Shown piece after piece: positions 1 to 64,000 of a DNA stretch of 64,000 bases. Positions within the stretch are counted from its first letter, which is position 1; the number at the start of each line of letters is the position of its first letter. A model generated the notes under the pieces. It was not told where the DNA came from. It did no database searches and saw only the letters and a list, made by a program, of their open reading frames with translations. The DNA comes from Maricaulis sp. GTDB lineage: Bacteria > Pseudomonadota > Alphaproteobacteria > Caulobacterales > Maricaulaceae. The stretch spans positions 310,001 to 374,000 of the forward strand of contig NZ_JAEPNI010000003.1 in NCBI RefSeq assembly GCF_017643475.1. Direction: 5' to 3'. The position numbers and the translations under genes are program-made.

Positions 1-339
1 ACGTTCGCATGAGCCTGTGACAGTGATGTGCAGGCTGCCGTGGCCGTGATCGCTCTCCTGCTCGATCTCAGCGGTTTCAAGCGTGCAATTGGCGCGCCCC
101 AGATCAATCCAGTTCGATGCAGCTGCCAGGGCGGAATTCACCTCGGCGATATGGGCGCGTTCCGCATCATTGCGGGGCTCGCGTTCAAATCCGTAGACAT
201 TGTCCATCGGCGTCTCGAACTCGATGAAGAGGCCGCCCTCGCCGTCCAGGGCAAGCGCGAGTTCCGCGTGACCATGCACATGGGCATGCCCCTGCGCGAG
301 AGCGATGAGGCTGGCGGCGCCGACAATAAAACCAATCAT
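1..339 (-). CDS. ZrgA-like zinc-binding protein (DUF2796), 3' end outside window
   Basis: The minus-strand frame opens with ATG at 339 and is still open at base 1, so the C-terminus lies outside the window. It starts with a signal-peptide-like stretch (MIGFIVGAASLIALAQG) and then a His-rich HAHVHGHAELALALDG segment. Further on come an FETPMDNVYGFE motif and a second His run (ESDHGHGS). This is the pattern of DUF2796/ZrgA periplasmic zinc proteins, known in Vibrio as part of a zinc-uptake locus. A Zur-type palindrome sits about 42 bp upstream and is shared with the divergent MerC gene. The ABC/DUF3299 operon at 0.8-3.9 kb holds typical partners. The family call is firm; zinc binding is inferred from the His-rich segments. 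Confidence 0.8.
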   Translation of the reverse strand, partial: MIGFIVGAASLIALAQGHAHVHGHAELALALDGEGGLFIEFETPMDNVYGFEREPRNDAERAHIAEVNSALAAASNWIDLGRANCTLETAEIEQESDHGHGSLHITVTGSCER

Positions 340-377
340 TCTGAAATCCTGTTGTTCAAGACCCTTGAAGCACGTCG

Positions 378-399
378 AAATGTTATCATATAACACCTC
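378..399. promoter_or_regulatory. Zur-box-like palindrome between zrgA-like and merC-like genes
   Basis: TGTTATCATATAACA at 381-395 is a near-perfect inverted repeat (GTTAT/ATAAC around CAT). It matches the alphaproteobacterial Zur consensus (ATGTTATAATATAACAT) closely. It lies 42 bp before the DUF2796 start and 50 bp before the MerC start, where it could repress both when zinc is sufficient. A second copy stands at 3884-3910. Confidence 0.7.
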
Positions 400-444
400 C
401 ACCACAAGCCTGCGGGCCAGCTATACCTAACTCGGGAGTCCCTC

Positions 445-810
445 ATGCGCTCAAGCGATGCAGCCGGTATCGGCCTTTCTGCCCTCTGCCTCGTTCACTG
501 CCTCGGCCTCCCGGTACTTATCGCTATTAGTCCCGCGCTCGTATGGATGGAAGATGAACGCGTGCACATCCTGCTAGCGATTAGTGCCTTTGCGGCCACC
601 GTCATCGCGGCCAGCGGCTGGCCGGGTGTGACGCGCAAACCGCTGATGTACCTCGCGGCGCTAAGCGGGTTGGCCCTGTTGTTTGCCGGCGCCCTGGTCG
701 AAATGAGCGAAGTGCAGGAGCGTGTCATCACAACGATCGGCGCAGTCTTCCTGGCCTCCGCTCATCTCAATTCCTGGATGCGCACACGTGCGCGCCATGC
801 CGAGCACTAG
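445..810 (+). CDS. MerC-domain small membrane protein
   Basis: The protein has 121 residues and four hydrophobic segments. The first carries CLVHCLGLPV, the paired-cysteine motif of MerC-type inner-membrane mercury/metal transporters. The classical role of MerC is Hg(II) import, but there is no merA, merR or merP here. The shared palindrome with a zinc-binding protein gene suggests a zinc role, which is an inference. The ATG at 445 follows GGGAGT at about 439-444, close to the start codon but plausible. The gene converges on the PadR regulator at 822-1331. Confidence 0.75.
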   Translation: MRSSDAAGIGLSALCLVHCLGLPVLIAISPALVWMEDERVHILLAISAFAATVIAASGWPGVTRKPLMYLAALSGLALLFAGALVEMSEVQERVITTIGAVFLASAHLNSWMRTRARHAEH

Positions 811-821
811 GGCCTTGCGAC

Positions 822-1331
822 CTAGCGTTTGAAAATCTTGCGGAAACTGTTGAACCAGTCGAGCCGGGCCTGAAGCCAGAGCCGGTGCAAGTCACTCGTG
901 CCGACGCCCGGAGCGGGCGGTACCGGTGTGGGAATTCTTTCCGAGATCGAGGCAAAAAGCGTTTCCCGGTCCGCATCCTCCAGCATGCCGACGAACTGCA
1001 TTCGCGTGCGCAGCGGGTCGTATCCCATATCGATCGCACGATCGACATCCATCAACCAGGACCGCATCAGATCCCGGCCATGATCCGTAAGCGAGAATTC
1101 CCGGCGGGGGCGCTTGGTCTCGCTGACATCCTTTGAAGACAGAATGCCCCGGCCTTCCAGGCGTTTGACCAACGGATAAACCGCCCCTGCACTACCCGAC
1201 CAGAAGGAGGAAGGAGAGCCCCGGAAGACTTCCTTGATCTCGTAGGCGGTCAACGGGCCGTCACGATGAAGCAGCGCCAGCACCATGCCTTCCATTTCGG
1301 TCGGCTGGTCGGATGAGCTGGAAGCGGGCAT
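822..1331 (-). CDS. PadR-family transcriptional regulator
   Basis: A 169-residue protein with an N-terminal winged helix (about residues 14-95). It shows the PadR hallmarks: MEGMVLALLHRDGPLTAYEI, a GAVYPLVKRLEGRG recognition helix and wing, and a C-terminal helical region. The open frame runs further upstream to 1442, but ATG 1331 is chosen because it overlaps the TGA of the DUF3299 gene (TGATG), which indicates coupling. It is the last gene of the ABC operon. PadR proteins often repress their own transporter operon and respond to small ligands; its signal here is unknown. Confidence 0.82.
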   Translation of the reverse strand: MPASSSSDQPTEMEGMVLALLHRDGPLTAYEIKEVFRGSPSSFWSGSAGAVYPLVKRLEGRGILSSKDVSETKRPRREFSLTDHGRDLMRSWLMDVDRAIDMGYDPLRTRMQFVGMLEDADRETLFASISERIPTPVPPAPGVGTSDLHRLWLQARLDWFNSFRKIFKR

Positions 1332-1918
1332 CAGACCTCGTAGGGCTCGTGATTGATGAGCTGGAGTGTATAGGCCGCATTGCCCAGCTCGTTCATGTGA
1401 CGATCGGCCAACAACACGCCCGTTACCCAGACCGGGTCCCACATGCGCTCGACCACGATTGGCTCGTCCAGGGTGACATAGACAATCTGGTTGGGCGGCG
1501 GCGGCGGGGTGTGAACACAGGCGCCAAAATATGGAACCAACAGAAACTCGCTGATCTCGCCACCTTCCTGGAAGTCCAGCGGCAGGATAAAGCCCGGCAT
1601 GCGGATGGTCTCGCCGATCAGCTCATTCTCGACATTGAACGTGCCGATCTGCGTCATCTGCCCACCGAAATGGTCGATACCGGAATCAAGCCCCGTGCGT
1701 TCGAACAATTCCTGGATCCGCTCCATCTCGCCTTCCGGCAGAAGATCGTCCCAGTTGATGGTCAAAACACCTTCGGGCGCGTCAGGCACCGGATAGCGTT
1801 CCGTCGTCTGTGCTTCGGCGACAGCGGTCTCGGCGACTTCCGTCTCGGCCGTCTCGGTTTCGCCGCTGCAGGCCGCAAGGCCAATTCCCAGACCGGCAAT
1901 CAGGATCCAGTTCCGCAT
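1331..1918 (-). CDS. DUF3299 lipoprotein of the zinc/ABC operon
   Basis: A 195-residue lipoprotein. The signal peptide ends in a LAAC lipobox at about residue 18, followed by a Glu/Thr/Ala-rich linker. The folded part carries LTINWDDLLPEGE, MPGFILPLDF, LVPYFGACVHTPPPPPNQIV and GVLLADRH, the conserved landmarks of DUF3299. The ATG at 1918 has GAGGAAG just upstream; a GTG at 1930 overlapping the permease stop is the alternative. DUF3299 proteins typically accompany DUF2796 and a LolD/FtsX-like ABC pair in zinc-regulated loci. The Cys-His-Pro-rich loop (about 126-131) is a possible metal site. The biochemical role is unknown. Confidence 0.8.
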   Translation of the reverse strand: MRNWILIAGLGIGLAACSGETETAETEVAETAVAEAQTTERYPVPDAPEGVLTINWDDLLPEGEMERIQELFERTGLDSGIDHFGGQMTQIGTFNVENELIGETIRMPGFILPLDFQEGGEISEFLLVPYFGACVHTPPPPPNQIVYVTLDEPIVVERMWDPVWVTGVLLADRHMNELGNAAYTLQLINHEPYEV

Positions 1919-1926
1919 TGTCTTCC

Positions 1927-3168
1927 TCACAACTTCACCGTCAGGCCATCGGCCAGGGCATTCTTCAAGGCACGTCGGGCAGGCAAGATGCCCATCATTG
2001 TGCCGGATGTGATGACCACCACACCGGTCAGCATGTCCGTCAGGCTCAGGCCTCCCGAAGCCAAAGTAAGACCGTAACGGGATTGGACCCCCCCTGCTAT
2101 CAGAACAAACAGGAGATTGATCAGCACGATCCCGGCGATCGCTCCGGCAGCAGCGATTGCTGTTGCCTCGCTGACCAGCAACACAAAGACATGTCCGGGT
2201 CGGGCGCCCACAGCGCGCAGGATCGCCATCTCGCGGCGGCGTTCATTCAGGCTGGCAGACAGGCTGGTCGCGATGGAAATCAGGCCAACCAGGATCACGA
2301 AGGCCGAGATTGCTCCGAACGCCGCTTCGCCTGCACCGACAACTTCCCACAATTGCATCAGGGCCACTCCGGGAATGATGGCGCTCAGCGCTTCGTCCGG
2401 ATAGGTATTGACCTGGCGCTGAAGGCGCAGCACCAGCGTGGGCTGTTCCATGCCGATAAAAACCGCGGTGATCTGTTCCGGTTCGTAGGCATGTTCCTCG
2501 TCATGCCCGTCTTCCTCGACGACATCATCGTGGATGCGCTCGATAGCTTCGAGGGTGACGTGGACACTGCGGTCCACCGGCGTGCCGGTCGGCCTCAGAA
2601 TGCCTGTCACAAGCATTGGATGTTCGTCATGGTCGGCAAAACTCACCTCGCCAATACCGTGGGAGAGCGAGATTTCCTTACCAATCTCGTAGCCCAGATC
2701 GCTGGCAACCTGGGCACCGATGACGACTCCCTCCTCATTCGCTCCAAAAGCCTCGCCGGCCCGGAATGCCAGCGGCAGGTCGCGGCCATAACGATAGCGC
2801 TCGAAATAGTCGTTGTTTGTACCCACGACCCGATAGCCGCGATGACTGTCCCCCAGCGAGATGGGCACCGCCCATTCCACTCCAGGGGCTCCGGCGATAC
2901 GCTCGTAGCTCTCCCAGCTCATGGCGCCCGTTGGATCACCGATGCGGAAGACGGAGTAGAGCAGAAGATTGATCGAGCCGGAGCGCGCGCCAACGATCAG
3001 GTCGGTTCCTGAAATTGTCGTCGAGAAACTGGTGCGCGCGCCCGTTCGGATCTTGTCGACCGCCAGGAAGAGCGTGACGCTCATGGCGATGGCGAGCACA
3101 GTCAGGCCGACCGTGAAAAGGCGATTTCCGAGGCTTTTCAGGGCGAGATTGAAAATGGCGCCATTCAT
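1927..3168 (-). CDS. ABC transporter permease, FtsX/MacB/LolC type
   Basis: A 413-residue protein. One N-terminal membrane segment (about 17-36) is followed by a periplasmic domain of about 240 residues and three C-terminal membrane segments. This is the FtsX-like permease architecture of type VII ABC systems (MacB, LolC/E). The periplasmic part has an acidic/His stretch, DEHP and then DVVEEDGHDEEHAYEPEQ, that could bind metal. ATG 3168 has GGGAGG upstream and overlaps the ATPase stop. Such systems act by mechanotransmission across the membrane more often than by classical import. Participation in zinc homeostasis is inferred from the Zur-like site and the neighbours. Confidence 0.85.
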   Translation of the reverse strand: MNGAIFNLALKSLGNRLFTVGLTVLAIAMSVTLFLAVDKIRTGARTSFSTTISGTDLIVGARSGSINLLLYSVFRIGDPTGAMSWESYERIAGAPGVEWAVPISLGDSHRGYRVVGTNNDYFERYRYGRDLPLAFRAGEAFGANEEGVVIGAQVASDLGYEIGKEISLSHGIGEVSFADHDEHPMLVTGILRPTGTPVDRSVHVTLEAIERIHDDVVEEDGHDEEHAYEPEQITAVFIGMEQPTLVLRLQRQVNTYPDEALSAIIPGVALMQLWEVVGAGEAAFGAISAFVILVGLISIATSLSASLNERRREMAILRAVGARPGHVFVLLVSEATAIAAAGAIAGIVLINLLFVLIAGGVQSRYGLTLASGGLSLTDMLTGVVVITSGTMMGILPARRALKNALADGLTVKL

Positions 3169-3869
3169 GCCGACACCCTCCCGGCCGTATTGATTTCCGA
3201 CAGGTCGACACGACGGTCGAAGAACGCGCCCAGCGCCTGGTCATGACTGACGAAAAGCAGGGCAGAATTGGCCGCCTCGCACTCCTTCTGGAGCAGCTGG
3301 ATGAAATTGTCGCGGCTGTCGGCATCCAGCGCCGAGGTTGGTTCGTCCGCGATGATCAGACCCGGCGAGCCGATCAGGGCTCGCGCAGCCGCTACACGTT
3401 GTTGCTGTCCAACACTGAGCTCGGTCGACGGGCGCGAGACCACATCCCCGTCCAGCCCCAGCGCCATCAAGAGCCGCCGGCCTTCATCGCCAAGCGAACC
3501 ATTGGCCATGGCAAGCTTGCGGCGTTGCGGAGAGAAACGACAAGGCAGGAGAACGTTTTCGAGCGGGGTCAGATATGGCACCAGATTGAACAGCTGGAAG
3601 ATCACACCGAGATTGTCCGCCCGGAAGGCATCGCGGCGCGCCGGGCTGAGGGCGCCCATGTCCTGGTCAAGGATGCAGATATCGCCCGCGCTGGCGGGCG
3701 CTATTCCTGCAATCACCGACAGCAGCGAACTCTTGCCGCTGCCGCTCGGCCCGACAAGAAAGAGCCGCTCGCCGGCCGCGAGCTCAAAACGCTCCACGCG
3801 CAACAGGGTCTGTCGCGGCTTCCAGCCGAATTCGAGCTGGTCAATCTCGATAGCAAACGCTCTGGTCAA
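3165..3869 (-). CDS. ABC transporter ATP-binding protein, LolD/MacB type
   Basis: The 234-residue protein is a complete ATPase: Walker A GPSGSGKSS at 40-48, signature LSVGQ at 151-155, Walker B LIIADEP at 171-177, and the switch His in SHD near 210. The TTG start at 3869 is supported by GGGGAGG five bases upstream. It is the first gene of a translationally coupled operon (ATPase, permease, DUF3299, PadR). A Zur-like palindrome lies 15 bp upstream of the start, where bound protein would block transcription. ZrgA-linked transporter membership is likely but not proven. Confidence 0.87.
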   Translation of the reverse strand: MTRAFAIEIDQLEFGWKPRQTLLRVERFELAAGERLFLVGPSGSGKSSLLSVIAGIAPASAGDICILDQDMGALSPARRDAFRADNLGVIFQLFNLVPYLTPLENVLLPCRFSPQRRKLAMANGSLGDEGRRLLMALGLDGDVVSRPSTELSVGQQQRVAAARALIGSPGLIIADEPTSALDADSRDNFIQLLQKECEAANSALLFVSHDQALGAFFDRRVDLSEINTAGRVSA

Positions 3870-3883
3870 GCAAACCTCCCCAG

Positions 3884-3910
3884 GATGGTTGTTACACTAT
3901 AACGACCATC
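3884..3910. promoter_or_regulatory. second Zur-box-like palindrome, upstream of the ABC operon
   Basis: GATGGTTGTTA (3884-3894) and TAACGACCATC (3900-3910) are 11-base arms with one mismatch around a 5-base spacer. The core GTTACACTATAAC matches the core GTTATCATATAAC of the palindrome at 382-394 in 10 of 13 positions. It lies immediately upstream of the operon's Shine-Dalgarno. The two sites bracket all six genes of the putative zinc cluster. Confidence 0.65.
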
Positions 3911-4035
3911 CTCTCCTTCAACTCTCAAAGCTGTAACCTGTGTGTGAGCCGGCTTCAGCTTGCGTTCAGCTCAGGTTTCAATTGATAGGCCTTACGCGCA
4001 TTGCTAGCGTTCAGCAGATCCAGGGGGGAGCCAGC

Positions 4036-4776
4036 ATGAAGTCTTGCGTGAACCGGTATGGAAGCAGTCTGGCAGCCCTGCTGTTGTTGACACCAGCGCT
4101 GTCGGCACAGGACGAGCCCGCCGAGCCCATCGCCACCGCGGACGATCAGCCCGCCGCCGAAGAAGAGCGGGTTCTGGAAAGCCGTGATGATCTTACGCCC
4201 CAGGAGTTGGCGATTATCGAGGCCTTCGAAGCGGCGGGCCCACTTGATATGCCCTACCTCCTGCCCTGTAATGGCGGCACACACGGACAGCCGCTAAACG
4301 CGATCTTCACACGTGAAGACGAGACTCGGATCGAGATCCTCGACCCTTGCGGCCTCCGCTTCACCGACCTCAGCGGCCTCTGGGACAATTTCGGACGCCA
4401 GTCCATCGTTACCCATGACCAGCGCACCGGTGATTTCGCCATCCGCATGATGCACATCACCAATGAGGACGACTGGTACAGCACCTGGGGCTATCAGTTC
4501 GGGGATTACCACTACCGCGGCCGTATCGGTCTGGACGCCGACGCCATCGATATCAGTGCCATCAGCCGCTTCCCGGTGAGAACGCGCCAAAACTGTCCCG
4601 AACAGTTCGAACGGTCCGTGCCGTCCAACCGGATTTATCTGGGATATTCAATGGATGGCCGTCCGCAGCTGATTTCGATCCGCACCCGTTATTCGCTGGA
4701 ATCTGATTGTTCGATCACTTTCCTGGAAACCGTCGACGACTACTTCATCAAGCTTGAGTTCGAGGGAGATCGCTGA
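4036..4776 (+). CDS. secreted protein of unknown function, partner of the VWA protein
   Basis: A 246-residue protein with a cleavable signal peptide (cleavage near residue 23, after ALSA). An acidic Ala/Glu-rich linker follows, then a globular domain from about residue 55 to the end. The folded part has five cysteines, which could form periplasmic disulfides. No known domain is recognised. ATG 4036 is preceded by GGGGGGAG. The stop overlaps the start of the VWA gene as TGATG, so the two are probably co-translated and act together in the envelope. Confidence 0.7.
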   Translation: MKSCVNRYGSSLAALLLLTPALSAQDEPAEPIATADDQPAAEEERVLESRDDLTPQELAIIEAFEAAGPLDMPYLLPCNGGTHGQPLNAIFTREDETRIEILDPCGLRFTDLSGLWDNFGRQSIVTHDQRTGDFAIRMMHITNEDDWYSTWGYQFGDYHYRGRIGLDADAIDISAISRFPVRTRQNCPEQFERSVPSNRIYLGYSMDGRPQLISIRTRYSLESDCSITFLETVDDYFIKLEFEGDR

Positions 4777-7760
4777 TGTCGGAGATCCTGCAACGTCCCG
4801 CGGTTCGTTACGGCCTGATCGGCACCGGTGCGACCCTGGCCCTGATCGTGCTCTTCCTGCTGACGCGTTCTGAACCGGACCAGCGCCCCGACCTGCTGGA
4901 ACTCGTCCGCGCAGCAGAGGCGGAGTACAGCTATCCCGGGCTTAGTGTCGAAGAGACGGTCGCCACTCTGGGCGACGCGGAAGACCTGATCGCCTTTGTT
5001 CGTGCTGACGTCATGCTGGCAGATTATTCCGGACACATGCTGAGCGCAGGTGATGTCCTCATCCAGCGCGGGGCCAACGCGGCCGACAAGGCCGTGCTTC
5101 TCTCTGACCTCCTGACCGCTGCCGGCTTCGAGACCCGGCTCAGACGTGCGGACTGGCCTTCAGCCGTTCCGGTTTACGGAACACCCCGTTCCGATCGCCG
5201 CGAAAGCCTCAGCGCCATCTATGCCTATCTCGAACTCGACGAGGAAGCGGAACGCGCAATCAATGCACGCGAAGAAGTCGATCGCATGGCAGCAATCCGC
5301 GAGGAAGTTGAAGCCGCAACCAGCCTTCTCGCAAACTACTGGTCGGCCGCGAGCACGCCGCCCGACACGCTGAGCTCTCAGGACTGGGTCTGGGTGGAGT
5401 ATCGCCAGACGGGAGACTGGCAGGTCGCAGACCCTGTCTTTCCGTCCCTGTCTCGCCCCGCTGATGCAGCCGCGTATCAAGCGACAATCCCCGCGCCAAT
5501 CCGTGTCCGTCTTGATCTGGTCGATACAGGCGGCGCCCGCTCTTCCGTCCTGGATGCCGAGATCGCGTCAGGCCAGGAGGGTGTGCTGCGCTTCGTGCCC
5601 AGCAGTGGCCTGTCGCGTTTCCTCGATGCCGCGCCGGGCGAGGTTTCAGCTGATGCCTGGATACCGGTTCTAAGCGCAGGTAGCGAACCTCTGGCCGGCA
5701 GTGCCTTCACCACCGACGGTTTTGCCCTGCCCTCGAATGCCGGTGCGGCACTCGAGACGGAAAGCCAGCCCTTCGCGGCTCCGGAGATCAGCTCGGCCGA
5801 ACTGGTGGATGTCGATGTTTCCCAATACCCCCGCGTGACCGTCTCCGTGCGTACGGATGCCGCGGCGGATGCGCGCTGGCAGGCTGCTCATCTGTCCCTC
5901 GGGGTCAACGACGAGGCCATTGCGCCGCAAATCCTCCGCCGACCGACCAGCCTGCGCCCCTTCGCGCTGGTAACCGATGTCTCACCGTCCATGATCGAGG
6001 ATGGCAATATCTACAAGGCTGGGCTATTGGGCCGGGCGCTGATCGAGCGGATGGGCACGGACCGGAGTTTCTCGGCGACCTCTTTTGCCGGTGATGTCTT
6101 CACCCCACGACGCATGACCAATGTGATCCGCATTCCCAACGCCGTGCAGGACTTCAACCAGACCCTGGACATTCGCGGCGGTGGCGGTGCCATGGTCGAA
6201 GCCATCTCCAGTGCAGCGGGCACGTTCTGGCAACAGGGCGATATATTTGTGATGACCGATGGGCGTGATGAGAGCCTGGATAGTCGAGAGGCCTTGCTCG
6301 CGGCAGTCAATCGTTTCCCGGGTCGCGTCATTGGTATCGTCCCAGCCGACCAGATCCGCGTCTGGCAGGGAATTTTCGACCAGATCATCGAACTGCCGAC
6401 AGAAGCCAATATCGAGGTGACGGCTGATGCACTCTACCGCATGCTTGGCACACCGCTGGAGGTGAGCTTCATCGCTCCCGCTGCTGAAGCCGGAGAAAAC
6501 CAGACGCTGGGCCTCGCCTTTCCGGACAGCGAGATCACGCTTGCGGGTGAGTACATCATCCCCGAGAACTTCGATGCGTCATCTGCCCGCCTGGAAATCA
6601 GCCTCTTTCGCGACGACGAACAGATCGGGGGTACGCGCCAGCTGCTGCAGCTGGGTCAGGCCCAGACGGGCACCGCGCTTATGGGCGTGCATTCGCTCTG
6701 GGTCAGTCCCGGACGCTACGCTCCCGAAGCGCTGCTTAGACGCTATTTCCACGAAACCCGTCTTGACCTGGAGGCTTCACTGGAACCGGGCAACCAGCCC
6801 AGCGAACCGATGACAGGGCCGTCGCACATGACCATGTCGACAGCCGCCAGCATCACCGGACGCCTGGACCGCCTGTTCGAACAGCGTGTCGCGCGGGACG
6901 AACCGCTGGCAATCCTGCGGGGGTCTACTCCAGAGGTCACTGAGGATGGCAGCGCCTATCTCGTCCTGGGGCTTGATATCATCTCTGACGGCAATGCCCG
7001 TTTCGCCGATGGCAGCCTAGACCCACAGCTGGGTCTCGCACTGGCCGCGATTGAAGGCGCAGCACTCGAAGCGTCCAGCGTCAATGTGGCTCTGCTCTCC
7101 GAGAGTGATCCGGTCGAAATTACACCGCGCACGCCGATCCCGGAGGACTGGCCTCGCCCTGCCCAGATCGCCGCGGGAGATACAAATGCCCTCTTCCTAG
7201 CCAGCGCAGACGGCCAACAAAGCTGGATCATCGACAACAGCGGACATCTCACCGCGCGGATCTTCCCCTCTGGCGCAAAGGGCGCCCGCGCCCGTCGCGC
7301 CATCGCAGAGTTCTCCGAACTTCGCTCCAACCTGCAATACATGGCCACAGTGGCCAGCGGCATCGGCTCGCCCTCCGGGGTCAGCGGTGCCCAGCTCGGG
7401 GCGATTGCCGGCATTCTGGATATCAATTTGCGCATGTGGTGTTACGCCACAGTGATGCTCGGCTTTATGAATGACGAACTGGCAACCGGAGAGCGCGAAT
7501 ACAACTGGGAACGCCAGGCCAGTGAAGGCTGCGAGATCGACCCCACCAACCTGCAGGGTGAATATATCGGAGCAGCCTTCGCGGGATATGTCACCGGCAG
7601 TGCAGGTGATCGCTATACCGACGCTGTCAAAAATGCAGCTGGCGGCAGCCTGCCGTGGATCGTGGAAGCCGGCGTCAATTCAGGCGCTGGCGGCCTGATC
7701 AACCTTACGGGTGTTGGCGGTGGCATACATTCCGGGATCCGTGAAATCTATTCGCGCTAG
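4776..7760 (+). CDS. membrane-anchored VWA-domain protein with transglutaminase-like N-terminal region
   Basis: A 994-residue protein. One N-terminal membrane anchor lies at about 10-31. A region at about 70-215 resembles transglutaminase-like folds (ADKAVLLSDLLTAAGFETRLRR), though no Cys-His-Asp triad is clear. A von Willebrand A domain follows at about 390-560 with the MIDAS DVSPS (D401, S403, S405) and a later MTDGRDE strand. The C-terminal 150 residues are Gly-rich with two cysteines. An envelope protein with metal-dependent adhesion is likely; substrate and partner are unknown. It is translationally coupled to the secreted protein upstream. Confidence 0.72.
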   Translation: MSEILQRPAVRYGLIGTGATLALIVLFLLTRSEPDQRPDLLELVRAAEAEYSYPGLSVEETVATLGDAEDLIAFVRADVMLADYSGHMLSAGDVLIQRGANAADKAVLLSDLLTAAGFETRLRRADWPSAVPVYGTPRSDRRESLSAIYAYLELDEEAERAINAREEVDRMAAIREEVEAATSLLANYWSAASTPPDTLSSQDWVWVEYRQTGDWQVADPVFPSLSRPADAAAYQATIPAPIRVRLDLVDTGGARSSVLDAEIASGQEGVLRFVPSSGLSRFLDAAPGEVSADAWIPVLSAGSEPLAGSAFTTDGFALPSNAGAALETESQPFAAPEISSAELVDVDVSQYPRVTVSVRTDAAADARWQAAHLSLGVNDEAIAPQILRRPTSLRPFALVTDVSPSMIEDGNIYKAGLLGRALIERMGTDRSFSATSFAGDVFTPRRMTNVIRIPNAVQDFNQTLDIRGGGGAMVEAISSAAGTFWQQGDIFVMTDGRDESLDSREALLAAVNRFPGRVIGIVPADQIRVWQGIFDQIIELPTEANIEVTADALYRMLGTPLEVSFIAPAAEAGENQTLGLAFPDSEITLAGEYIIPENFDASSARLEISLFRDDEQIGGTRQLLQLGQAQTGTALMGVHSLWVSPGRYAPEALLRRYFHETRLDLEASLEPGNQPSEPMTGPSHMTMSTAASITGRLDRLFEQRVARDEPLAILRGSTPEVTEDGSAYLVLGLDIISDGNARFADGSLDPQLGLALAAIEGAALEASSVNVALLSESDPVEITPRTPIPEDWPRPAQIAAGDTNALFLASADGQQSWIIDNSGHLTARIFPSGAKGARARRAIAEFSELRSNLQYMATVASGIGSPSGVSGAQLGAIAGILDINLRMWCYATVMLGFMNDELATGEREYNWERQASEGCEIDPTNLQGEYIGAAFAGYVTGSAGDRYTDAVKNAAGGSLPWIVEAGVNSGAGGLINLTGVGGGIHSGIREIYSR

Positions 7761-7877
7761 GCTTGCAAGCCGATCTAACGACCCTGTGACCGCGGCCTTG
7801 CTAATCTTTCACTTGGCGTGCACCCGCATAAACGCATTATAAGCCCGCTCACTTTTCGTGTTCGGGGATATGTCTAC

Positions 7878-10808
7878 ATGAAACACACTACCAGCGTGCG
7901 GAACTGGGTCCGCGCAGCGTGCCTGATGCTTCCAATCAGTCTTTGTGCACCGGCCTTTGCTCAGAGCGATGCTGCCGAGGACGCCTATTGGGCGCATGAA
8001 CGCAGCGATTTGCGCGCCGATGAGAATGTCCGCTTTGGACGCCTTGAAAACGGGATGGGCTTCGCCATCCTGCGCAATGAAACCCCGCCGGGGACAGCCA
8101 GCGTGCGGATGGCGATCAATGTCGGCGCCCTGAGCGAAACCGACCCGCAACAGGGCCTGGCGCATTTCATCGAGCACATGGCGTTCAACGGAACCACGAA
8201 TGTGCCCGAGGGCGAGATGGTACACCTGCTCGAACGCTATGGCCTGGCCTTTGGTGCAGACACCAATGCCAGCACCAGTGAAACGTTCGTCAATTACCGG
8301 CTCGACATGCCCAATGTCGACGCCGAGACGCTTGATGCCGTGATGTTCCTGATGCGTGAAACCGCTTCGGAAATCCTCATGCAGACCGGCGCGATTGATC
8401 GTGAGCGTGGCGTTATCATGGGCGAGATGCGTTCGCGCGATACGCCGCTGATGCAATTCTGGACTGAACAGGCCCATTTCCACTATCCCGGTTCGGTCAT
8501 GGCCGAGCGCAATGTGATCGGCACACCGGAAACCATCCAGAACGTGCCGCGTTCGGAATTCGTGGATTATTACACGCGATACTACACGCCGGAACGCGCC
8601 ATCCTGGTGGTCGTCGGTGACGTTGATCCGGAAGATATCGAAAACCGCATCCGCAACGGTTTCCCGCTGGATATCGATGGCATCGATGTCGACCAGGTTG
8701 AGGGTTTTTCCACCTGGGAACGCACCGACATCCCGACACCGCTGCCCAGCTATGACAGCGATCGTGATTATTCGCAGCCGGACTTCGAGTATTTCCACCA
8801 CCCCGAGGCCCTGACGCTGATCACGGTTGATGCCATCTCCGAACAGGAAGCCGCACCCGACAGCCGCAATGCTCGCATCCAGAGCATGCTGCGAAACCTG
8901 GGCAGTTCTATCCTGAGCCGTCGTTTCCAGGTACTGGTCAATTCCGGCAATGCGCCAATTTCCCAGGCCAGTGTCTTCTCCAGCGAGCCCTACGACGCCT
9001 ATCGCCGCGGTACTGTCTTCGCCGTGGGAACTCCAGCGGGCTGGCGCGATGCCGTCGGCCTTCTGGAAAACGAGATCCGCCGCGCGGTTGAACACGGCTT
9101 CACGCAGGCAGAGCTGGACGAGCAGCTTGCCAACATGCGCACGAATATGCGCGAGGCCGCTGAAGAGGCTGGCACTCGGGAGAGCGCCAACCTGTCTGAC
9201 GGCATCTGGTTCAGCTGGCTCGCCGATAATGTCTTCACCCATCCATCTGACAGCTATGCCCTCTTCCAGATGCTCGAGTCGGCAATCACGGTTGAGGCGG
9301 TCGAGGCTGCCTTCCGCGAATACTGGACCAGCGGTGCACCGCTGGTCATGGTCGGCTCGCGAGAGGAAATCGCTGACGGTGAAGACGAGGTCCGTCGCGT
9401 CTGGGACGCCGCGTCGCAGATTGCTGTCGAGGCACCTGAAGAGGTGGAAACCGCCGAGTGGGCCTATACCGACTTCGGAACTCCGGGTCGCATCGTCGCC
9501 CAATCCCATGATGCCGAGCTGGATGTGCACCAGTACACGTTCGACAATGGAGTCCGTCTGAACGTCAAACAGACCGAATTCGCCGACAATGAAGTGCGGG
9601 TTCGTATTGATTTCGGCGCTGGCAATCTTGGTGAACAACCGGCACCGGCCTCGGGCGCCATGGCCTTCTCCGCGTTGAGCGGTGGCGGTCTGGAAGCGCA
9701 CACGCCGGACGAGATAACGCGTATCTTCGCGGGTCGTTCCGTGTCGCAAGGCGGGTTCACCTCCAACAGTGCATTTGCTTTCAATGGCGCGACCACGCCA
9801 ACCGATTTCGAAGCGCAGATGGAGCTTTACGCCGCGTATTTCACAGCACCGGGCTGGCGGTCCCAGGGCCTTGACCAGTTCAAGGCGATCTCCGGTGAGA
9901 TCCGCCGCCTGCAAATGGCCCAGACGTTTGGTGCCTTCAACACGGTGATTTCTCGCATGCTGCGCGATGGCGATCAGCGCTTCGGTTTCCCGACCGAGGA
10001 AGAGGTAGAGAATTTCACCGTTGATCACGCGCGTGCCTTCCTGGAACCGGCCCTGCAGGACGGTCCGATGGAAATCACCATCATCGGTGACATCGATCCG
10101 GCCGAGGCCGTACGGGTCGCTGCTCGCACGCTGGGTGCCCTGCCGCCCCGGCGTCAAAATGCCCGCATTGTCGAAGGGGCCGATCAGCTGACCTTCCCGG
10201 CGCCCACACCGGAAGCTGAAATCATTCGTTTTGCCGGCCAGGAATACCAGGGCATGGCCAATGTCTTCTGGCCGACGGATGATGGTCGCGACACGCACTA
10301 TCTGCGCACGCTCCACCTTCTGCGTTCTATCCTGCGCCTGCGCGCCACGGACCTCTTCCGTGAACAGGAGGCGGCGACCTATTCCGCTGCCGTGAACCAC
10401 ACCGCCGGAACGACCTACGAGGACTACGGCTATCTCTGGCTTGGCCTTGATGTCACTGCCGACCAGGTCACGCGCATGTTCGCCATCGCTGACCAGCTCG
10501 CCGCCGACATGGCGTCCGGCAACATCACCGAGGACGAGCTCCTGCGGGCGCGCACGCCGATCATCGAAGGCCTCGATGAACAGCGTCGGGACAATCAGTA
10601 CTGGCTTGGCGGACTGGCGCGTAGTCAGCGTGATCCGGAACGCATGGACCGGCTGCGCGATGTGGCCGGCCAGTTCGAGGCCGTCACCCTGGATGAAATC
10701 AGGGCGCTGGCCACCGAGGTGTTCGATCCTGACGCAGCTGTACGCTATGCGCTGTACTCGCAGGATGCCGATCTGGACAATCTCCGCTCAGGCCCCGAAG
10801 ACGAATAA
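7878..10808 (+). CDS. M16-family (pitrilysin-like) zinc metalloprotease, two-domain, periplasmic
   Basis: The protein has 976 residues and a signal peptide ending APAFA (about residue 28). The N-terminal M16 half carries the inverted zinc motif HFIEH at 96-100, and the third ligand Glu lies in the downstream RERGVIMGE element. The C-terminal M16 half (from about 550) has no HxxEH and should be structural, as in the family. ATG 7878 is preferred over the upstream in-frame 7818 because it begins a proper signal peptide. It probably degrades peptides in the periplasm. A hairpin terminator follows at 10838-10863. Confidence 0.9.
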   Translation: MKHTTSVRNWVRAACLMLPISLCAPAFAQSDAAEDAYWAHERSDLRADENVRFGRLENGMGFAILRNETPPGTASVRMAINVGALSETDPQQGLAHFIEHMAFNGTTNVPEGEMVHLLERYGLAFGADTNASTSETFVNYRLDMPNVDAETLDAVMFLMRETASEILMQTGAIDRERGVIMGEMRSRDTPLMQFWTEQAHFHYPGSVMAERNVIGTPETIQNVPRSEFVDYYTRYYTPERAILVVVGDVDPEDIENRIRNGFPLDIDGIDVDQVEGFSTWERTDIPTPLPSYDSDRDYSQPDFEYFHHPEALTLITVDAISEQEAAPDSRNARIQSMLRNLGSSILSRRFQVLVNSGNAPISQASVFSSEPYDAYRRGTVFAVGTPAGWRDAVGLLENEIRRAVEHGFTQAELDEQLANMRTNMREAAEEAGTRESANLSDGIWFSWLADNVFTHPSDSYALFQMLESAITVEAVEAAFREYWTSGAPLVMVGSREEIADGEDEVRRVWDAASQIAVEAPEEVETAEWAYTDFGTPGRIVAQSHDAELDVHQYTFDNGVRLNVKQTEFADNEVRVRIDFGAGNLGEQPAPASGAMAFSALSGGGLEAHTPDEITRIFAGRSVSQGGFTSNSAFAFNGATTPTDFEAQMELYAAYFTAPGWRSQGLDQFKAISGEIRRLQMAQTFGAFNTVISRMLRDGDQRFGFPTEEEVENFTVDHARAFLEPALQDGPMEITIIGDIDPAEAVRVAARTLGALPPRRQNARIVEGADQLTFPAPTPEAEIIRFAGQEYQGMANVFWPTDDGRDTHYLRTLHLLRSILRLRATDLFREQEAATYSAAVNHTAGTTYEDYGYLWLGLDVTADQVTRMFAIADQLAADMASGNITEDELLRARTPIIEGLDEQRRDNQYWLGGLARSQRDPERMDRLRDVAGQFEAVTLDEIRALATEVFDPDAAVRYALYSQDADLDNLRSGPEDE

Positions 10809-10837
10809 TACTCACCTGAGTGACGACTGACCATGAC

Positions 10838-10872
10838 AGGGCCGCAGCACCAGCTGCGGCCCTGATTTGTTT
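10838..10872 (+). terminator. hairpin terminator after the M16 protease gene
   Basis: AGGGCCGCAG (10838-10847) pairs perfectly with CTGCGGCCCT (10854-10863) around a six-base loop, followed by GATTTGTTTC. The U-tract is broken, so efficiency may be moderate. Confidence 0.65.
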
Positions 10873-10954
10873 CGACCTGCGGCCATTTGGCCTGCGCCGA
10901 CGGCTTCAGTCTTGCCCGGCCGGGGTTTATAGGACGGGCGAAAGGTGAACTCCC

Positions 10955-11884
10955 ATGTCCTCATACCTCGTAGCCGCGCTCTACCATTTTGCCCCCCTGG
11001 CCGCCGATGCCGACACCCAGTCGAAGATCAAGGCAGTTTGCGAGGAAAACGGGATTTGCGGCACGCTGCTTCTGGCCAGCGAGGGTATCAACGGCACCAT
11101 CGCCGGAACGCCGGAGGGCATCGCCAATGTGCTTGCCTATCTCCGCGCCATCCCGGGCTTTGCCGCGCTGGAACACAAGGAAAGCCAGGCCAGTGAACAG
11201 CCCTTCCTGCGCCTCAAGGTTCGCCTGAAAAAAGAAATAGTGACGATGGGTATTCCGGGCGTTGATCCGAATGCGTTGGTCGGGACCTATGTCGATCCGG
11301 AAGACTGGAATGACCTCATCAGCGCGGACGACGTCGTCACAATCGACACCCGTAACGACTATGAAATCCGCATCGGTCAGTTCAAGGGCGCAATCAATCC
11401 CGAGACCGTCACATTCCGTGAGTTTCCGGATTGGTTCCGCAAGTTCAAACAGGGCCGACCGAATGCGCGTGTGGCCATGTACTGTACCGGCGGCATTCGC
11501 TGCGAGAAATCAACCTCCTTCGTCAAACAGGAAGGCATTGACGAGGTCTATCACCTCAAGGGCGGCATCCTGAAATACCTGGAAGTCGTGCCGGAAAAGG
11601 AAAGCCTGTGGGAAGGCGAGTGTTTTGTCTTTGACCGACGTGTCGCCGTCAAACACGGGCTGGAAGAAGGCAGCTATACGCTGTGCCATGCCTGTCGCGA
11701 ACCTCTGGGCCCGGAAGACCTGAAATCTGAGTATTTCGTCCCGGGCACCTCCTGCCCCTATTGCCATGACAAACGCTCGGCAGCGGACCAGGCACGCTAT
11801 GCGGAGCGTGAACGCCAGGAGCAGCTCGCCGCCGATCGCGGTGAAACCCATCTTGGCAGCGTCGGTGGCAATGCCCGGGACTGA
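10955..11884 (+). CDS. trhO: tRNA uridine(34) hydroxylase TrhO (rhodanese/UPF0176 family)
   Basis: A 309-residue protein matching YceA/TrhO, which hydroxylates U34 of certain tRNAs on the way to 5-methoxyuridine or cmo5U. The N-terminal acylphosphatase-like domain has [14 protein letters not shown]. The rhodanese domain (about 125-225) has the DTRNDYE strand and the catalytic loop [10 protein letters not shown] with Cys177. The C-terminus has a Cys-rich element (CHAC and CPYC). The start at 10955 is preferred because it gives the standard N-terminus; an in-frame-shifted ATG at 10945 belongs to another frame. A glutathione-transferase-like gene follows six bases later. Confidence 0.92.
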
Positions 11885-11890
11885 CGTGCG

Positions 11891-12505
11891 ATGACACTGC
11901 CCATTCTCTATTCCTTCCGGCGCTGTCCGTATGCCATGCGGGCCCGGCTGGCCCTGGATGTGGCCGGGATCGAGCTGGAACACCGCGAGATCCTGCTCAA
12001 GGACAAACCGCCTGAAATGCTGGAGGCATCCCCGAAAGGCACTGTACCTGTCCTTGTCCTTCCGGATGGCCATGTCGTCGATGAAAGCCTGGATGTGATG
12101 CTGTGGGCACTGGGTCAAAACGATCCCGAGAACTGGTTAGACGAGCTCGATACGGCACGTCCGCTGATCGAAGCCAATGACGGCCCGTTCAAACACGCGC
12201 TGGACCGCTACAAATATCCAAACCGCTACGAGAATGTGGATCCGGCCGAACAGCGCGAGATCGGTGTGAGCATCCTGCTCGAACTGGAGCACCGCCTGGC
12301 AAGACAGGAACAGCTTTGCGGAGACATACCGGGCATCGCGGATGCCGCGATCTGTCCCTTTGTGCGCCAGTATGCCCATACAGACCGGGACTGGTTTGCC
12401 ACCACTCCGCTCCCACATGTGCGCCGGTGGCTCGACGGGCATCTGGAGAGCGAACTTTTCGCCCGCATCATGCGCAAACACGAGGTTTGGCGCGTGTCTT
12501 CCTGA
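11891..12505 (+). CDS. glutathione S-transferase-like protein
   Basis: A 204-residue protein. The N-terminal thioredoxin-like domain (1-75) begins YSFRRCPYAMRARLAL, a CPxA variant of the GST/glutaredoxin active-site turn. The conserved cis-proline region (KGTVPVLVLPDG) and DESLDVMLWA follow. An all-helical C-terminal half ends in IADAAICPFVRQYA, the GST N-capping region. The substrate is unknown. It is probably cotranscribed with trhO, as the gap is only six bases. Confidence 0.85.
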   Translation: MTLPILYSFRRCPYAMRARLALDVAGIELEHREILLKDKPPEMLEASPKGTVPVLVLPDGHVVDESLDVMLWALGQNDPENWLDELDTARPLIEANDGPFKHALDRYKYPNRYENVDPAEQREIGVSILLELEHRLARQEQLCGDIPGIADAAICPFVRQYAHTDRDWFATTPLPHVRRWLDGHLESELFARIMRKHEVWRVSS

Positions 12506-12796
12506 CGCAGAATTGCATGCCGGGTTTGCATGAATTTTCGAGGACTTTCGAAACAAGTTGAGCGTCGGCCCACCAAGCCATTGATATCGAATAAACAATG
12601 CCTAACAACGAACATCGGGTTATGTCATATAACTGATGCAATCATCCCACACTCACACCTTAACTGTGACCGGTATCAAGTATTGCGTTGTCACCGACCT
12701 GTAATATCCGTTATCGGAGCGCCGTCGATGACAGGATCCACATCTTGGGGATCGGTTCCTGTCTAACGCTATCGGTTGATCGGGATGACCTTCAAA

Positions 12797-15013
12797 ATGA
12801 AAACCACGAAACTCGCGCAGAAATCTCTGCTGTGGGCAGGCGCCAGCGTTGCCGCGCTGACCCTTGCTGCCACGCCGTCCTTCGCCCAGGACAATGGCGC
12901 TGCCACGCTGGATGTAATCACCGTAACGACGAACCGTCGCGAAGAGAATATCCAGGACGTTGCAAACTCCGTTACCGCTCAGTCCGGCGAGGATCTGGCC
13001 CCTTACACCGAGGGTGGTGCCGACATCTTGACGCTGGCAGCTCGCATTCCGTCTGTATATGCGGAAAGCTCTAACGGCCGTGTCGCTCCGCGCTTCTACA
13101 TCCGCGGCCTCGGCAATACGGACTTCGACCTGGCAGCTTCGCAGCCGGTTTCCATCATCATGGACGACATCGTCCAGGAAAACGTGATCCTCAAGAGCTT
13201 CCCGCTCTTTGACGTCCAGCAGGTTGAAATCGCACGCGGCCCGCAGGGCACGCTGTTCGGTCGCAACACCACGGCGGGTACCATCAAGTTCGACAGTGTT
13301 CGTCCGTCCCAGGAAACCGATGGTTTCATGAGCCTCACCCTGGGTTCGCTCGGTACGGTCAATCTGGAAAGCGCCATTGGCGGCGCGCTGATCGAGGACG
13401 TGCTGTCTGCACGTATCTCGCTTCTCTCCCAGAACCGTGATGACTGGATCGATAACGCCTTCACCGGTGAGAATGACGCCATGGGCGGCCACAATGAGTG
13501 GGCCGGCCGTGCACAGCTTCTCTACACGCCGAATGACAGTTTCGACGCCCTGTTCAACGTTCACGCACGTTCCCTGACGGGTACGGCTGCGATCTTCCGC
13601 GCCAATATCCTGACGCCGGGCTCGAACGATCTGAACGCCAATTTTGATCGTGGTGAAGTCTACTACGACAGCACGTTCAACAACCCTCAGAATTATGATT
13701 CCTGGGGTACCAGCGCGAACATGAACTTCTACCTCGATGGCGGCATGACCTTCACCTCCATCACCGGCTACGAAAACGCTGAAGGCCGCAGCCTCGGCGA
13801 TATCGATGGCGGCAACCTGGTCAACGGTCCGGGTTTCATCCCCTTCCCGTCCGAGACGCAGGATGGTCTGGACGATCTGGACCAGTTCACCCAGGAATTC
13901 CGCCTGGCGTCTTCTGACGAGCTGGACACGACCTGGCAGATCGGCGCCTATTATTTCGACGGCGCTTTCGACATCACCACGCTCGGCCCGAATGGCGGCT
14001 TCCCGCCGCCGACCACCGTACGTCACGAGAACGAGCTGTGGGCTGTCTTCGGCCAGGTCTCTCACCAGGTTAATGAGCGCCTGAACCTGTCCGGTGGCGT
14101 TCGCTACACCAGCGACGAGAAGTCCCTGGAAGTCATCCAGGCCGTATGGCCGGCCGGCGGTCCTTACAGCGCCTCTGATGAAGAGGTGAGCTGGGACCTG
14201 TCTGCATATTATGACTACAGCGACGAAACGGCCTTCTTTGCCCGTGTGGCTCGCGGCTTCCGCGGCCCGTCAATCCAGGGCCGTGACGTTGCCTTCTTCG
14301 GTACGCCGTCGATCGCAGACAGCGAAACGTCCATCTCCTACGAGGCCGGCATCAAGTCCGAGCCGATGGGTGGCCGTGCGCGTATCAATGCGACCGCGTT
14401 CTATTACACCGTTTCCGACCTGCAGCTGTCTGCTGTCGGTGGCGGCGGCAACCTCGTCCAGCTGGTCAATGCTGACGAAGGTGTTGGCTATGGATTCGAA
14501 GTCGACAGTGAATTCCTGGTCAGCGAAAACCTGCTGATCACGGCCGGCTTCTCATGGAACGAGACCGAGCTGCAGGACGACACCCTGGAAGTTGGCGTCT
14601 GTGCCCAGTGTACGGTCACCGACCCGGACGCGGACAATGACGGCTTCGCCGAAGTTGACGGCAACCCGTTCCCGCAGGCTCCGGACTACATCGTCAGCCT
14701 GACGGCTCGCTATTCCATCCCGGCTGATAATGGCGGTGAATGGTTCGTCTACACCGACTGGTTCTACCAGGGTCGCACCAACCTCTTCCTCTACGAATCC
14801 GAGGAGTTCTACTCCGAGGGCAATTTCGAGGGTGGCCTGCGCGTCGGCTATGCCGGCAGCCTGCCGAATGGTCGTGCGTTTGAAGCTGCTGTCTTCAGCC
14901 GCAACATCACCGGCGAGGAAAACCTCGTTGGCGGCATCGACTTCAACAACAACACCGGTTTCGTGAATGAGCCGAGTGTCTGGGGTGTGTCCTTCCGCGC
15001 GGACTTCAACTAG
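12797..15013 (+). CDS. TonB-dependent outer-membrane receptor
   Basis: The protein has about 738 residues. A signal peptide (cleavage after PSFA) is followed by a TonB-box-like stretch (LDVITVTTNRREE). The plug domain has YIRGLGNTDFD and VEIARGPQGTLFGRNTTAGTI. A long beta-barrel ends in an aromatic-ended terminal strand (GVSFRADFN). Codons are unusually uniform, as in highly expressed genes. The start is uncertain: ATG 12785 is also possible, and neither has a strong Shine-Dalgarno. The ligand cannot be told from sequence. A strong terminator follows. The 290 bases upstream hold its promoter region, with no other gene seen. Confidence 0.93.
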   Translation: MKTTKLAQKSLLWAGASVAALTLAATPSFAQDNGAATLDVITVTTNRREENIQDVANSVTAQSGEDLAPYTEGGADILTLAARIPSVYAESSNGRVAPRFYIRGLGNTDFDLAASQPVSIIMDDIVQENVILKSFPLFDVQQVEIARGPQGTLFGRNTTAGTIKFDSVRPSQETDGFMSLTLGSLGTVNLESAIGGALIEDVLSARISLLSQNRDDWIDNAFTGENDAMGGHNEWAGRAQLLYTPNDSFDALFNVHARSLTGTAAIFRANILTPGSNDLNANFDRGEVYYDSTFNNPQNYDSWGTSANMNFYLDGGMTFTSITGYENAEGRSLGDIDGGNLVNGPGFIPFPSETQDGLDDLDQFTQEFRLASSDELDTTWQIGAYYFDGAFDITTLGPNGGFPPPTTVRHENELWAVFGQVSHQVNERLNLSGGVRYTSDEKSLEVIQAVWPAGGPYSASDEEVSWDLSAYYDYSDETAFFARVARGFRGPSIQGRDVAFFGTPSIADSETSISYEAGIKSEPMGGRARINATAFYYTVSDLQLSAVGGGGNLVQLVNADEGVGYGFEVDSEFLVSENLLITAGFSWNETELQDDTLEVGVCAQCTVTDPDADNDGFAEVDGNPFPQAPDYIVSLTARYSIPADNGGEWFVYTDWFYQGRTNLFLYESEEFYSEGNFEGGLRVGYAGSLPNGRAFEAAVFSRNITGEENLVGGIDFNNNTGFVNEPSVWGVSFRADFN

Positions 15014-15037
15014 TCCACCCGACAGAACTGAAAAAAG

Positions 15038-15070
15038 AACCCCGGAGCGCTTGCTCCGGGGTTTTTCTTT
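15038..15070. terminator. intrinsic terminator between converging TonB receptor and acylase genes
   Basis: CCCCGGAGC (15040-15048), loop GCTT, GCTCCGGGG (15053-15061), then TTTTTCTTT. The flanking A-run at 15031-15036 lets it also work on the minus strand. Confidence 0.9.
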
Positions 15071-15073
15071 GAC

Positions 15074-17215
15074 CTACCGGGACAGCGGGGAATACCCCTC
15101 GCCCTCCAGCGCCAGATCAAGTGTGCGCCATTCCTCTGCCGCAAACAGGACCGCCTGATCGTCATAATGCGCCGACATGCGGTCCAGCGTAGCAGAGCCG
15201 TACTGATGGATGGCCCGCGAACGCAGCTCGCCATCAGGCATCCACTCGATGAAATTGATGTAGGTATCACCCGCGACCGCGCGCAACTGCCCGTTCTCAT
15301 CAAGATTGGCAGATCCACCGTATATGGCTCGGAGTATGTCCGGGCCGCCGCCCAGGGGCAGATTCACGTCGCCGCGGATCATTCGATTGACTTCACCCCA
15401 GCTTGGATCAAGCCGTCCGTAGTGGGACATCAATTCGTCCGCCGCTTCTCGCAGGGCATCCGCCGGGGCCATGTCCCAGGGGTCTTCGTGGTGACGGTTA
15501 TGAATGGTCCGAACGGCCGTCAGTACACCCAGAGCCGCTGCCCGGCTGTCGATCTCGGTCGACATATCCCAGCTGGCCAACACAGCCTGAGCTGAAAGCA
15601 GATCGTCATCGCCGGTGAAATCCATGGCCAGGATCTCGCGCACAAGCCGCCCGACCGCGGAAGTCTCCGAGTAGACCTTGTCGAACTTGATGTCCTCCAG
15701 ACGCGCCGCTGTCAGTGCGCGCTCATTGCGCATCAGCGTGAGGCCACGATGCGCACGGTTGGTCATGCGCGGCTCGATCCCGAAGGTCGGCGAAAACGCC
15801 GCCGCATCCAGATTGTCGTTCACGGCGGTTGCATCAAACGGAGTCTGGTTGGCTGACAACAACCATCCCGAAGCGGGGTTGTGATAGAGCGGCAAGGCCG
15901 AGAGCGGGTGATAGTCCTGCCAGATTAATTCCGACCGGTCGCCCGGCAGGTAATCGCGCCAGTTCCAGCCCTCTTCACGCACCGGCATGGCCGCGTTGTA
16001 GACATAGGCAATCTCGCCGGTGCGATCAGCATAGACCGTATTGAGCGAGGAGATCGCATTCATCTCCATCGCCTCATACCAGGCGTCCCAGTTCTCGGCC
16101 CGGTTCATGCGATACCATTGCTCAACCTGGCGGATCTCATCCATGCCCGAATAGCGGATGGCATAGTCGCCGTGTTCAGTGCGGATGACCGGGCCGTGCT
16201 CGGACCACCACATGTCACGCTCAACGGTCCAGCGGATTGAACCCCAGATGCGCACATTGAGGCGCGCCGTGCCATGTTCCAGCTCGCGCCATTCCCCATC
16301 CAGCAGGTAACGATCACCCTCGGTTTCGAGCACATAGACATCCGCCAGGTCCGGCAGGTTCACCGTATGCGCCCAGCCCAGATCGGCGCTGTGCCCATGC
16401 AGGATCAACGGCGCGCCGGGAAATGTCCCGCCAACCATGTCCCAGCCCTCGCCCGAACGCACGCGCGCCTCATACCAGGCAACCGGCCCCTCGAAAGGCT
16501 GGTGGGAATTGATGACCAGGCGTGTTGCACCGTCCGCGGAAAATTCCGGCGCGATGGCAAAGGCGTTGGAACCGAATGGCAATCGCGCCTCGTCCAGCCA
16601 CTGGAAAGCGCTTTGCGTCGATCGCATGGAAATCGCGCGCTGGCGTTCCTCGGCAAACAGCTCCGTCAGCGTATCATCCAGCCCGTACATGAAGGGCGTG
16701 CGCAGGACAAAGCCAGCGACCACGTCTTCCGGTGTAACCGGCAGGACATCATTCCAGACGCGGGTGGGATGCTGCGCAGCATAAAGGTTCAGACCTGCAG
16801 CATAACCTTCGAGCAAGGCTTTGACGTTGCTGGAGATATCCTGCTCATAGCGCGCCGCGACGAGCTCACGGATCCGCAGCAATTGAACGACATAATCCGT
16901 CGGAGCCGCGTCTGCACCCTGATAACGCGCCAGCTCACCACGTGCAGCAACCAGCGTCGTCTGGATTGTCGCCCAGTCGTCCTCGGCGTGGGCATAAGCG
17001 AGGCCAAAGGCTGCGGCCGCATCAGTGTCGCCCGTAATGTGCGGAACTCCATATTCATCACGAAGGACTTCCGCCGAAGCAAAGGGCTCGGCCGCGGCTA
17101 CGGCTTCCTGCCGCGACATTCCCGGACCGGAGCCCAGGGTGAAGCTGGCCAGCAGCGCGAAAACCGCGATCAGAATGGCAAGTGAAATGAAGACCGACCG
17201 ATTGATATTGAACAC
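15074..17215 (-). CDS. penicillin acylase / acyl-homoserine-lactone acylase family protein
   Basis: A 713-residue Ntn-hydrolase with an N-terminal hydrophobic signal/anchor (about 8-30). The alpha-chain region has VLRDEYGVPHITG. The autoprocessing site PFGSNAFAI predicts cleavage before Ser216, the N-terminal nucleophile of the beta chain. Conserved GGTFPGAPLILHGHSADLGWAHT follows. The GTG start at 17215 has GGGGAGGG upstream. Family members hydrolyse N-acyl homoserine lactones or aliphatic and beta-lactam amides in the periplasm. AHL quenching is possible, but the substrate cannot be decided here. It shares the terminator with the convergent TonB receptor gene. Confidence 0.9.
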   Translation of the reverse strand: MFNINRSVFISLAILIAVFALLASFTLGSGPGMSRQEAVAAAEPFASAEVLRDEYGVPHITGDTDAAAAFGLAYAHAEDDWATIQTTLVAARGELARYQGADAAPTDYVVQLLRIRELVAARYEQDISSNVKALLEGYAAGLNLYAAQHPTRVWNDVLPVTPEDVVAGFVLRTPFMYGLDDTLTELFAEERQRAISMRSTQSAFQWLDEARLPFGSNAFAIAPEFSADGATRLVINSHQPFEGPVAWYEARVRSGEGWDMVGGTFPGAPLILHGHSADLGWAHTVNLPDLADVYVLETEGDRYLLDGEWRELEHGTARLNVRIWGSIRWTVERDMWWSEHGPVIRTEHGDYAIRYSGMDEIRQVEQWYRMNRAENWDAWYEAMEMNAISSLNTVYADRTGEIAYVYNAAMPVREEGWNWRDYLPGDRSELIWQDYHPLSALPLYHNPASGWLLSANQTPFDATAVNDNLDAAAFSPTFGIEPRMTNRAHRGLTLMRNERALTAARLEDIKFDKVYSETSAVGRLVREILAMDFTGDDDLLSAQAVLASWDMSTEIDSRAAALGVLTAVRTIHNRHHEDPWDMAPADALREAADELMSHYGRLDPSWGEVNRMIRGDVNLPLGGGPDILRAIYGGSANLDENGQLRAVAGDTYINFIEWMPDGELRSRAIHQYGSATLDRMSAHYDDQAVLFAAEEWRTLDLALEGEGYSPLSR

Positions 17216-17269
17216 ACGTCCCTCCCCGGCATGTGATTGTGCCGCAGAGCATAAGCCGGTCCGCGCCAG

Positions 17270-17296
17270 AAAAAAGGGGCGCTGAACCAGCGCCCC
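17270..17296 (-). terminator. intrinsic terminator after the amidohydrolase gene
   Basis: Read on the minus strand, GGGGCGCTG, loop GTT, CAGCGCCCC is followed by TTTTTT. It lies 24 bases beyond the stop of the amidohydrolase gene and just upstream of the acylase gene, so the two are separate transcription units. Confidence 0.9.
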
Positions 17297-17319
17297 TCAA
17301 ATTCCGGATTATCAAACCC

Positions 17320-20300
17320 CTATTCCCAGTAATAGGCGTCGCGGGCCTCATCGCCGGTGATGACCTCGTTGAGCGTCGTGGCATCATAGAGCCGGCCATT
17401 GAGCATCACATAGGCGATGTCGTCAGTGTTGGAGATATCGTCCAGCGGGTTGTAACGCATGATGACGAAATCCGCCAGCTTGCCTTCCTCAACCGTACCG
17501 ATGTCATCGATAAAGCCGAGATGTACAGCAGGAGCCACGGTCGCCGTGCGCAGCACCTCGACCGGCGTCATGCCACCGCGGGAAAACGACCACATCTCCC
17601 AGTGGGCAGCGAGACCCTGCTGCTGGCCGTGGGCACCGATGGAGACCAGAACACCGCGCTGGGCCAGCTCCCGCGAGGTCGCGGCCGCATTGGCGTCAGC
17701 GAAGTTATCTTCCGGAGCCGTCGTGCGACGAATGGACCCCGGACGCAGGATATGCGGCGGCACGTGTTCCGACAGGATCGGGTGTTCCCACACATTCATC
17801 GCCTGGCGCCAGTACGGGTCACCAGCCAGACCGCCATAGGTCACCGCCAGGGTCGGCGTCAGCGCAACCTGGGTGCCGGCATACATCTCGATGACATCAT
17901 CATAGATCGCAGAGACCGGCAGGTTGTGCTCGATCGAGGTATTGCCGTCGGCCACCATGGACATGTCCATGTGATAGTTCGAACCACCTTCCGAGACGAC
18001 GATCATGTCAGCCAGCATGGACGCATAGGTCACCTGCTGACGCTGGTCACGGCGCGGCTGGTTGTAGTTCTTGATGCCGTGGGCACCCTGGGCGTCCAGT
18101 CGGAAAACATGCTCCTGGGCGTCTTCACGATCATTGATCTCGGCATGGAAACCCGGAGCCCGGGCGCCATAGACGATCTCGCCGGTCGAATAGGTCCGCG
18201 GCTGCAGCTGGATTCCGGCACGCTGATATTCACTTGCCGGGAAAATGGTACTGGCCGAGCTGGACGGATCGAAAATTGTCGTCACACCCAGCGCAAGATG
18301 CGCCATGGTCGACCAGTTCTGCTGCGGGATAATGCCGTCAGAAGCCTGCGGGCCATGCGCGTGGGCATCGATGAAGCCCGGCGTGATGGTGTGGCCGGTA
18401 ACATCAGCCACGGTCGCGCCTGCAGGAACATCGACACTGTCACGCGGACCAACGGCAACGATACGGTTACCGTCGATCAGGATGACACCATCCTCGATCA
18501 CACCGCCATCATCTTCGGCCATGGTAATGATGCGTGCGCCCACGAGGGCGGTCATGCCTTCCGGAACAGCCGTCTCGACCGTCATGGAAAGCGACACACC
18601 CTCACCCGGCTGGCGTACTTCATAGCCCTCGCCATCCTCGGCATTCGGGTTCGGGCGGATCTCGGCGATCGTGGCCGAGAACAGCTCGGCGCCCATCGTC
18701 CAGTTGATCTGATTGCCATTATCCGACCAGTTGATATCGGTCGCGCCATTCGAGGACAGTTCGACAACCGGCAGTGAACCGGAGGATTTGGACACCGAGA
18801 TATTCTGCGGCCCGACCGGCATCGGCATGACAAAGGCGTCGTAGTTTTCGCGGAAGGCCAGGTGACGACCATCCGGAGCGACGTGGAATTCGCCTGTCAT
18901 CCCGCCATTGGCGTGGACGCGCTCGTCATAGCCATTGAGATCAACGGAGTAGAGCTCCAGCGACGGCGTCCGGCGGGTCATGAAGACCCGGTCATTCGCG
19001 GCACCGAAATGGGGGGTGGAACCGCTGTCGGCAATCTCCCGCATGTCGCCACCAGACGCGGAAACCGCGAAAATACCCGTGGTTTCGGACCAGGCGCGCG
19101 AGGTCAGGAATCCACCGCCATCCTTTTCAAAGACAACCGTCTCGCCATCTGGCGAGAACCGCGGGCGACGATAGGTGCCCGGCTCATTGGTCAGCGTACG
19201 CTCGCTGCGGCCATTGGCGGCCACGGTGCGCACGGCACCCAGGTCCTGGTCATCCCAGGTCACAAATACCAGGCGACGGCCATCACGGCTCCAGGACGGG
19301 AACAGCTCACGGCGATCAGACCGGTCACGGGTCAGCCGACGCGGCTCACCGCCATCGGTATCCATGATGTAGAGCTTGCCGAGGCTTTCGAACACGACCT
19401 GCTCGCCATTGGGCGAGACGGACGTGAAGCGCGGCATCTGCGTCTGGAAACTCTCGGGAGCCACTTCGACCGACGGGCGCGGCGGATCAATGATCTCGCG
19501 CGTGTCATTGATGGCGAACGGGATATTGGTGACCTCACCCGTATTCACGTCCACCCGGTGGATGCCACCGCCAGCCCAGAACACAACCGAGCCGCTGTCC
19601 GGCGTCCAGTCCATGTTCGGATACATGCCCATCACGCCCCAGGTCTCCTGGTTGTCGCGATCGAGATTGTCGTGCAGCTGGCGGACCTCGCCGGAGCGAA
19701 GATCCTTCATGTAGAGGCCGGTCTGCATGCCGTCACGGCGTACAAAGGCGATATACCGTCCATCCGGGGACGGCGACGGGCGCACGGCACCACCGACACC
19801 GTCTACGACCGTATCAACCTCACCGGTCTCCAGGTCGTAACGGCGGATATTGAACAGATCACCGTTGGAATCATCGGCATAGGTGAAGGTACTGCCGGAG
19901 CCGACAGCGCGCGTGAAATACACATAACGGCCATCCGGCGAGAATATCGGCTCGCCCTGTTCCTTCTGGAAGGCCTCGCTCGGACGCTCGACAAGCTGGA
20001 CACCGTTGCCGCCCAGCACATGGTACATCCAGATTTCTCCCGTACCTGCGGAACGCGAGGTCGTGAAGTGTTTGCGGGCGGCAATATACCGGCCGTCGGG
20101 CGACCAGGTCGGGTTATTCAGCAGACGAAAACTCTCGCTGGTGATCTGGCGACGATTTTCACCGTCCGCATCCATCACCCAGATATTGTCACCACCACCG
20201 GCATCGGAGGTAAAGGCAATCTGCGAACCATCAGGAGAGAAACGCGGCTGGATCTCCCAGGCGAGGCCCGAGGCAATATTGGTTGCCGCACCGCCCGTCA

Positions 20301-20526
20301 TCGGGACCGTGTAAATGTCACCCAAAAGGTCAAACACGATGGTCTGGCCATCCGGAGAGACATCCAGGCTCATCCAGGTGCCTTCAGTGACATTGATCGG
20401 GATTTCGCGTGTTTCCATCGGCGGATTGGTGACATCCCAACCCGTTTCTTCCTCGTCCTGGAAAGCGAAAGCAGGCGCACCCGCCAGCATCGTGGTGGCG
20501 GTCAGGGCCGCAATAAGGCGTTTCAT
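17320..20526 (-). CDS. secreted TolB-type beta-propeller plus amidohydrolase protein
   Basis: A 1068-residue protein with a signal peptide ending APAFA. An N-terminal region of about 650 residues has repeated WD40-like PD40 units (FSPDGRYVYF, WSRDGRRLVF, FSPDGETVVF). The C-terminal amidohydrolase domain (about 670 on) contains the metal motif FIDAHAHG, consistent with an imidazolonepropionase/prolidase-like hydrolase. ATG 20526 is chosen over 20556 because GAGGGG precedes it and a clean signal peptide follows. It probably acts on peptide-like substrates in the periplasm. The SulP gene ends 92 bases upstream. Confidence 0.88.
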   Translation of the reverse strand: MKRLIAALTATTMLAGAPAFAFQDEEETGWDVTNPPMETREIPINVTEGTWMSLDVSPDGQTIVFDLLGDIYTVPMTGGAATNIASGLAWEIQPRFSPDGSQIAFTSDAGGGDNIWVMDADGENRRQITSESFRLLNNPTWSPDGRYIAARKHFTTSRSAGTGEIWMYHVLGGNGVQLVERPSEAFQKEQGEPIFSPDGRYVYFTRAVGSGSTFTYADDSNGDLFNIRRYDLETGEVDTVVDGVGGAVRPSPSPDGRYIAFVRRDGMQTGLYMKDLRSGEVRQLHDNLDRDNQETWGVMGMYPNMDWTPDSGSVVFWAGGGIHRVDVNTGEVTNIPFAINDTREIIDPPRPSVEVAPESFQTQMPRFTSVSPNGEQVVFESLGKLYIMDTDGGEPRRLTRDRSDRRELFPSWSRDGRRLVFVTWDDQDLGAVRTVAANGRSERTLTNEPGTYRRPRFSPDGETVVFEKDGGGFLTSRAWSETTGIFAVSASGGDMREIADSGSTPHFGAANDRVFMTRRTPSLELYSVDLNGYDERVHANGGMTGEFHVAPDGRHLAFRENYDAFVMPMPVGPQNISVSKSSGSLPVVELSSNGATDINWSDNGNQINWTMGAELFSATIAEIRPNPNAEDGEGYEVRQPGEGVSLSMTVETAVPEGMTALVGARIITMAEDDGGVIEDGVILIDGNRIVAVGPRDSVDVPAGATVADVTGHTITPGFIDAHAHGPQASDGIIPQQNWSTMAHLALGVTTIFDPSSSASTIFPASEYQRAGIQLQPRTYSTGEIVYGARAPGFHAEINDREDAQEHVFRLDAQGAHGIKNYNQPRRDQRQQVTYASMLADMIVVSEGGSNYHMDMSMVADGNTSIEHNLPVSAIYDDVIEMYAGTQVALTPTLAVTYGGLAGDPYWRQAMNVWEHPILSEHVPPHILRPGSIRRTTAPEDNFADANAAATSRELAQRGVLVSIGAHGQQQGLAAHWEMWSFSRGGMTPVEVLRTATVAPAVHLGFIDDIGTVEEGKLADFVIMRYNPLDDISNTDDIAYVMLNGRLYDATTLNEVITGDEARDAYYWE

Positions 20527-20618
20527 CTTGTTCCCCTCAACAGATTTGTTGCGCACAAACTAGTGCGCTCTGCGAGGTTCGCAAAACTAACGGATCTGTA
20601 AGATTAGTCGCAGTCGCG

Positions 20619-22289
20619 TCAATGAGCGCCGCCCATACGGCCCAGCTTCACACCATAATCCACTGCCAGCCGGTAATCCGGGTCATCATCACTGTCGACC
20701 ATGAGCTGGCCGGCCTTGGACAGGAGGCGGTGACAATCGCGGCTGAGATGCCGTAATTCCAGGCGTTTTCCGGCTGCATCATATTTCAGCGCCAGATCCT
20801 CGATGGCCTGCAGGGCGGATTGATCGACCACGCGGCTGTCGGCAAAGTCGACGATGATGTGTTCAGGATCGCCCTTGATGTCGAAAATCTCCATGAAAGA
20901 CGTGGCGGAACCAAAGAAAAGCGGACCGTCGATCTGGTAGATCTTCTCTCCTGTATCGCCTTGCGACTCACGCGCATGGATGTGCGACGCCGCCTTCCAG
21001 GCATAAACCAGAGCGGAAACGATCACACCCACGACCACCGCAATCGCCAGGTCGGCATACACAGTCACGCCCGTCACCAGAATGATGACAAAAGCATCGG
21101 ACCGCGGAATGCGGCGCATGATGCGCAGGCTTTGCCAGGCAAAGGTTCCGATGACGACCATGAACATGACGCCCACCAATGCGGCCAGCGGGATTTGCTC
21201 GATCAGCGAGGACGCAAACAGGATGAAGACCAACAGGAAGAGCGCAGCTGCAACTCCCGCGATACGGAGGCGACCACCGGATTTCACATTGATCATTGAC
21301 TGGCCGATCATCGCGCAACCGCCCATGCCACCAAAGAAACCGGTGATGATGTTGGCAGCGCCCTGAGCCAAACACTCCTGCGACGCACCGCCCTTGCGGC
21401 CGGTGATCTCGCCCACGAGGTTCAGGGTCAGCAAGCTCTCGATCAGACCAATCGCCGCCAGGATGACCGCATAGGGGAAGATAATTTCAAGAGTCTCGAA
21501 GTTCAGGGGCACGCTCGGAATATGAAAAGCCGGCAGTTCACCCTGGATCGAGGCCAGGTCACCAACCGTGGGAACATTCAGACCAAACGCGATGACGATG
21601 CCTGCAGTGACAACAATCCCCATCAGCGGCGCCGGGATCAGCTTGGTGAGTTTTGGTGTACCCCAGATAACCAGCATGGTCAGACCTGTCAGGCCTAGCA
21701 TCAGCATTAGTTCGGGCATCGGAAGCCACTCGCCACCCAGGGCGCCATGACCACCACCGCCATGATCGGAACCGGGAACCTGGAAAAGCTTGAGCTGGGC
21801 CAGGCCAATGACGATCGCCAGCCCGTTCACAAATCCCAGCATGACCGGATGGGGCACCATGCGAATGAACTTGCCCAGCCGGAAAATGCCCGCACCGACC
21901 TGCAAAATGCCCATCAGGACCACAGTCGCAAACAGGTATTCAACGCCATGCGTCGCCACCAGGTGGACCATGACGACGGCCAGCGCGCCTGTAGCGCCAG
22001 AGATCATGCCTCTGCGACCACCGAACAAAGCTGTGACAAGGCCCACGATGAAGGCTGCATACAGACCAACCAGCGGCTCCACACCGGCTACAAAGGCAAA
22101 GGCCACGGCTTCCGGCACCAGGGCCAGGGCAACCGTCAGGCCCGCCAGGACCTCGATGCGCAGCTGACCCACGGTCAGTTCCGGCAGTTCACCGCGATTG
22201 CGTACGGATGCGGACAGGCGTTCAGCGAACGCAGCGAGCGTGTTTCGGATCATGGTTTCAGCCGGTTCTTGTCTGGATTGGTCCCGCAC
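20619..22289 (-). CDS. SulP-family anion permease with STAS domain
   Basis: A 556-residue protein with 12-14 hydrophobic segments. It carries the SulP signatures ALALVPEAVAFAFVAGVEPLVGLYA and GGMGGCAMIGQSMINVKSGGRLR. A C-terminal STAS domain (about 435-545) has HIIVDFADSRVVDQSALQAI. The length and motifs resemble BicA-like bicarbonate or sulfate transporters; the substrate cannot be settled. GTG 22289 has GAAGG upstream and is used; ATG 22253 is an alternative with no clear Shine-Dalgarno. A His/Gly-rich loop (DHGGGGHGALGG) is unusual. It is transcribed divergently from hfsE. Confidence 0.9.
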   Translation of the reverse strand: MRDQSRQEPAETMIRNTLAAFAERLSASVRNRGELPELTVGQLRIEVLAGLTVALALVPEAVAFAFVAGVEPLVGLYAAFIVGLVTALFGGRRGMISGATGALAVVMVHLVATHGVEYLFATVVLMGILQVGAGIFRLGKFIRMVPHPVMLGFVNGLAIVIGLAQLKLFQVPGSDHGGGGHGALGGEWLPMPELMLMLGLTGLTMLVIWGTPKLTKLIPAPLMGIVVTAGIVIAFGLNVPTVGDLASIQGELPAFHIPSVPLNFETLEIIFPYAVILAAIGLIESLLTLNLVGEITGRKGGASQECLAQGAANIITGFFGGMGGCAMIGQSMINVKSGGRLRIAGVAAALFLLVFILFASSLIEQIPLAALVGVMFMVVIGTFAWQSLRIMRRIPRSDAFVIILVTGVTVYADLAIAVVVGVIVSALVYAWKAASHIHARESQGDTGEKIYQIDGPLFFGSATSFMEIFDIKGDPEHIIVDFADSRVVDQSALQAIEDLALKYDAAGKRLELRHLSRDCHRLLSKAGQLMVDSDDDPDYRLAVDYGVKLGRMGGAH

Positions 22290-22369
22290 CTACGCCTTCA
22301 CGCCGCTTTAGTCCAGCCATTGTGCAGCGCAGCAGCCATGCAAACACGCCGTCGCGACACGCAAACACA

Positions 22370-22380
22370 ATTTTAACCAT
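22370..22380 (+). promoter_or_regulatory. CtrA half-site-like element upstream of hfsE
   Basis: ATTTTAACCAT ends 33 bases before the hfsE start and contains TTAACCAT, the half-site bound by the cell-cycle regulator CtrA in Caulobacter promoters. A single 8-mer match can arise by chance. Confidence 0.35.
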
Positions 22381-22412
22381 GCCTTTCAACGAAATCTTCG
22401 GGCTGAGGAGCC

Positions 22413-23975
22413 ATGTTGGCGAAAAATCGCGAGGATTTTGTGGTGGACTACTCAGCGAATTCCAACCGGACGCCCTCGGGCCCGGCCAATGATACCGGTG
22501 AAGAAATCGCACGTGCCCAGCACGATGCGGCAAAGATCGCGCGCTCGCAGATCCGTGCGCAGGCGCGCGCTCCGCGGCACCGCGTCAATCGCAAGGCGTT
22601 GGGCCGCACCCTGCAATCCATCGACATTTTCGCCGGAGCCCTGCTTGCCGTTGTCGGCGTCATCGCGATCAGTGGCGGCCAGCCCGGTGCGGTTCCTGCC
22701 GGCGAACTCTTCCCGATTGTCGGATTCGCCGCCCTCCTGCCGCTGATGTTGTCGACACTGGGCCTTTACCGCATCGAACCGCGCCATGCGATAATCTGGC
22801 GTGTCACACGCGCCATAATCGCCACCGCCTCGGTCGGCGCCACCATGCTGATCGCGGGTTTCGGGACGGCGCCTGACAGTATTGGCATTCTCGCGATTTA
22901 TTGCGTCGTCGCTGTCTCTGCGATGACCCTGCTGCACATGGTCTATGCCGGCTTTATCGGACATTGGGCCAAGGCCGGTCGTCTGGCGCGCAACATCATA
23001 CTGGTGGGCGCGACGCCGAATGCGCGCAAACTGATCCTGGCCAACCAGGGCTCGGGCACCATCAATGTGGTGGGCTATTTCGATGACCGCAAATCACGTG
23101 CGCCGACCCAGCTGGCCGGCACGCCGTATCTGGGCACCACGGACGACCTGTTCAACTGGTCTGTACTTCCAGATGTCGACCGCGTCGTCCTGACTGTCAC
23201 ACCCAAGGCCGAAGAGCGGGTCAAGCACCTGCTGGAGAAGCTGCGCGCGCTGCCCCAGCAAGTCATCCTGCTGCTCGACATCAATGGATTCAATCCGGAG
23301 ACGACCAGCCTGGACGACATCGTCGGTGTGCACACCGCGCGCATGTCCGGCGAAGAGGAAAATCTCGGCCGGGTTTTCGCCAAGCGAGTGCAGGATATTG
23401 TCTTTGCCAGCCTGATGACCGTAGCCGCCCTGCCCGTCATGGCCCTCATTGCTCTGCTGGTGAAACTCGACAGTCGTGGCCCCGCGCTCTTCGTGCAGAA
23501 ACGCGAAGGGTTCAATGGCCGTCCGATCAATGTCTACAAGTTCCGCACCATGCGCCACGACCCGAATGCACAATCGAAAAAGCTGCGCCAGGTCGAACTG
23601 AATGATCCGCGCGTGACCCGCCTGGGCGGTTTCCTGCGCAAGACCAGCCTGGACGAGCTGCCACAACTGTTCAACGTACTGGCAGGCTCCATGTCCCTCG
23701 TCGGCCCGCGCCCACACGCCTATGGCATGCGCACGGGTGGTACAGCTACCGCCAACCTGGTCGCCGAGTATGCACACCGCCACCGCGTGAAGCCGGGCAT
23801 TACCGGCTGGGCGCAGATCAATGGATCCCGTGGACCGCTGCACACGCCGGAAGCCGCACGGGAGCGCATCAAGTGGGACGTCGATTACATCGCGCGGTCC
23901 GGTTTCTGGTTCGACCTGTGGATCATGATCAAGACTGTACCGGCCCTTCTCGGCGACAGGATCAATATCCGCTAG
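22413..23975 (+). CDS. hfsE: undecaprenyl-phosphate sugar-1-phosphate transferase, HfsE-like
   Basis: A 520-residue polyprenyl glycosylphosphotransferase that would load the first sugar onto undecaprenyl phosphate. It has four N-terminal membrane segments (about 70-185), a CoA-binding-like Rossmann region (about 195-310), and a fifth membrane segment at about 330-350. The catalytic WbaP/PssY domain shows [35 protein letters not shown] and [11 protein letters not shown] 22413 follows GAGGAG. Holdfast assignment rests on the flippase, deacetylase and hfsDABC homologues nearby; generic exopolysaccharide initiation is the alternative. Its TAG overlaps the stop of the convergent GH5-like gene. Confidence 0.85.
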
Positions 23976-25147
23976 CGGCGCAGGCCGGCATCCGGACGCA
24001 GACGATTATAGCGCCAGCTCCGGCGAAGGCTTCGGAACAGGGCGTCATCAGCACCGCCGGCCTGGACGGTGAAGCGGTTTTCCCGGCGTTCATAGATTTC
24101 CCAGCCGCTGGTCCAGCGAAATACCGCCCAGCCGGCACCTGCCCGCTCCAGGTCACGCACCCGCTCGGTCAGATAGCGGTCGCCGCCCGGTGCCCAGCGA
24201 TGCAATCCAAACTCTCCCATGCACCAGCGCGGATGGGATGGTGGTTCAAAACGCCCCTCTCCGGGTTCGTAAGGCCGCCCATCTCCCATGGCCTGGTGGG
24301 TAAAATCGCGAGGCGCGTAATCGTGCACACACAGGACGGCTGGATCGTCGGCTGACAGGTCCAGATTGGCCTCGAAAGCCGAATTCGCATAACCGTCCGG
24401 ACTAATCAGGACAGGGGTGTCCGGGTCTGTGTCGCGGACCGCGATGGACAGCCGGCGCGCGAGTTGCGACCAGTCTGCCGGCGTGCGGGCAACCTGTCTT
24501 CGCAACTCCGCAGCGTCCCATATCTCCAGATCATGGCCGTTCGGGCCCACAGCGACCTGGTTCGCGTTGGGTTCGACCATCAACAGATAACCGGCCACAT
24601 TCTCCACATTACGGAAATGGCGCGCAGTCTCCCGCCACATCGCCTCCCAGGCATCATGATAGGCGAAATCGGTCCAGACCCGCTCATTGATCATGTCAGT
24701 AGGAAACCAGCTTCCTGCGTCATCCCGGTGGAAGGTAAATGCACTGCGGCCCGGCCCTGTCCTGAAGCCGATAATGACATACAGCCCCCATCGCCTGGCG
24801 CGAGTGACAAGGTCATCCAGATTGGCCAGCGCGTCGGGATCGAGTTCGAACGGTTCGTTCTCGGTGAAAATGCCGGGATGGGAGAGCACGAGAAGATTGC
24901 CACCCGCCGCGGATAACTGCTGGAGGGCGGCATCGCTGACCGGCGTCCCGAACGGACCCGGACCCAGGAATTCCGGTCCGTCAATCTCCGGATAGACCCG
25001 GCGCTGGGTGATCACGGCTCCACGCAGATGCGGTCCGGTGGCGTTGTTCCACAACCCATGTTTGGAAAAAGCCTTCGCCCGGCCCGTTCCGGGGCGCAGG
25101 ACCGGCAGCAGGCTAGCCGCCAGAACATGTCGTCGATTCAATTCCAT
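23972..25147 (-). CDS. GH5-like (cellulase-fold) secreted glycosidase
   Basis: A 391-residue protein. The N-terminus MELNRRHVLAASLLPVL looks like a twin-arginine-type signal. The clan GH-A pattern is visible: acid/base Glu192 in VEPNAN and nucleophile Glu312 in MGEFGLHRW, with an aromatic W-rich end (FRWTSGWEIYE). ATG 25147 has AAGG upstream; the open frame extends further but is not coding-like. It lies antisense between hfsE and the flippase gene. A periplasmic role in trimming or releasing the holdfast polysaccharide is inferred from position only. It could instead hydrolyse external beta-glucans. Confidence 0.8.
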   Translation of the reverse strand: MELNRRHVLAASLLPVLRPGTGRAKAFSKHGLWNNATGPHLRGAVITQRRVYPEIDGPEFLGPGPFGTPVSDAALQQLSAAGGNLLVLSHPGIFTENEPFELDPDALANLDDLVTRARRWGLYVIIGFRTGPGRSAFTFHRDDAGSWFPTDMINERVWTDFAYHDAWEAMWRETARHFRNVENVAGYLLMVEPNANQVAVGPNGHDLEIWDAAELRRQVARTPADWSQLARRLSIAVRDTDPDTPVLISPDGYANSAFEANLDLSADDPAVLCVHDYAPRDFTHQAMGDGRPYEPGEGRFEPPSHPRWCMGEFGLHRWAPGGDRYLTERVRDLERAGAGWAVFRWTSGWEIYERRENRFTVQAGGADDALFRSLRRSWRYNRLRPDAGLRR

Positions 25148-25289
25148 AGCGCCTTGAAAACATGATCCGCTTAACAGCAAATGTAGTCGCATTCGCGCCC
25201 GGATGAAATTCGTTCCATCCTGACACCCACAATACCTCTCGCGCGGCATTGTTTTTGCAACTTCCCTCCTGAGGCGAGTGGAGCGTGCC

Positions 25290-26747
25290 ATGCTTGGACG
25301 ACATCTTCTGGGATACATGCCGGTACAGGTAGCCCAGGCCATTGTGGGGTTTGGATCGGTCGCGGTCTTCACCCGACTGATGGATGCCGAGGCCTATGGT
25401 GTCTACGCTCTCACACTCGCCACTCTGACACTGACCCATATTGCGACATTTACCTGGCTGGAAGCCGCAGTAGCGCGTTTCCATGCACGCGCGGACGCCC
25501 GCAAGCGCCTGCGTGACCACCTGGCAACCGCCTATGGCATCTACATCCTTCTGGCCGTGGGCGGTGGTGCACTGATTTTCGGGGCTATCCATCTTGCACC
25601 GCTGGACAATTCGCTGAAGGCCGTCTTCAGCTTCGCCGCCGTCTCGATGATCACGAGAGCCGCTCTGCAAATCGGTCTGGAAACCCATCGGGCGGGCGGC
25701 GGTGTCGCGCGATATTCCGCGCTGGAGGCGAGCTATCTGATGCTGGGCTTCATGATCGGTGTCGGACTGCTGGCACTGACGGACCTGGGTCCGGCCAGTA
25801 TCTTCATCGGCACCGCCGTTGCCGCACTGGTGGCCCTGGTCTTTGACCTGCCGGTCATGTTGCGCCGGGCCCGCGGTGGGCGCGCCCAGCCTGCACGCGC
25901 GAAGACCTATGCACGTTATGGCTCTGCCGTCTCGCTCTCGCTCGTGTTCGAGCAATTGCTTTCCGTTGGCGATCGTTTTCTGCTGGCTGCCTTCCTCGGT
26001 TCGGGGGCCGTGGGCATGTACGCTGCTGGTTATGGTCTTGCAGACCGCCTGCTCGATATCATCTTCATCTGGTTCGGAGCAGCCGTCTGGCCAATGACGT
26101 TGAAGGCCTTTGAGACCCAGGGTGCGGACGTCGCCCGCAAACTCGCCGGTCAGGCCGCCAGCCTGATGGCGCTGATCAGCTTTCCTGCCGCCGCTGGCCT
26201 GGCCCTTGTCGCCGAGCCGCTGACAACGCTCATCGTCGGCGAAAGCGTCCGGTCGCAAGCCGCCGTGATCCTGCCGTGGATCGCATTGTCCGGATTGCTC
26301 AACGGCATGATGACCTATTATTTCCACGAGGCTTTCACGATCCGCCGTCGCAGCGGCTTCATGGCGGCATTGATGGCCGGTGCAGCCGCGCTGAACCTTG
26401 GTCTCAACCTCCTCTTCATCCCGGCCTTCGGCATTGTTGGCGCCGCCTATGCGACCGTTCTCGCCTATCTGATCTCGCTGGTCATCTGCGCCATTGTCGG
26501 GCGCAAGCTCTTCCCTCTGCCCCTGCCCTGGGGCGACTGGGTGAAGGCAGCGACGGCGACCATGATCATGGCCTCCGGCGTCTTCATCGTGCCGGATTTT
26601 GAGACTGCCTGGATTGCCCTCATCAGCAAGGCCCTGGCCGGGGCCGTCGTCTACGCAGCCGCCGCCTACGCCTTCAACATCGCCGACTGTCGCATCTGGC
26701 TGTCTGACATCAACAAACTCAATCTGCGCACCGAGACCCAATCATGA
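25290..26747 (+). CDS. hfsF: polysaccharide flippase (Wzx/MATE-like), HfsF-like
   Basis: A 485-residue integral membrane protein with about 12-14 helices. The N-terminal GFGSVAVFTRLMDAEAYGVYALTLA element is typical of oligosaccharide flippases. It would move lipid-linked repeat units to the periplasmic face for polymerisation. ATG 25290 follows GGAG at good spacing; GTG 25278 is possible. It heads a run of four overlapping genes (flippase, GT2, deacetylase, GT2). The last bases overlap the GT2 gene as ATGA. Confidence 0.85.
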   Translation: MLGRHLLGYMPVQVAQAIVGFGSVAVFTRLMDAEAYGVYALTLATLTLTHIATFTWLEAAVARFHARADARKRLRDHLATAYGIYILLAVGGGALIFGAIHLAPLDNSLKAVFSFAAVSMITRAALQIGLETHRAGGGVARYSALEASYLMLGFMIGVGLLALTDLGPASIFIGTAVAALVALVFDLPVMLRRARGGRAQPARAKTYARYGSAVSLSLVFEQLLSVGDRFLLAAFLGSGAVGMYAAGYGLADRLLDIIFIWFGAAVWPMTLKAFETQGADVARKLAGQAASLMALISFPAAAGLALVAEPLTTLIVGESVRSQAAVILPWIALSGLLNGMMTYYFHEAFTIRRRSGFMAALMAGAAALNLGLNLLFIPAFGIVGAAYATVLAYLISLVICAIVGRKLFPLPLPWGDWVKAATATMIMASGVFIVPDFETAWIALISKALAGAVVYAAAAYAFNIADCRIWLSDINKLNLRTETQS

Positions 26748-27685
26748 GCAAGACGGTTTCCTATACCGAACTGGCCAACGCCGCTTCCGAACACGACCAG
26801 AAGGTCCGGTTGAGCATCGCGATCCCGTTCTACAATGATGATCCGGGTGACCTCGTGCGCGCGCTCAATCCGCTGATCGGTGCGGACAAGTCGATCGAGA
26901 TCCTGTTGTTTGATGATTGCAGCTCGCAGACCCATCTCAACGCACTGACCGGCCGGACAATCCGTGCCCTCACCGCACCTGCGCGCCTGATCAGTGCGCG
27001 GGAAAATGTCGGCCGCGCCCATGGTCGCAATATCCTGGCACGCGAAGCACGGGGCGAGTGGATCCTCTATCTCGATGCCGACATGGCCCCCACCGATGAT
27101 GCTTTCCTGGCAACCTATCTGGAAGCCATGGAAACAAGCGGGCTGGACGCGATTTTCGGCGGTTACATAACCCGGACCCAGCACGCAGACCAGAACCTCG
27201 CCCTACACGCCGCGCTGGCCAGCGCCAGTGATCACTGTGACGCCGCCGCCCGCGAAAAAGTCGGCGCGACCGCCTTCTGCTCGTCCAATCTCCTGGCCCG
27301 TCGTGAACTGATGCTGGATGTGCCCTTCGACACCGGATTTGTCGGCTGGGGCTGGGAAGATGTGGACTGGGCTGTCGCCGCCTCCCGCCAGCACAAGCTA
27401 GGACATATCGACAATCCTGCGCAGCATGACGGCCTGCAACCGGTCGAGGTCCTGCTCGACAAGTTCCGCGCAGGCGCAACAAACTATGCCCGCATGCTGG
27501 AGAAACACCCGGACCTGAGAAACCTGCCGGGAGCCAAGGCCGCGCGGGCGATCCGACGTGTGCCGTTCAGCCGCTCACTGCGTCCGGTCTGGGCCAATCT
27601 GGCTCGCAATCACCAAGCGCCCATGCGGCTGCGCACACTCGGTCTTAAACTGTGGCGTGCGAGTTGGACGGCGGAGGTCATCTGA
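26744..27685 (+). CDS. hfsG: GT2 glycosyltransferase, HfsG-like
   Basis: A 313-residue family-2 glycosyltransferase. The GT-A core has IAIPFYNDDP near residue 25, LFDDCS, the DxD-type LYLDADM near residue 110, and a catalytic-loop GWGWEDVDWA (about 205-214) that fits the ED motif. It would add a sugar, probably GlcNAc, to the lipid-linked holdfast unit. It is coupled to the flippase before it and to the deacetylase after it (TGATG). Assignment as HfsG relies on position next to HfsH. Confidence 0.82.
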   Translation: MSKTVSYTELANAASEHDQKVRLSIAIPFYNDDPGDLVRALNPLIGADKSIEILLFDDCSSQTHLNALTGRTIRALTAPARLISARENVGRAHGRNILAREARGEWILYLDADMAPTDDAFLATYLEAMETSGLDAIFGGYITRTQHADQNLALHAALASASDHCDAAAREKVGATAFCSSNLLARRELMLDVPFDTGFVGWGWEDVDWAVAASRQHKLGHIDNPAQHDGLQPVEVLLDKFRAGATNYARMLEKHPDLRNLPGAKAARAIRRVPFSRSLRPVWANLARNHQAPMRLRTLGLKLWRASWTAEVI

Positions 27686-28452
27686 TGAACTCACCCTATG
27701 TTCCCGGCGGCTGGCAGTCGCGTTTCACGCGACAGATCTCGCGCTTTCTGGCGCGCGATGAAATCGAGCTCGATCTCGATCACGCCATCGTCTCTGTCAG
27801 CTTTGATGATTTCCCGAAATCCGCCGTGACGGCGGGCGCTGAGGCGCTGGAAGCTCGCGGCTGGACCGGGACGTATTACGCCTCTGCCGGCTATGTCGGG
27901 CAGACAACGCATCACGGCGAGATGTTTGATGCCGACGACCTGCACCGGCTGGAATCCGCCGGGCATGAGATCGCCTGTCACACCTGGGAACATCTGGACT
28001 GCGCCAAGTCGAGCCCGGAAGAGGTCATCACCAGCCTCGAGCACAATGAACGCGCCCTGCGCGAACTGGGGCTGAAACAACCGCTGAGCTCCTTTGCCTA
28101 TCCCTATGGCGAGACTGCACCGGGCATCAAGACGGCACTGGCCTCGCGTTTCCAGACCCTGCGTGGTGTACGCCCGGGTGTCATGCGTGGCCGCGCGGAT
28201 CGCAATCTTCTTCCCGCTGTCGGCATTGATGGTGGCGAAGCCGGTATCCAGCGTGCGGTGGACGCCGCTGAAGCCCTCGCCCAGCACCCTGGCTGGCTGG
28301 TGTTCTACGCCCATGATGTCCAGGCCAATCCGACCGAATGGGGTTGTACGCCGGAGGATTTCGAACGCGTCCTGGACGCGATCGATCGCAGCGGCGCCCA
28401 GGTCCTCAACGTTCGGGACGCCTATGCAGCAATCACGAGGAGCGCGGCATGA
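27685..28452 (+). CDS. hfsH: polysaccharide deacetylase (NodB fold), HfsH-like
   Basis: A 255-residue carbohydrate esterase family 4 enzyme. Motif 1 is SFDDF (39-43), with Asp41 and Asp42 as catalytic base and metal ligand. Motif 2 is HTWEH (99-103), giving the two metal-binding histidines. A later FYAHDV element supplies the C-terminal His. It would deacetylate GlcNAc units, which in Caulobacter is needed for holdfast adhesion. ATG 27685 follows GGAGG and overlaps the stop of hfsG. It has no signal peptide, so it is cytoplasmic and acts before export. Confidence 0.87.
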   Translation: MNSPYVPGGWQSRFTRQISRFLARDEIELDLDHAIVSVSFDDFPKSAVTAGAEALEARGWTGTYYASAGYVGQTTHHGEMFDADDLHRLESAGHEIACHTWEHLDCAKSSPEEVITSLEHNERALRELGLKQPLSSFAYPYGETAPGIKTALASRFQTLRGVRPGVMRGRADRNLLPAVGIDGGEAGIQRAVDAAEALAQHPGWLVFYAHDVQANPTEWGCTPEDFERVLDAIDRSGAQVLNVRDAYAAITRSAA

Positions 28453-29354
28453 GCACGGCGATCATTATCCCGACCTTTCGACGCCCGGACGGCTTGATGG
28501 CCGCACTGGAAAGCGCTCTCGCCCAGTCACGCCCGGCAGACGAGATCATTGTCGTCGACAACTCGCCGGAAGGCGGAGCCCGCGAGGCTATCGAGGCACT
28601 CGGCGCCGCGACTGTCCGTTATGTGCACGAGGCCGAGCCGGGTGTCGCCAATGCCCGCAACACGGCACTGGCGGCTACAGATTGCCGGTACATTGCGTTT
28701 CTGGACGATGATGAAATCGCACAGCCCAACTGGCTGGAGGCGCTCAAGGTCACTGCGGAACGACTGGACGCGCAGGTCGTGTTCGGCCCCCTTCAGGCCC
28801 AGGCACCCAGAGCCAGCGGCCTTCGCCTGCACCTGCTCAACCGGCTGTACTCCCGCGAAGGCGCTGCGAGCGATGAACTTCTCGGCAAACCCTTTGGCTG
28901 CGGCAATTCCCTTGTGGACCGGGCGGCCTTCGACCTTCCCCAGACGCCCTTTCCGCGTCATCTCAACGAGACCGGGGGCGAAGACGACATGTTTTTTGCC
29001 ATGCTCGAACAACAAGGCGCGCGTTTTGCCTGGTCTGCAGGCGCGGGCGCGATCGAATGCGTGGATCCCTCGCGGGCCAACTGGCGCTACCTGCTTTCGC
29101 GCAGCTTTTCATTCGGACAGGGGCCGAGCCAGCATTGTGCGAACAAGGCCCGGCCGGATTGGGCTGGCGTCGCGAAATGGATGCTTGTCGGGCTGGCGCA
29201 GTTCGCCATCTTTGCGCCACTCGCCGTAGTGACCAGCCTGTTCAGCCCGCGCCTGTCTGCCGGCTTTATCGACAAGTCCGCCCAGGCCGCGGGCAAAATC
29301 TTCTGGCAGGACCGGTTTGCGCCGCGCTTTTACGGCAGCTCCGCCCTTGGCTAG
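28449..29354 (+). CDS. GT2 glycosyltransferase of the holdfast-type locus
   Basis: A 301-residue family-2 glycosyltransferase. It has the N-terminal IIIPTFRRPDGL, VVDNSPEG, FLDDDE (DxD-type, about 82-87) and a catalytic GGEDDMFFAM element. A C-terminal membrane-associated helix follows (VLQF-like segment near 240-265). It is the fourth gene of the coupled run (ATGA overlap with hfsH) and could correspond to HfsJ or HfsL in Caulobacter, though its order differs. Its TAG overlaps the stop of the convergent hfsC gene within CTAG. Confidence 0.8.
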   Translation: MSTAIIIPTFRRPDGLMAALESALAQSRPADEIIVVDNSPEGGAREAIEALGAATVRYVHEAEPGVANARNTALAATDCRYIAFLDDDEIAQPNWLEALKVTAERLDAQVVFGPLQAQAPRASGLRLHLLNRLYSREGAASDELLGKPFGCGNSLVDRAAFDLPQTPFPRHLNETGGEDDMFFAMLEQQGARFAWSAGAGAIECVDPSRANWRYLLSRSFSFGQGPSQHCANKARPDWAGVAKWMLVGLAQFAIFAPLAVVTSLFSPRLSAGFIDKSAQAAGKIFWQDRFAPRFYGSSALG

Positions 29355-30613
29355 CGGGCCCGCCGGTCTGCCAGCTTGGCGGCCACGAAGACGAACAGCG
29401 TCCAGCTCAGCGCGTTCTGCTGCAGGAAATTGCTCTCGGAAATACTCACGAGGCCCAGCATCGCGATCCACGGCAGGGCGAAATAGACTTCCTGCCCGTG
29501 AAACAGGCGTGACAGGCCCCGTCCCAGCGCGCGGAAATACACCATCGCCAACAGGACCACGCCTGGCAGACCGATCGCCAGGGCGGTTTCCAGCCAGCCA
29601 TTATGCGCCGTGGGCACGTCCCAGGCTGTTTCTTGGTGAACCCAGAACACCGGCCCGCTCTCGGCCACCCAGTAGGCGCGATAGCCATACCCCGTCCATG
29701 GTGCGGCGCGGATCTGGTCGACCAGCACGACCCAGATATCTGTCCGGCCCGTCAGAGTGGCATCCCGGCCGAGCAGTTCCAGCGCCTCGATCGGTGCGAT
29801 CAGGAGCGCCATGCCGGCCAGTACCGCACCAGTCAGTGACAAACACAGCGTCATGGCCGCAAATCCGAACCCCTGGCGGCACAGGCCAATACCGGCAATC
29901 CCGCCCACGCCCAGTAGCCAGGCCAGCAACGCTGTCTTGGATGTCGAGAGCAGGACGAGCGCCGTGCACAAGACGGCCATGAACCGCCACAACCAGCGAC
30001 GTTCCGGATTGATCTGGGCAGCGGCAAATCCGCTGACCGAGCCCCAGGCCATCATGGCGCCCAGCGAGTTTTTCTCCCACCAGATACCCTTCCAGGCCCC
30101 GACATGCACGGCGTGATCGACGCCGATAGAGGGAACCGCCAGGGCAAATATGACGCTGAGTATCGCCAGGATGAAAAAGCTCGTCGCGATGATCAGAATG
30201 GCGTCACGCCAGCTCCAGCGCGCCGCGAACCAGAAGCCGAAGAGGCTGGTCATGATCAGGGCGAAGGAACGCCTGAGCGTCACGTCCGGTGCCAGCGACC
30301 AGAGCACAGAGACCATGGTCAGCATGACCAGCCCGACCAGGAGGGGGCTGGATGCGATGACGCGGAAGGTCGCGCCCGGGCGTGCGGCAATCATCACCAG
30401 CGTCACGGCATAAAACGGCAGCCACATCAGGCGCAGGAGGGCAGAGCCTTCCGGATCGGCGGAATCGGCAAAAACCGGCCCGATCAACCCCTGAGAGAAC
30501 ATGAAGATGAACAGGATGCACAGACCGGCTTCCGCCGCGCGGGCAAAGCCGATCGCGGGAGCATCAGTGAAACGCTGGAGAAAGGGTGGATGTTGGATAG
30601 CAACCCGGCTCAT
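29351..30613 (-). CDS. hfsC: O-antigen ligase/polymerase (Wzy), HfsC-like
   Basis: A 420-residue membrane protein with about 10-12 helices and one long periplasmic loop near residue 290-350 (GYGYRAYWVAESGPVF, then AHNGWLETALAIGLPG), the Wzy_C signature. It would polymerise repeat units on the periplasmic side. It starts within the hfsB stop (ATGA) and is the last gene of an hfsA-B-C operon on the minus strand. The N-terminal helix and Pro-Phe-rich extension are ordinary. Confidence 0.83.
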   Translation of the reverse strand: MSRVAIQHPPFLQRFTDAPAIGFARAAEAGLCILFIFMFSQGLIGPVFADSADPEGSALLRLMWLPFYAVTLVMIAARPGATFRVIASSPLLVGLVMLTMVSVLWSLAPDVTLRRSFALIMTSLFGFWFAARWSWRDAILIIATSFFILAILSVIFALAVPSIGVDHAVHVGAWKGIWWEKNSLGAMMAWGSVSGFAAAQINPERRWLWRFMAVLCTALVLLSTSKTALLAWLLGVGGIAGIGLCRQGFGFAAMTLCLSLTGAVLAGMALLIAPIEALELLGRDATLTGRTDIWVVLVDQIRAAPWTGYGYRAYWVAESGPVFWVHQETAWDVPTAHNGWLETALAIGLPGVVLLAMVYFRALGRGLSRLFHGQEVYFALPWIAMLGLVSISESNFLQQNALSWTLFVFVAAKLADRRAR

Positions 30614-31230
30614 GCCGCGCTCCGATGGGCTCCTGCCCGGTTGACGACGACACCGGCGACAACGCCGCCCGCCGCCTCGATGGCGTCACGGCGGGCGTGC
30701 AGGCCATCAAAATTGTCCGCACGCGCATCCACGACAAGGATGACCCCGTCCATGTCTGCGACCAGGTTCATGGGCGCGCGGGACTGGCCCGGTGCGTCGA
30801 TAACAGCAAGATCGATGGACTGGCGCACAGCGGACCAATAATCCGGCGCTCCCCGCAGGGCCGCCTGCAGTCGGGTCCCGTCACGGCGTTCCACCTTGGA
30901 CACGACCAGCTTGTCGACCGAGGATGGCCGCCCCACCAGTCGCGCATTGCCATCCAGCACCCAGGGGGTCTCACGGCCCAGCGAAAGGTCGAACACGTCC
31001 GCTCTGACCCGGCAGGCTTCGGCTTGCGCATTCGCCTTGAAGTCCAGGTCAAACAGCCAGACGCCGCGCGTGGATCGCACGGCGCTAAGGCGCGAAATTT
31101 CCCGGGCCACAGTCGAGGCCCCGGCCCCGCGGCTGGTTCCCATGACCATCAATACACGCCCCAGACCGGAAGGCCGGCTGATGGGCTCAAGCTGATCAAT
31201 CAGCGCACTCATGTCGGACGACAGGTTCAC
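30610..31230 (-). CDS. hfsB: HfsB-like P-loop protein with degenerate Walker A
   Basis: A 206-residue ParA/BY-kinase-fold protein. The N-terminal strand VLMVMGTSRGAGASTVA occupies the position of the Walker A loop, but the P-loop lysine and the signature lysine are both absent (GAGAST instead of GKxGKST). Asp-rich strands LFDLDF and LAVIDAPG remain. It would pair with the Wzz-like HfsA as the split cytoplasmic half of a Wzc-type protein. It has no C-terminal tyrosine cluster. GTG 31230 is used; ATG 31212 is possible. Coupled to hfsC downstream. Confidence 0.78.
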   Translation of the reverse strand: MNLSSDMSALIDQLEPISRPSGLGRVLMVMGTSRGAGASTVAREISRLSAVRSTRGVWLFDLDFKANAQAEACRVRADVFDLSLGRETPWVLDGNARLVGRPSSVDKLVVSKVERRDGTRLQAALRGAPDYWSAVRQSIDLAVIDAPGQSRAPMNLVADMDGVILVVDARADNFDGLHARRDAIEAAGGVVAGVVVNRAGAHRSAA

Positions 31231-31295
31231 GACCGCTACTCACCTGGAGAATCGTTTCAGATTCCAATCTGCCTCTGGCGTGGTTAACGCGGCGC

Positions 31296-32861
31296 TTACG
31301 CGGAGCGGTCCGGGATGCGCGCGAGCACCGGCAATCCCACCAGCGCCTCACCGAGCGGGTCCGGGCGTGCTGGGGCCCCGACCGGCTGTACGGGCTGAGG
31401 CTCGCGGTAGCGCGGCGCCGCGGCCTGGTTCACCGCCTGCGTCGGCGCGTGTCGCTGGGCGGGACGCCGGGCTGCGATATAGGCCCGCCAATATCCCTTG
31501 ATCAGGCCGAGGAAGACCGCCACGCCGGCGGCAAAGACAAAGGCGGCCATCAGGGCGAGCTTCTTCATGGACGAGCCACGCAGTGGCGGTGTCGCACGAT
31601 CAAATACCCGCACCGCATCAGCAGCACCCGGGCCGAGCGAACGGCGAGCGGCGGCAACAGCTTCCTGCGCGGCAAAACCAGCAGCGGTTTCCTCGGCAGC
31701 GGTGACGTCCTGGGCAAGGCGTGTGTATTCCGGTTCCAGACCGCGCAGCCGGCTGACATCGCCCTGGGCTTCGCCCAGCTGGCGCTCAAAGACAGCAACC
31801 CGATTGGCTTCCTGGTTGGCATTGGCGCGGCGGGTAGCCAGTTCAGTTTCCAGCGCCTGGCGCACCGGGTTCACGCCCGTTCGACGCTGGCCCAGACCTT
31901 CCGCACCACCGGCATCCAAAAGACTTTGAATGGCAGAGATCTCGCGTTCAATGGCCACAACCGGCGGCGCGCCGGGCTGGTAACGCGACAGCAATTGCTC
32001 GCGCTCGATCCGGCGGTCCAGCAACAGGGTGGACGCGCCGTTTTCAACATAAAGCTCGATATTGGCCGGGATATTGTTGAGGCGGTTTTCCAGTGCCTGC
32101 GCCCCTGCCCGCGCCGCATCCCGATCCGCAGACGCCGTGCGCACCCGGTCCTGCAGGGTGGTGACGCTGGTTTCAGCCGCGCTCTTGTCAGAGACAAAAT
32201 TGGCCAGCGAATGGGTGGACAGGAAAGCGTCGAGCGCGCTCTGCGCCTCGGCCACAGCCTGGTCGGCCTGTTGGCGGCGTTCGGTGACGGTCTCGATACC
32301 GGCCTCGACCAGGATTTCCTGGCGGTAGGCCAGATAGGAATCCACGACCGCGTTGAGGATCAGCGCCGCCTGGTCCGCATTGCCGGCCTCGTAACTGGCG
32401 ACCAGCGCAGAGGAATACGGCTCACGTGAAATCGTCAGGCTGGAACCGAGCGCACGAAGTGCCGCACCATCGGCATTGCCGGAGACCGGTTCGCCCAGAA
32501 TGGTTTCAGGGCCCAGAGCCGCCAGGGTCTGGCGCCGCACAGCACCGGAACCGAGCAATTCGCTTTCCGACTGCATGATCTGGTCGAGCATGAAAGCTCC
32601 GCCCGCACCGGCGGCCGCCGGGGTCGGATCATTTTCCAGCAGGACGAGGAGCCGCGACTGCGCTTCGAAACTCGGCTTGATCAGGGTCAGCGAGGCGGCC
32701 ACACCAATGGCGAAAAGCACTGCAAAAACAACGACAATGAAGCCACGCTCGGCCCAGGCGAGTGCAATGATATCGAACAGGTCGAGGCCGTCACTGCGGG
32801 CACTGCCACGCAATGGCTCATCCCCGCCGCGAGGGGCGTTGGAATAAGGGTCTCGACTCAT
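31296..32861 (-). CDS. hfsA: Wzz-type chain-length/co-polymerase protein, HfsA-like
   Basis: A 521-residue protein. Membrane segment one is at about 38-60. A long periplasmic region rich in coiled coil (about 180-400) follows, and membrane segment two is at about 435-460 (LALMAAFVFAAGVAVFLGLI). The Wzz-like PxxP-type region sits near the second segment. The C-terminal tail is Pro/Arg-rich and has no kinase domain, so the kinase-like half is the separate hfsB product. It would set chain length and link polymerase to the export pore. It is transcribed divergently from hfsD. Confidence 0.83.
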   Translation of the reverse strand: MSRDPYSNAPRGGDEPLRGSARSDGLDLFDIIALAWAERGFIVVVFAVLFAIGVAASLTLIKPSFEAQSRLLVLLENDPTPAAAGAGGAFMLDQIMQSESELLGSGAVRRQTLAALGPETILGEPVSGNADGAALRALGSSLTISREPYSSALVASYEAGNADQAALILNAVVDSYLAYRQEILVEAGIETVTERRQQADQAVAEAQSALDAFLSTHSLANFVSDKSAAETSVTTLQDRVRTASADRDAARAGAQALENRLNNIPANIELYVENGASTLLLDRRIEREQLLSRYQPGAPPVVAIEREISAIQSLLDAGGAEGLGQRRTGVNPVRQALETELATRRANANQEANRVAVFERQLGEAQGDVSRLRGLEPEYTRLAQDVTAAEETAAGFAAQEAVAAARRSLGPGAADAVRVFDRATPPLRGSSMKKLALMAAFVFAAGVAVFLGLIKGYWRAYIAARRPAQRHAPTQAVNQAAAPRYREPQPVQPVGAPARPDPLGEALVGLPVLARIPDRSA

Positions 32862-32885
32862 ATGCTTATAAAGCGTCTCAGCCGC

Positions 32886-32900
32886 TTAATTTTTTCTTAT
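32886..32900 (+). promoter_or_regulatory. CtrA-box-like site between hfsA and hfsD
   Basis: TTAA, seven bases, TTAT matches the CtrA consensus TTAA-N7-TTAA at all but one base. It sits in the 88-base divergent promoter region of hfsA and hfsD, 50 bases before the hfsD start. This AT-rich stretch stands out from the surrounding GC-rich coding DNA. Confidence 0.35.
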
Positions 32901-32949
32901 CCAAAACAGGTGGAAATGGACGCAAGTTCAGTGGATCCGAGGATATTCT

Positions 32950-33681
32950 ATGCGTGCCTCTCGTTTCGGCCTCGCAATTGCCGTTTCAATCGGCCTGGCA
33001 GCCTGCGCCAGCTCGGGTTCACTCGCCCCCCAAACGGACCCGGCCTGGTCAGGCCGCCAGTTCGCGAGCTGGCAGGAGACCGATCCCGCCTATCGCTTTT
33101 TCCCCGGTGACAGCATTGACGTGGTTGTGCATTCCGCCAGCGAGCTAAACCGTACCGTTGCCATCGGGCCGGACGGGCGTGTGCCCCTGCCCCTGATCGG
33201 CAATGTCATGGTGGCCAATCGCACCGATTTCGAGATCGCCAATGTGATCGCCGACGCCTATGCGCAAAACGTGCTGGTCAATCCGATCGTGGAAGTGCGC
33301 CGCGCCGCCCTGGGCCCGCAAAACATCATTGTTGGCGGAGAGGTCAACACGCCCGGCCTGGTCGAGATGACCGGCCCGGTCGGCGCGCTTGAAGCCGTCA
33401 TGCGGGCCGGCGGTTTCCGCAACACGGCCGCGCGCGGCGATGTCGTCGTCCTGCGCCGCCAGCCCGGCGGCGCGTTGATGATGCGCACCGTCAATCTCCA
33501 CGATGCCCTGGACGGCCGCCCGGGCGCTGACCGCGTCCAGCTGCGCCGCCACGACATCATCTTCGTGCCCCGCTCCACCGTGGCGGAAATCAATGTTTTT
33601 GTTGAACAATATGTGTCGGGCATCCTGCCGCTCGACCAGGCATTTTCCTACGCGATCGCGGACGCGATTACGAATAATTGA
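32950..33681 (+). CDS. hfsD: Wza-like polysaccharide export lipoprotein, HfsD-like
   Basis: A 243-residue outer-membrane export protein. A signal peptide with a LAAC lipobox (Cys at residue 19) is followed by the Poly_export domain (FFPGDSIDVVVHSASELN, then PDGRVPLPLIGNVMVANRT) and SLBB-like segments (IIVGGEVNTPGLVEM). ATG 32950 follows GAGG seven bases earlier. It would form the outer-membrane pore for the holdfast polymer, linked to HfsA across the periplasm. Confidence 0.85.
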   Translation: MRASRFGLAIAVSIGLAACASSGSLAPQTDPAWSGRQFASWQETDPAYRFFPGDSIDVVVHSASELNRTVAIGPDGRVPLPLIGNVMVANRTDFEIANVIADAYAQNVLVNPIVEVRRAALGPQNIIVGGEVNTPGLVEMTGPVGALEAVMRAGGFRNTAARGDVVVLRRQPGGALMMRTVNLHDALDGRPGADRVQLRRHDIIFVPRSTVAEINVFVEQYVSGILPLDQAFSYAIADAITNN

Positions 33682-33744
33682 TGGCTTCTGCTGGCCCTGA
33701 CCGACCGACTTTCGCGCCGGCAAAGATTTTTATCTCCGCTTTTA

Positions 33745-33764
33745 TTGCGGGTGCTTACCCGCAA
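33745..33764. other. perfect hairpin between hfsD and ChaN-like gene
   Basis: TTGCGGGT, loop GCTT, ACCCGCAA. It stands where two converging genes should end, but no U-tract follows on either strand, so it may be a weak or factor-aided terminator. Confidence 0.45.
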
Positions 33765-33772
33765 GCCCGATG

Positions 33773-34564
33773 TCAGCCTGAGAATGCAGGCTTCATACGC
33801 ACGTCACAGGTTACTCTCGCGTAGAAATCTACGAAGTCACGATCTGCCGGAACGGCGATCAGGCGATGGGAGGCGGGCGAAACAAATTCCCATGTTATTT
33901 CCGTTTGTTGGCAATGATCATTCTGGCGCACAACATCGATGCACAGGACGCGAAGACCCAGACTTCCAAGGGACTCGCATACTGATGTATTTCTTGTCCA
34001 GTTATTCCCCACGAGGCCGATTACCACCCCACCCGCTGGAAGCGAGCTTCGAAGAGAGTAAATACCATCAGTCATGACATCCCTCTTGTAACTCTGGCTT
34101 ACACTATCGGCCTCCGTACTGGGGGACACAAAACGCACAGGCACCCAGCGTTGCTCGGAAGAGGCTGCAAGTATTAGATCTAGCCACGCTACAGATTGAC
34201 GACCGTCGAATGGTGGACTTGTCCAGAATGGTATTTGCGACAGTGCATCGATTATTTCTGGCGGTTCCGTCTGGGCCCTTGCGTTCTCAATTGACGTGTT
34301 GTTTGGAAGCTCAAGCGCCAGAGCGGTTGATAGACCACTAGCCAGTGAAGTTCCCAACAGATGCTTTACCAGACAAGGTGCTGCTGCACGGCCGTGGACC
34401 TCGCCCACCAGCACAACATCGACCTCCGAGAGGCGAGCGGAGATTGGGTGCAGTTCGGAAATCGTCGGGGTATAGTCTGAACAGATGTCCGCCTCAAAAC
34501 CTCCAGCTTGAGAGCTCAATGCAGTTTGAAACGATGCTCCTATTGCAAACAAAAATTCTATCAT
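33773..34564 (-). CDS. ChaN/EreA-superfamily-like protein
   Basis: A 263-residue protein with a short N-terminal hydrophobic segment. The motif VLVGEVHGRAAAP near residue 50 is the GExHG pattern of the ChaN (iron-regulated lipoprotein) / EreA superfamily. A later ALELPNN and RFVSPS are compatible with it. The GC content of this gene is visibly lower than its neighbours, which hints at acquisition. It converges on hfsD and has no clear operon partners. Heme or hydrolytic roles are known for relatives; none can be claimed here. Confidence 0.6.
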   Translation of the reverse strand: MIEFLFAIGASFQTALSSQAGGFEADICSDYTPTISELHPISARLSEVDVVLVGEVHGRAAAPCLVKHLLGTSLASGLSTALALELPNNTSIENARAQTEPPEIIDALSQIPFWTSPPFDGRQSVAWLDLILAASSEQRWVPVRFVSPSTEADSVSQSYKRDVMTDGIYSLRSSLPAGGVVIGLVGNNWTRNTSVCESLGSLGLRVLCIDVVRQNDHCQQTEITWEFVSPASHRLIAVPADRDFVDFYARVTCDVRMKPAFSG

Positions 34565-35016
34565 CCGTACAGCGCCTTAAAAACGAACCTGGGATCGCCT
34601 CCCGTCAAACAGACACACACCTCCCATGGCCTGGCCACCTCCGACGGCGGAAGGCCTTTAACACAGCCAGAGAACACGGAGGCACATTCGTTAGCTCCTC
34701 ACCTCTAGCTGTATACCACTTTCCCACATTCCCAGATCCGTCTCTACGCCAACCGGCACATCCGCCGCCACCCTGGGCGCGGAACGGAGACTTTGCGGGC
34801 TCTGGTGACCCGTCAGGCAAGGCTGTCTGCATGCGCGGCCAAGAGACAAGAGCCTCCCCGCGGCATGACACCTGATCGCGACTTGAGCTGGTCAGATACA
34901 GGCCTTAGAGACCTGCTCACACAGCTATCGCGGCATATTTCTGGTATTTTTGAGTGTCCGGGCCCGGCAGGCCTCCCCGACCTGCCGGATATTCGGACAG
35001 AGTGGTGTGATCCGCC
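34565..35016. other. intergenic region without a convincing gene
   Basis: About 450 bases with no supported coding frame. It holds a possible ChaN promoter on the left and, at 34964-34988, an eight-base-pair hairpin (CCGGCAGG/CCTGCCGG) that may end the small Sel1 gene on the minus strand. The short frames present lack ribosome sites and family resemblance. Confidence 0.4.
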
Positions 35017-35289
35017 CTAGTGGCGGGTCGAGAGCCACTCGCGCGCAGCCTTCTGCGCATTGGCAATGTCGAGATTGGACATCTGGTCGGAAATTTCCTG
35101 GCGATAGTATTTCGCCGGCTCGGAACCCATCAGTGCGGCCAGATTGAACCACTTGTGAGCTTCGATGTAATCGATCTCGCCACCTTGTCCCGTGGAATAC
35201 AGAATTCCCAGCTTGCAGAGATCTTCGCCCGTCGGATCCGTGGAAACGGCTTCGTGGGCCTGTGCGGTTTCAACATCAGTGAACGCCAT
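35017..35289 (-). CDS. small Sel1-like repeat protein
   Basis: A 90-residue protein with a single Sel1/TPR-like unit (LGILYSTGQGGEIDYIEAHKWFNLAALMG), then a short helix. The ATG at 35289 is preceded by GGGGAAG; the open frame to 35352 starts without such a site. Sel1 repeats bind partner proteins. With only one or two repeats, this probably works as an adaptor; its target is unknown. Confidence 0.72.
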   Translation of the reverse strand: MAFTDVETAQAHEAVSTDPTGEDLCKLGILYSTGQGGEIDYIEAHKWFNLAALMGSEPAKYYRQEISDQMSNLDIANAQKAAREWLSTRH

Positions 35290-35452
35290 TGCGTCTTCCC
35301 CTGTACTACTCGGCAAACACGGCCCTTTTGGGTCCTCTGTTTGCGCCACCATCCTGTCCGAATGCCCTTCGAACGAGTTGGACTTTGAGCAAAGAGAATT
35401 GCATTAAGGTTAAGAGGACAAAGAAATATTCCGCCTTAAACCTTTAAATGCG

Positions 35453-37045
35453 TTAGCTTTTCTTTCCCAAGAATAAACGACTGAGATAGGCATCCACCAG
35501 GCGCACCCGCCCGGCATTGCGCACCAGGGGCTCTGTAGAAAGGCGCACGAGGTTCAGCAGGAGGATGATCAATCCGGCCAGCAGGGACAGGGCCAGACCG
35601 CGCAAATCCGCCTGGTCCGCCTCGCCTCTTTCCTCCACCACATCGAGCACGGAATACATCTCCTGGCCGAGGCGCGACTGCATCGCCAGGACCGCCGGTC
35701 CGACCGCATCGAGCAGAACCGACAAACGCCCGATATCTTCAATTTGATAGATACCGCTTACCATGCGTGTGGTGACCCGGGCGGTGTGATCGAGCCGGAT
35801 ATCGGCCAGTTCCGCCAGCGCACTGCCCAGAGCAGCCAGATTGGAGCGCTGTCCGGTATGGATGCGATTGATGCGGTCTTCTTCACGGCGCGGCGCGGCA
35901 AAGGCCAGGTCCGGCCGGAAGCCAGCATCTCTCAGGCTGGCGACCAGCGCCTCCTGGGGCAGATGGGTTTCGAACAACGCTCGCAATTCCTGCTCAAGGC
36001 TGACCGGCAAACGTCCGGCCACATAACCCGCGCGCAGGATGGACGCCCCGGCCCGCGCAGCGCCGGTATCGCGCCCCAGATCCACCATGCCCGCTTCCAG
36101 GGCGGAAAGTGACAACAGGAAGGGATCAAACTGGCCACGCGGTATGATGCTGGCCGTACACGGTTCGGCAAAGGCGTCTTGCGCCATGGGCGCCAGACAC
36201 AGCTGGATCACCAGATGGCGCACACCGGAATAGAGGCGTGTATCGCTGCGATAATGGGTCACCAGTCCGGACAGGGTCGACAGCTCGAGCTGGCCCTGCT
36301 GGCTGGCACGGAAAAAATCATCGATCGGCGCGGCCGAGATTTCCCAGACCAGGCGCGAGCGTTCGTATCGGTCCAGGATATTGGCCGGGGCAAAGATGAC
36401 CGCGGCCGGTTCCAGCCCGCGAATCTCGGCCTGCTGTAATTGTGCGTCGATGACGCCATCGAGGCGGCGCTCGCGCTCCTGCGGCGGCAAGGCACGCAAT
36501 TCCGCGTCCAGCTCGGCCGGGTCGCGGCCGGCGGCCAGCAGGCGCAGCGCTAGGGCTTCCTCGCCCAGCCAGTACGGCCCCGCCTGGGCCCAGCCGGCAA
36601 ACCGGTCCAGGTCCGGACGCCGACGGATATCGCCATTGATGGCGTCGGCCAGCTCCTCCACCCAGACGTCATAGGCATCATCACCGGGCGCACGGGAGGC
36701 GGCAAAGGCCGTCTCGATTCGTGCTTCAAGATCTGCCGGTGCTGATGCGACCACCCTCAGCCCGCCCATATCGTCCAGAATGCGCGCAGCAAACCAGACT
36801 GAGGCCCCGATTGCAGCCAGCAGCAGCGCCGTCTGGAAGCCCTTGAACAGGAGTCTCCAGATCAGCCACATCACCATGCCAAAGGGCGACGCTTCCCAGA
36901 AGCGCCCGCGGTCATTGACGTATTCCTCGATACGAGCGAGCCGGCGTGATTCCGCCTCGGTCAGCCCGGCGCGACGGAAGGTCTCCGCGCGGCCGGAGCG
37001 ATCCTCGCCCCTTGCGCTATTGTCGCTGGTGGCGTCCGACGCCAT
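35453..37045 (-). CDS. membrane protein of unknown function
   Basis: A 530-residue protein not assigned to a known family. The first 55 residues are charged and cytoplasmic. A hydrophobic pair occupies about 56-90 (MVMWLIWRLLF, then ALLLAAIGASVWFA). A long Ala/Glu/Arg-rich helical region follows, with one membrane segment near 485-505 and a short positively charged tail. ATG 37045 starts a reasonable reading frame. Neighbours (2OG oxygenase, Sel1 protein) give no functional hint. Similar proteins may exist in related alphaproteobacteria; I cannot check. Confidence 0.65.
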   Translation of the reverse strand: MASDATSDNSARGEDRSGRAETFRRAGLTEAESRRLARIEEYVNDRGRFWEASPFGMVMWLIWRLLFKGFQTALLLAAIGASVWFAARILDDMGGLRVVASAPADLEARIETAFAASRAPGDDAYDVWVEELADAINGDIRRRPDLDRFAGWAQAGPYWLGEEALALRLLAAGRDPAELDAELRALPPQERERRLDGVIDAQLQQAEIRGLEPAAVIFAPANILDRYERSRLVWEISAAPIDDFFRASQQGQLELSTLSGLVTHYRSDTRLYSGVRHLVIQLCLAPMAQDAFAEPCTASIIPRGQFDPFLLSLSALEAGMVDLGRDTGAARAGASILRAGYVAGRLPVSLEQELRALFETHLPQEALVASLRDAGFRPDLAFAAPRREEDRINRIHTGQRSNLAALGSALAELADIRLDHTARVTTRMVSGIYQIEDIGRLSVLLDAVGPAVLAMQSRLGQEMYSVLDVVEERGEADQADLRGLALSLLAGLIILLLNLVRLSTEPLVRNAGRVRLVDAYLSRLFLGKKS

Positions 37046-37241
37046 TCAAAACCCCCATTTCCCCCTGGAGCGGAGATTTGAATACTCGCGCGGACGATGC
37101 AAGCGCGTTAGCCCCACAGGCGAAGTTTTATCCCCGGCTGTGACACACACGCCCGCCAACTGTGCCTGCGACGTTACAGCGCTTGGCAGTTCGCCGCGAA
37201 AGACCTAAGCAGGGCACACACAAAAAGACGAGACCTGATCC

Positions 37242-38189
37242 ATGACCGCTACCGACAGCCTGAACCGCTTTCCGCCCGTATCCATGTCCCTGCAGAAAAC
37301 CGATCCGGAAGCCTTCGCGAAGGAGCTGGGCAAGAGTTTTCGGGAATACGGGTTTGCCGCCATTTCGGACCATGGCCTGGACCAGGACCTGATCGATCGC
37401 GCCTATGAGGTTGCCGCGAAATTCTTTGCCCTGCCCGAAGAGACCAAGATGAAGTATTTCATCGAGAACGGCGGCGGCGCGCGCGGTTACACGCCCTTTG
37501 GCAAGGAAATCGCCAAGGATGCGCAGCATGTCGACCTCAAGGAGTTCTGGCATGTCGGTCGCGACCTGCCCGCCGGTCACCCCTATGAAAAAGACATGGC
37601 GCCGAATGTGATGCCCGAAGAGATCGCGGAATGGGAAGAGGTCATCCACAAGCTCTATTCCGCCTTTGACGCGCTGGGCGGTGATGTCCTGCGCGCCATC
37701 GCCACAGATCTGGGCCTGGAAGAGGATTTCTTTGCCGACACGGTTCGCGACGGCAATTCGGTCATGCGCCTGCTGCACTACCCGCCGGTCCAGGGCGATA
37801 CGGGTGGATCCATCCGCGCCGAGGCCCATGGCGATATCAATACCATCACCCTGCTGCTGGGCGCCGACGAGCCGGGCCTGCAGGTGATGACACGCGAAGG
37901 CGAGTGGGTCGACATGAACCCGCCGGCCGGCTGTCTGGCCGTAAATATGGGCGACATGCTGTCCCGCTCGACCAATGGCATCCTGCCCTCGACCCAGCAC
38001 CGCGTGATCAATCCCAAGGGTGCGCGCACCGAGCACTCGCGTTATTCCATGCCCTTCTTCCTGCACTATCGCCCGGACTATCTCATCGAGACCCTGCCCG
38101 GCTGCGAGCGCGAAGGCGTTGAACCAGCCGAGCCGATCACGGCGCACGAATTCCTGTTCCAGCGCCTGAAAGAAATCGGTTTGATGTAG
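37242..38189 (+). CDS. 2-oxoglutarate/Fe(II)-dependent oxygenase, isopenicillin N synthase family
   Basis: A 315-residue DIOX-type oxygenase. The N-terminal DIOX_N region (17-130) includes FREYGFAAISDHGLDQ. The double-stranded beta-helix holds the iron facial triad His196, Asp198 and His253 and the 2-oxoglutarate-binding Arg267-x-Ser269 (RYS). Substrate is unknown; bacterial relatives are often annotated without a role. The ribosome site is weak, but no better start lies downstream. Confidence 0.87.
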   Translation: MTATDSLNRFPPVSMSLQKTDPEAFAKELGKSFREYGFAAISDHGLDQDLIDRAYEVAAKFFALPEETKMKYFIENGGGARGYTPFGKEIAKDAQHVDLKEFWHVGRDLPAGHPYEKDMAPNVMPEEIAEWEEVIHKLYSAFDALGGDVLRAIATDLGLEEDFFADTVRDGNSVMRLLHYPPVQGDTGGSIRAEAHGDINTITLLLGADEPGLQVMTREGEWVDMNPPAGCLAVNMGDMLSRSTNGILPSTQHRVINPKGARTEHSRYSMPFFLHYRPDYLIETLPGCEREGVEPAEPITAHEFLFQRLKEIGLM

Positions 38190-38241
38190 GTCGGGGGAGA
38201 TGACAGTTGCGGATGGCCGCAGTCATTACCACCTGTGAAAG

Positions 38242-38880
38242 ATGTCACACCGACACCGCCTTCCCATTGCGACCGCCGTCGCGCTGATACTTGTCGTATC
38301 GATTGTTGGTCTTGTGGGCCGTTCCGCGATCACACCCCGGTCCACCGCGTTGCAATGCCAGATCGCCGGGGCCGTGCTCGAGGATTTGCCTCGCGATCTC
38401 AACGATCAGCCACCTGGAGAACCAAGCCAGCTACTCGCCCTCTCCCATGTGCTGAGCGATGTCACCCTGGAGCCGCCCAACTGGTCGGATTGGTCTGAAA
38501 CGCCCTTTACCACCCACCATGACCGTTCGAATTCACTGATCGAAACGCCGTTCGAGCGCTTGCCCGCCACATCGCTGGCCGGGTGTCGATTTGATCGTTT
38601 GCCCGGGTGGGAAGCGATCGACGCCATCGGATGGGTCTTCACCCACAAAAATCGACGTCCGCTCTCACACGAACAATATGTTCTGTTCAAGCCGACCAAC
38701 ATCTACGTGTCCGAGACGCGGGAAATGGCCATCATGGGCCTGGGTTTGGAGGGTGAGAGTTTTCTCGAAGGCGCCAGTTTCTCCTCGACGCCTCTCCCAA
38801 GCCAAATCCTGCTGATGCTTGAAAAAGACGAAGCCGGCAAATGGCGTGTCACGGGCCATCACTACGTTCGGAACTGGTGA
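38242..38880 (+). CDS. hypothetical protein with N-terminal membrane anchor
   Basis: A 212-residue protein with an N-terminal hydrophobic segment (8-30), probably a signal anchor. The rest is soluble with two cysteines. No family is recognised. The ATG at 38242 follows GTGAAAG. It is only 52 bases behind the oxygenase gene and could be cotranscribed. Confidence 0.6.
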   Translation: MSHRHRLPIATAVALILVVSIVGLVGRSAITPRSTALQCQIAGAVLEDLPRDLNDQPPGEPSQLLALSHVLSDVTLEPPNWSDWSETPFTTHHDRSNSLIETPFERLPATSLAGCRFDRLPGWEAIDAIGWVFTHKNRRPLSHEQYVLFKPTNIYVSETREMAIMGLGLEGESFLEGASFSSTPLPSQILLMLEKDEAGKWRVTGHHYVRNW

Positions 38881-38951
38881 CGATCTGATCTGACAGCAAC
38901 GCACGTCGAAGCCTGCGACCTGTCGATCAAGTATGAATTCCGATCACTAAG

Positions 38952-39071
38952 CTTGTCATCCCGAACGGAGAGCCGGGCCTGACCCGGCTGGAGATCCGGG
39001 ATCCTTGGCGCGGACTGATGGGTCCCGGCTCTACGCCCCGCGTCCGCGGGGCATCCGGCCGGGATGACAAG
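38952..39071. repeat. palindromic intergenic repeat element (about 120 bp)
   Basis: The ends are exact inverted copies, CTTGTCATCCC at 38952-38962 and GGGATGACAAG at 39061-39071. The interior is also self-complementary (GAGCCGGGCC / GGTCCCGGCTC-type arms, and GCCCCGCGTCCGCGGGGC). It has no coding sense. Its terminal TCATCCCG/CGGGATGA motif resembles small palindromic elements scattered in many alphaproteobacterial genomes. The surrounding gap 38881-39319 also holds the terminator at 39104-39138 and nothing else clear. Confidence 0.75.
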
Positions 39072-39103
39072 ATGTGTTGTTGCCGAGCAACGCATGATCC
39101 AAA

Positions 39104-39138
39104 CGAAAAAAGAGGCACGTGCCCCATGCACGTGCCTC
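39104..39138 (-). terminator. strong intrinsic terminator without an adjacent gene
   Basis: On the minus strand GAGGCACGTG, loop CATGGGG, CACGTGCCTC is followed by TTTTTTCG. It is about 180 bases beyond the nearest minus-strand stop (39320), so it may end that transcript or an undescribed small RNA. Confidence 0.8.
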
Positions 39139-39319
39139 CTTGAGTGGGCATTTCTGAAATACCGGCAGCGGGATTGGTTCACCCCCCCGTCTGCACGCGA
39201 AACTATCTCTGGGTTGTATTACTCGTTCGCTAACACGGACGTTACAACACCCTCATGAATAACGATATTCAGGAATGGCGCTCATACGATTTTGACGATC
39301 TAGCGGTTGGAGCGCTCAA

Positions 39320-39682
39320 TCATTCACGCGCAAGTGACGCGCGCACAGCACGGACCATCAATTCATCCCAGATCTGAACCACCGCGCCATGCGGAGTTTC
39401 ATCACGCGCGAGCACGAGAACGCAAACCTCGGGCGTTTGGGAGGCGATTCTCTCCGCCAATGCCGAAGCCTCCGTGAAACTCTCCTCATCGACCAGGAAT
39501 TCGCCCTGCTCGGTGACACGAAGTTCCAGCAATTCCCCACACTCCGGGGTCACATCCGAAGCTGGTGGCGGGGCCAGACTGACGCCAGCCTCACTATGAT
39601 ACGTCGCCAGAACCACCGTCGCCACCAACACCCCGCTCAGGAGGATGATCCCGGCCGCGAATAAAAGAATTCTGCGAACCAC
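39320..39682 (-). CDS. ExbD/TolR-like small membrane protein after gatB
   Basis: A 120-residue protein with an N-terminal membrane anchor (about 6-28) and a C-terminal region resembling the ExbD/TolR periplasmic domain (LRVTEQGEFLVDEESFT, VCVLVLARDETPHGAVVQIWDELM). There is no adjacent exbB/tolQ. Its GTG start directly follows the gatB stop codon (TAG GTG), so translation is coupled. The fold assignment is tentative; the function is unknown. Confidence 0.6.
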   Translation of the reverse strand: MVRRILLFAAGIILLSGVLVATVVLATYHSEAGVSLAPPPASDVTPECGELLELRVTEQGEFLVDEESFTEASALAERIASQTPEVCVLVLARDETPHGAVVQIWDELMVRAVRASLARE

Positions 39683-41173
39683 CTAGAGTCCCAGCTTGTC
39701 CTTGAGGATCTGGTTCACCGCTTGCGGGTTGGCCTTGCCCTGCATGGCTTTCATCACCTGGCCGACAAACCAGCCCATGGCTTTCGGCTTCTCCTTGACG
39801 GAGGCCGCCTGGTCCGGATTGTCCGCGATGAGCTGGTCGATGACGGCTTCGATGGCGCCGGTATCAGTGACCTGTTTCAGGCCGCGATCTTCCACGATCT
39901 GCGCCGGGTCACCGCCTTCAGACCACAGGATCTCGAACACGTCCTTGGCGATCTTGCCGGAAATCGTGCCGTCCTTGATCAGGGCCACCAGGCCGCCGAG
40001 CTGCTGCGCAGAGACCGGGCTGTCATTGATGCCCATGCCTTCCTTGTTCAGGCGACCGAAAAGCTCGTTATTGACCCAGTTGGACGCCAGTTTCGCATCG
40101 CGGCCCTCGGCCACTGTCTCGAAATAATCGGCGCGGTCCTTGTCGGCCGCCAGCACGCTGGCATCATATTCCGACAGGCCCAGCTCGGACTTGAAACGCT
40201 CGCGCTTCTGGTCCGGCAATTCCGGCAGGTTCGCGCGGATCTGGTCGACCCAGTCCTGCTGGAGTTCCAGCGGCAGGAGGTCGGGATCCGGGAAATAGCG
40301 ATAGTCATGCGCTTCTTCCTTGGAACGCATGGACCGCGTCACACCGGTATTGGCGTCGAACAGGCGTGTTTCCTGGTCGATCGTGCCGCCCTCCTCGATG
40401 ATATCGATCTGGCGCTTGGCCTCGTATTCAATCGCCTGGCGGATAAAGCGCAGGGAGTTGACGTTCTTGATCTCGCAGCGCGTGCCGAGATGAGAGAAAT
40501 CACCGGTTTCGCGGAATTTCTCGTACTGGCCGGGCTTGCACACCGAGACATTGACGTCGGCGCGCAGCTGGCCCTTCTCCATGTCACCGCCACAGGTGCC
40601 GAGATAACGCACGATGGTGCGCATCTTGGAGACATAGGCAGACGCTTCCTCGGGCGAGCGGATATGCGGACGGGAGACGATCTCCATCAACGCCACACCG
40701 GACCGGTTGAGATCTACATAGGTGTGGCTCGGGTCCAGGTCGTGGATGGATTTGCCGGCATCCTGCTCCAGGTGCAGACGCTCGATGCCCACCTTGAAGC
40801 GCGAGCCGTCATCCCGCTCACACTCGATCTCGCCTTCGCCGACGATCGGGTACTGGAACTGGGAGATCTGGTAGCCCTGCGGCAGGTCCGGATAGAAATA
40901 ATTCTTGCGGTCAAAACGGGACCAGAGATTGATCTCGGCATTGAGCCCCAGGCCCGTGCGCACAGCCTGTTCAACCACGTGCTGGTTGATCACCGGCAGC
41001 ATGCCCGGCATGGCCGCATCGACCAGGGAGACCTGGGTATTGGGTGCCGCGCCAAAGGCCGTCGCCGCACCGGAGAAGAGCTTGGCATTGGAGACGACCT
41101 GGGCGTGGATCTCCAGCCCCATAACGATCTCCCAGTCACCGGTTGCGCCAGCAATGGTATAGGTATTGCTCAT
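39683..41173 (-). CDS. gatB: Asp/Glu-tRNA(Asn/Gln) amidotransferase subunit B
   Basis: A 496-residue GatB. The cradle domain has [47 protein letters not shown] and [16 protein letters not shown]. The C-terminal YqeY-like tail runs from about 410 ([25 protein letters not shown]). It phosphorylates and transfers ammonia to misacylated tRNA in the GatCAB complex. ATG 41173 overlaps the stop of the small membrane gene before it. It is separated from gatA by two unrelated genes. Confidence 0.97.
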
Positions 41174-41466
41174 CTCTCGTCTTCCTCGTCGTCATCCCAT
41201 GTGGGACGTTCATCTTCGGGGACAGCCTGCGCGGCCGTCAGAATTCGTCCGGCTGCCGTTACGGTCAGGCCGAAAAGTACAAAACCGGCACCCGGCACCA
41301 TCAGCACGATGGTCCAGATCACCTTGGGTTCCAGCACCACGATGTCGCGATAGACCAGCGCCCCGGCGAGCAGCAAGAGTGCCCCGACCAGAAAGCTGGG
41401 TCGCGCCAGTTTGAGCGCGCTTGGAGGGTTTGGGGTCGGGTTTTGGGTCGGGTTTTTCTGGTCCAT
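41170..41466 (-). CDS. small two-helix membrane protein in the gat operon
   Basis: A 98-residue protein with two hydrophobic helices (about 28-45 and 50-72) between a Pro/Asn-rich N-terminus ([10 protein letters not shown]-type repeats) and a very acidic C-terminus (DDDEEDER). No family recognised. It starts within the stop of the DUF2806 gene (TGATG) and ends overlapping gatB, so it is translated as part of the gat operon. A role in translation is not implied. Confidence 0.65.
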
Positions 41467-42443
41467 CAGCCCACCTTCTCCACGACGGCGCCCTGCGGCG
41501 GTTCCTTGTGATAGATCTCGATGGCCTCGAAGCTCACGCGGTCACCATCGCGGGTCCATTTGGCGCGCATGACTTCCTTCTTCCAGTCGAGCCGGAAGAA
41601 TTGCCGCGCGATATTGATCAGCGCCTCGCGTTGAGGCTGGATATCGAGCACCTTGGCCAGGGCGAGAAGATTGTCCGAGGCGAACACGCCGCCCAGGCTC
41701 CAGTCCTGCCCGGCCTTGCCCTGGACCACCAAGGCTTCGTCACCCACCGGCACCCAGAAGACACCATCCTCGTCCAGCTTGCCCTGGCGGCGGAACGGCG
41801 TGCCCGCGCCACTGACAAAACCCAGGGATTGCAGGTGAAACAGGGATTTCAACTGCCCCAGATCGCTTTCATCGACCGGAATGAAATCACTGGAGATGAT
41901 CAGCGAGGCATACTTGTTGATCAGGCCCAGCTCGCGCTGCCCCAGCTTGGAGAGGGTCGCCAGCAGGCTCGTCGAGATCGCACCCGGATGAAGGATTTCC
42001 TGTGCCAGGCAAGCCGCCCAGACACGGCGCATCACCGGATCGACCGTACGTTCGGCCCGCGCGGCAAAGGTCAGCAACCAGCCTTCCTCGACCTGTCCTT
42101 CAGAGGCGTCGCGGGCATCCGCGCCGGTCAGCAGCTGGTCAGCGGCCATGGCCGCAATGATCTCGCGATTGGACTGGGTCAGCACCGCTTCAGACAGCAT
42201 GCGCGACGATGCCCGTCCCAGCACGGCCTGGTCGGCCTCGACGACCTTGAGCACCTCGACACCGAGCTTTTCGTCAACCTTTTCGCCGGAGGCAAACTGC
42301 GCGAGGACGACCGCCGTCTCCTCGATCTCGGACGACCACGGCACACCAATGGTCCGGCCAATCGCCTTCGCCGCCCGTTCCTTCACAGGATCGGGCAGGT
42401 CCAGCAGGCCTTGCCAGTTTATGGAATGCGCCTGTTCGGCCAT
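41466..42443 (-). CDS. DUF2806-like protein in the gat operon
   Basis: A 325-residue soluble protein. The middle region matches DUF2806 features: EEGWLLTFAARAERTVDPVMRRVWAA, then LAQEILHPGAISTSLLATLSKL. DUF2806 proteins have no known function. ATG 42443 is five bases after the gatA stop; the longer frame to 42608 would overlap gatA and lacks a ribosome site. Its presence between gatA and gatB is a lineage-specific insertion or rearrangement. Confidence 0.7.
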   Translation of the reverse strand: MAEQAHSINWQGLLDLPDPVKERAAKAIGRTIGVPWSSEIEETAVVLAQFASGEKVDEKLGVEVLKVVEADQAVLGRASSRMLSEAVLTQSNREIIAAMAADQLLTGADARDASEGQVEEGWLLTFAARAERTVDPVMRRVWAACLAQEILHPGAISTSLLATLSKLGQRELGLINKYASLIISSDFIPVDESDLGQLKSLFHLQSLGFVSGAGTPFRRQGKLDEDGVFWVPVGDEALVVQGKAGQDWSLGGVFASDNLLALAKVLDIQPQREALINIARQFFRLDWKKEVMRAKWTRDGDRVSFEAIEIYHKEPPQGAVVEKVG

Positions 42444-42447
42444 CGAC

Positions 42448-43920
42448 CTACCACCACTTCTCCGGTTTGGCGTTGAAGCCGGCCGCATCCTCGATGGCGT
42501 GGCCGACCTTGAACATGGTTTCCTCGTCCAGGGCGCGGGTAATGATCTGCAGCCCCAGCGGCAGGCCATCCTTGTCCGTGCCCGCCGGAACCGACATCGC
42601 CGGTACACCGGCCAGGTTTGCGGTCACCGTGAAGACGTCATTGAGATACATCGCGATCGGATCATCGGACTTGGAGCCCAGCGCAAAGGCCGCAGACGGT
42701 GCCGAGGGCGTCAGGATGGCATCGACGGTCTGGAAGGCCTTGTCAAAATCCTCGAGGATGCGCGTGCGCACTTTCTGGGCGCGCAGGTAATACGCGTCAT
42801 AATATCCGGCCGACAGCACATAGGTGCCGATCATGATGCGGCGCTGGACCTCGTGACCGAAACCGGCCGCGCGGGTGTTTTCATAGACGGCCGTCAGGTC
42901 TTCACCCTCTTCACGCAGGCCGTAACGCATGCCGTCATAACGTGCGAGATTGGACGACGCTTCGGCCGGCGCCACGATGTAATAGGCCGGCAGAGCGTAT
43001 TTCGTGTGCGGCAGGGTGATGTCGACAATCTCGCAGCCAGCAGCCTTGAGCCACTCGATACCCTGTTGCCAGGCCTTCTCGATCTCTTCCGGCATGCCAT
43101 CGACGCGATATTCCTTGGGAACACCGATCTTGAGACCCTTCACGGACTGGCCACAGGCCGCAACGAAGTTCGGAACGTCGTTCGGCAGCGAGGTGGAATC
43201 CTTGGGATCATGCCCGGACATGGCCTGCAGCATGATCGCGCTGTCCTTGACCGTCTTGGCGAACGGACCCGGGTGATCCAGCGAGGACGCAAAGGCAATC
43301 GTGCCCCAGCGCGACGTCCGCCCATAGGTCGCCTTGACGCCAACCGTACCGGTGAAGGCCGCCGGCTGACGGATGGAACCGCCGGTATCCGTGCCGGTGG
43401 CGCCGAAACAGAGATCTGCTGCGACAGCGGCCGCAGAACCGCCGGAAGACCCGCCCGGGGTCAGCATCTCACCATTGGCACCCGTCCAGGGATTGTTGAC
43501 CGGGCCGGTATTGGCCGTCTCGTTGGAGGAGCCCATGGCGAACTCGTCCATAGAGGTCTTGCACAGGAAGACACCGCCATTGCCCCACAGGGTGGATGTC
43601 ACAGTAGACTCATAGGTCGGCTTGAAATCCTTGAGGATGTTCGAGGAGGCCGTCGTGGAGACGCCTTCAACCGCGAACAGGTCCTTGATGGCGATCGGCG
43701 CACCTTCAATCAGACCGCCCTCACCCTTGGCCAGCTTCTCGTCGGACGCCGCCGCCATGGCCAGCGTCTTGTCCTCGTCAAACGCCGTGAAGGCATTCAG
43801 CGCCGGTTGTGCGGCCTGTGCGGCTGCCAGGGCGTCTTTGGCCAACTCGGTCGCCGAGACCTCCTTGGCCTTCAGCTTGGTCGTCACCTCATCGAGGGAA
43901 AGTTTGAGAAGATCACTCAT
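42448..43920 (-). CDS. gatA: Asp/Glu-tRNA(Asn/Gln) amidotransferase subunit A
   Basis: A 490-residue amidase-signature enzyme. The Ser-cisSer-Lys triad is visible as Lys79 (APIAIKDLF), Ser158 ([11 protein letters not shown]) and Ser182 ([13 protein letters not shown]). It liberates ammonia from Gln for transamidation by GatB. It lies between a GNAT gene and the DUF2806 gene, seven and five bases away. Confidence 0.97.
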
Positions 43921-43926
43921 TTGAGC

Positions 43927-44421
43927 TTATCCGATCTTGTCTGAGCCAGCGGTCTCGCCGGCAATCGATTTTTCGTAAAACACATTGTCTTCGGTGGCGC
44001 GGTACTCACCGAAGGCGTCGCAGGGCGCAAAGCCGTGACTGGTGTAGAGCGCGATCGCTGCGTCGGAGCGCGATCCGGTTTCCAGCACCAGTTTGGAATA
44101 GCCCTCGGAACGGGCCCAGTTCTCGACACGGGAAAGGATGGCGCGGCTGGCACCACTGCGCCGTGCGGCGGGACGCGTGAAAAAGCGTTTCAGCTCCACA
44201 CGATCCTTGTCCAGTGGCACACCGGCCCCACAGCCCAGCACCTTATCGCCCGAACGCGCAATCAGGAAACACGCGCCGTTCGATGCCAGCGTTTCCGCAG
44301 GCATGTGATGGCAGTGCTCCGGCGGGTAGATGTCAAGCATCGTCGCATTGAGCTCGTCAATCAGCGCCCTGGCGTCTGGCGAGGTCGGGTCCTCGCGGCA
44401 TATGTCGATCCGGGCCGTCAC
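43927..44421 (-). CDS. GNAT-family N-acetyltransferase in the gat operon
   Basis: A 164-residue acetyltransferase. The acetyl-CoA motif A region is RFFTRPAARRSGASRAILSRVENWAR (positions about 79-104), with a degenerate R/Q-x-x-G-x-G/A loop. LYTSHGFAPCDAFGEY forms the C-terminal motif B. The substrate is unknown. It starts three bases beyond the gatC stop and ends just before gatA, so it is embedded in the operon. Confidence 0.82.
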   Translation of the reverse strand: MTARIDICREDPTSPDARALIDELNATMLDIYPPEHCHHMPAETLASNGACFLIARSGDKVLGCGAGVPLDKDRVELKRFFTRPAARRSGASRAILSRVENWARSEGYSKLVLETGSRSDAAIALYTSHGFAPCDAFGEYRATEDNVFYEKSIAGETAGSDKIG

Positions 44422-44424
44422 GGC

Positions 44425-44712
44425 CTATTCGACAGATTTCGGCACGACAAAGAAGCCCTCATCGGACTTCGGCGCATTGGCAAGCACACGCTCGCGACAA
44501 TCACCATCAGTGACGTTATCCACGCGTTGCGGCAGTGGGAATTTGACCGGCGTGGTCATGGCTTCAACGCCCTCCACGTCAACCTCATTGAGTTGCTCGA
44601 TCCAGTTCAGGATCCCGTTCAGTTCACCCGTCAGGGCATCCAGCCGGTCTTCAGGCTCGGCAATGCGCGCCAGCCGCGCAATGCGGCGTACGTCGTCAGC
44701 GGTCACGGACAT
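44425..44712 (-). CDS. gatC: Asp/Glu-tRNA(Asn/Gln) amidotransferase subunit C
   Basis: A 95-residue GatC. The N-terminal MSVTADDVRRIARLARI helix and the belt region LNGILNWIEQLNEVDVEGVEAM are typical. It wraps GatA and stabilises the complex. It is the first gene of the extended gat operon, divergent from ruvX, and no internal promoter is visible after it. Confidence 0.95.
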   Translation of the reverse strand: MSVTADDVRRIARLARIAEPEDRLDALTGELNGILNWIEQLNEVDVEGVEAMTTPVKFPLPQRVDNVTDGDCRERVLANAPKSDEGFFVVPKSVE

Positions 44713-44913
44713 TGGAAATCACTCCGGATAGTCGAAGCGGAGTGAGTAGCAAGGCGATTTCGCTGGTGCAAGAAAGAGGCGCGGCTCAGCGGGTATTTGC
44801 CTGCGAAATGCTGGTCTTTTGTGCATTTTCGCCCGACCGGGCGGCAACCATTCGCAAAGCGGGTTTGCAAGCGCCCGGCTTGCGTGCCCGACAAATCGGC
44901 GTAGACAGACGCC

Positions 44914-45369
44914 ATGCCCATTCTCGAACTCGCAGAATTGCCCGAGGGCGCCCTGATCGCCCTGGACCCGGGAACCAAGACAATCGGTGTTGCTGCCTGT
45001 GGTGCCTCGCGCGGTATTCCCATGGCGGTGGAAACCATCAAGCGCACCAAGTTTCGCCAGGACGCCGACCGGGTCTTCCAGCTCTATGACGAACGCGAGG
45101 CCGAGGCGATTGTTATCGGACTGCCTGTAAACATGGACGGATCGGAAGGCCCGCGCGCCCAGTCCGCCCGCGCCATGGCGCGCAATCTCTGCCAGATCCG
45201 CGACGTGCCGGTCGCCTTCCAGGACGAACGCCTCTCAACCTTCGAGGCGCAGGAAAAACTCATCTCCGCCGGCGTCCGCCGCGACAAGCGCAAGGACATC
45301 ATCGATGCTCACGCGGCGGCGAACATCCTTCAAAGCGCGCTCGACAGACTGGAGATGCTCGGCGAATGA
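44914..45369 (+). CDS. ruvX: Holliday-junction resolvase-like nuclease RuvX/YqgF
   Basis: A 151-residue RNase-H-fold protein. The first catalytic strand LIALDPGTKTIGVAAC carries Asp18. IVIGLPVNMDGSEGPRA, FQDERLSTFEA and the C-terminal IIDAHAAANILQ provide the other acidic residues. It functions in pre-16S rRNA 5'-end processing in E. coli and is essential there. It ends overlapping the permease gene (ATGA) and is divergent from gatC. Confidence 0.93.
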   Translation: MPILELAELPEGALIALDPGTKTIGVAACGASRGIPMAVETIKRTKFRQDADRVFQLYDEREAEAIVIGLPVNMDGSEGPRAQSARAMARNLCQIRDVPVAFQDERLSTFEAQEKLISAGVRRDKRKDIIDAHAAANILQSALDRLEMLGE

Positions 45370-46280
45370 GTTCGATCGCGACTGCCCTGCTGCCCGTATT
45401 CGGTGTGATCTTTGTCGGCTGGCTCCTGCGCCGCTCGGGCTTGTTGCCCGACAGCAGCTGGGGGCCGATCTCCCGCCTCGCCTATCTCGGCCTCTCTCCC
45501 GCCATCCTGTTCACATCCATCGCCAGAGCCGATCTCAGCTCCATCCAGCTGGGCCCGTTCATGCTGGCAGCCGTGGGGGGCTTTCTGGGCATGGCGGCCA
45601 TTACACTGGCCATCCGCCCCCTGCTCAATATCCCCGGCCCGACCTATACCAGCCTGTTCCAGGCGACCTGCCGCTGGAACGGCCTTTTGATCCTGGCTAT
45701 TGCCATCGCGATGTTCGGCACCGAGGGTGAAGTCCTGGTCGCCTTGATCATGGCGGCCTCTATCCCGCTGGTGAACATGGAGTGCGTGGCCGCGTTATCC
45801 GTCTGGGGCGATGGCGCCAAGCCGGACTGGCGTTCGGTCATCTATCGCATCCTCACCAACCCGCTGATTCTCGGATCCGGCGCCGGTGGGCTGGTCAATG
45901 TGCTCGACATACCAATTCCCGAACCAGCCTGGGACACGATCCACCTGATGGGCCAGGCCGCCCTGCCACTGATCCTGCTGGCCGTCGGGGCCGGGCTCAA
46001 TTTCACGGCGATGAAAGCGCGTCCGCGCCTGCTCGGCCTGTCGGTTTTCCTGAAACTGATGATCGCGCCGCTCGTCTTCTATGGACTTGGCCTTGCGCTG
46101 GGCGTTGAAGGGGTTGCCCTGACCGTGCTCCTGCTGACCGGTGCCTCGCCCGGTGCAGCCTCCGCCTATGTGCTGGCCAAGCAGATGGGCGGCGACGCGC
46201 CCTACTCCGCCGGCGACATCACAGCGTCCGCCCTGTTCTGCTTCATCACCATCCCGTTCTGGCTCTGGCTGTTGGGCTAG
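45366..46280 (+). CDS. AEC-family (auxin efflux carrier-like) transporter
   Basis: A 304-residue membrane protein with ten hydrophobic segments. The family pattern is GVIFVGWLLRRSGLL at the N-terminus, AALSVWGDG in the middle loop and LLTGASPGAASAYVLAKQMGG near the end. AEC members transport organic acids or metabolites; the substrate here is unknown. It starts within the ruvX stop and its TAG overlaps the stop of the convergent PqqB-like gene. Confidence 0.87.
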   Translation: MSSIATALLPVFGVIFVGWLLRRSGLLPDSSWGPISRLAYLGLSPAILFTSIARADLSSIQLGPFMLAAVGGFLGMAAITLAIRPLLNIPGPTYTSLFQATCRWNGLLILAIAIAMFGTEGEVLVALIMAASIPLVNMECVAALSVWGDGAKPDWRSVIYRILTNPLILGSGAGGLVNVLDIPIPEPAWDTIHLMGQAALPLILLAVGAGLNFTAMKARPRLLGLSVFLKLMIAPLVFYGLGLALGVEGVALTVLLLTGASPGAASAYVLAKQMGGDAPYSAGDITASALFCFITIPFWLWLLG

Positions 46281-47203
46281 TCGCCCAGGCAATAGCGCTC
46301 GCCTTCATCCGCCAATCCGAAGCCGGCATCCAGCACCTGCTGACGCTCGGGGCTGTCGGGAAAGCGCACCGGATTGGTGTGGTTGAAATGGATGAAGCGC
46401 ACCTTGGCCTTCTCCGTCGCCGGCAGATCGGCAAACCGCGCCATTGAGTGTGTGATGAACGGATGCGGGAAACCACTCATATCGCGCCCGGGAATTTCCC
46501 CATTGGCGAAAAACGTCGCGTCCAGATAGGCCACATCGACCGAGGCGATCATGTCCTCGATGCGTGTGCCCTCTTCATCCCATTCCTCCCAGCTGTCGAT
46601 ATCGGGCAGGAACAGGGCGGAACGATCCGGTCCGTCGATGCTGAACCCGACCACTTCGGTATATTCCTGGCGATGCGGCACTAGGAAGGGGGTCACCGTC
46701 AATCCGGCTACGTCAGCGCCCTCACCTTCACGCAGATCCTGCAAGGCGATATTGCCGTACCGAACCAGCTGTTCCCAGGGCCCGCTGGTCGACAGGTATT
46801 GCGCCATTTGCGGCATCGCGAAAACGGGAACACCCTGGGCGCCCATGCTCTCGAAACCCAGGAACATCAGGCCCGTGTAATGGCCCATATGGCCATGCGT
46901 CAGGAAGATTCCATCCAGACCGGGCCGCGCCTCTGTCATCATCACCTGATCCAGCCGATAAAGCTGTTCCCGCAGGTCGGGCGTGGCTTCGAACAGCAGG
47001 CGCTGGCCTGTGTCGTGATTGACCACCCCCAGCGAAGTCGCCAGTCGCCTCAGCTCGGGATTGCTCCAGGCCGGGTCAGCGGAATTGCCAAATTGCGGAG
47101 CGCCACCATCCTGGGCGACGCCCAGCACCACGAGTTCAGTCGTGCAGGTTAGCACTGCAGGTTCAGCAGCTATGAGCGCAAGCGATAGTGCGACAGACAA
47201 CAT
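46277..47203 (-). CDS. PqqB-like MBL-fold hydrolase, secreted
   Basis: A 308-residue protein with a hydrophobic N-terminus (about 1-12). The metallo-beta-lactamase-fold motif is LTHGHMGHYTGLM (about 99-111), in which Gly replaces the usual Asp of HxHxDH. GVAQDGGAPQFG near the start is shared with PqqB-type proteins. No other pqq gene is nearby, so PQQ synthesis is unlikely. The start has no strong ribosome site. Substrate unknown. Confidence 0.8.
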   Translation of the reverse strand: MLSVALSLALIAAEPAVLTCTTELVVLGVAQDGGAPQFGNSADPAWSNPELRRLATSLGVVNHDTGQRLLFEATPDLREQLYRLDQVMMTEARPGLDGIFLTHGHMGHYTGLMFLGFESMGAQGVPVFAMPQMAQYLSTSGPWEQLVRYGNIALQDLREGEGADVAGLTVTPFLVPHRQEYTEVVGFSIDGPDRSALFLPDIDSWEEWDEEGTRIEDMIASVDVAYLDATFFANGEIPGRDMSGFPHPFITHSMARFADLPATEKAKVRFIHFNHTNPVRFPDSPERQQVLDAGFGLADEGERYCLGD

Positions 47204-47263
47204 GCCGGGAAGGTGCGCCGCTCACTGCGAACGGTCAAGCCGAAGCGCGGTGGCGCGAACTGA

Positions 47264-47776
47264 TCAACCCACCCCCACCACCTCACTGCGGCGTTCCATC
47301 CAGGCGATATCACGCCATTTTCCCTTCATCGGGCCAAAACCCATTTTGCCGATACGTTTGCGATAGCCCAGCAGTTCGAACCCACAGGCCTCGTGAAGAC
47401 GGATGGAGGCTTCGTTCTCCCGCATGATACCCGCGACCAGCGTCCACAGCCCTTCCGCTTCCGAAGCCTCGACCAGCGCCATCAGCAAGGCCTTGCCGAT
47501 CCCCTGACCGCGCGCTGCCGCGGCGATATAAATCGTCAACTCGGCCACACCGCCATAGACACAGCGCGAGGACATCGGGCTGAGGACGGCCCAGCCGAGC
47601 ACATCCCCGCTGTCGCCCTGCGCAACCAGTCGGGGTCTGGCCAGCTTGCCTGCATCAAACTTCGCCCAGTCGGCGGGATCCCGTTCAAAAGTGGCGTGAC
47701 CTGTATCAATGCCTTCCTGGTAGATCTGCAGAACGGCGTCCGCGTCAGCGCTCGTCATCGGGCGAATGGTTGGCAT
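47264..47776 (-). CDS. GNAT acetyltransferase, phosphinothricin/MnaT type
   Basis: A 170-residue acetyltransferase. It has IYQEGIDTGHATFE near the N-terminus and YIAAAARGQGIGKALLMALVEASEAEG, the acetyl-CoA loop. HEACGFELLGYRKRIGKM follows, closest to the PAT/Bar/YncA (MnaT) group that acetylates phosphinothricin or methionine derivatives. ATG 47776 is chosen from the standard N-terminus MPTIRPMTSADADAV. It is divergent from pyrB. Confidence 0.85.
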   Translation of the reverse strand: MPTIRPMTSADADAVLQIYQEGIDTGHATFERDPADWAKFDAGKLARPRLVAQGDSGDVLGWAVLSPMSSRCVYGGVAELTIYIAAAARGQGIGKALLMALVEASEAEGLWTLVAGIMRENEASIRLHEACGFELLGYRKRIGKMGFGPMKGKWRDIAWMERRSEVVGVG

Positions 47777-47889
47777 GTCTCGACCCCTTTTCAAATCCTC
47801 GCCAAAAGATGTGGCCGCTCTTGCCTCCCAGCGCAACGTTCCCTATACCGCCGCAAACATTTTTGGGCCTTTGTGACTTGGGAGGCAGG

Positions 47890-48852
47890 ATGACCCGCGC
47901 GGCATTCTCCTATGATTTCCCGCACCGCCACCTGGTTTCGGTGGCTGATCTCAACCCCGTTGATATTTCCCTGATCTTTGAACGTGCCGAACACTGGCGC
48001 GCGATCAACAGGACGCCGGACAAGTCTTCCGACGCCCTGAAGGGATTGACGGTGCTGAACCTGTTTTTCGAGGCGTCGACCCGGACCCAGGGCAGTTTCG
48101 AGATGGCTGCCAAACGGCTTGGCGCCGATGTGGTCAATTTCGCCATCGCCCACTCCTCTGCCTCCAAGGGCGAGAGCCTCTCTGACACGGCGCGCACACT
48201 GGCCGCCATGCAGCCGGACATCATGGTGGTGCGCCACTCCGCGACCGGCGCTCCACGATTCCTGGCCGAGCGCACCGGCCTCTCCGTGATCAATGCCGGT
48301 GATGGCATGCACCAGCACCCGACCCAGGGCCTGCTCGACGTCTTCACCATGACCCGTCACTGGGGTTCGGTCGGCGGGCGCCGCATCCTGATCATCGGCG
48401 ATATCCTGCACAGCCGCGTTGCCCGCTCGAATATCGGTCTCCTGTCAATGCTGGGCGCGGATATCCGCGTCTGTGCCCCGCCCACGCTCTTGCCGACTGA
48501 TATTGATCAGTGGGGCGTGGATGTCTTCCACGAGCTGGAAGACGCCGTCACCGATTGTGATGCCATCATGGCCCTGCGCCAGCAGAAGGAACGCATGTCC
48601 GGCGGCTTCATTCCGTCCGGCCGCGAATTCTTCCACCTCTTCGGCCTCAGCCACGAGACCATCAAAAGCGCCAAGCCCGACGTGCTGATCATGCATCCCG
48701 GCCCGATGAACCGCGGGGTCGAGATCCACACCAAGCTCGCCGATGACCCGGACCGTTCGGTGATCATGGAGCAAGTGGAAAACGGTGTCGCCGTCCGCAT
48801 GGCTGTGCTGGAGTTGATCGGTGCCAATATCCGCAAGGAGGCCGCGGCATGA
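47890..48852 (+). CDS. pyrB: aspartate carbamoyltransferase catalytic subunit
   Basis: A 320-residue ATCase. The carbamoyl-phosphate loop FFEASTRTQGSFEMAAKRLGADV is visible, along with HSSASKGESLSDT, HQHPTQGLLDVFTM and the C-terminal HPGPMNRG. It catalyses carbamoyl phosphate plus aspartate to carbamoyl aspartate in pyrimidine synthesis. ATG 47890 follows GGGAGG; upstream frame is not coding. It overlaps the pseudo-dihydroorotase gene by four bases, and the two probably form a complex. Confidence 0.95.
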   Translation: MTRAAFSYDFPHRHLVSVADLNPVDISLIFERAEHWRAINRTPDKSSDALKGLTVLNLFFEASTRTQGSFEMAAKRLGADVVNFAIAHSSASKGESLSDTARTLAAMQPDIMVVRHSATGAPRFLAERTGLSVINAGDGMHQHPTQGLLDVFTMTRHWGSVGGRRILIIGDILHSRVARSNIGLLSMLGADIRVCAPPTLLPTDIDQWGVDVFHELEDAVTDCDAIMALRQQKERMSGGFIPSGREFFHLFGLSHETIKSAKPDVLIMHPGPMNRGVEIHTKLADDPDRSVIMEQVENGVAVRMAVLELIGANIRKEAAA

Positions 48853-50132
48853 GTTCAAGTTTCGCGATCACCAATGCGCGTCTGGTCGACCCGGCGAGCG
48901 ATTATGACGGCCCCGGTGGCGTCCTCGTCGAGAACGGGCTGATCGCCCAGATCGGCGAAGAACTCGATCTGAATTCTGCTGACGACATCGTCGATGCGGG
49001 CGGAAAGATCCTGGCGCCAGCGTTGATCGATCTGCGTGCCTCCAAGGAGCCCGCTCTTACCCCGGATGGTGAAAACCAGGCCAGCCTTGCTGCAGGCGCC
49101 GCTGCGGGCGGTTTCGGAACCGTGGTTCTGGCCCCCAATGATCACTCGCCGCTGCAGACCGCAGGCGGTTTCGCCGGTATGACCCGCAGCCTCGGCCAGC
49201 ATGGGATCCGCGTCCTTTCCGCAGCAGCCGCCACCCAGGATCTCGCGGGCGAGAACATGGCCGAGATCGGCCTGATGGCAAAAGCCGGCGCGGCCTATGT
49301 CTCCAATGGCGACCACACCATCGCAGACAGTCGTGTCCTGCGCCGGGTGCTGAGTTATTCCAGTCAGTTTGACCTGTGGCTCGCCCTGCGCGCGGCCGAA
49401 CCGGGCCTCAGCCGTGGTGCCGTCGCGACCGAAAGCGACTGGTCCGCGCGTTTCGGCCTGCCGTCCGAACCGACCATGGCCGAGCGCATCGCCATCGACC
49501 GGGCCGCATCGATCGCCGCCCTGTCCGGCGGCAAGCTGATGGTGGACCGCGTCTCCACCGCGGACGGCCTGGCTGCTATCCGTGATGCCCGCAAGCGCGA
49601 TATCGAGATCGCCGCGACTTGCGCTATCGCGCATCTGACGCTCAACGAGGTAGACGCCGGAGGGCTCGACAGCGCTTTCCGGATCGATCCACCCCTGCGT
49701 CTGGAAGATGATCGGCGTGCCCTGGTCGCTGCCATCGCCGATGGCGAGATTGATGCCATCGTCTCCGACCACCGCCCCACCCCGTTCGACGACAAGGGCG
49801 AACCCTTCGCGCTTGCCATTCCGGGTACGCTCGCCCTGGAAACGCTGCTGGCCTCGCTGCTGGCCCTCGTTCATGACGAGGAGCTCAGCCTGGTCGAGGC
49901 CCTGCGCCCGCTGACCATCGGCCCTGCCGACCTTCTGGGCCTGCCCCAGGGGCGCTTGAGCACCGGTGCTCCGGCGGACCTGGTTCTGATCGATGGCGAC
50001 AAGCCATGGGTCTGTAATCCCGATGATTTCCAGTCTCCGCGCGGGAATAGCGCCTGGTCCGGACGCCGCTTTATCGGACGCGTGGCACAAACTTTCGTCG
50101 ACGGACAATCGATTCACAACTATAACGGGTGA
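48849..50132 (+). CDS. pyrX: dihydroorotase-like subunit without metal ligands (PyrC' / PyrX)
   Basis: A 427-residue amidohydrolase-fold protein. The strand that carries HxH in active dihydroorotases (DLHVH) reads LIDLRASKEPA, with Arg63-Ala64-Ser65, so both histidines are gone. The TxHHL element is AIAHLTL, with one His. SDHRPTPFDDK keeps the later Asp/His. This is the pattern of inactive DHOase partners needed for ATCase assembly, known in Pseudomonas and others. An active pyrC should exist elsewhere in the genome. It is coupled to pyrB. Confidence 0.9.
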   Translation: MSSSFAITNARLVDPASDYDGPGGVLVENGLIAQIGEELDLNSADDIVDAGGKILAPALIDLRASKEPALTPDGENQASLAAGAAAGGFGTVVLAPNDHSPLQTAGGFAGMTRSLGQHGIRVLSAAAATQDLAGENMAEIGLMAKAGAAYVSNGDHTIADSRVLRRVLSYSSQFDLWLALRAAEPGLSRGAVATESDWSARFGLPSEPTMAERIAIDRAASIAALSGGKLMVDRVSTADGLAAIRDARKRDIEIAATCAIAHLTLNEVDAGGLDSAFRIDPPLRLEDDRRALVAAIADGEIDAIVSDHRPTPFDDKGEPFALAIPGTLALETLLASLLALVHDEELSLVEALRPLTIGPADLLGLPQGRLSTGAPADLVLIDGDKPWVCNPDDFQSPRGNSAWSGRRFIGRVAQTFVDGQSIHNYNG

Positions 50133-50136
50133 CGTT

Positions 50137-50775
50137 ATGGACCTGCTTATTCCAGCCATTGCAGCCATTGGCGGCTATCTCCTGGGCTCCATCCCGTTCG
50201 GGCTTGTCCTGACCCGGTTGGCCGGCCTCGGCGATATCCGCGAGATCGGTTCCGGCAATATCGGTGCGACCAATGTCCTGCGCACTGGGCGCAAGGATCT
50301 CGCCGCCGCGACACTGATACTCGATGCCGGCAAGGCGGGCATTGCCGCCGCGATTTTCGGCTATGTCTTCGACCCGACAGCCGGCCTGATCGCCGGTGGA
50401 TTTGCCTTTGCAGGTCATTGTTATCCAGTCTGGCTGGGCTTCAAGGGCGGCAAGGGTGTCGCCACCTTTGTCGGTACCATGCTGGTCGTCTACTGGCCGC
50501 TTGGCCTGGTGGTGATCGGAACCTGGCTCGCCATGGCGGCCCTGTTCCGGATTTCCTCGCTGTCCGCCCTGATCGCTGCGCTTGCGGCGCCGATTACAGC
50601 CTATGCGATCGGACGCTCAGACGTTGCCATAATGGCGGGCCTTCTGACGGTCCTGATCTACTGGCTGCACCGCGCCAATATCGAACGCATCCTCAAGGGC
50701 GAGGAACCGCGCATTGGCGACAAGAAAAAATCCGAACAAACAGACAAGGACGGGGCGGAAACGGAGGAAAATTGA
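50137..50775 (+). CDS. plsY: glycerol-3-phosphate acyltransferase PlsY
   Basis: A 212-residue membrane acyltransferase that uses acyl-phosphate. It shows the three PlsY motifs: GYLLGSIPFG (motif 1), GSGNIGATNVLRT (motif 2-like) and HCYPVWLGFKGGKGVATFVG, with five to seven hydrophobic segments. ATG 50137 gives the expected N-terminus; the longer upstream frame overlaps pyrX. The C-terminus is a charged tail. dprA starts on its stop codon. Confidence 0.94.
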   Translation: MDLLIPAIAAIGGYLLGSIPFGLVLTRLAGLGDIREIGSGNIGATNVLRTGRKDLAAATLILDAGKAGIAAAIFGYVFDPTAGLIAGGFAFAGHCYPVWLGFKGGKGVATFVGTMLVVYWPLGLVVIGTWLAMAALFRISSLSALIAALAAPITAYAIGRSDVAIMAGLLTVLIYWLHRANIERILKGEEPRIGDKKKSEQTDKDGAETEEN

Positions 50776-51989
50776 GCCAGACCAAGCTCGACCACCATAA
50801 CCGCCTTGCCGCGCTCCGACTCGCCCGGACGCCGCGCCTGGGACCTGTCACCTATCTCAAACTGCTCAACCGCTACACCAGCCCGAGCGCCGCACTTGAA
50901 GCTTTGCCTGAACTTGTGCGCGCCAAGCGGCTCAAGGGCTTTGACATTCCCGGCGAAGGCCAGGCTCTCTCTGAACTGGAATACCTCGCCGAGACCGGTG
51001 TCACACTCTTCCTGCTGGGCGATGCCGCCTATCCGCACGCCCTCTCCCTGATCCCCGATCCGCCGATAGCGCTGATCGCGCATGGCCGCACCGAGCTGCT
51101 CGCACGCCTGGCCTGCGGCATGGTCGGATCGCGCAATGCCTCAGCTGCCGGCCGCCGCCTCGCCCGGGACCTCGCGCGGGAGCTTAGCGAGAACGATATC
51201 TGCGTCATCTCCGGCCTCGCCCGGGGCATAGATGGCGCAGCGCACGAGGGCGCCCTGCCTGCCGGTACAATTGCCGCGGTTGCCGGCGGAGTGGACATCA
51301 TCTACCCGCCTGAACACCGCAAACTGCACGAGCAGATCGCAGATGAAGGCCTGATCGTCTCGGAAATGCCTATGGGAACTCGTCCGGTCGCCCGCGATTT
51401 TCCGCGGCGAAACCGCATCATTTCGGGCTTGTCGCTGGGCACGCTAGTGATAGAAGCCGCGCTGCAATCAGGCTCGCTGATCACAGCACGACTTGCCGGG
51501 GAACAGGGGCGCGAGGTCATGGCCCTCCCAGGTTCGCCGCTTGACCCGCGCGCCCGTGGCACCAATCGCCTCTTGCGAGACGGAGCCCATCTCGTCGAAA
51601 CCGCCGAGGATGTGCTGGCCATCCTGCACGGCTCCAGCCTGCGTCCGAGCTGTGTGCGCGAAGCGGACACCACGGAGCTCTTCCCGCTGGATCAGGATTT
51701 TCCGGACGAGAACGCCCGAGGGACTGAGGCCCAGAAAACCGTTTCTGTCGCGGCAGCCTCCAGCCTGGCTACAGCGAGAGATGACCGCTCGATCTCCGAT
51801 CAGCCGGACTCGGCCGGTCCAGCCGCCCTGGAAGACCTGCTCTCCTTTACCCCGATCTCGATTGATGAACTGGCTCGGCAGTCCGACCAGCCGCTGGGCC
51901 GGATACAGGCCGATTTGCTAGAACTGGAACTCGAGGGGCGTGTCGCCATGACGGCCGGCGGGCTGGTGCAGAAGACGGACGCGTCCTAA
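50772..51989 (+). CDS. dprA: DNA-processing protein DprA
   Basis: A 405-residue DprA. The Rossmann fold is marked by GMVGSRNASAAGRRLA, ISGLARGIDGAAHEGAL, GGVDIIYPPEHRKL, FPRRNRIISGLS and SGSLITARLA. The C-terminal winged domain is at about 340-400. It loads RecA on single-stranded DNA during transformation. TTG 50772 overlaps the plsY TGA (TTGA) and has GGAGGAAAA directly before it. Its TAA overlaps the stop of the small gene on the other strand. Confidence 0.93.
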   Translation: MSQTKLDHHNRLAALRLARTPRLGPVTYLKLLNRYTSPSAALEALPELVRAKRLKGFDIPGEGQALSELEYLAETGVTLFLLGDAAYPHALSLIPDPPIALIAHGRTELLARLACGMVGSRNASAAGRRLARDLARELSENDICVISGLARGIDGAAHEGALPAGTIAAVAGGVDIIYPPEHRKLHEQIADEGLIVSEMPMGTRPVARDFPRRNRIISGLSLGTLVIEAALQSGSLITARLAGEQGREVMALPGSPLDPRARGTNRLLRDGAHLVETAEDVLAILHGSSLRPSCVREADTTELFPLDQDFPDENARGTEAQKTVSVAAASSLATARDDRSISDQPDSAGPAALEDLLSFTPISIDELARQSDQPLGRIQADLLELELEGRVAMTAGGLVQKTDAS

Positions 51990-52207
51990 CGCGCGTCTAT
52001 GCCTTCCATCTCGACCATTTGAGCGGCCACCTCGATGAGACTACAGGATCGGTCCAGCCCCGCGTGATAGGCGCGCTCGCTGATCCGACGCAGATCCTCA
52101 GCCAGGTCAATGGTCTCTGCCCGGGCCGTGATGGCCGGCGGAAGCTTCTGCCCGAAGAGATCTGTACCCAGGGCGGCTCTACGCTGAAAGATACGCGAAA
52201 GGCTCAT
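51986..52207 (-). CDS. small hypothetical protein (73 residues)
   Basis: A 73-residue, mostly helical protein (MSLSRIFQRRAALGTDLFGQ start, ISERAYHAGLDRSCSLIEVAA, ending VEMEGIDAR). No family recognised. ATG 52207 is preceded by GGAGGGG, an excellent ribosome site, which supports it being real. It is 70 bases downstream of the J-domain gene and could be in its transcript. Confidence 0.65.
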   Translation of the reverse strand: MSLSRIFQRRAALGTDLFGQKLPPAITARAETIDLAEDLRRISERAYHAGLDRSCSLIEVAAQMVEMEGIDAR

Positions 52208-52276
52208 ATTCCCCTCCACCAATCATTGAGAGGAAATTACTATTTTAACGTGCATTTCGCAAGCTGCACTCGCGCG

Positions 52277-52744
52277 CTATCGATTGCGCAGGAATTCCAT
52301 AACGATTTCCTTGGCTTCCTGAACCTGCCTTGCCAACGCGGGCGAGCCTTCGCCCGTATCGGGGTGCAGTTTCTTCATTAGGCGACGATGCGCTGCGACG
52401 ACATCATCCTCGTTTGCACTGCGGTCCAGTCCGAGAGTTTCAAACGCCTCATCAAGCGACATGCGAACACGACCAGGAGATGAAGTCCTGCGCTGCTCCT
52501 GGCCGCCAGCGCCCGGGCGCGAACCGCGCAGAGCCTGCGTCAGAATACCCAATCCCATCAAACCTATCGGCCCGCCAAGAACGGGAGCTCCACGCAGGCT
52601 AAGCAATACACCGGCCGTTACGGCCCCACCCGCGAGCAGGTAACGCACCATTTTCGCCGCCTTCTCCGTCTTCATTCGGGAGAACCACCAGGCAGCGCCC
52701 AGAAAACCCAGAAAAGCGAGCAGGCCGAGAGATAATGCTGTCAT
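52277..52744 (-). CDS. membrane-anchored DnaJ-domain protein
   Basis: A 155-residue protein with two N-terminal hydrophobic segments (about 4-20 and 35-70, the latter Gly-rich). A linker follows and then a C-terminal J-domain (about 96-155) with the HPD tripeptide at 127-129. This topology recalls TIM14/Pam18-type or DjlA-like J-proteins that recruit Hsp70/DnaK to the membrane. It follows mipZ on the same strand after only one base, so it is probably cotranscribed. The client is unknown. Confidence 0.8.
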   Translation of the reverse strand: MTALSLGLLAFLGFLGAAWWFSRMKTEKAAKMVRYLLAGGAVTAGVLLSLRGAPVLGGPIGLMGLGILTQALRGSRPGAGGQEQRRTSSPGRVRMSLDEAFETLGLDRSANEDDVVAAHRRLMKKLHPDTGEGSPALARQVQEAKEIVMEFLRNR

Positions 52745-52745
52745 G

Positions 52746-53633
52746 TCAGAACGGGATGTTTTGCCCTTCCAGGCCGGCGAGTTTGAGCACGATCAGCAGA
52801 TCCCGCAATTCCTGGCGCGCGGCGACATGGCTCATGGTGAACTGAACCGTTGAACCATTCTCGGTCAGGTCCAGCAGGGTCAGCCCCAACGGAAACAGTT
52901 CGCGATAGATCACACGCTCGGCAAAACCGGGCGCCAGGCGGAAGCCGATGCGTTGGGAGAGCATTTTCAGCCCTTCACCGACACGGCGCTTGTTGCGGGC
53001 ATCCAGCATGGCCATGCGATTGCGCATGACGACCCAGTCGATGGAGGTTTTCTCAAGCGCAGCCTTGCGCTTGCGGCATTCCCAGACCATCTCGCTGTAA
53101 ACGCTTGGCTTGCCCACCTGGTAGGTGTCCGGATCGATCTCCGCCAACAGGTCGAAATCGACAAAACTGTCATTGACCGGCGTGATGATCGTGTCAGCCG
53201 ATGAATGGGCCAGACGTGAATAGTGCGTGTCCGCACCCGGCGCATCGATGATAATGAAATCATTGTGCGTCTTGAGATCAGACAGGAGATCGGAGAAACG
53301 CTCCAGCTCCTCGGCCTCGGCGATATCGAGATCACGGGCAGAGCTGGGGCTCAACAGGACTTCGGCGGGTTGCGGCAGTTCGACATTGCGACGGCGCGAC
53401 CACTCACGGCGGTTGGCCAGATAACGTCCGAACGTGCGTTGGCGCAGATCCAGGTCAATTGCGCCGACACTCTTGCCCATGCGCAGAAGCGCGATAGCAA
53501 GATGCATGGCCACGGTCGACTTGCCCGCACCGCCCTTCTCGTTTCCGACAACGATCACGTGGGCGGCAGCGACACCGTCACGTACGCGACCAATAGGTCG
53601 GGATGGCAATTTGAAATTCGAATGCACCGTCAT
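52746..53633 (-). CDS. mipZ: division-site ATPase MipZ (ParA/MinD superfamily)
   Basis: A 295-residue P-loop ATPase. The deviant Walker A is NEKGGAGKST at 31-40, with VGAIDLDLRQRTFGRYLANRR next and FIIIDAPGADTHYSRLAH as Walker B. LRQRTFGRYLANRR is a MipZ-specific feature. In Caulobacter MipZ forms bipolar gradients on the nucleoid with ParB and blocks FtsZ polymerisation away from midcell. It is followed by a membrane J-protein, and panC lies nearby on the plus strand. Confidence 0.94.
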   Translation of the reverse strand: MTVHSNFKLPSRPIGRVRDGVAAAHVIVVGNEKGGAGKSTVAMHLAIALLRMGKSVGAIDLDLRQRTFGRYLANRREWSRRRNVELPQPAEVLLSPSSARDLDIAEAEELERFSDLLSDLKTHNDFIIIDAPGADTHYSRLAHSSADTIITPVNDSFVDFDLLAEIDPDTYQVGKPSVYSEMVWECRKRKAALEKTSIDWVVMRNRMAMLDARNKRRVGEGLKMLSQRIGFRLAPGFAERVIYRELFPLGLTLLDLTENGSTVQFTMSHVAARQELRDLLIVLKLAGLEGQNIPF

Positions 53634-53714
53634 GTCCGAAACACTACTTCTCCCGGCTCTCGATCAATACCGCGCGATACACATCTGGCTGTGATTTCGG
53701 GGTTGCCGGAAAGA

Positions 53715-54278
53715 CTATTCGGCCAGCGTCCGGCCCGAAAAGTCAACGGGCATGCAATAGATGTCATGATCCCGCAAACTCGCGCACAGCGCCGCAGCAT
53801 CGCGCCGTGTATCAAACGGCCCCGCCTTCAGGCGCAGAAATTCTCCTCGCCCCTCGATATTGCGTCGCTCAAGCCGCGCTTCAAGAGCGGCCAGCTCGGT
53901 ATGGGCCTCAGCCAGCTCACGCCAGCCCGATATGGCGTTGTCTTCGATCCGGTAGGATGCCAGATGAACGCCGTGACGCAGGCTCGGCGCATTCATGATA
54001 TCGACCGGTGGTGTCGGCGGCGCGACATCCTCGACTTCCGCCGGAACAGGATCCGGTGGAAACAACACGGCGGCGAGCGCCTGCAGTTCAGCATCAACCC
54101 CAGCCAGGCGATCCGGATCAAAACGGGCCAGGTGGGCAAGCTCGACCGAAGTGCGTTCAGCGAGAGCGGCGGACTGTGTCGGCGCGACGGTGGGCTGGAG
54201 CGTGATCTGGTTCGCATCCGTCGTCGTCATGCATCCGCCGACGAGGAGCAAACTGGCTGTAACTGCAATTCTTTTCAT
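53715..54278 (-). CDS. SPOR-domain lipoprotein
   Basis: A 187-residue protein. The signal peptide ends in a VGGC lipobox (Cys near residue 16). A variable linker rich in Pro/Val follows, then a C-terminal SPOR domain (about 118-187; HLASYRIEDNAISGWRELA, then RLKAGPFDTRRDAAALCASL). SPOR domains bind denuded septal peptidoglycan. ATG 54278 is chosen over the upstream 54320. It neighbours mipZ on the same strand and could be cotranscribed; a division role is likely but inferred. Confidence 0.85.
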   Translation of the reverse strand: MKRIAVTASLLLVGGCMTTTDANQITLQPTVAPTQSAALAERTSVELAHLARFDPDRLAGVDAELQALAAVLFPPDPVPAEVEDVAPPTPPVDIMNAPSLRHGVHLASYRIEDNAISGWRELAEAHTELAALEARLERRNIEGRGEFLRLKAGPFDTRRDAAALCASLRDHDIYCMPVDFSGRTLAE

Positions 54279-54362
54279 GTGACGGCTTCTAGACCGAGTC
54301 GTTCGGCTTGCCTCCCTCATCGCTTATGAGTAAGCCGTCCCAATCCGTTTTACGAGACCACC

Positions 54363-55217
54363 ATGCTCACCCAGCAAATTCCACACGCCACCACCCTCTC
54401 CGCTCTGCGCACCCGTATCAAATCCTGGCGCCAGGACGGACAGACTGTGGGCTTTGTCCCGACCATGGGCGCGCTGCATGACGGTCACCTCTCGCTGGTC
54501 CGCCTGGCCAAGGCCCATTGCGACAAGGTCGTTGCCAGCGTCTTCGTCAATCCGGCTCAGTTCGCCGAAGGTGAGGATTTTGACGCCTATCCACGCGCGG
54601 TCATCGACGACTCCGCGAAGCTGGCGCTGGAAAAATGCGACCTGGTCTACCTGCCGGAACGCGAGGCGATGTATCCGGACGGCTTTGCCAGCGAGATTAT
54701 CGTCAAGGGCGCCGCTGAAGGCCTGGAAAGCGACAGCCGCCCCCACTTTTTCAATGGTGTGGCGACCGTGGTATGCAAACTCTTCAACCAGGTCAGGCCC
54801 GACGTCGCCGTGTTCGGCGAGAAGGATTATCAACAGCTGCAGGTCATCCGGCAGATGGTGCGCGATCTCGATCTCGGCATCGACATTATTCCCGGCGAGA
54901 TCGTGCGTGAAAAGGACGGCCTGGCCATGTCCTCGCGCAATGCCTACCTGTCCGAGGAAAACCGCGCCCGTGCAGCAGAGCTGAACAAGATCATCTTTGC
55001 CCTCGCAGCGGAACTGCGCCAGGGAGAGCCGCTGAATGCTGCCCTGGAAACAGCACGTGCCAGCGCAGAAAACGCTTTCGACGCAGTTGATTACCTGGAT
55101 GTCCGAAATGCGAAAACCCTGGCCAGGTTCGATGGCGACACGCTCGACGGACCGGCACGGGTCCTGGCTACGGTGCGCCTGGGCGAAACACGCCTGCTGG
55201 ACAATTGCGCAGTCTAG
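54363..55217 (+). CDS. panC: pantothenate synthetase
   Basis: A 284-residue class I-fold ligase. The HxGH motif is HDGH at 39-42 inside PTMGALHDGHLSL; VFVNPAQF, FGEKDYQQLQVIRQMV and MSSRN (KMSKS-like) complete the site. It condenses pantoate and beta-alanine with ATP in CoA synthesis. A hairpin-forming inverted repeat at 54304-54337 lies between it and the SPOR gene. Confidence 0.96.
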   Translation: MLTQQIPHATTLSALRTRIKSWRQDGQTVGFVPTMGALHDGHLSLVRLAKAHCDKVVASVFVNPAQFAEGEDFDAYPRAVIDDSAKLALEKCDLVYLPEREAMYPDGFASEIIVKGAAEGLESDSRPHFFNGVATVVCKLFNQVRPDVAVFGEKDYQQLQVIRQMVRDLDLGIDIIPGEIVREKDGLAMSSRNAYLSEENRARAAELNKIIFALAAELRQGEPLNAALETARASAENAFDAVDYLDVRNAKTLARFDGDTLDGPARVLATVRLGETRLLDNCAV

Positions 55218-55277
55218 CCTTTCTCCTGCCCGAATTGACGCTAATCTGACCTCTGCGACACCATCGGGGACCGAGAC

Positions 55278-56045
55278 ATGCTGCGTATTATCCTAGCCGC
55301 CTCCCTGCTTGCAGGATTGGGCTCTGCGGCGCCGGCCCAGAACCGTCCGAGCATTTTGCGCCCGGAAGTCGTGGCGCAATACCCGCATGACACCGCTGCC
55401 TATACCCAAGGCCTTTTCATCTCCGACAACCAGCTTTTCGAGAGCACCGGCCAGGTTGGCGAATCCAATCTGCGACGTGTGGAGCTGGAGACTGGCGCCG
55501 TACTCGACCAGCGCGACCTGCCCGGACGTGTCTTCGGCGAAGGCAGCACACGCATAGGCAATGAGATCTTTGTCCTCACCTGGCGCGCCCAGCAGGGTTT
55601 CATCTATGACGCCAATACGCTCGAACAGACCGATCGCTTCACCTATCCCGGGGAAGGCTGGGGACTGACGACGGATGGCCAGCAGCTGATCATGAGCGAC
55701 GGCACCGCCCAGCTGCGTTTCATGGATCCGCAAACGCTGGAACTCACTCGCGAGCTGGATGTAACACTCAATGGCCGCCCGGTTCGTCGCCTGAACGAGC
55801 TGGAATGGGTCGAGGGTGAGATCTGGGCCAATGTCTGGCTGACCAATCACATCGTGCGCATCAACCCGGAGGGTGGCAGCGTTACGGGTATTATCGATGT
55901 GCGCGATCTGGTGCCCCAGACCCTGCGCAATGATCGCGACGCCGTGCCCAACGGCATCGCCTACAATCCGGAAACGGGACAGATTTTCCTGACAGGCAAG
56001 CTCTGGCCAGTGCTTTACGAAGTCCGCCTGCCCGACGAAAGCTGA
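55278..56045 (+). CDS. glutaminyl-peptide cyclotransferase, plant/bacterial type
   Basis: A 255-residue protein with a signal peptide (cleavage near SAAPA, residue 18). A five-bladed propeller core is marked by YPHDTAAYTQGLFI, SNLRRVELETG, EGWGLTTDGQQLIMSDGTAQL and NELEWVEGEIWANVWL. It cyclises N-terminal Gln to pyroglutamate on periplasmic or secreted proteins. It is 60 bases after panC and ends next to the DUF1489 stop. Confidence 0.9.
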   Translation: MLRIILAASLLAGLGSAAPAQNRPSILRPEVVAQYPHDTAAYTQGLFISDNQLFESTGQVGESNLRRVELETGAVLDQRDLPGRVFGEGSTRIGNEIFVLTWRAQQGFIYDANTLEQTDRFTYPGEGWGLTTDGQQLIMSDGTAQLRFMDPQTLELTRELDVTLNGRPVRRLNELEWVEGEIWANVWLTNHIVRINPEGGSVTGIIDVRDLVPQTLRNDRDAVPNGIAYNPETGQIFLTGKLWPVLYEVRLPDES

Positions 56046-56477
56046 TTACCAGGCGCCCAGTTCCATCAGCTTGGCACGCAGATCATCCGGCAGGCCTTCA
56101 CCGCCCTCGCCCGGCCCCGACAGATCGCGCGGCGCGTCTTCCGGCTTGAGATAACGCCAGCCCTGAAACGGTCGCTTCGGAGACGGAGAAGTCCGGATTA
56201 CCTCGGGATCCATGATGATTGCACAGCGCTTGATGCCGTCCTCACCCTGGACATGTTCCAGCGAGATGATCTCTGACCGGCACTGGATCGAGCCATTGAT
56301 CACCCAGTAGAGGGACCCACCGCTTTCGATCTCGGGCTTTTTGGTGGGGAACATGCGCGTGACATGCACGATGACTTCCGGCTCGCCGGCTGCGCGACGA
56401 CGTTCGCATTCCTCATTGCGCCAGCGCTCGAGCTGCTCGATGGAGCTGACCCCGACGCAGAGTTTGACCAGATGCAT
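56046..56477 (-). CDS. DUF1489 protein
   Basis: A 143-residue cytoplasmic protein matching DUF1489: the MHLVKLCVGVSSIEQLERW start, HVTRMFPTKKPEIESGGSLYWVING and WRYLKPEDAPRDL. Function unknown; the family is typical of Alphaproteobacteria. ATG 56477 gives the usual start; ATG 56483 is two codons upstream. Its stop abuts the glutaminyl cyclase stop. Confidence 0.87.
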   Translation of the reverse strand: MHLVKLCVGVSSIEQLERWRNEECERRRAAGEPEVIVHVTRMFPTKKPEIESGGSLYWVINGSIQCRSEIISLEHVQGEDGIKRCAIIMDPEVIRTSPSPKRPFQGWRYLKPEDAPRDLSGPGEGGEGLPDDLRAKLMELGAW

Positions 56478-56544
56478 GACCATGCAATGGATCTAGGACA
56501 CAACAGGGCCAGCGTCAAAGCCGACCCTGCTGATCAGGCGTGGA

Positions 56545-57240
56545 TTACTGCGCGAGGTACTCGATGTCGGAAAATTCGATCTCGACCGCCTGTTCCATGG
56601 TCTGAAAAGCGGCGCTGGCCTCGAATTGCTGGACGGAGCGCGTCATCACCGGGGCCGGCAGGCCATCGATCTGAGTGTAGGTCTGGCGGATCTCGAACGC
56701 ATTGATGCGAACCGCGAAATTCGGCTTGAAACTGTCTTCCGCAAAGATCCGGACCTCGTGCACGCGGGCCGGGTCATCACTGATCGTCAGCACGCCGGTC
56801 AGATGCTCGGAAAAATCCATGTCATTGGCTGCGATGATCGGAGTGAAGGCAAAATGGCTCAATCCGCCAGCGGCCTCGATCAGGCTCATCGTTCCCGGTT
56901 CATAGTCGAAATCGGTCGTACTGAAAAACAGGCCGGAACCTTCGTCCTCGTCCTCGCTGGGATCGATGACATCTTCCCAGATCGCGCGAAGATTTTCGTC
57001 CAGCGCGTCTTCGGCCGGCGATATCAGCGTCCATTGCTGTCCTTGCGCCTGCGCGCCGTCAAAATCGCCGACAAGCTGTCCCTCGCCCGTCGAGATCGAC
57101 ATGCGGAAACGCCAGTTGTCACGATGCCCGTCATCGACGCTCGCGCTCAGCGCTTCAACGACCGGTGACGGCAGATCGGGATCCTCGAGGGTGGCTGCTG
57201 CTCCGAAAACGAGCAGACTCAGGGCTGTGGTCACAAACAT
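56545..57240 (-). CDS. secreted hypothetical protein
   Basis: A 231-residue protein with a short signal peptide (MFVTTALSLLVFGAA). An acidic stretch (EDVIDPSEDEDEGS) lies in the middle; the rest looks like a beta-rich secreted domain (DNWRFRMSIST, ISDDPARVHEVRIF, AVRINAFEIRQTY). No family is recognised. ATG 57240 follows GGAGAG. It lies between DUF1489 and the cupin-like gene on the same strand. Confidence 0.72.
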   Translation of the reverse strand: MFVTTALSLLVFGAAATLEDPDLPSPVVEALSASVDDGHRDNWRFRMSISTGEGQLVGDFDGAQAQGQQWTLISPAEDALDENLRAIWEDVIDPSEDEDEGSGLFFSTTDFDYEPGTMSLIEAAGGLSHFAFTPIIAANDMDFSEHLTGVLTISDDPARVHEVRIFAEDSFKPNFAVRINAFEIRQTYTQIDGLPAPVMTRSVQQFEASAAFQTMEQAVEIEFSDIEYLAQ

Positions 57241-57307
57241 ACACGCTCTCCATTTCCCCGGCCCGAGGGGTTTATAGACACAAGCAGGACGTGCGTCTTG
57301 CGCAAAA

Positions 57308-58261
57308 TCACGCAGCGTCGCGATCAACGAACCCGCTGCGGCTGTCCAGATCAATATCGAATGTGGTTTCACTTTTGGGCATGGGCTTCTTGCCATCGCC
57401 GAAGAGCTTCAGCTTCACCTTGTAGGCCAAATTGATCAGTCCCTTGAAGGCGGCTCCCGGTCCCGTCGTGGCCGTCGATGTCGGCGTATAGCCGAACTGT
57501 CGGCGCAGGACCCCGTTTGCGAACAGGATGGAATTGAGCTTGCGCGATTGCGGCGTCGAGATCTCGAACGGCACCGAGACATTCAGCCCGCTTTGGTTTT
57601 CGATCCGGTGGGGGCCGTGCAGCGGCCAGTTCGCGGCCATACCCGGCTGCAGGTCGATGGTGAACGCATCCGCATCCCAGGCCGGGTCAAAGGGGATATC
57701 CTCAGTCTGATCATGATGCAGCACTGCCTCGACATCGTCGCGGTTGAGATAGGGCATTTGCGGCGGATAGGTGCGGAAACGCTTAACACCGCGCATGTGC
57801 CACAACATGGTTTCCGAGACATCGGAGTGACAAAAGACCTGCGCCGTGGGCGAGGATATCAGGATACCGGCCTCGGCCGAGAGCGGTTTGAACCCCGGAT
57901 CGGCCTTGCGCATGTCTTCCAGCATCGCTTCATAGATCGGGCGATACTCCGGGTCACGGTCCATGGCATGGCGCAAATTGATCCACAGCTTGCCATTGCG
58001 AACGGCTTCGATCAGCTCTTCGCCGGACAGTTTTCCAGGATCACCGGCGCGCCAGCTGTCCCGATCCGTGGCATCATCGCCCATCGTACAAAAATCGCAC
58101 AGATCGCGCGGATGGCGATCGATCAGCGCAGCCAGGGCTACATCGGAAAAAGCGTGATGTTCGTGATAGTTATGCTGAACCACGACCGGTGTTTTGCGGA
58201 AATCCCGCCTGGCTTCCGGCGACCACTGGCTTGAAAAGCGTAGCATGTGAGTGTCGCGCAT
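57308..58261 (-). CDS. cupin-like (JmjC/FIH-type) protein
   Basis: A 317-residue protein. FCHSDVSETMLWHMRGVKRFRTYP (about 145-168) has the His-x-Asp metal motif and the lysine and tyrosine spacing of cupin-like (Cupin_8/JmjC) 2OG oxygenases. GPHRIENQSGLNVSVPF near 215-235 supplies the distal His. ATG 58261 is preceded by GGGAG. The substrate is unknown; relatives sometimes neighbour glycosyltransferases, not here. Confidence 0.7.
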   Translation of the reverse strand: MRDTHMLRFSSQWSPEARRDFRKTPVVVQHNYHEHHAFSDVALAALIDRHPRDLCDFCTMGDDATDRDSWRAGDPGKLSGEELIEAVRNGKLWINLRHAMDRDPEYRPIYEAMLEDMRKADPGFKPLSAEAGILISSPTAQVFCHSDVSETMLWHMRGVKRFRTYPPQMPYLNRDDVEAVLHHDQTEDIPFDPAWDADAFTIDLQPGMAANWPLHGPHRIENQSGLNVSVPFEISTPQSRKLNSILFANGVLRRQFGYTPTSTATTGPGAAFKGLINLAYKVKLKLFGDGKKPMPKSETTFDIDLDSRSGFVDRDAA

Positions 58262-58467
58262 TGATCCGCTCCCTGCTTGTTCGCCCTTCAAGCAGCAAGG
58301 AGTGTGCCGAATTCAACGCGCGCGGGAATCAGGCTTAACTTTCGTCGAAGCAGGTCGTTGTATTATGCCTAGATTAAGTTGGCTCATCATTGCGAAATTG
58401 TCGAACACCGTAATACGAACGGACATTTATCCATCTGACAACGCCCCCCCAGGAAGGCCATAAACTC

Positions 58468-58857
58468 ATGAGACTGTTCGCAACAGTTATAGCCTGCCTC
58501 TATCTGCTCTACGGACTGGCCTGGGGAGTATTGGTAACGGGAGCTCTGGCTGGCATGCTCCACACAACGATTTTCGGCATCGATCTGGCCGGCTTTATCC
58601 GCAATGTTCCCCTTGTCAGCATTCTTGTCTTTTATCTCACGCTCAGCCTGTTGATCATCGCGGTCGTGCGCATCCTGCAATGGAAACGGGGCATGACCTA
58701 CCTGTTTGGCCTTGCCCTTGGCTGCCACCTGCTGGTCTGGTTGAGCATATCATCGCAGGCCATTTACTCGGGCCAACTCGGCCCATACGTGTTCGTCGCA
58801 GCCTTTTGTGCCTTGTATGCGCTTTGGATTAGCGAGAACAAGATGACATCGCGCTAG
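58468..58857 (+). CDS. small membrane protein, hypothetical
   Basis: A 129-residue protein with four hydrophobic segments and a short Lys/Arg-rich loop (QWKRGM). No family is recognised. GGAAGG is upstream of ATG 58468 at longer than usual spacing. Its TAG overlaps the stop of the biotin carboxylase gene within CTAG. The 200 bases upstream hold only promoter-like AT-rich sequence. Confidence 0.6.
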   Translation: MRLFATVIACLYLLYGLAWGVLVTGALAGMLHTTIFGIDLAGFIRNVPLVSILVFYLTLSLLIIAVVRILQWKRGMTYLFGLALGCHLLVWLSISSQAIYSGQLGPYVFVAAFCALYALWISENKMTSR

Positions 58858-60854
58858 GCGTCAGCGGTTTCTTCCTGCATGGCGACCAGAACATCGCCGT
58901 CGGCAACCTGATCTCCTGTCGCGACCGCAACTTCACCGATCACACCGTCACGCGGCGCCGGCAGGGAATGCTCCATCTTCATCGCTTCAAGCACCACCAG
59001 AGCCTGGCCCTTGGTCACGGCATCTCCGGTTTTGACGTTGAGCGCGAGCACCTTGCCCGGCATCGGCGCCTTGATCACGCCGCCGGCGTCAGCTGCATCT
59101 GCGGCCGCTTCGGGGTGCGGGAAGGCGTAGAGTTCGGAGTGGCCGCAGGCCGAAACCAGATAGCCCTGTTCAAGGAAATCCACCTCGGCGCTGACCCATC
59201 CGTCATTCACTGTCGCCCGGAAAAGATATCCCTCGTCACCGCCACTACCGTCGAGATCGTGCAGCTCCAGCGTATGGTCTCCCACGGTGACGCTCATATC
59301 CTCGTCATCAAGTGAGAGCACGACCGTGATGGCATCATCGCCCACTTCAAACCGATCGCCCAGACGCGGGGTCGCGTTCAAACGCCAGCCATCTGCCACC
59401 GCAAACGGATCTGCATAATCACTGCCATCGCCATTTTCGAGCATGGAGGTCAGGGCCGCAAAACCGGCCGCGACCAGATCGACAGCCGGCGGGACCAGAT
59501 CGGTCTCCCGTTCGCCGATAAAGCCCGTGGTGAGCTTCTCGTCGAGAAAGTCCGGATGCAGCACACAATTGCGCAGGAAACCGCCATTGGTCTTCACCGG
59601 CCAGACGGCCAGCTCATCCAGCGCGTCCGCCATCAGATGTGCCGCAGACGTACGATTATGATCATGCACAATGACCTTGGCGATCATCGGGTCGTAGTGA
59701 AGCGAGACCTCGCCTCCCTCCTCGACGCCTGTATCGACACGCACACCACCGCCTTCTTCCGGCAGGCGCAGAATGTTCAGCGGGCCAGTGGACGGCAAGA
59801 AACCCGACTGAGGGTCCTCGGCGTAAAGCCGCGCTTCCATGGCATGGCCCTGCAGGCTGATCTCGTTCTGCTCGGGCACGCTGCCACCGGCGGCAACATG
59901 CAGCTGAAGCTCGACGAGGTCGAGACCGGTGACCTCCTCGGTGACCGGATGCTCCACCTGAAGACGCGTGTTCATCTCCATGAAATAGAAGCCGTCTTCG
60001 CGAAGCGGCCCCGAGCCGTCCACGATGAACTCAACCGTGCCCGCACCGACATAGTTCACGGCTTTCGCCGCATTGATGGCTGCGGAACACATGGCCGCGC
60101 GAACCGCTGGCGTCATGCCTGGCGCGGGCGCTTCCTCAATCACTTTCTGATGGCGACGCTGCAGGGAGCAGTCGCGCTCATAGAGGTGAATGACCCGGCC
60201 GCGGCTGTCGCCGAAGACCTGGACCTCGATATGGCGTGGGTTGGTGATGAATTTCTCGATCAGGACACGGTCGTCACCGAAACTCTTCGAGGCCTCACGC
60301 TGGCAGCTTTCCAACGAGGAAAAGAAATCCTCGGCGTCATCGACCTTGCGCATGCCCTTGCCGCCACCGCCGGCTACGGCCTTGATCAGAACCGGATAAC
60401 CGATCTTGTCAGCAGCCGACCTGAGCACTTCCGGATCCTGGTTTTCTTCGTGATAACCTGGCGTTACCGGAACCATCGCCTTTTCCATCAGAGCTTTCGC
60501 CTGATCCTTCAGCCCCATGGCCCGGATAGCCTCAGCAGACGGACCGACAAAGATGATGTCATTGGCCGCACAGGACTCGGCAAACTCGGCATTCTCGGAC
60601 AGGAAGCCGTAACCCGGGTGGATCGCCTCGGCGCCGGTCTGTTTCGCAACCTCGATAATCTTGTCCGCCAGCAGATAGCTTTCCGATGCCGCGGCGGGTC
60701 CAATCAGAACCGCCTCGTCCGCCTCACGCACATGCGGAGCGTCAGCATCGGCCTCGGAATAGACAGCAATACAGCGAATGCCCAAACGCTGGGCGGTTCT
60801 CATGACACGGCGGGCGATCTCGCCCCGATTGGCAATAAGCAGCGAATTGATCAT
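58854..60854 (-). CDS. 3-methylcrotonyl/acyl-CoA carboxylase biotin-containing alpha subunit
   Basis: A 666-residue biotin carboxylase/BCCP subunit. It has the N-terminal LLIANRGEIARRVMRTA, the ATP-grasp loop AVAGGGGKGMRKV, MEMNTRLQVEHPVTEEVTGLDLV and a C-terminal biotinyl domain with AMKMEH (Lys626). The gene context with a methylglutaconyl-CoA hydratase favours methylcrotonyl-CoA carboxylase (leucine breakdown); propionyl/acetyl-CoA carboxylase is the alternative. The beta subunit is not in this window. ATG 60854 overlaps the DUF817 stop. Confidence 0.9.
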   Translation of the reverse strand: MINSLLIANRGEIARRVMRTAQRLGIRCIAVYSEADADAPHVREADEAVLIGPAAASESYLLADKIIEVAKQTGAEAIHPGYGFLSENAEFAESCAANDIIFVGPSAEAIRAMGLKDQAKALMEKAMVPVTPGYHEENQDPEVLRSAADKIGYPVLIKAVAGGGGKGMRKVDDAEDFFSSLESCQREASKSFGDDRVLIEKFITNPRHIEVQVFGDSRGRVIHLYERDCSLQRRHQKVIEEAPAPGMTPAVRAAMCSAAINAAKAVNYVGAGTVEFIVDGSGPLREDGFYFMEMNTRLQVEHPVTEEVTGLDLVELQLHVAAGGSVPEQNEISLQGHAMEARLYAEDPQSGFLPSTGPLNILRLPEEGGGVRVDTGVEEGGEVSLHYDPMIAKVIVHDHNRTSAAHLMADALDELAVWPVKTNGGFLRNCVLHPDFLDEKLTTGFIGERETDLVPPAVDLVAAGFAALTSMLENGDGSDYADPFAVADGWRLNATPRLGDRFEVGDDAITVVLSLDDEDMSVTVGDHTLELHDLDGSGGDEGYLFRATVNDGWVSAEVDFLEQGYLVSACGHSELYAFPHPEAAADAADAGGVIKAPMPGKVLALNVKTGDAVTKGQALVVLEAMKMEHSLPAPRDGVIGEVAVATGDQVADGDVLVAMQEETADA

Positions 60855-61720
60855 GGAGAATCTCGGTCTGAAGACGGGTTTGAGCCGCTGTATTGCACAG
60901 CCGCGACGAGGACGAAACTGATGATCATCAGAAGATACCACGAACCAAGCTTGCTCAGGGACACCATTTGCCAGGCATGTTCTTGCCCGGGATAGGACCA
61001 GGCGCGGGCAAATGTGCCGATATTCTCGGCAAACCAGATAAACAACGCGACCAGGACAAAGCCGATCACCAATGGCATGGGCCGGTGCGCGGCATCCGGC
61101 CTGAACCAGACCACACAGCGCCCGTAGATCAGCATGGTCGCGATGAAAAGCGCCATCCGGATATCAGGCAGATAGTGGTGCGCGAAGAAATTGATATAGA
61201 CCGCCAGCGCCAGCACGCCCTGTGCCCAGAGTGGCGGGAAACGGTCGAACCGGAACTCGAATATCCGCCACACCCGCGCCAGATAGGAGCCGACGGCGGC
61301 GTACATGAAGCCGGAAAAGAGCGGCACGCCGGCAATGCGCAGGAAACTCTCTTCGGGATAGACCCAGCTGCCCGCATAGGTCTTGAAGATCTCCATCGCC
61401 GTGCCGACCACGTGAAAGACAGCGATGACCTTCGCCTCTTCCCAGCTCTCCAGCTTGCTGGCGATCAGCCCGATCTGGATCATCAGCGCCGCGAGCGTGA
61501 GAAAATCATAACGGGGCAGAGGCGCGTCCTGCGGGTACCAAAGGAAGGTCACCAGCAACAGCGCCAGCATCAATCCGCCAAACAGGCAGGCCCAGGCCTG
61601 TTTGATGCCAAATGCGAGAAACTCGAACAGGCCCTGTGTCCAAGGCCCTTTGACAAAGGCCCGCCGAAACGCCTCGCGGCGCTCGTGCAGGATCGCGCGC
61701 GGATCGAACCCGGCCAGCAG
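60851..61720 (-). CDS. DUF817 membrane protein, probably with a CTG start
   Basis: About 289 residues with eight or nine hydrophobic segments. WYPQDAPLPRYDFLTLAALMIQIGL, LESWEEAKVIAVFHVVGTAMEIFKT and GSWVYPEESFLRIAGVPLFSGFMYAAVG are typical of DUF817. The first ATG (61570; TTG 61573) would remove the family's conserved N-terminal helix (FEFLAFGIKQAWACLFGG), which is read in frame upstream. The only codon with a ribosome site there is CTG 61720 (GGAG seven bases upstream). It overlaps the next gene by ATGA. Function unknown. Confidence 0.75.
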   Translation of the reverse strand: MLAGFDPRAILHERREAFRRAFVKGPWTQGLFEFLAFGIKQAWACLFGGLMLALLLVTFLWYPQDAPLPRYDFLTLAALMIQIGLIASKLESWEEAKVIAVFHVVGTAMEIFKTYAGSWVYPEESFLRIAGVPLFSGFMYAAVGSYLARVWRIFEFRFDRFPPLWAQGVLALAVYINFFAHHYLPDIRMALFIATMLIYGRCVVWFRPDAAHRPMPLVIGFVLVALFIWFAENIGTFARAWSYPGQEHAWQMVSLSKLGSWYLLMIISFVLVAAVQYSGSNPSSDRDSP

Positions 61721-61724
61721 CGCC

Positions 61725-62519
61725 CTACTCCGCCCAGCTGGCCTTGCGGCGCTCCAGGAAAGCGGCCAGGCCTTCCTTGCCCTCGTCGGAAGATCGGCGA
61801 TGCGCGATCGCCTTGGCGGTGTGCATCATCAGGCCGTGGTCGATCTCGCGACCGGCGACATCATCCACCAGTTTTTTCGCATCAGCCACGGCGCCCGGCG
61901 CGGCCCCGAAGGCCAGCTTGGCGAGATGTTCCTCCATCTGGCTCATCTCCTCCATGCTCTCGACCGTGTACTGGGCGAGGCCGATCTTCTCGGCAAAGCG
62001 GCCGTCAAACCGCTCGCCGGAGGTAAACAAGGCCCGTGCCCATTTCGGACCGATGGCGCGGACGACATAGGGAGAAATCGTGGCGGGTGTCAGACCGAGA
62101 CGAACCTCGGAAAAGGAGATCTTGGTGTCCTTCATGACCACGCCAACATCACAGGCCGCCAGCAAGCCTGCGCCACCGCCCATGGCCGCGCCCTGCACGA
62201 GGGCGATGGTCATCTGCGGCAGGTCATAGAGGCGCTTGAGCATGGTCGCCAGGCCCATCGCATCCTCGATATTGTCGGTTTCGGTGTAATGCGCCGCTGT
62301 TTTCATCCAGTCCAGATCAGCGCCGGCGGAGAAACTCGGGCCATTGCCCCGCAGGAAGACCACCCGCGCCTCGTCAGTATTGGCGCGCAGCGTCTCGAAG
62401 ATATCAGACAGGCGCTCGATCACCTCGGCATTGAAAGCATTGTGCTTGTCCGGCCGGTTGAGCGTGATGACAGCAACACCGGCGGGGGAAACATCGAGCA
62501 GAACGGGGGCGTCCGACAT
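61725..62519 (-). CDS. methylglutaconyl-CoA hydratase (enoyl-CoA hydratase family)
   Basis: A 264-residue crotonase. Oxyanion-hole glycines lie in SFSAGADLDWMK and QGAAMGGGAGLLAACD; GADLDWMK is characteristic of 3-methylglutaconyl-CoA hydratase (LiuC). It hydrates methylglutaconyl-CoA to HMG-CoA in leucine degradation. It is the first gene of the set with DUF817 and the carboxylase. The start ATG 62519 is standard. A generic enoyl-CoA hydratase is the alternative. Confidence 0.85.
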   Translation of the reverse strand: MSDAPVLLDVSPAGVAVITLNRPDKHNAFNAEVIERLSDIFETLRANTDEARVVFLRGNGPSFSAGADLDWMKTAAHYTETDNIEDAMGLATMLKRLYDLPQMTIALVQGAAMGGGAGLLAACDVGVVMKDTKISFSEVRLGLTPATISPYVVRAIGPKWARALFTSGERFDGRFAEKIGLAQYTVESMEEMSQMEEHLAKLAFGAAPGAVADAKKLVDDVAGREIDHGLMMHTAKAIAHRRSSDEGKEGLAAFLERRKASWAE

Positions 62520-62608
62520 GAGCCAATTCCTTCTATGCGCTAGGGAAACTCTCTCCTAGTTAAAGCCGCTCGCGGCGCGCGCCAAGAGTTCGATTGCCGC
62601 AGCGGGCA

Positions 62609-62640
62609 GAAAAAAGGCCGCCGGCAAACGCCAGCGGCCC
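62609..62640 (-). terminator. intrinsic terminator after the small membrane-protein gene
   Basis: On the minus strand GGCCGCTGGC, loop GTTT, GCCGGCGGCC is followed by TTTTTT. It lies 40 bases past the stop at 62680 and separates the small membrane protein from the leucine operon downstream. Confidence 0.88.
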
Positions 62641-62679
62641 GAGGTCATCGGTAATTGTGTCAAAGCAAGTGACCGGGAC

Positions 62680-63075
62680 TTAGTCGCCGCGGAAGAAGAT
62701 GCCTTTGACAATCGACAGCACGATGATGGACAGGAAATAACCTGCCGCCAGCGCGCCGAGATAAAGAAGATAGTCAGTTTGCGTGAACTGAGCGCCGAAA
62801 GCGGCAAAATCGAAATCAGCAGCGCTCTCACCGCCACGCACGATCGGCATGACATTGTCCACGATCACGTGGATGATCACACCCACCACCGTAAAGATGA
62901 GAATGGCACCGAACTCGCGCATCAAAAGCGCGAGGACGAGCGCGATCACGCCCAGCTGAATACCGAGTGGCATCCAGTTCACGACCGATCCATCACCGGC
63001 GTGAGCTACAAGCCCCGGCATGAAGAAGTCTAGTACGGGCTGTAGATAGCCCATGATTTGATCCATAAATTCCAT
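62680..63075 (-). CDS. small membrane protein (related to 63197-63517)
   Basis: A 131-residue protein with three hydrophobic segments (about 35-53, 57-75, 104-125). It shares with the neighbouring 106-residue protein a helix pair with HVIVDNVMPIV versus HIGLDALVPVL and an end LGALAAGYFLSIIVLSIVKGIFFRGD versus VGLLFVGYLIAVGILFAVKRVVIKG. This suggests a tandem duplication. No family is recognised. A CtrA-like TTAA-N7-TTGA lies at 63138-63152. Confidence 0.65.
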   Translation of the reverse strand: MEFMDQIMGYLQPVLDFFMPGLVAHAGDGSVVNWMPLGIQLGVIALVLALLMREFGAILIFTVVGVIIHVIVDNVMPIVRGGESAADFDFAAFGAQFTQTDYLLYLGALAAGYFLSIIVLSIVKGIFFRGD

Positions 63076-63150
63076 GTCGCGGTCCCCTCCCGCCTGTCGA
63101 AGCTGAACGCATCTTACCCCAAGACGCGCTCCTAGAGTTAACGATTGATT

Positions 63151-63196
63151 GAAAATTCCCTTCAGAAAAGCGAGTTCTCCTCTCAGGGGAATTTTC
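63151..63196. repeat. 10-bp inverted repeat between the two related small genes
   Basis: GAAAATTCCC (63151-63160) and GGGAATTTTC (63187-63196) are exact inverted copies spaced by 26 bases, ending directly at the stop codon of the 63197 gene. It may fold as an end-of-transcript hairpin or be a protein-binding site for the 62680 gene promoter. Confidence 0.55.
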
Positions 63197-63517
63197 TCAG
63201 CCTTTGATCACAACCCTTTTCACAGCGAAGAGAATTCCCACTGCAATCAGGTATCCTACAAACAACAGTCCCACATACCGCCAGAACCAGAGCTCAAGCA
63301 CTTCGGGAATACGGAAAGGACCGATCTCCGCGAGTACTGGAACTAGGGCATCCAGCCCGATGTGTGCAAGCACTGCCGTCAACGCGACGACAAAGAGCCG
63401 GGACCAGTTCGATAGCGCCAAGGCTGCTATAACGGCGATGACCAGACCCTGAACGGCGTTGACCTCGGCGAAACCTTCCCGCGCAAACGTCAAAACGTCT
63501 TGTACAAACTCTGGCAT
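63197..63517 (-). CDS. small membrane protein (related to 62680-63075)
   Basis: A 106-residue protein. ATG 63517 has GGGGGAG a few bases upstream; the frame to 63595 is less likely. It has three hydrophobic segments. Its C-terminal half resembles the 62680 gene product (see there). It lies directly behind it on the same strand, separated by an inverted repeat. Confidence 0.65.
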   Translation of the reverse strand: MPEFVQDVLTFAREGFAEVNAVQGLVIAVIAALALSNWSRLFVVALTAVLAHIGLDALVPVLAEIGPFRIPEVLELWFWRYVGLLFVGYLIAVGILFAVKRVVIKG

Positions 63518-63652
63518 CCACTCCCCCTGAACCCGCCAAACTCGCTGGGCGTCGGGGAAAGTATTAACCAAAGTTAAGACTTTGTCACGCGGCAACAGGG
63601 CGAGGATTGGCGCACGCCATCAACGCCGTGAAAAGATTGGGTGGACACGCAA

Positions 63653-64000
63653 CTATTGCGCGATTTCCAGCATGACTTCGTTGCGACGGAAGGGTGTCGG
63701 CACCCAGGGGGGATCATAACGTGCATAGACGGCCTCGCCACGCGTCTGATAGCCCTGCTCGGACAGCCAGTTTCGCAGCTCCGCCTCATAGGCCATGAAA
63801 CGCCCCTCGCGGGCACCACCGTTAAATCGGACGATGGCCATCCTGCGTGCTGGCTGCTCGCGAATCTCCACATTGGGGTTATTCGGACGCGGCAGTGTTT
63901 CCATTGAATACTCGGCTGGCATCACAAAACCGACCCGCCAGCTGTCACCCTCACGCCCCTGAACCACGGGCGTGGTCATGGCGATCTCCTCGGAGCGCTG
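63653..64000 (-). CDS. SOUL-family heme-binding protein, 5' end outside window
   Basis: The frame is open at base 64000, so the N-terminus lies outside. Visible are SEEIAMTTPVVQ, WRVGFVMPAEYSMETLP and the C-terminal YARYDPPWVPTPFRRNEVMLEI, the conserved end of SOUL/HBP proteins. The apparent ATG at 63979 lies inside the conserved IAMTTPV strand, so it is not the start. SOUL proteins bind heme or tetrapyrroles in some cases. Confidence 0.85.
   Translation of the reverse strand, partial: QRSEEIAMTTPVVQGREGDSWRVGFVMPAEYSMETLPRPNNPNVEIREQPARRMAIVRFNGGAREGRFMAYEAELRNWLSEQGYQTRGEAVYARYDPPWVPTPFRRNEVMLEIAQ

Follow-up and report, generated by a model that had tools for sequence, protein, structure and literature searches.

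At the start of the 64,000-nt window, the whole stretch of Maricaulis sp. DNA analysed here, we identified a zinc gene cluster that is predicted to be a Zur-repressed Zrg zinc-acquisition module, in which a small MerC-family membrane protein carries out the inner-membrane zinc step; we assign this reading a probability of roughly 0.6. A sequence-only reading had described six genes flanked by two Zur-type palindromes. An extra DUF3299 gene follows zrgA beyond the window edge, so the module comprises seven genes, while Pfam searches upheld the proposed identities of the others (Table 1). The ATPase, MacB-like permease, and DUF3299 genes occur together here, and the padR and DUF3299 genes overlap by one base. 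By inspection, the DUF3299 protein encoded within the window has a lipobox (LAAC), and the ATPase gene has a TTG start codon preceded by GGAGG; zrgA, as read from the sequence, probably starts with the ATG at 339 on the minus strand. The whole zrgA gene (C4:309869-310285) was matched at 4.1e-31 and the nearest solved relatives of its product are PA4063 (7ahw) and the zinc-binding protein chain 8ezw, while the NCBIfam ZrgA equivalog NF047873 gave 53.8 bits (cut-off 185) when scored only on the in-window part of the protein. The DUF3299 protein has a solved relative in 4hsp (1.5e-25), the nearest solved chains of the permease are MacB and LolF, and the top NCBIfam models of the ATPase were LolD and DevA, both below their cut-offs.

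Table 1. Genes and predicted operators of the zinc cluster, in window coordinates
Feature	Position	Strand	Evidence or remark
zrgA (5' part), periplasmic zinc-binding protein	1..339	-	PF10986, 79 bits (over cut-off); extends to contig position 309857
Zur-type operator GTTATCATATAAC, common to zrgA (-) and merC (+)	382..394	.	predicted from motif
merC, small membrane protein, CxxHC branch of PF03203	445..810	+	PF03203, 67 bits (cut-off 27.6)
padR-type regulator, final gene of ABC operon	822..1331	-	PF03551, 49.1 bits (cut-off 27)
DUF3299 (ZrgE-like) protein	1331..1918	-	PF11736, 144.5 bits
ZrgB-like permease, MacB periplasmic core and FtsX domain	1927..3168	-	PF12704, PF02687
ZrgC-like ABC ATPase (LolD/DevA type)	3165..3869	-	PF00005, 92 bits
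Inverted repeat with Zur-type site GTTACACTATAAC (3891-3903)	3884..3910	.	21 nt before ATPase start codon

Both palindromes are present, fit the Zur motif GTTA-N5-TAAC, and are placed as originally described, one between zrgA and merC and the other before the ATPase-permease-DUF3299-padR operon. The 11-base inverted repeat reported around the second site was confirmed (arms 3884-3894/3900-3910), with pairing at 10 of 11 positions; lengthening the arms to 13 bases adds no further mismatch. The motif by itself is not rare in the genome, with 11 exact places in 3.26 Mb compared to 25 for the reversed control pattern. That the sites are beyond chance follows from their place before zinc-related genes, their recurrence ahead of the same genes in relatives, and the test of MerC upstream regions in 200 genomes described below. 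Other exact sites in the genome precede CobW, TonB receptor, and HupE/UreJ genes, and one separates zur from a second, His-rich TonB receptor gene. An identical site lies between merC and zrgA in the closest relative (L111/L165), where an exact-motif site is also found 21 nt before the ATPase match (L111), and similar sites occur in L118, L119, and L124. The ZrgA upstream test took in 22 of 72 zrgA loci, namely those with sequence in hand. Scans for sigma-70 promoters at both sites revealed none.

The genome encodes two Fur-family genes. The one beside the His-rich TonB receptor gene matches both Escherichia coli Zur (4mtd, 1e-27) and a Fur-family regulator (7dh7, 3.9e-26); the other is probably Fur. 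The presence of this second protein, together with the fact that Zur binding is predicted, leaves room for the palindromes being bound by another regulator, e.g., Fur or the PadR of the operon. We consider this improbable given that the motif equals that of Caulobacter promoters bound by Zur in gel shifts (PMC4176598), that it adjoins zur, CobW, and TonB receptor genes in this genome, and that the sites are kept in relatives without a PadR match. PadR was detected by tblastn at 1e-3 in two of 40 loci with a permease match, many of them only 3.4 kb long, i.e., in the window's own locus and in L111. At 1e-5, one of the 80 named loci was positive, L165, again from the closest relative. The zrg clusters of further Maricaulis genomes (L118, L119, L124, L166-L171) had no PadR match. 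The earlier proposal that PadR adds to the Zrg gene set thus applies to this operon and its closest relative but not elsewhere; being found in one relative only, PadR is a local addition, and we rejected it as a general Zrg component because the other loci searched gave no match.

Zur-type sites recur upstream of MerC-family genes across the order. After dropping four of 75 rows that fell below the family cut-off, 71 MerC genes from 200 genomes were retained, one with only 35 nt of upstream sequence. A site was present within 250 nt upstream in 23 (exact) or 47 (at most one mismatch) of the 71 genes, compared to 0 and 7 for the reversed pattern, 1.7% and 4.3% of the full set of 255-nt windows from these loci, and, for both thresholds, 5 of 87 regions lying upstream of other genes there. 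The genomes are related, and these counts are not independent events. The remaining 24 of 71 genes had no site within 250 nt upstream, which counts against our reading. Sites were also frequent in the 80 named MerC loci (22 exact, 64 with at most one mismatch), with the reversed control likewise high (8 and 26). A phylum-wide set (31 rows, to which 29 of the 30 loci contributed; three rows repeat loci of the order set) showed a modest excess, with 14 rows versus 6 reversed (exact, 4 versus 2). A zur-type gene is located directly downstream of merC in 39 of the 80 named loci, and the best matches of the one in L204 were solved Zur-type regulators. MerC genes with Zur-type sites and adjoining zur were also found outside zrg clusters. 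Strong support for the predicted single Zur-controlled zinc module, MerC included, comes from the recurrent sites, the Zur gene of the genome, and zur-merC adjacency elsewhere.

In many loci, the position next to zrgA is occupied by either ZIP or MerC. We compared 72 zrgA loci (excluding below-cut-off rows and second stretches of one open frame) with 112 ZIP rows (including under-cut-off rows and excluding second stretches of one open frame), and the count does not include the mercury-type MerC of G042. Within 3 kb of zrgA, ZIP was present in 42 loci (39 when only over-cut-off matches were counted) and MerC in ten, and never both. Widening the range to 8 kb raised MerC to 12 loci with still no co-occurrence. 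Zero overlap has a naive chance of 5.6e-5, a value that ignores kinship. Divergently upstream of zrgA we found 35 ZIP and 8 MerC matches. Neither family was present within 3 kb in 20 of 72 loci, indicating that the Zrg core can stand without ZIP or MerC there. These loci count against our reading and speak for the alternative that ZrgBC is the importer, as proposed for Vibrio, with MerC as an accessory that provides a further, low-affinity route, acts as a chaperone in the membrane, or forms a subunit of Zrg. Published work on ZrgA treats ZrgBC as the transporter and assigns Vibrio zinc import to ZrgBC itself (PMC9820375), which also weighs against an importing MerC. We nevertheless regard this alternative as rather unlikely, because the Zrg permease is of MacB/FtsX type and unlike known metal permeases (PMC9820375), MerC shares its slot with ZIP, and MerC genes have Zur-type sites and stand beside zur away from zrg clusters.

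In a search covering ZnuA, ZnuB, and ZIP, neither ZnuA nor ZIP was found in this genome. The sole candidate for ZnuB, a 23-bit PF00950 match situated between a BtuF-like gene and an ATPase gene, was rejected as it reads by inspection as a BtuC/FecCD-like permease. The genus members seen (n = 12) include cases that count against MerC as the inner-membrane step: an ABC-3 permease gave a moderate match in G088, ZIP but no over-cut-off MerC turned up in G103, and ZIP, MerC, and ZnuB are all missing from G188. ZnuB-family matches of at least 100 bits were present in only 15 of 200 genomes, three of which carry MerC, and an anti-correlation between MerC and ZnuB is thus uninformative.

The MerC protein itself belongs to a conserved branch. 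C15, H18, H41, and H107 are each present in 70 of 71 aligned sequences and C19 in all 71. Its Pfam name and family match would suit a mercury protein standing by chance beside zinc genes, with the common site driving zrgA only. We judge this very improbable: five CxxHC MerCs (this one and four others) gave no match to the NCBIfam mercury MerC models at 0.1, whereas a mercury-type MerC scored 182 bits with an NCBIfam MerC model; the single mercury-type sequence in the alignment lacks H18, H41, E92, and H107; no mer genes were seen by inspection among the reading frames neighbouring merC; and Zur-type sites recur. The predicted MerC model (pLDDT 84.8) has five helices, of which four are long and one is short. 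A fold search with it gave no match at E <= 0.001, and the MerC profile had one, meaningless, match among solved structures. An apparent MerC-ZrgA fusion in G190 (L121; shared open frame of 360 aa) was dismissed, as the frame seems shifted inside merC compared to the L116 paralogue; zrgA then starts with an ATG and a signal peptide of its own, and merC and zrgA are tandem neighbours.

Based on these data, we propose the following course of events. When zinc is plentiful, Zn-Zur would occupy both boxes and silence the divergent pair of merC and zrgA (with the second DUF3299 gene) as well as the ATPase-permease-DUF3299-padR operon, and a drop in zinc would free both units. ZrgA, and probably the DUF3299 proteins, would hold periplasmic zinc, and the MacB-type ABC pair would act on them. 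MerC would move zinc inward across the inner membrane, along a putative path from E38, H41, and E92 at the outer mouth to a mid-membrane set of C15, H18, C19, and H107, and may thereby fill the place held by a ZIP-family importer in many related zrg clusters. The genes, the sites and their recurrence, zur adjacency, the sharing of the slot by ZIP and MerC, and residue conservation are observed here; Zur binding, zinc as the substrate, the direction of import, and what the ABC pair and PadR do are inferred. In a more tentative generalisation, which we think possible but doubtful, CxxHC MerC proteins are widespread Zur-controlled small inner-membrane zinc importers, often encoded beside zur and replacing ZIP in zrg clusters, and ZrgBC, rather than being the importer, is an ATP-driven loader or unloader of the periplasmic zinc proteins that feed MerC or ZIP. 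A partner of importer type next to zrgA, whether ZIP or MerC according to lineage, would bear on how zinc crosses the inner membrane in Zrg systems and would give MerC proteins a role outside mercury resistance. Many such proteins probably carry mercury-protein labels in databases.

The cluster resembles Vibrio zrgABCDE in its ZrgA (DUF2796), ATPase, MacB-like permease, and DUF3299 protein, and the Vibrio genes are Zur-repressed with a predicted Zur site (PMC9817125, PMC9820375). It differs in having two transcription units with two sites, in the divergent orientation of merC and zrgA, and in carrying padR and a pair of DUF3299 genes, in a genome in which ZnuA was not found. The Zur regulon of Caulobacter crescentus shares the GTTA-N5-TAAC sites and likewise includes TonB receptors, as well as a CobW protein, zrpX, which is believed to share a transcript with a Zur target, but its reported transporters are znuGHI and zrpW, and the excerpted text of PMC4176598 names no MerC or Zrg gene. 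In related genomes, the MerC slot divergent from zrgA is taken by ZIP (ZupT) importers, which are of another family (PF02535 versus PF03203). The MerC of mer operons (NF010318, NF033784) is likewise a small PF03203 membrane protein whose first helix holds a Cys pair; the CxxHC branch is set apart from it by near-invariant H18, H41, E92, and H107 and by Zur-type sites in place of mer genes.

Two Zur-type palindromes had been seen by the sequence-only reading to bracket one zinc-repressed module, which would add a MerC protein and a PadR regulator to the Zrg set. This observation is confirmed: both palindromes lie where they had been placed, and Pfam matches among the proteins of the window (contig C4:310001-374000 of a 3.26-Mb Maricaulis genome) identify ZrgA, MerC, PadR, DUF3299, an FtsX/MacB permease, and an ATPase. 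Outside the window, zrgA is followed by a second DUF3299 gene. Also outside it, a gene that on inspection resembles a rhodopsin gene lies at L001:3192-4025, and a short stretch is repeated ahead of its probable start. The inverted repeat at site 2 has the proposed 11-base arms but is imperfect, with one mismatch. The two adjoining genes to the right of site 2 had no match in Pfam or NCBIfam at 0.001 and no tblastn match in any locus of the relatives' database, the closest relative included. Given this lack of Pfam and relative matches, the predicted Zur-type site 2 most plausibly serves the ATPase operon. The predicted function of PadR, whose gene terminates this operon, is probably that of its local regulator.

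Positions of Zur-type sites and associated genes in the window (unprefixed), on contigs C4 and C7 of its genome (G000), and in loci L009 and L019
Feature	Position	Setting
Site 1	382-394	between merC (start at 445) and zrgA (- strand, likely start the ATG at 339)
Site 2	3891-3903	21 nt ahead of the ATPase gene, which starts with TTG
Two adjoining genes (246 and 994 aa)	4036-7760	divergent from the ATPase operon
zur	C7:863847-864122	exact site separates it from a His-rich TonB receptor gene
Second merC	C7:596662-597003	one-mismatch site GTTATACTATATC upstream
Exact site	C4:98803-98815 (L009:4804)	between M2 and M3 family metallopeptidase genes
Exact site	C7:1184417 (L019:2418)	~530 nt upstream of a gene whose M1 peptidase match is below the cut-off
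Exact site	C4:101966-101978 (L009:7967)	ahead of a HupE/UreJ-family membrane protein gene
Second HupE/UreJ gene	L009:9614-10240	near the site at C4:101966-101978

GTTA-N5-TAAC is described as a conserved motif of Zur sites in many proteobacteria, and in gel shifts Zur bound Caulobacter promoters that carry it (PMC4176598). The window's genome has two Fur-family genes (E ≤ 0.001), one of which, zur, has E. coli Zur (4mtd, 1e-27) and the Fur-family regulator 7dh7 (3.9e-26) as best solved-structure matches. Exact sites (full match) number 11 genome-wide, two of them within the window; others precede genes for CobW, a TonB receptor, and a HupE/UreJ protein or stand near zur and peptidase genes (see table), and three of the 11 are read as chance. 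The reversed control pattern occurs at 25 places vs these 11; the motif by itself is not rare, and the location of sites is what counts. From the places of sites near metallopeptidase genes, Zur control of zinc peptidases is a possible prediction. Given a zur gene in the genome and recurrent sites before zinc-related genes, the cluster is very likely a Zur-controlled module, as had been proposed, with Zur binding predicted at its sites.

Within the order, matches to DUF3299 were found in 74 of 200 genomes, to MerC in 67, and to ZrgA in 69. The closest relative (L111) has the identical seven-gene arrangement with exact sites at both places. In three loci of the same genus (L118, L119, L124), merC, strongly diverged in L124, is divergent from a single zrgA-ATPase-permease-DUF3299 operon across one exact site. 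PadR, confirmed by Pfam in the window, had no match in these three loci and is a local detail of the module. Within 400 nt upstream of zrgA, 6 of the 22 loci with sequence had an exact and 8 a near-exact site (≤1 mismatch), compared to 0 and 1 for the reversed control; in several of the remaining loci zrgA is internal to an operon. In locus L121 (genome G190), merC seems to carry a frameshift when compared with its L116 paralogue and has an open frame in common with zrgA; this may be a real change or an assembly error.

The 200 genomes contain 71 merC genes that score above the family cut-off; 23 of these had an exact and 47 a near-exact site within 250 nt upstream (reversed pattern, 0 and 7), compared to 43 and 105 of all 2467 255-nt windows of the merC loci and 5 of 87 upstream regions of other genes, exact and near-exact alike. 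A zrgA or DUF3299 match lay within 8 kb of 18/71. No site was present upstream of the sole mercury-type (mer-operon kind) MerC among the 71 (L063), whose neighbours on inspection include reading frames resembling merR, merP, and merA. The 80 named MerC loci, in which the one closest to the window's belongs to Maricaulis sp. HCUG1438-2 with 77% identity, are weaker as site evidence (22 exact, 64 near-exact) because the reversed control is also high (8 and 26). The signal is thinner beyond the order, with near-exact sites in 14/31 rows vs 6 reversed and exact sites in 4 vs 2. In L204-L244, mostly Sphingomonadales, where a zur-type gene often comes after merC, the merC-upstream sites are frequently not the exact motif but the variants GTGATGTTGTAAC or GTTATGCCATATC, possibly operators specific to the lineage.

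In 39/80 named loci, mostly of Sphingomonadales, merC is followed within 2 kb by a gene in the same orientation that matches the Zur of the window's genome; in two Salinisphaera genomes its product is 52% identical to this Zur. The protein from L204, the one Sphingomonadales protein examined against solved structures, had best matches of Zur type (7dh7, 3.7e-27; E. coli Zur, 4.9e-12). In Idiomarina (L222), zrgA, merC, DUF3299, ATPase, and permease matches are close together, with a Zur-like tblastn match without a settled reading frame.

The window's MerC belongs to a CxxHC branch of PF03203. In the alignment of 71 sequences (numbering of the window's protein), C19 is invariant, C15, H18, H41, and H107 are each present in 70, E92 in 69, and E38 in 56, with H18, H41, E92, and H107 missing from the mercury-type sequence. 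NCBIfam mercury MerC models matched this mercury-type sequence at 182 bits; the window's MerC and the four other CxxHC proteins compared had no match to them at 0.1. Among plasmid records, 3599 match the mercury-type protein and none matches the window's MerC at 0.01. The structure model of the window's MerC (pLDDT 84.8, pTM 0.72, 39-sequence alignment) has helices at 3-28, 30-36, 38-56, 65-84, and 89-120. Basic loops suggest that both termini are cytoplasmic; helix register would then place H41 and E92 close to the mouth on the periplasmic side and C15, H18, C19, and H107 around mid-membrane.

ZIP-family importers occur in 95/200 genomes (84 over cut-off). Within 3 kb of 72 zrgA loci, ZIP was found at 42, MerC at 10, both at none, and neither at 20 (39, 10, 0, and 23 with over-cut-off ZIP only; 42, 12, 0, and 18 within 8 kb), an overlap of zero having a probability of 5.6e-5 under naive independence that ignores kinship. 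Divergently upstream of zrgA were 35 ZIP and 8 MerC matches, and four genomes (G001, G006, G075, G115) have two zrgA loci each, one with MerC and the other with ZIP. Neither ZIP nor ZnuA had a match in the window's genome, and its single weak ZnuB-family match resembles a different permease and was rejected as ZnuB. With no match to ZnuA or ZIP and no convincing one to ZnuB in this genome, MerC is, among the importer families compared, the strongest candidate for moving zinc across the inner membrane.

We propose that Zn-Zur would repress both transcription units. Under zinc shortage, TonB receptors would carry zinc to the periplasm, where ZrgA and DUF3299 proteins, on which the MacB-type ABC pair would work, would keep it, and MerC would move it inward. 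Among the papers listed from the open literature and judged by title and abstract opening, none linked MerC to zinc or Zur. MerC as predicted zinc importer is the part that deserves testing. Published work regards ZrgBC as the importer but remarks that its permease resembles MacB and differs from the metal permeases known so far (PMC9820375).
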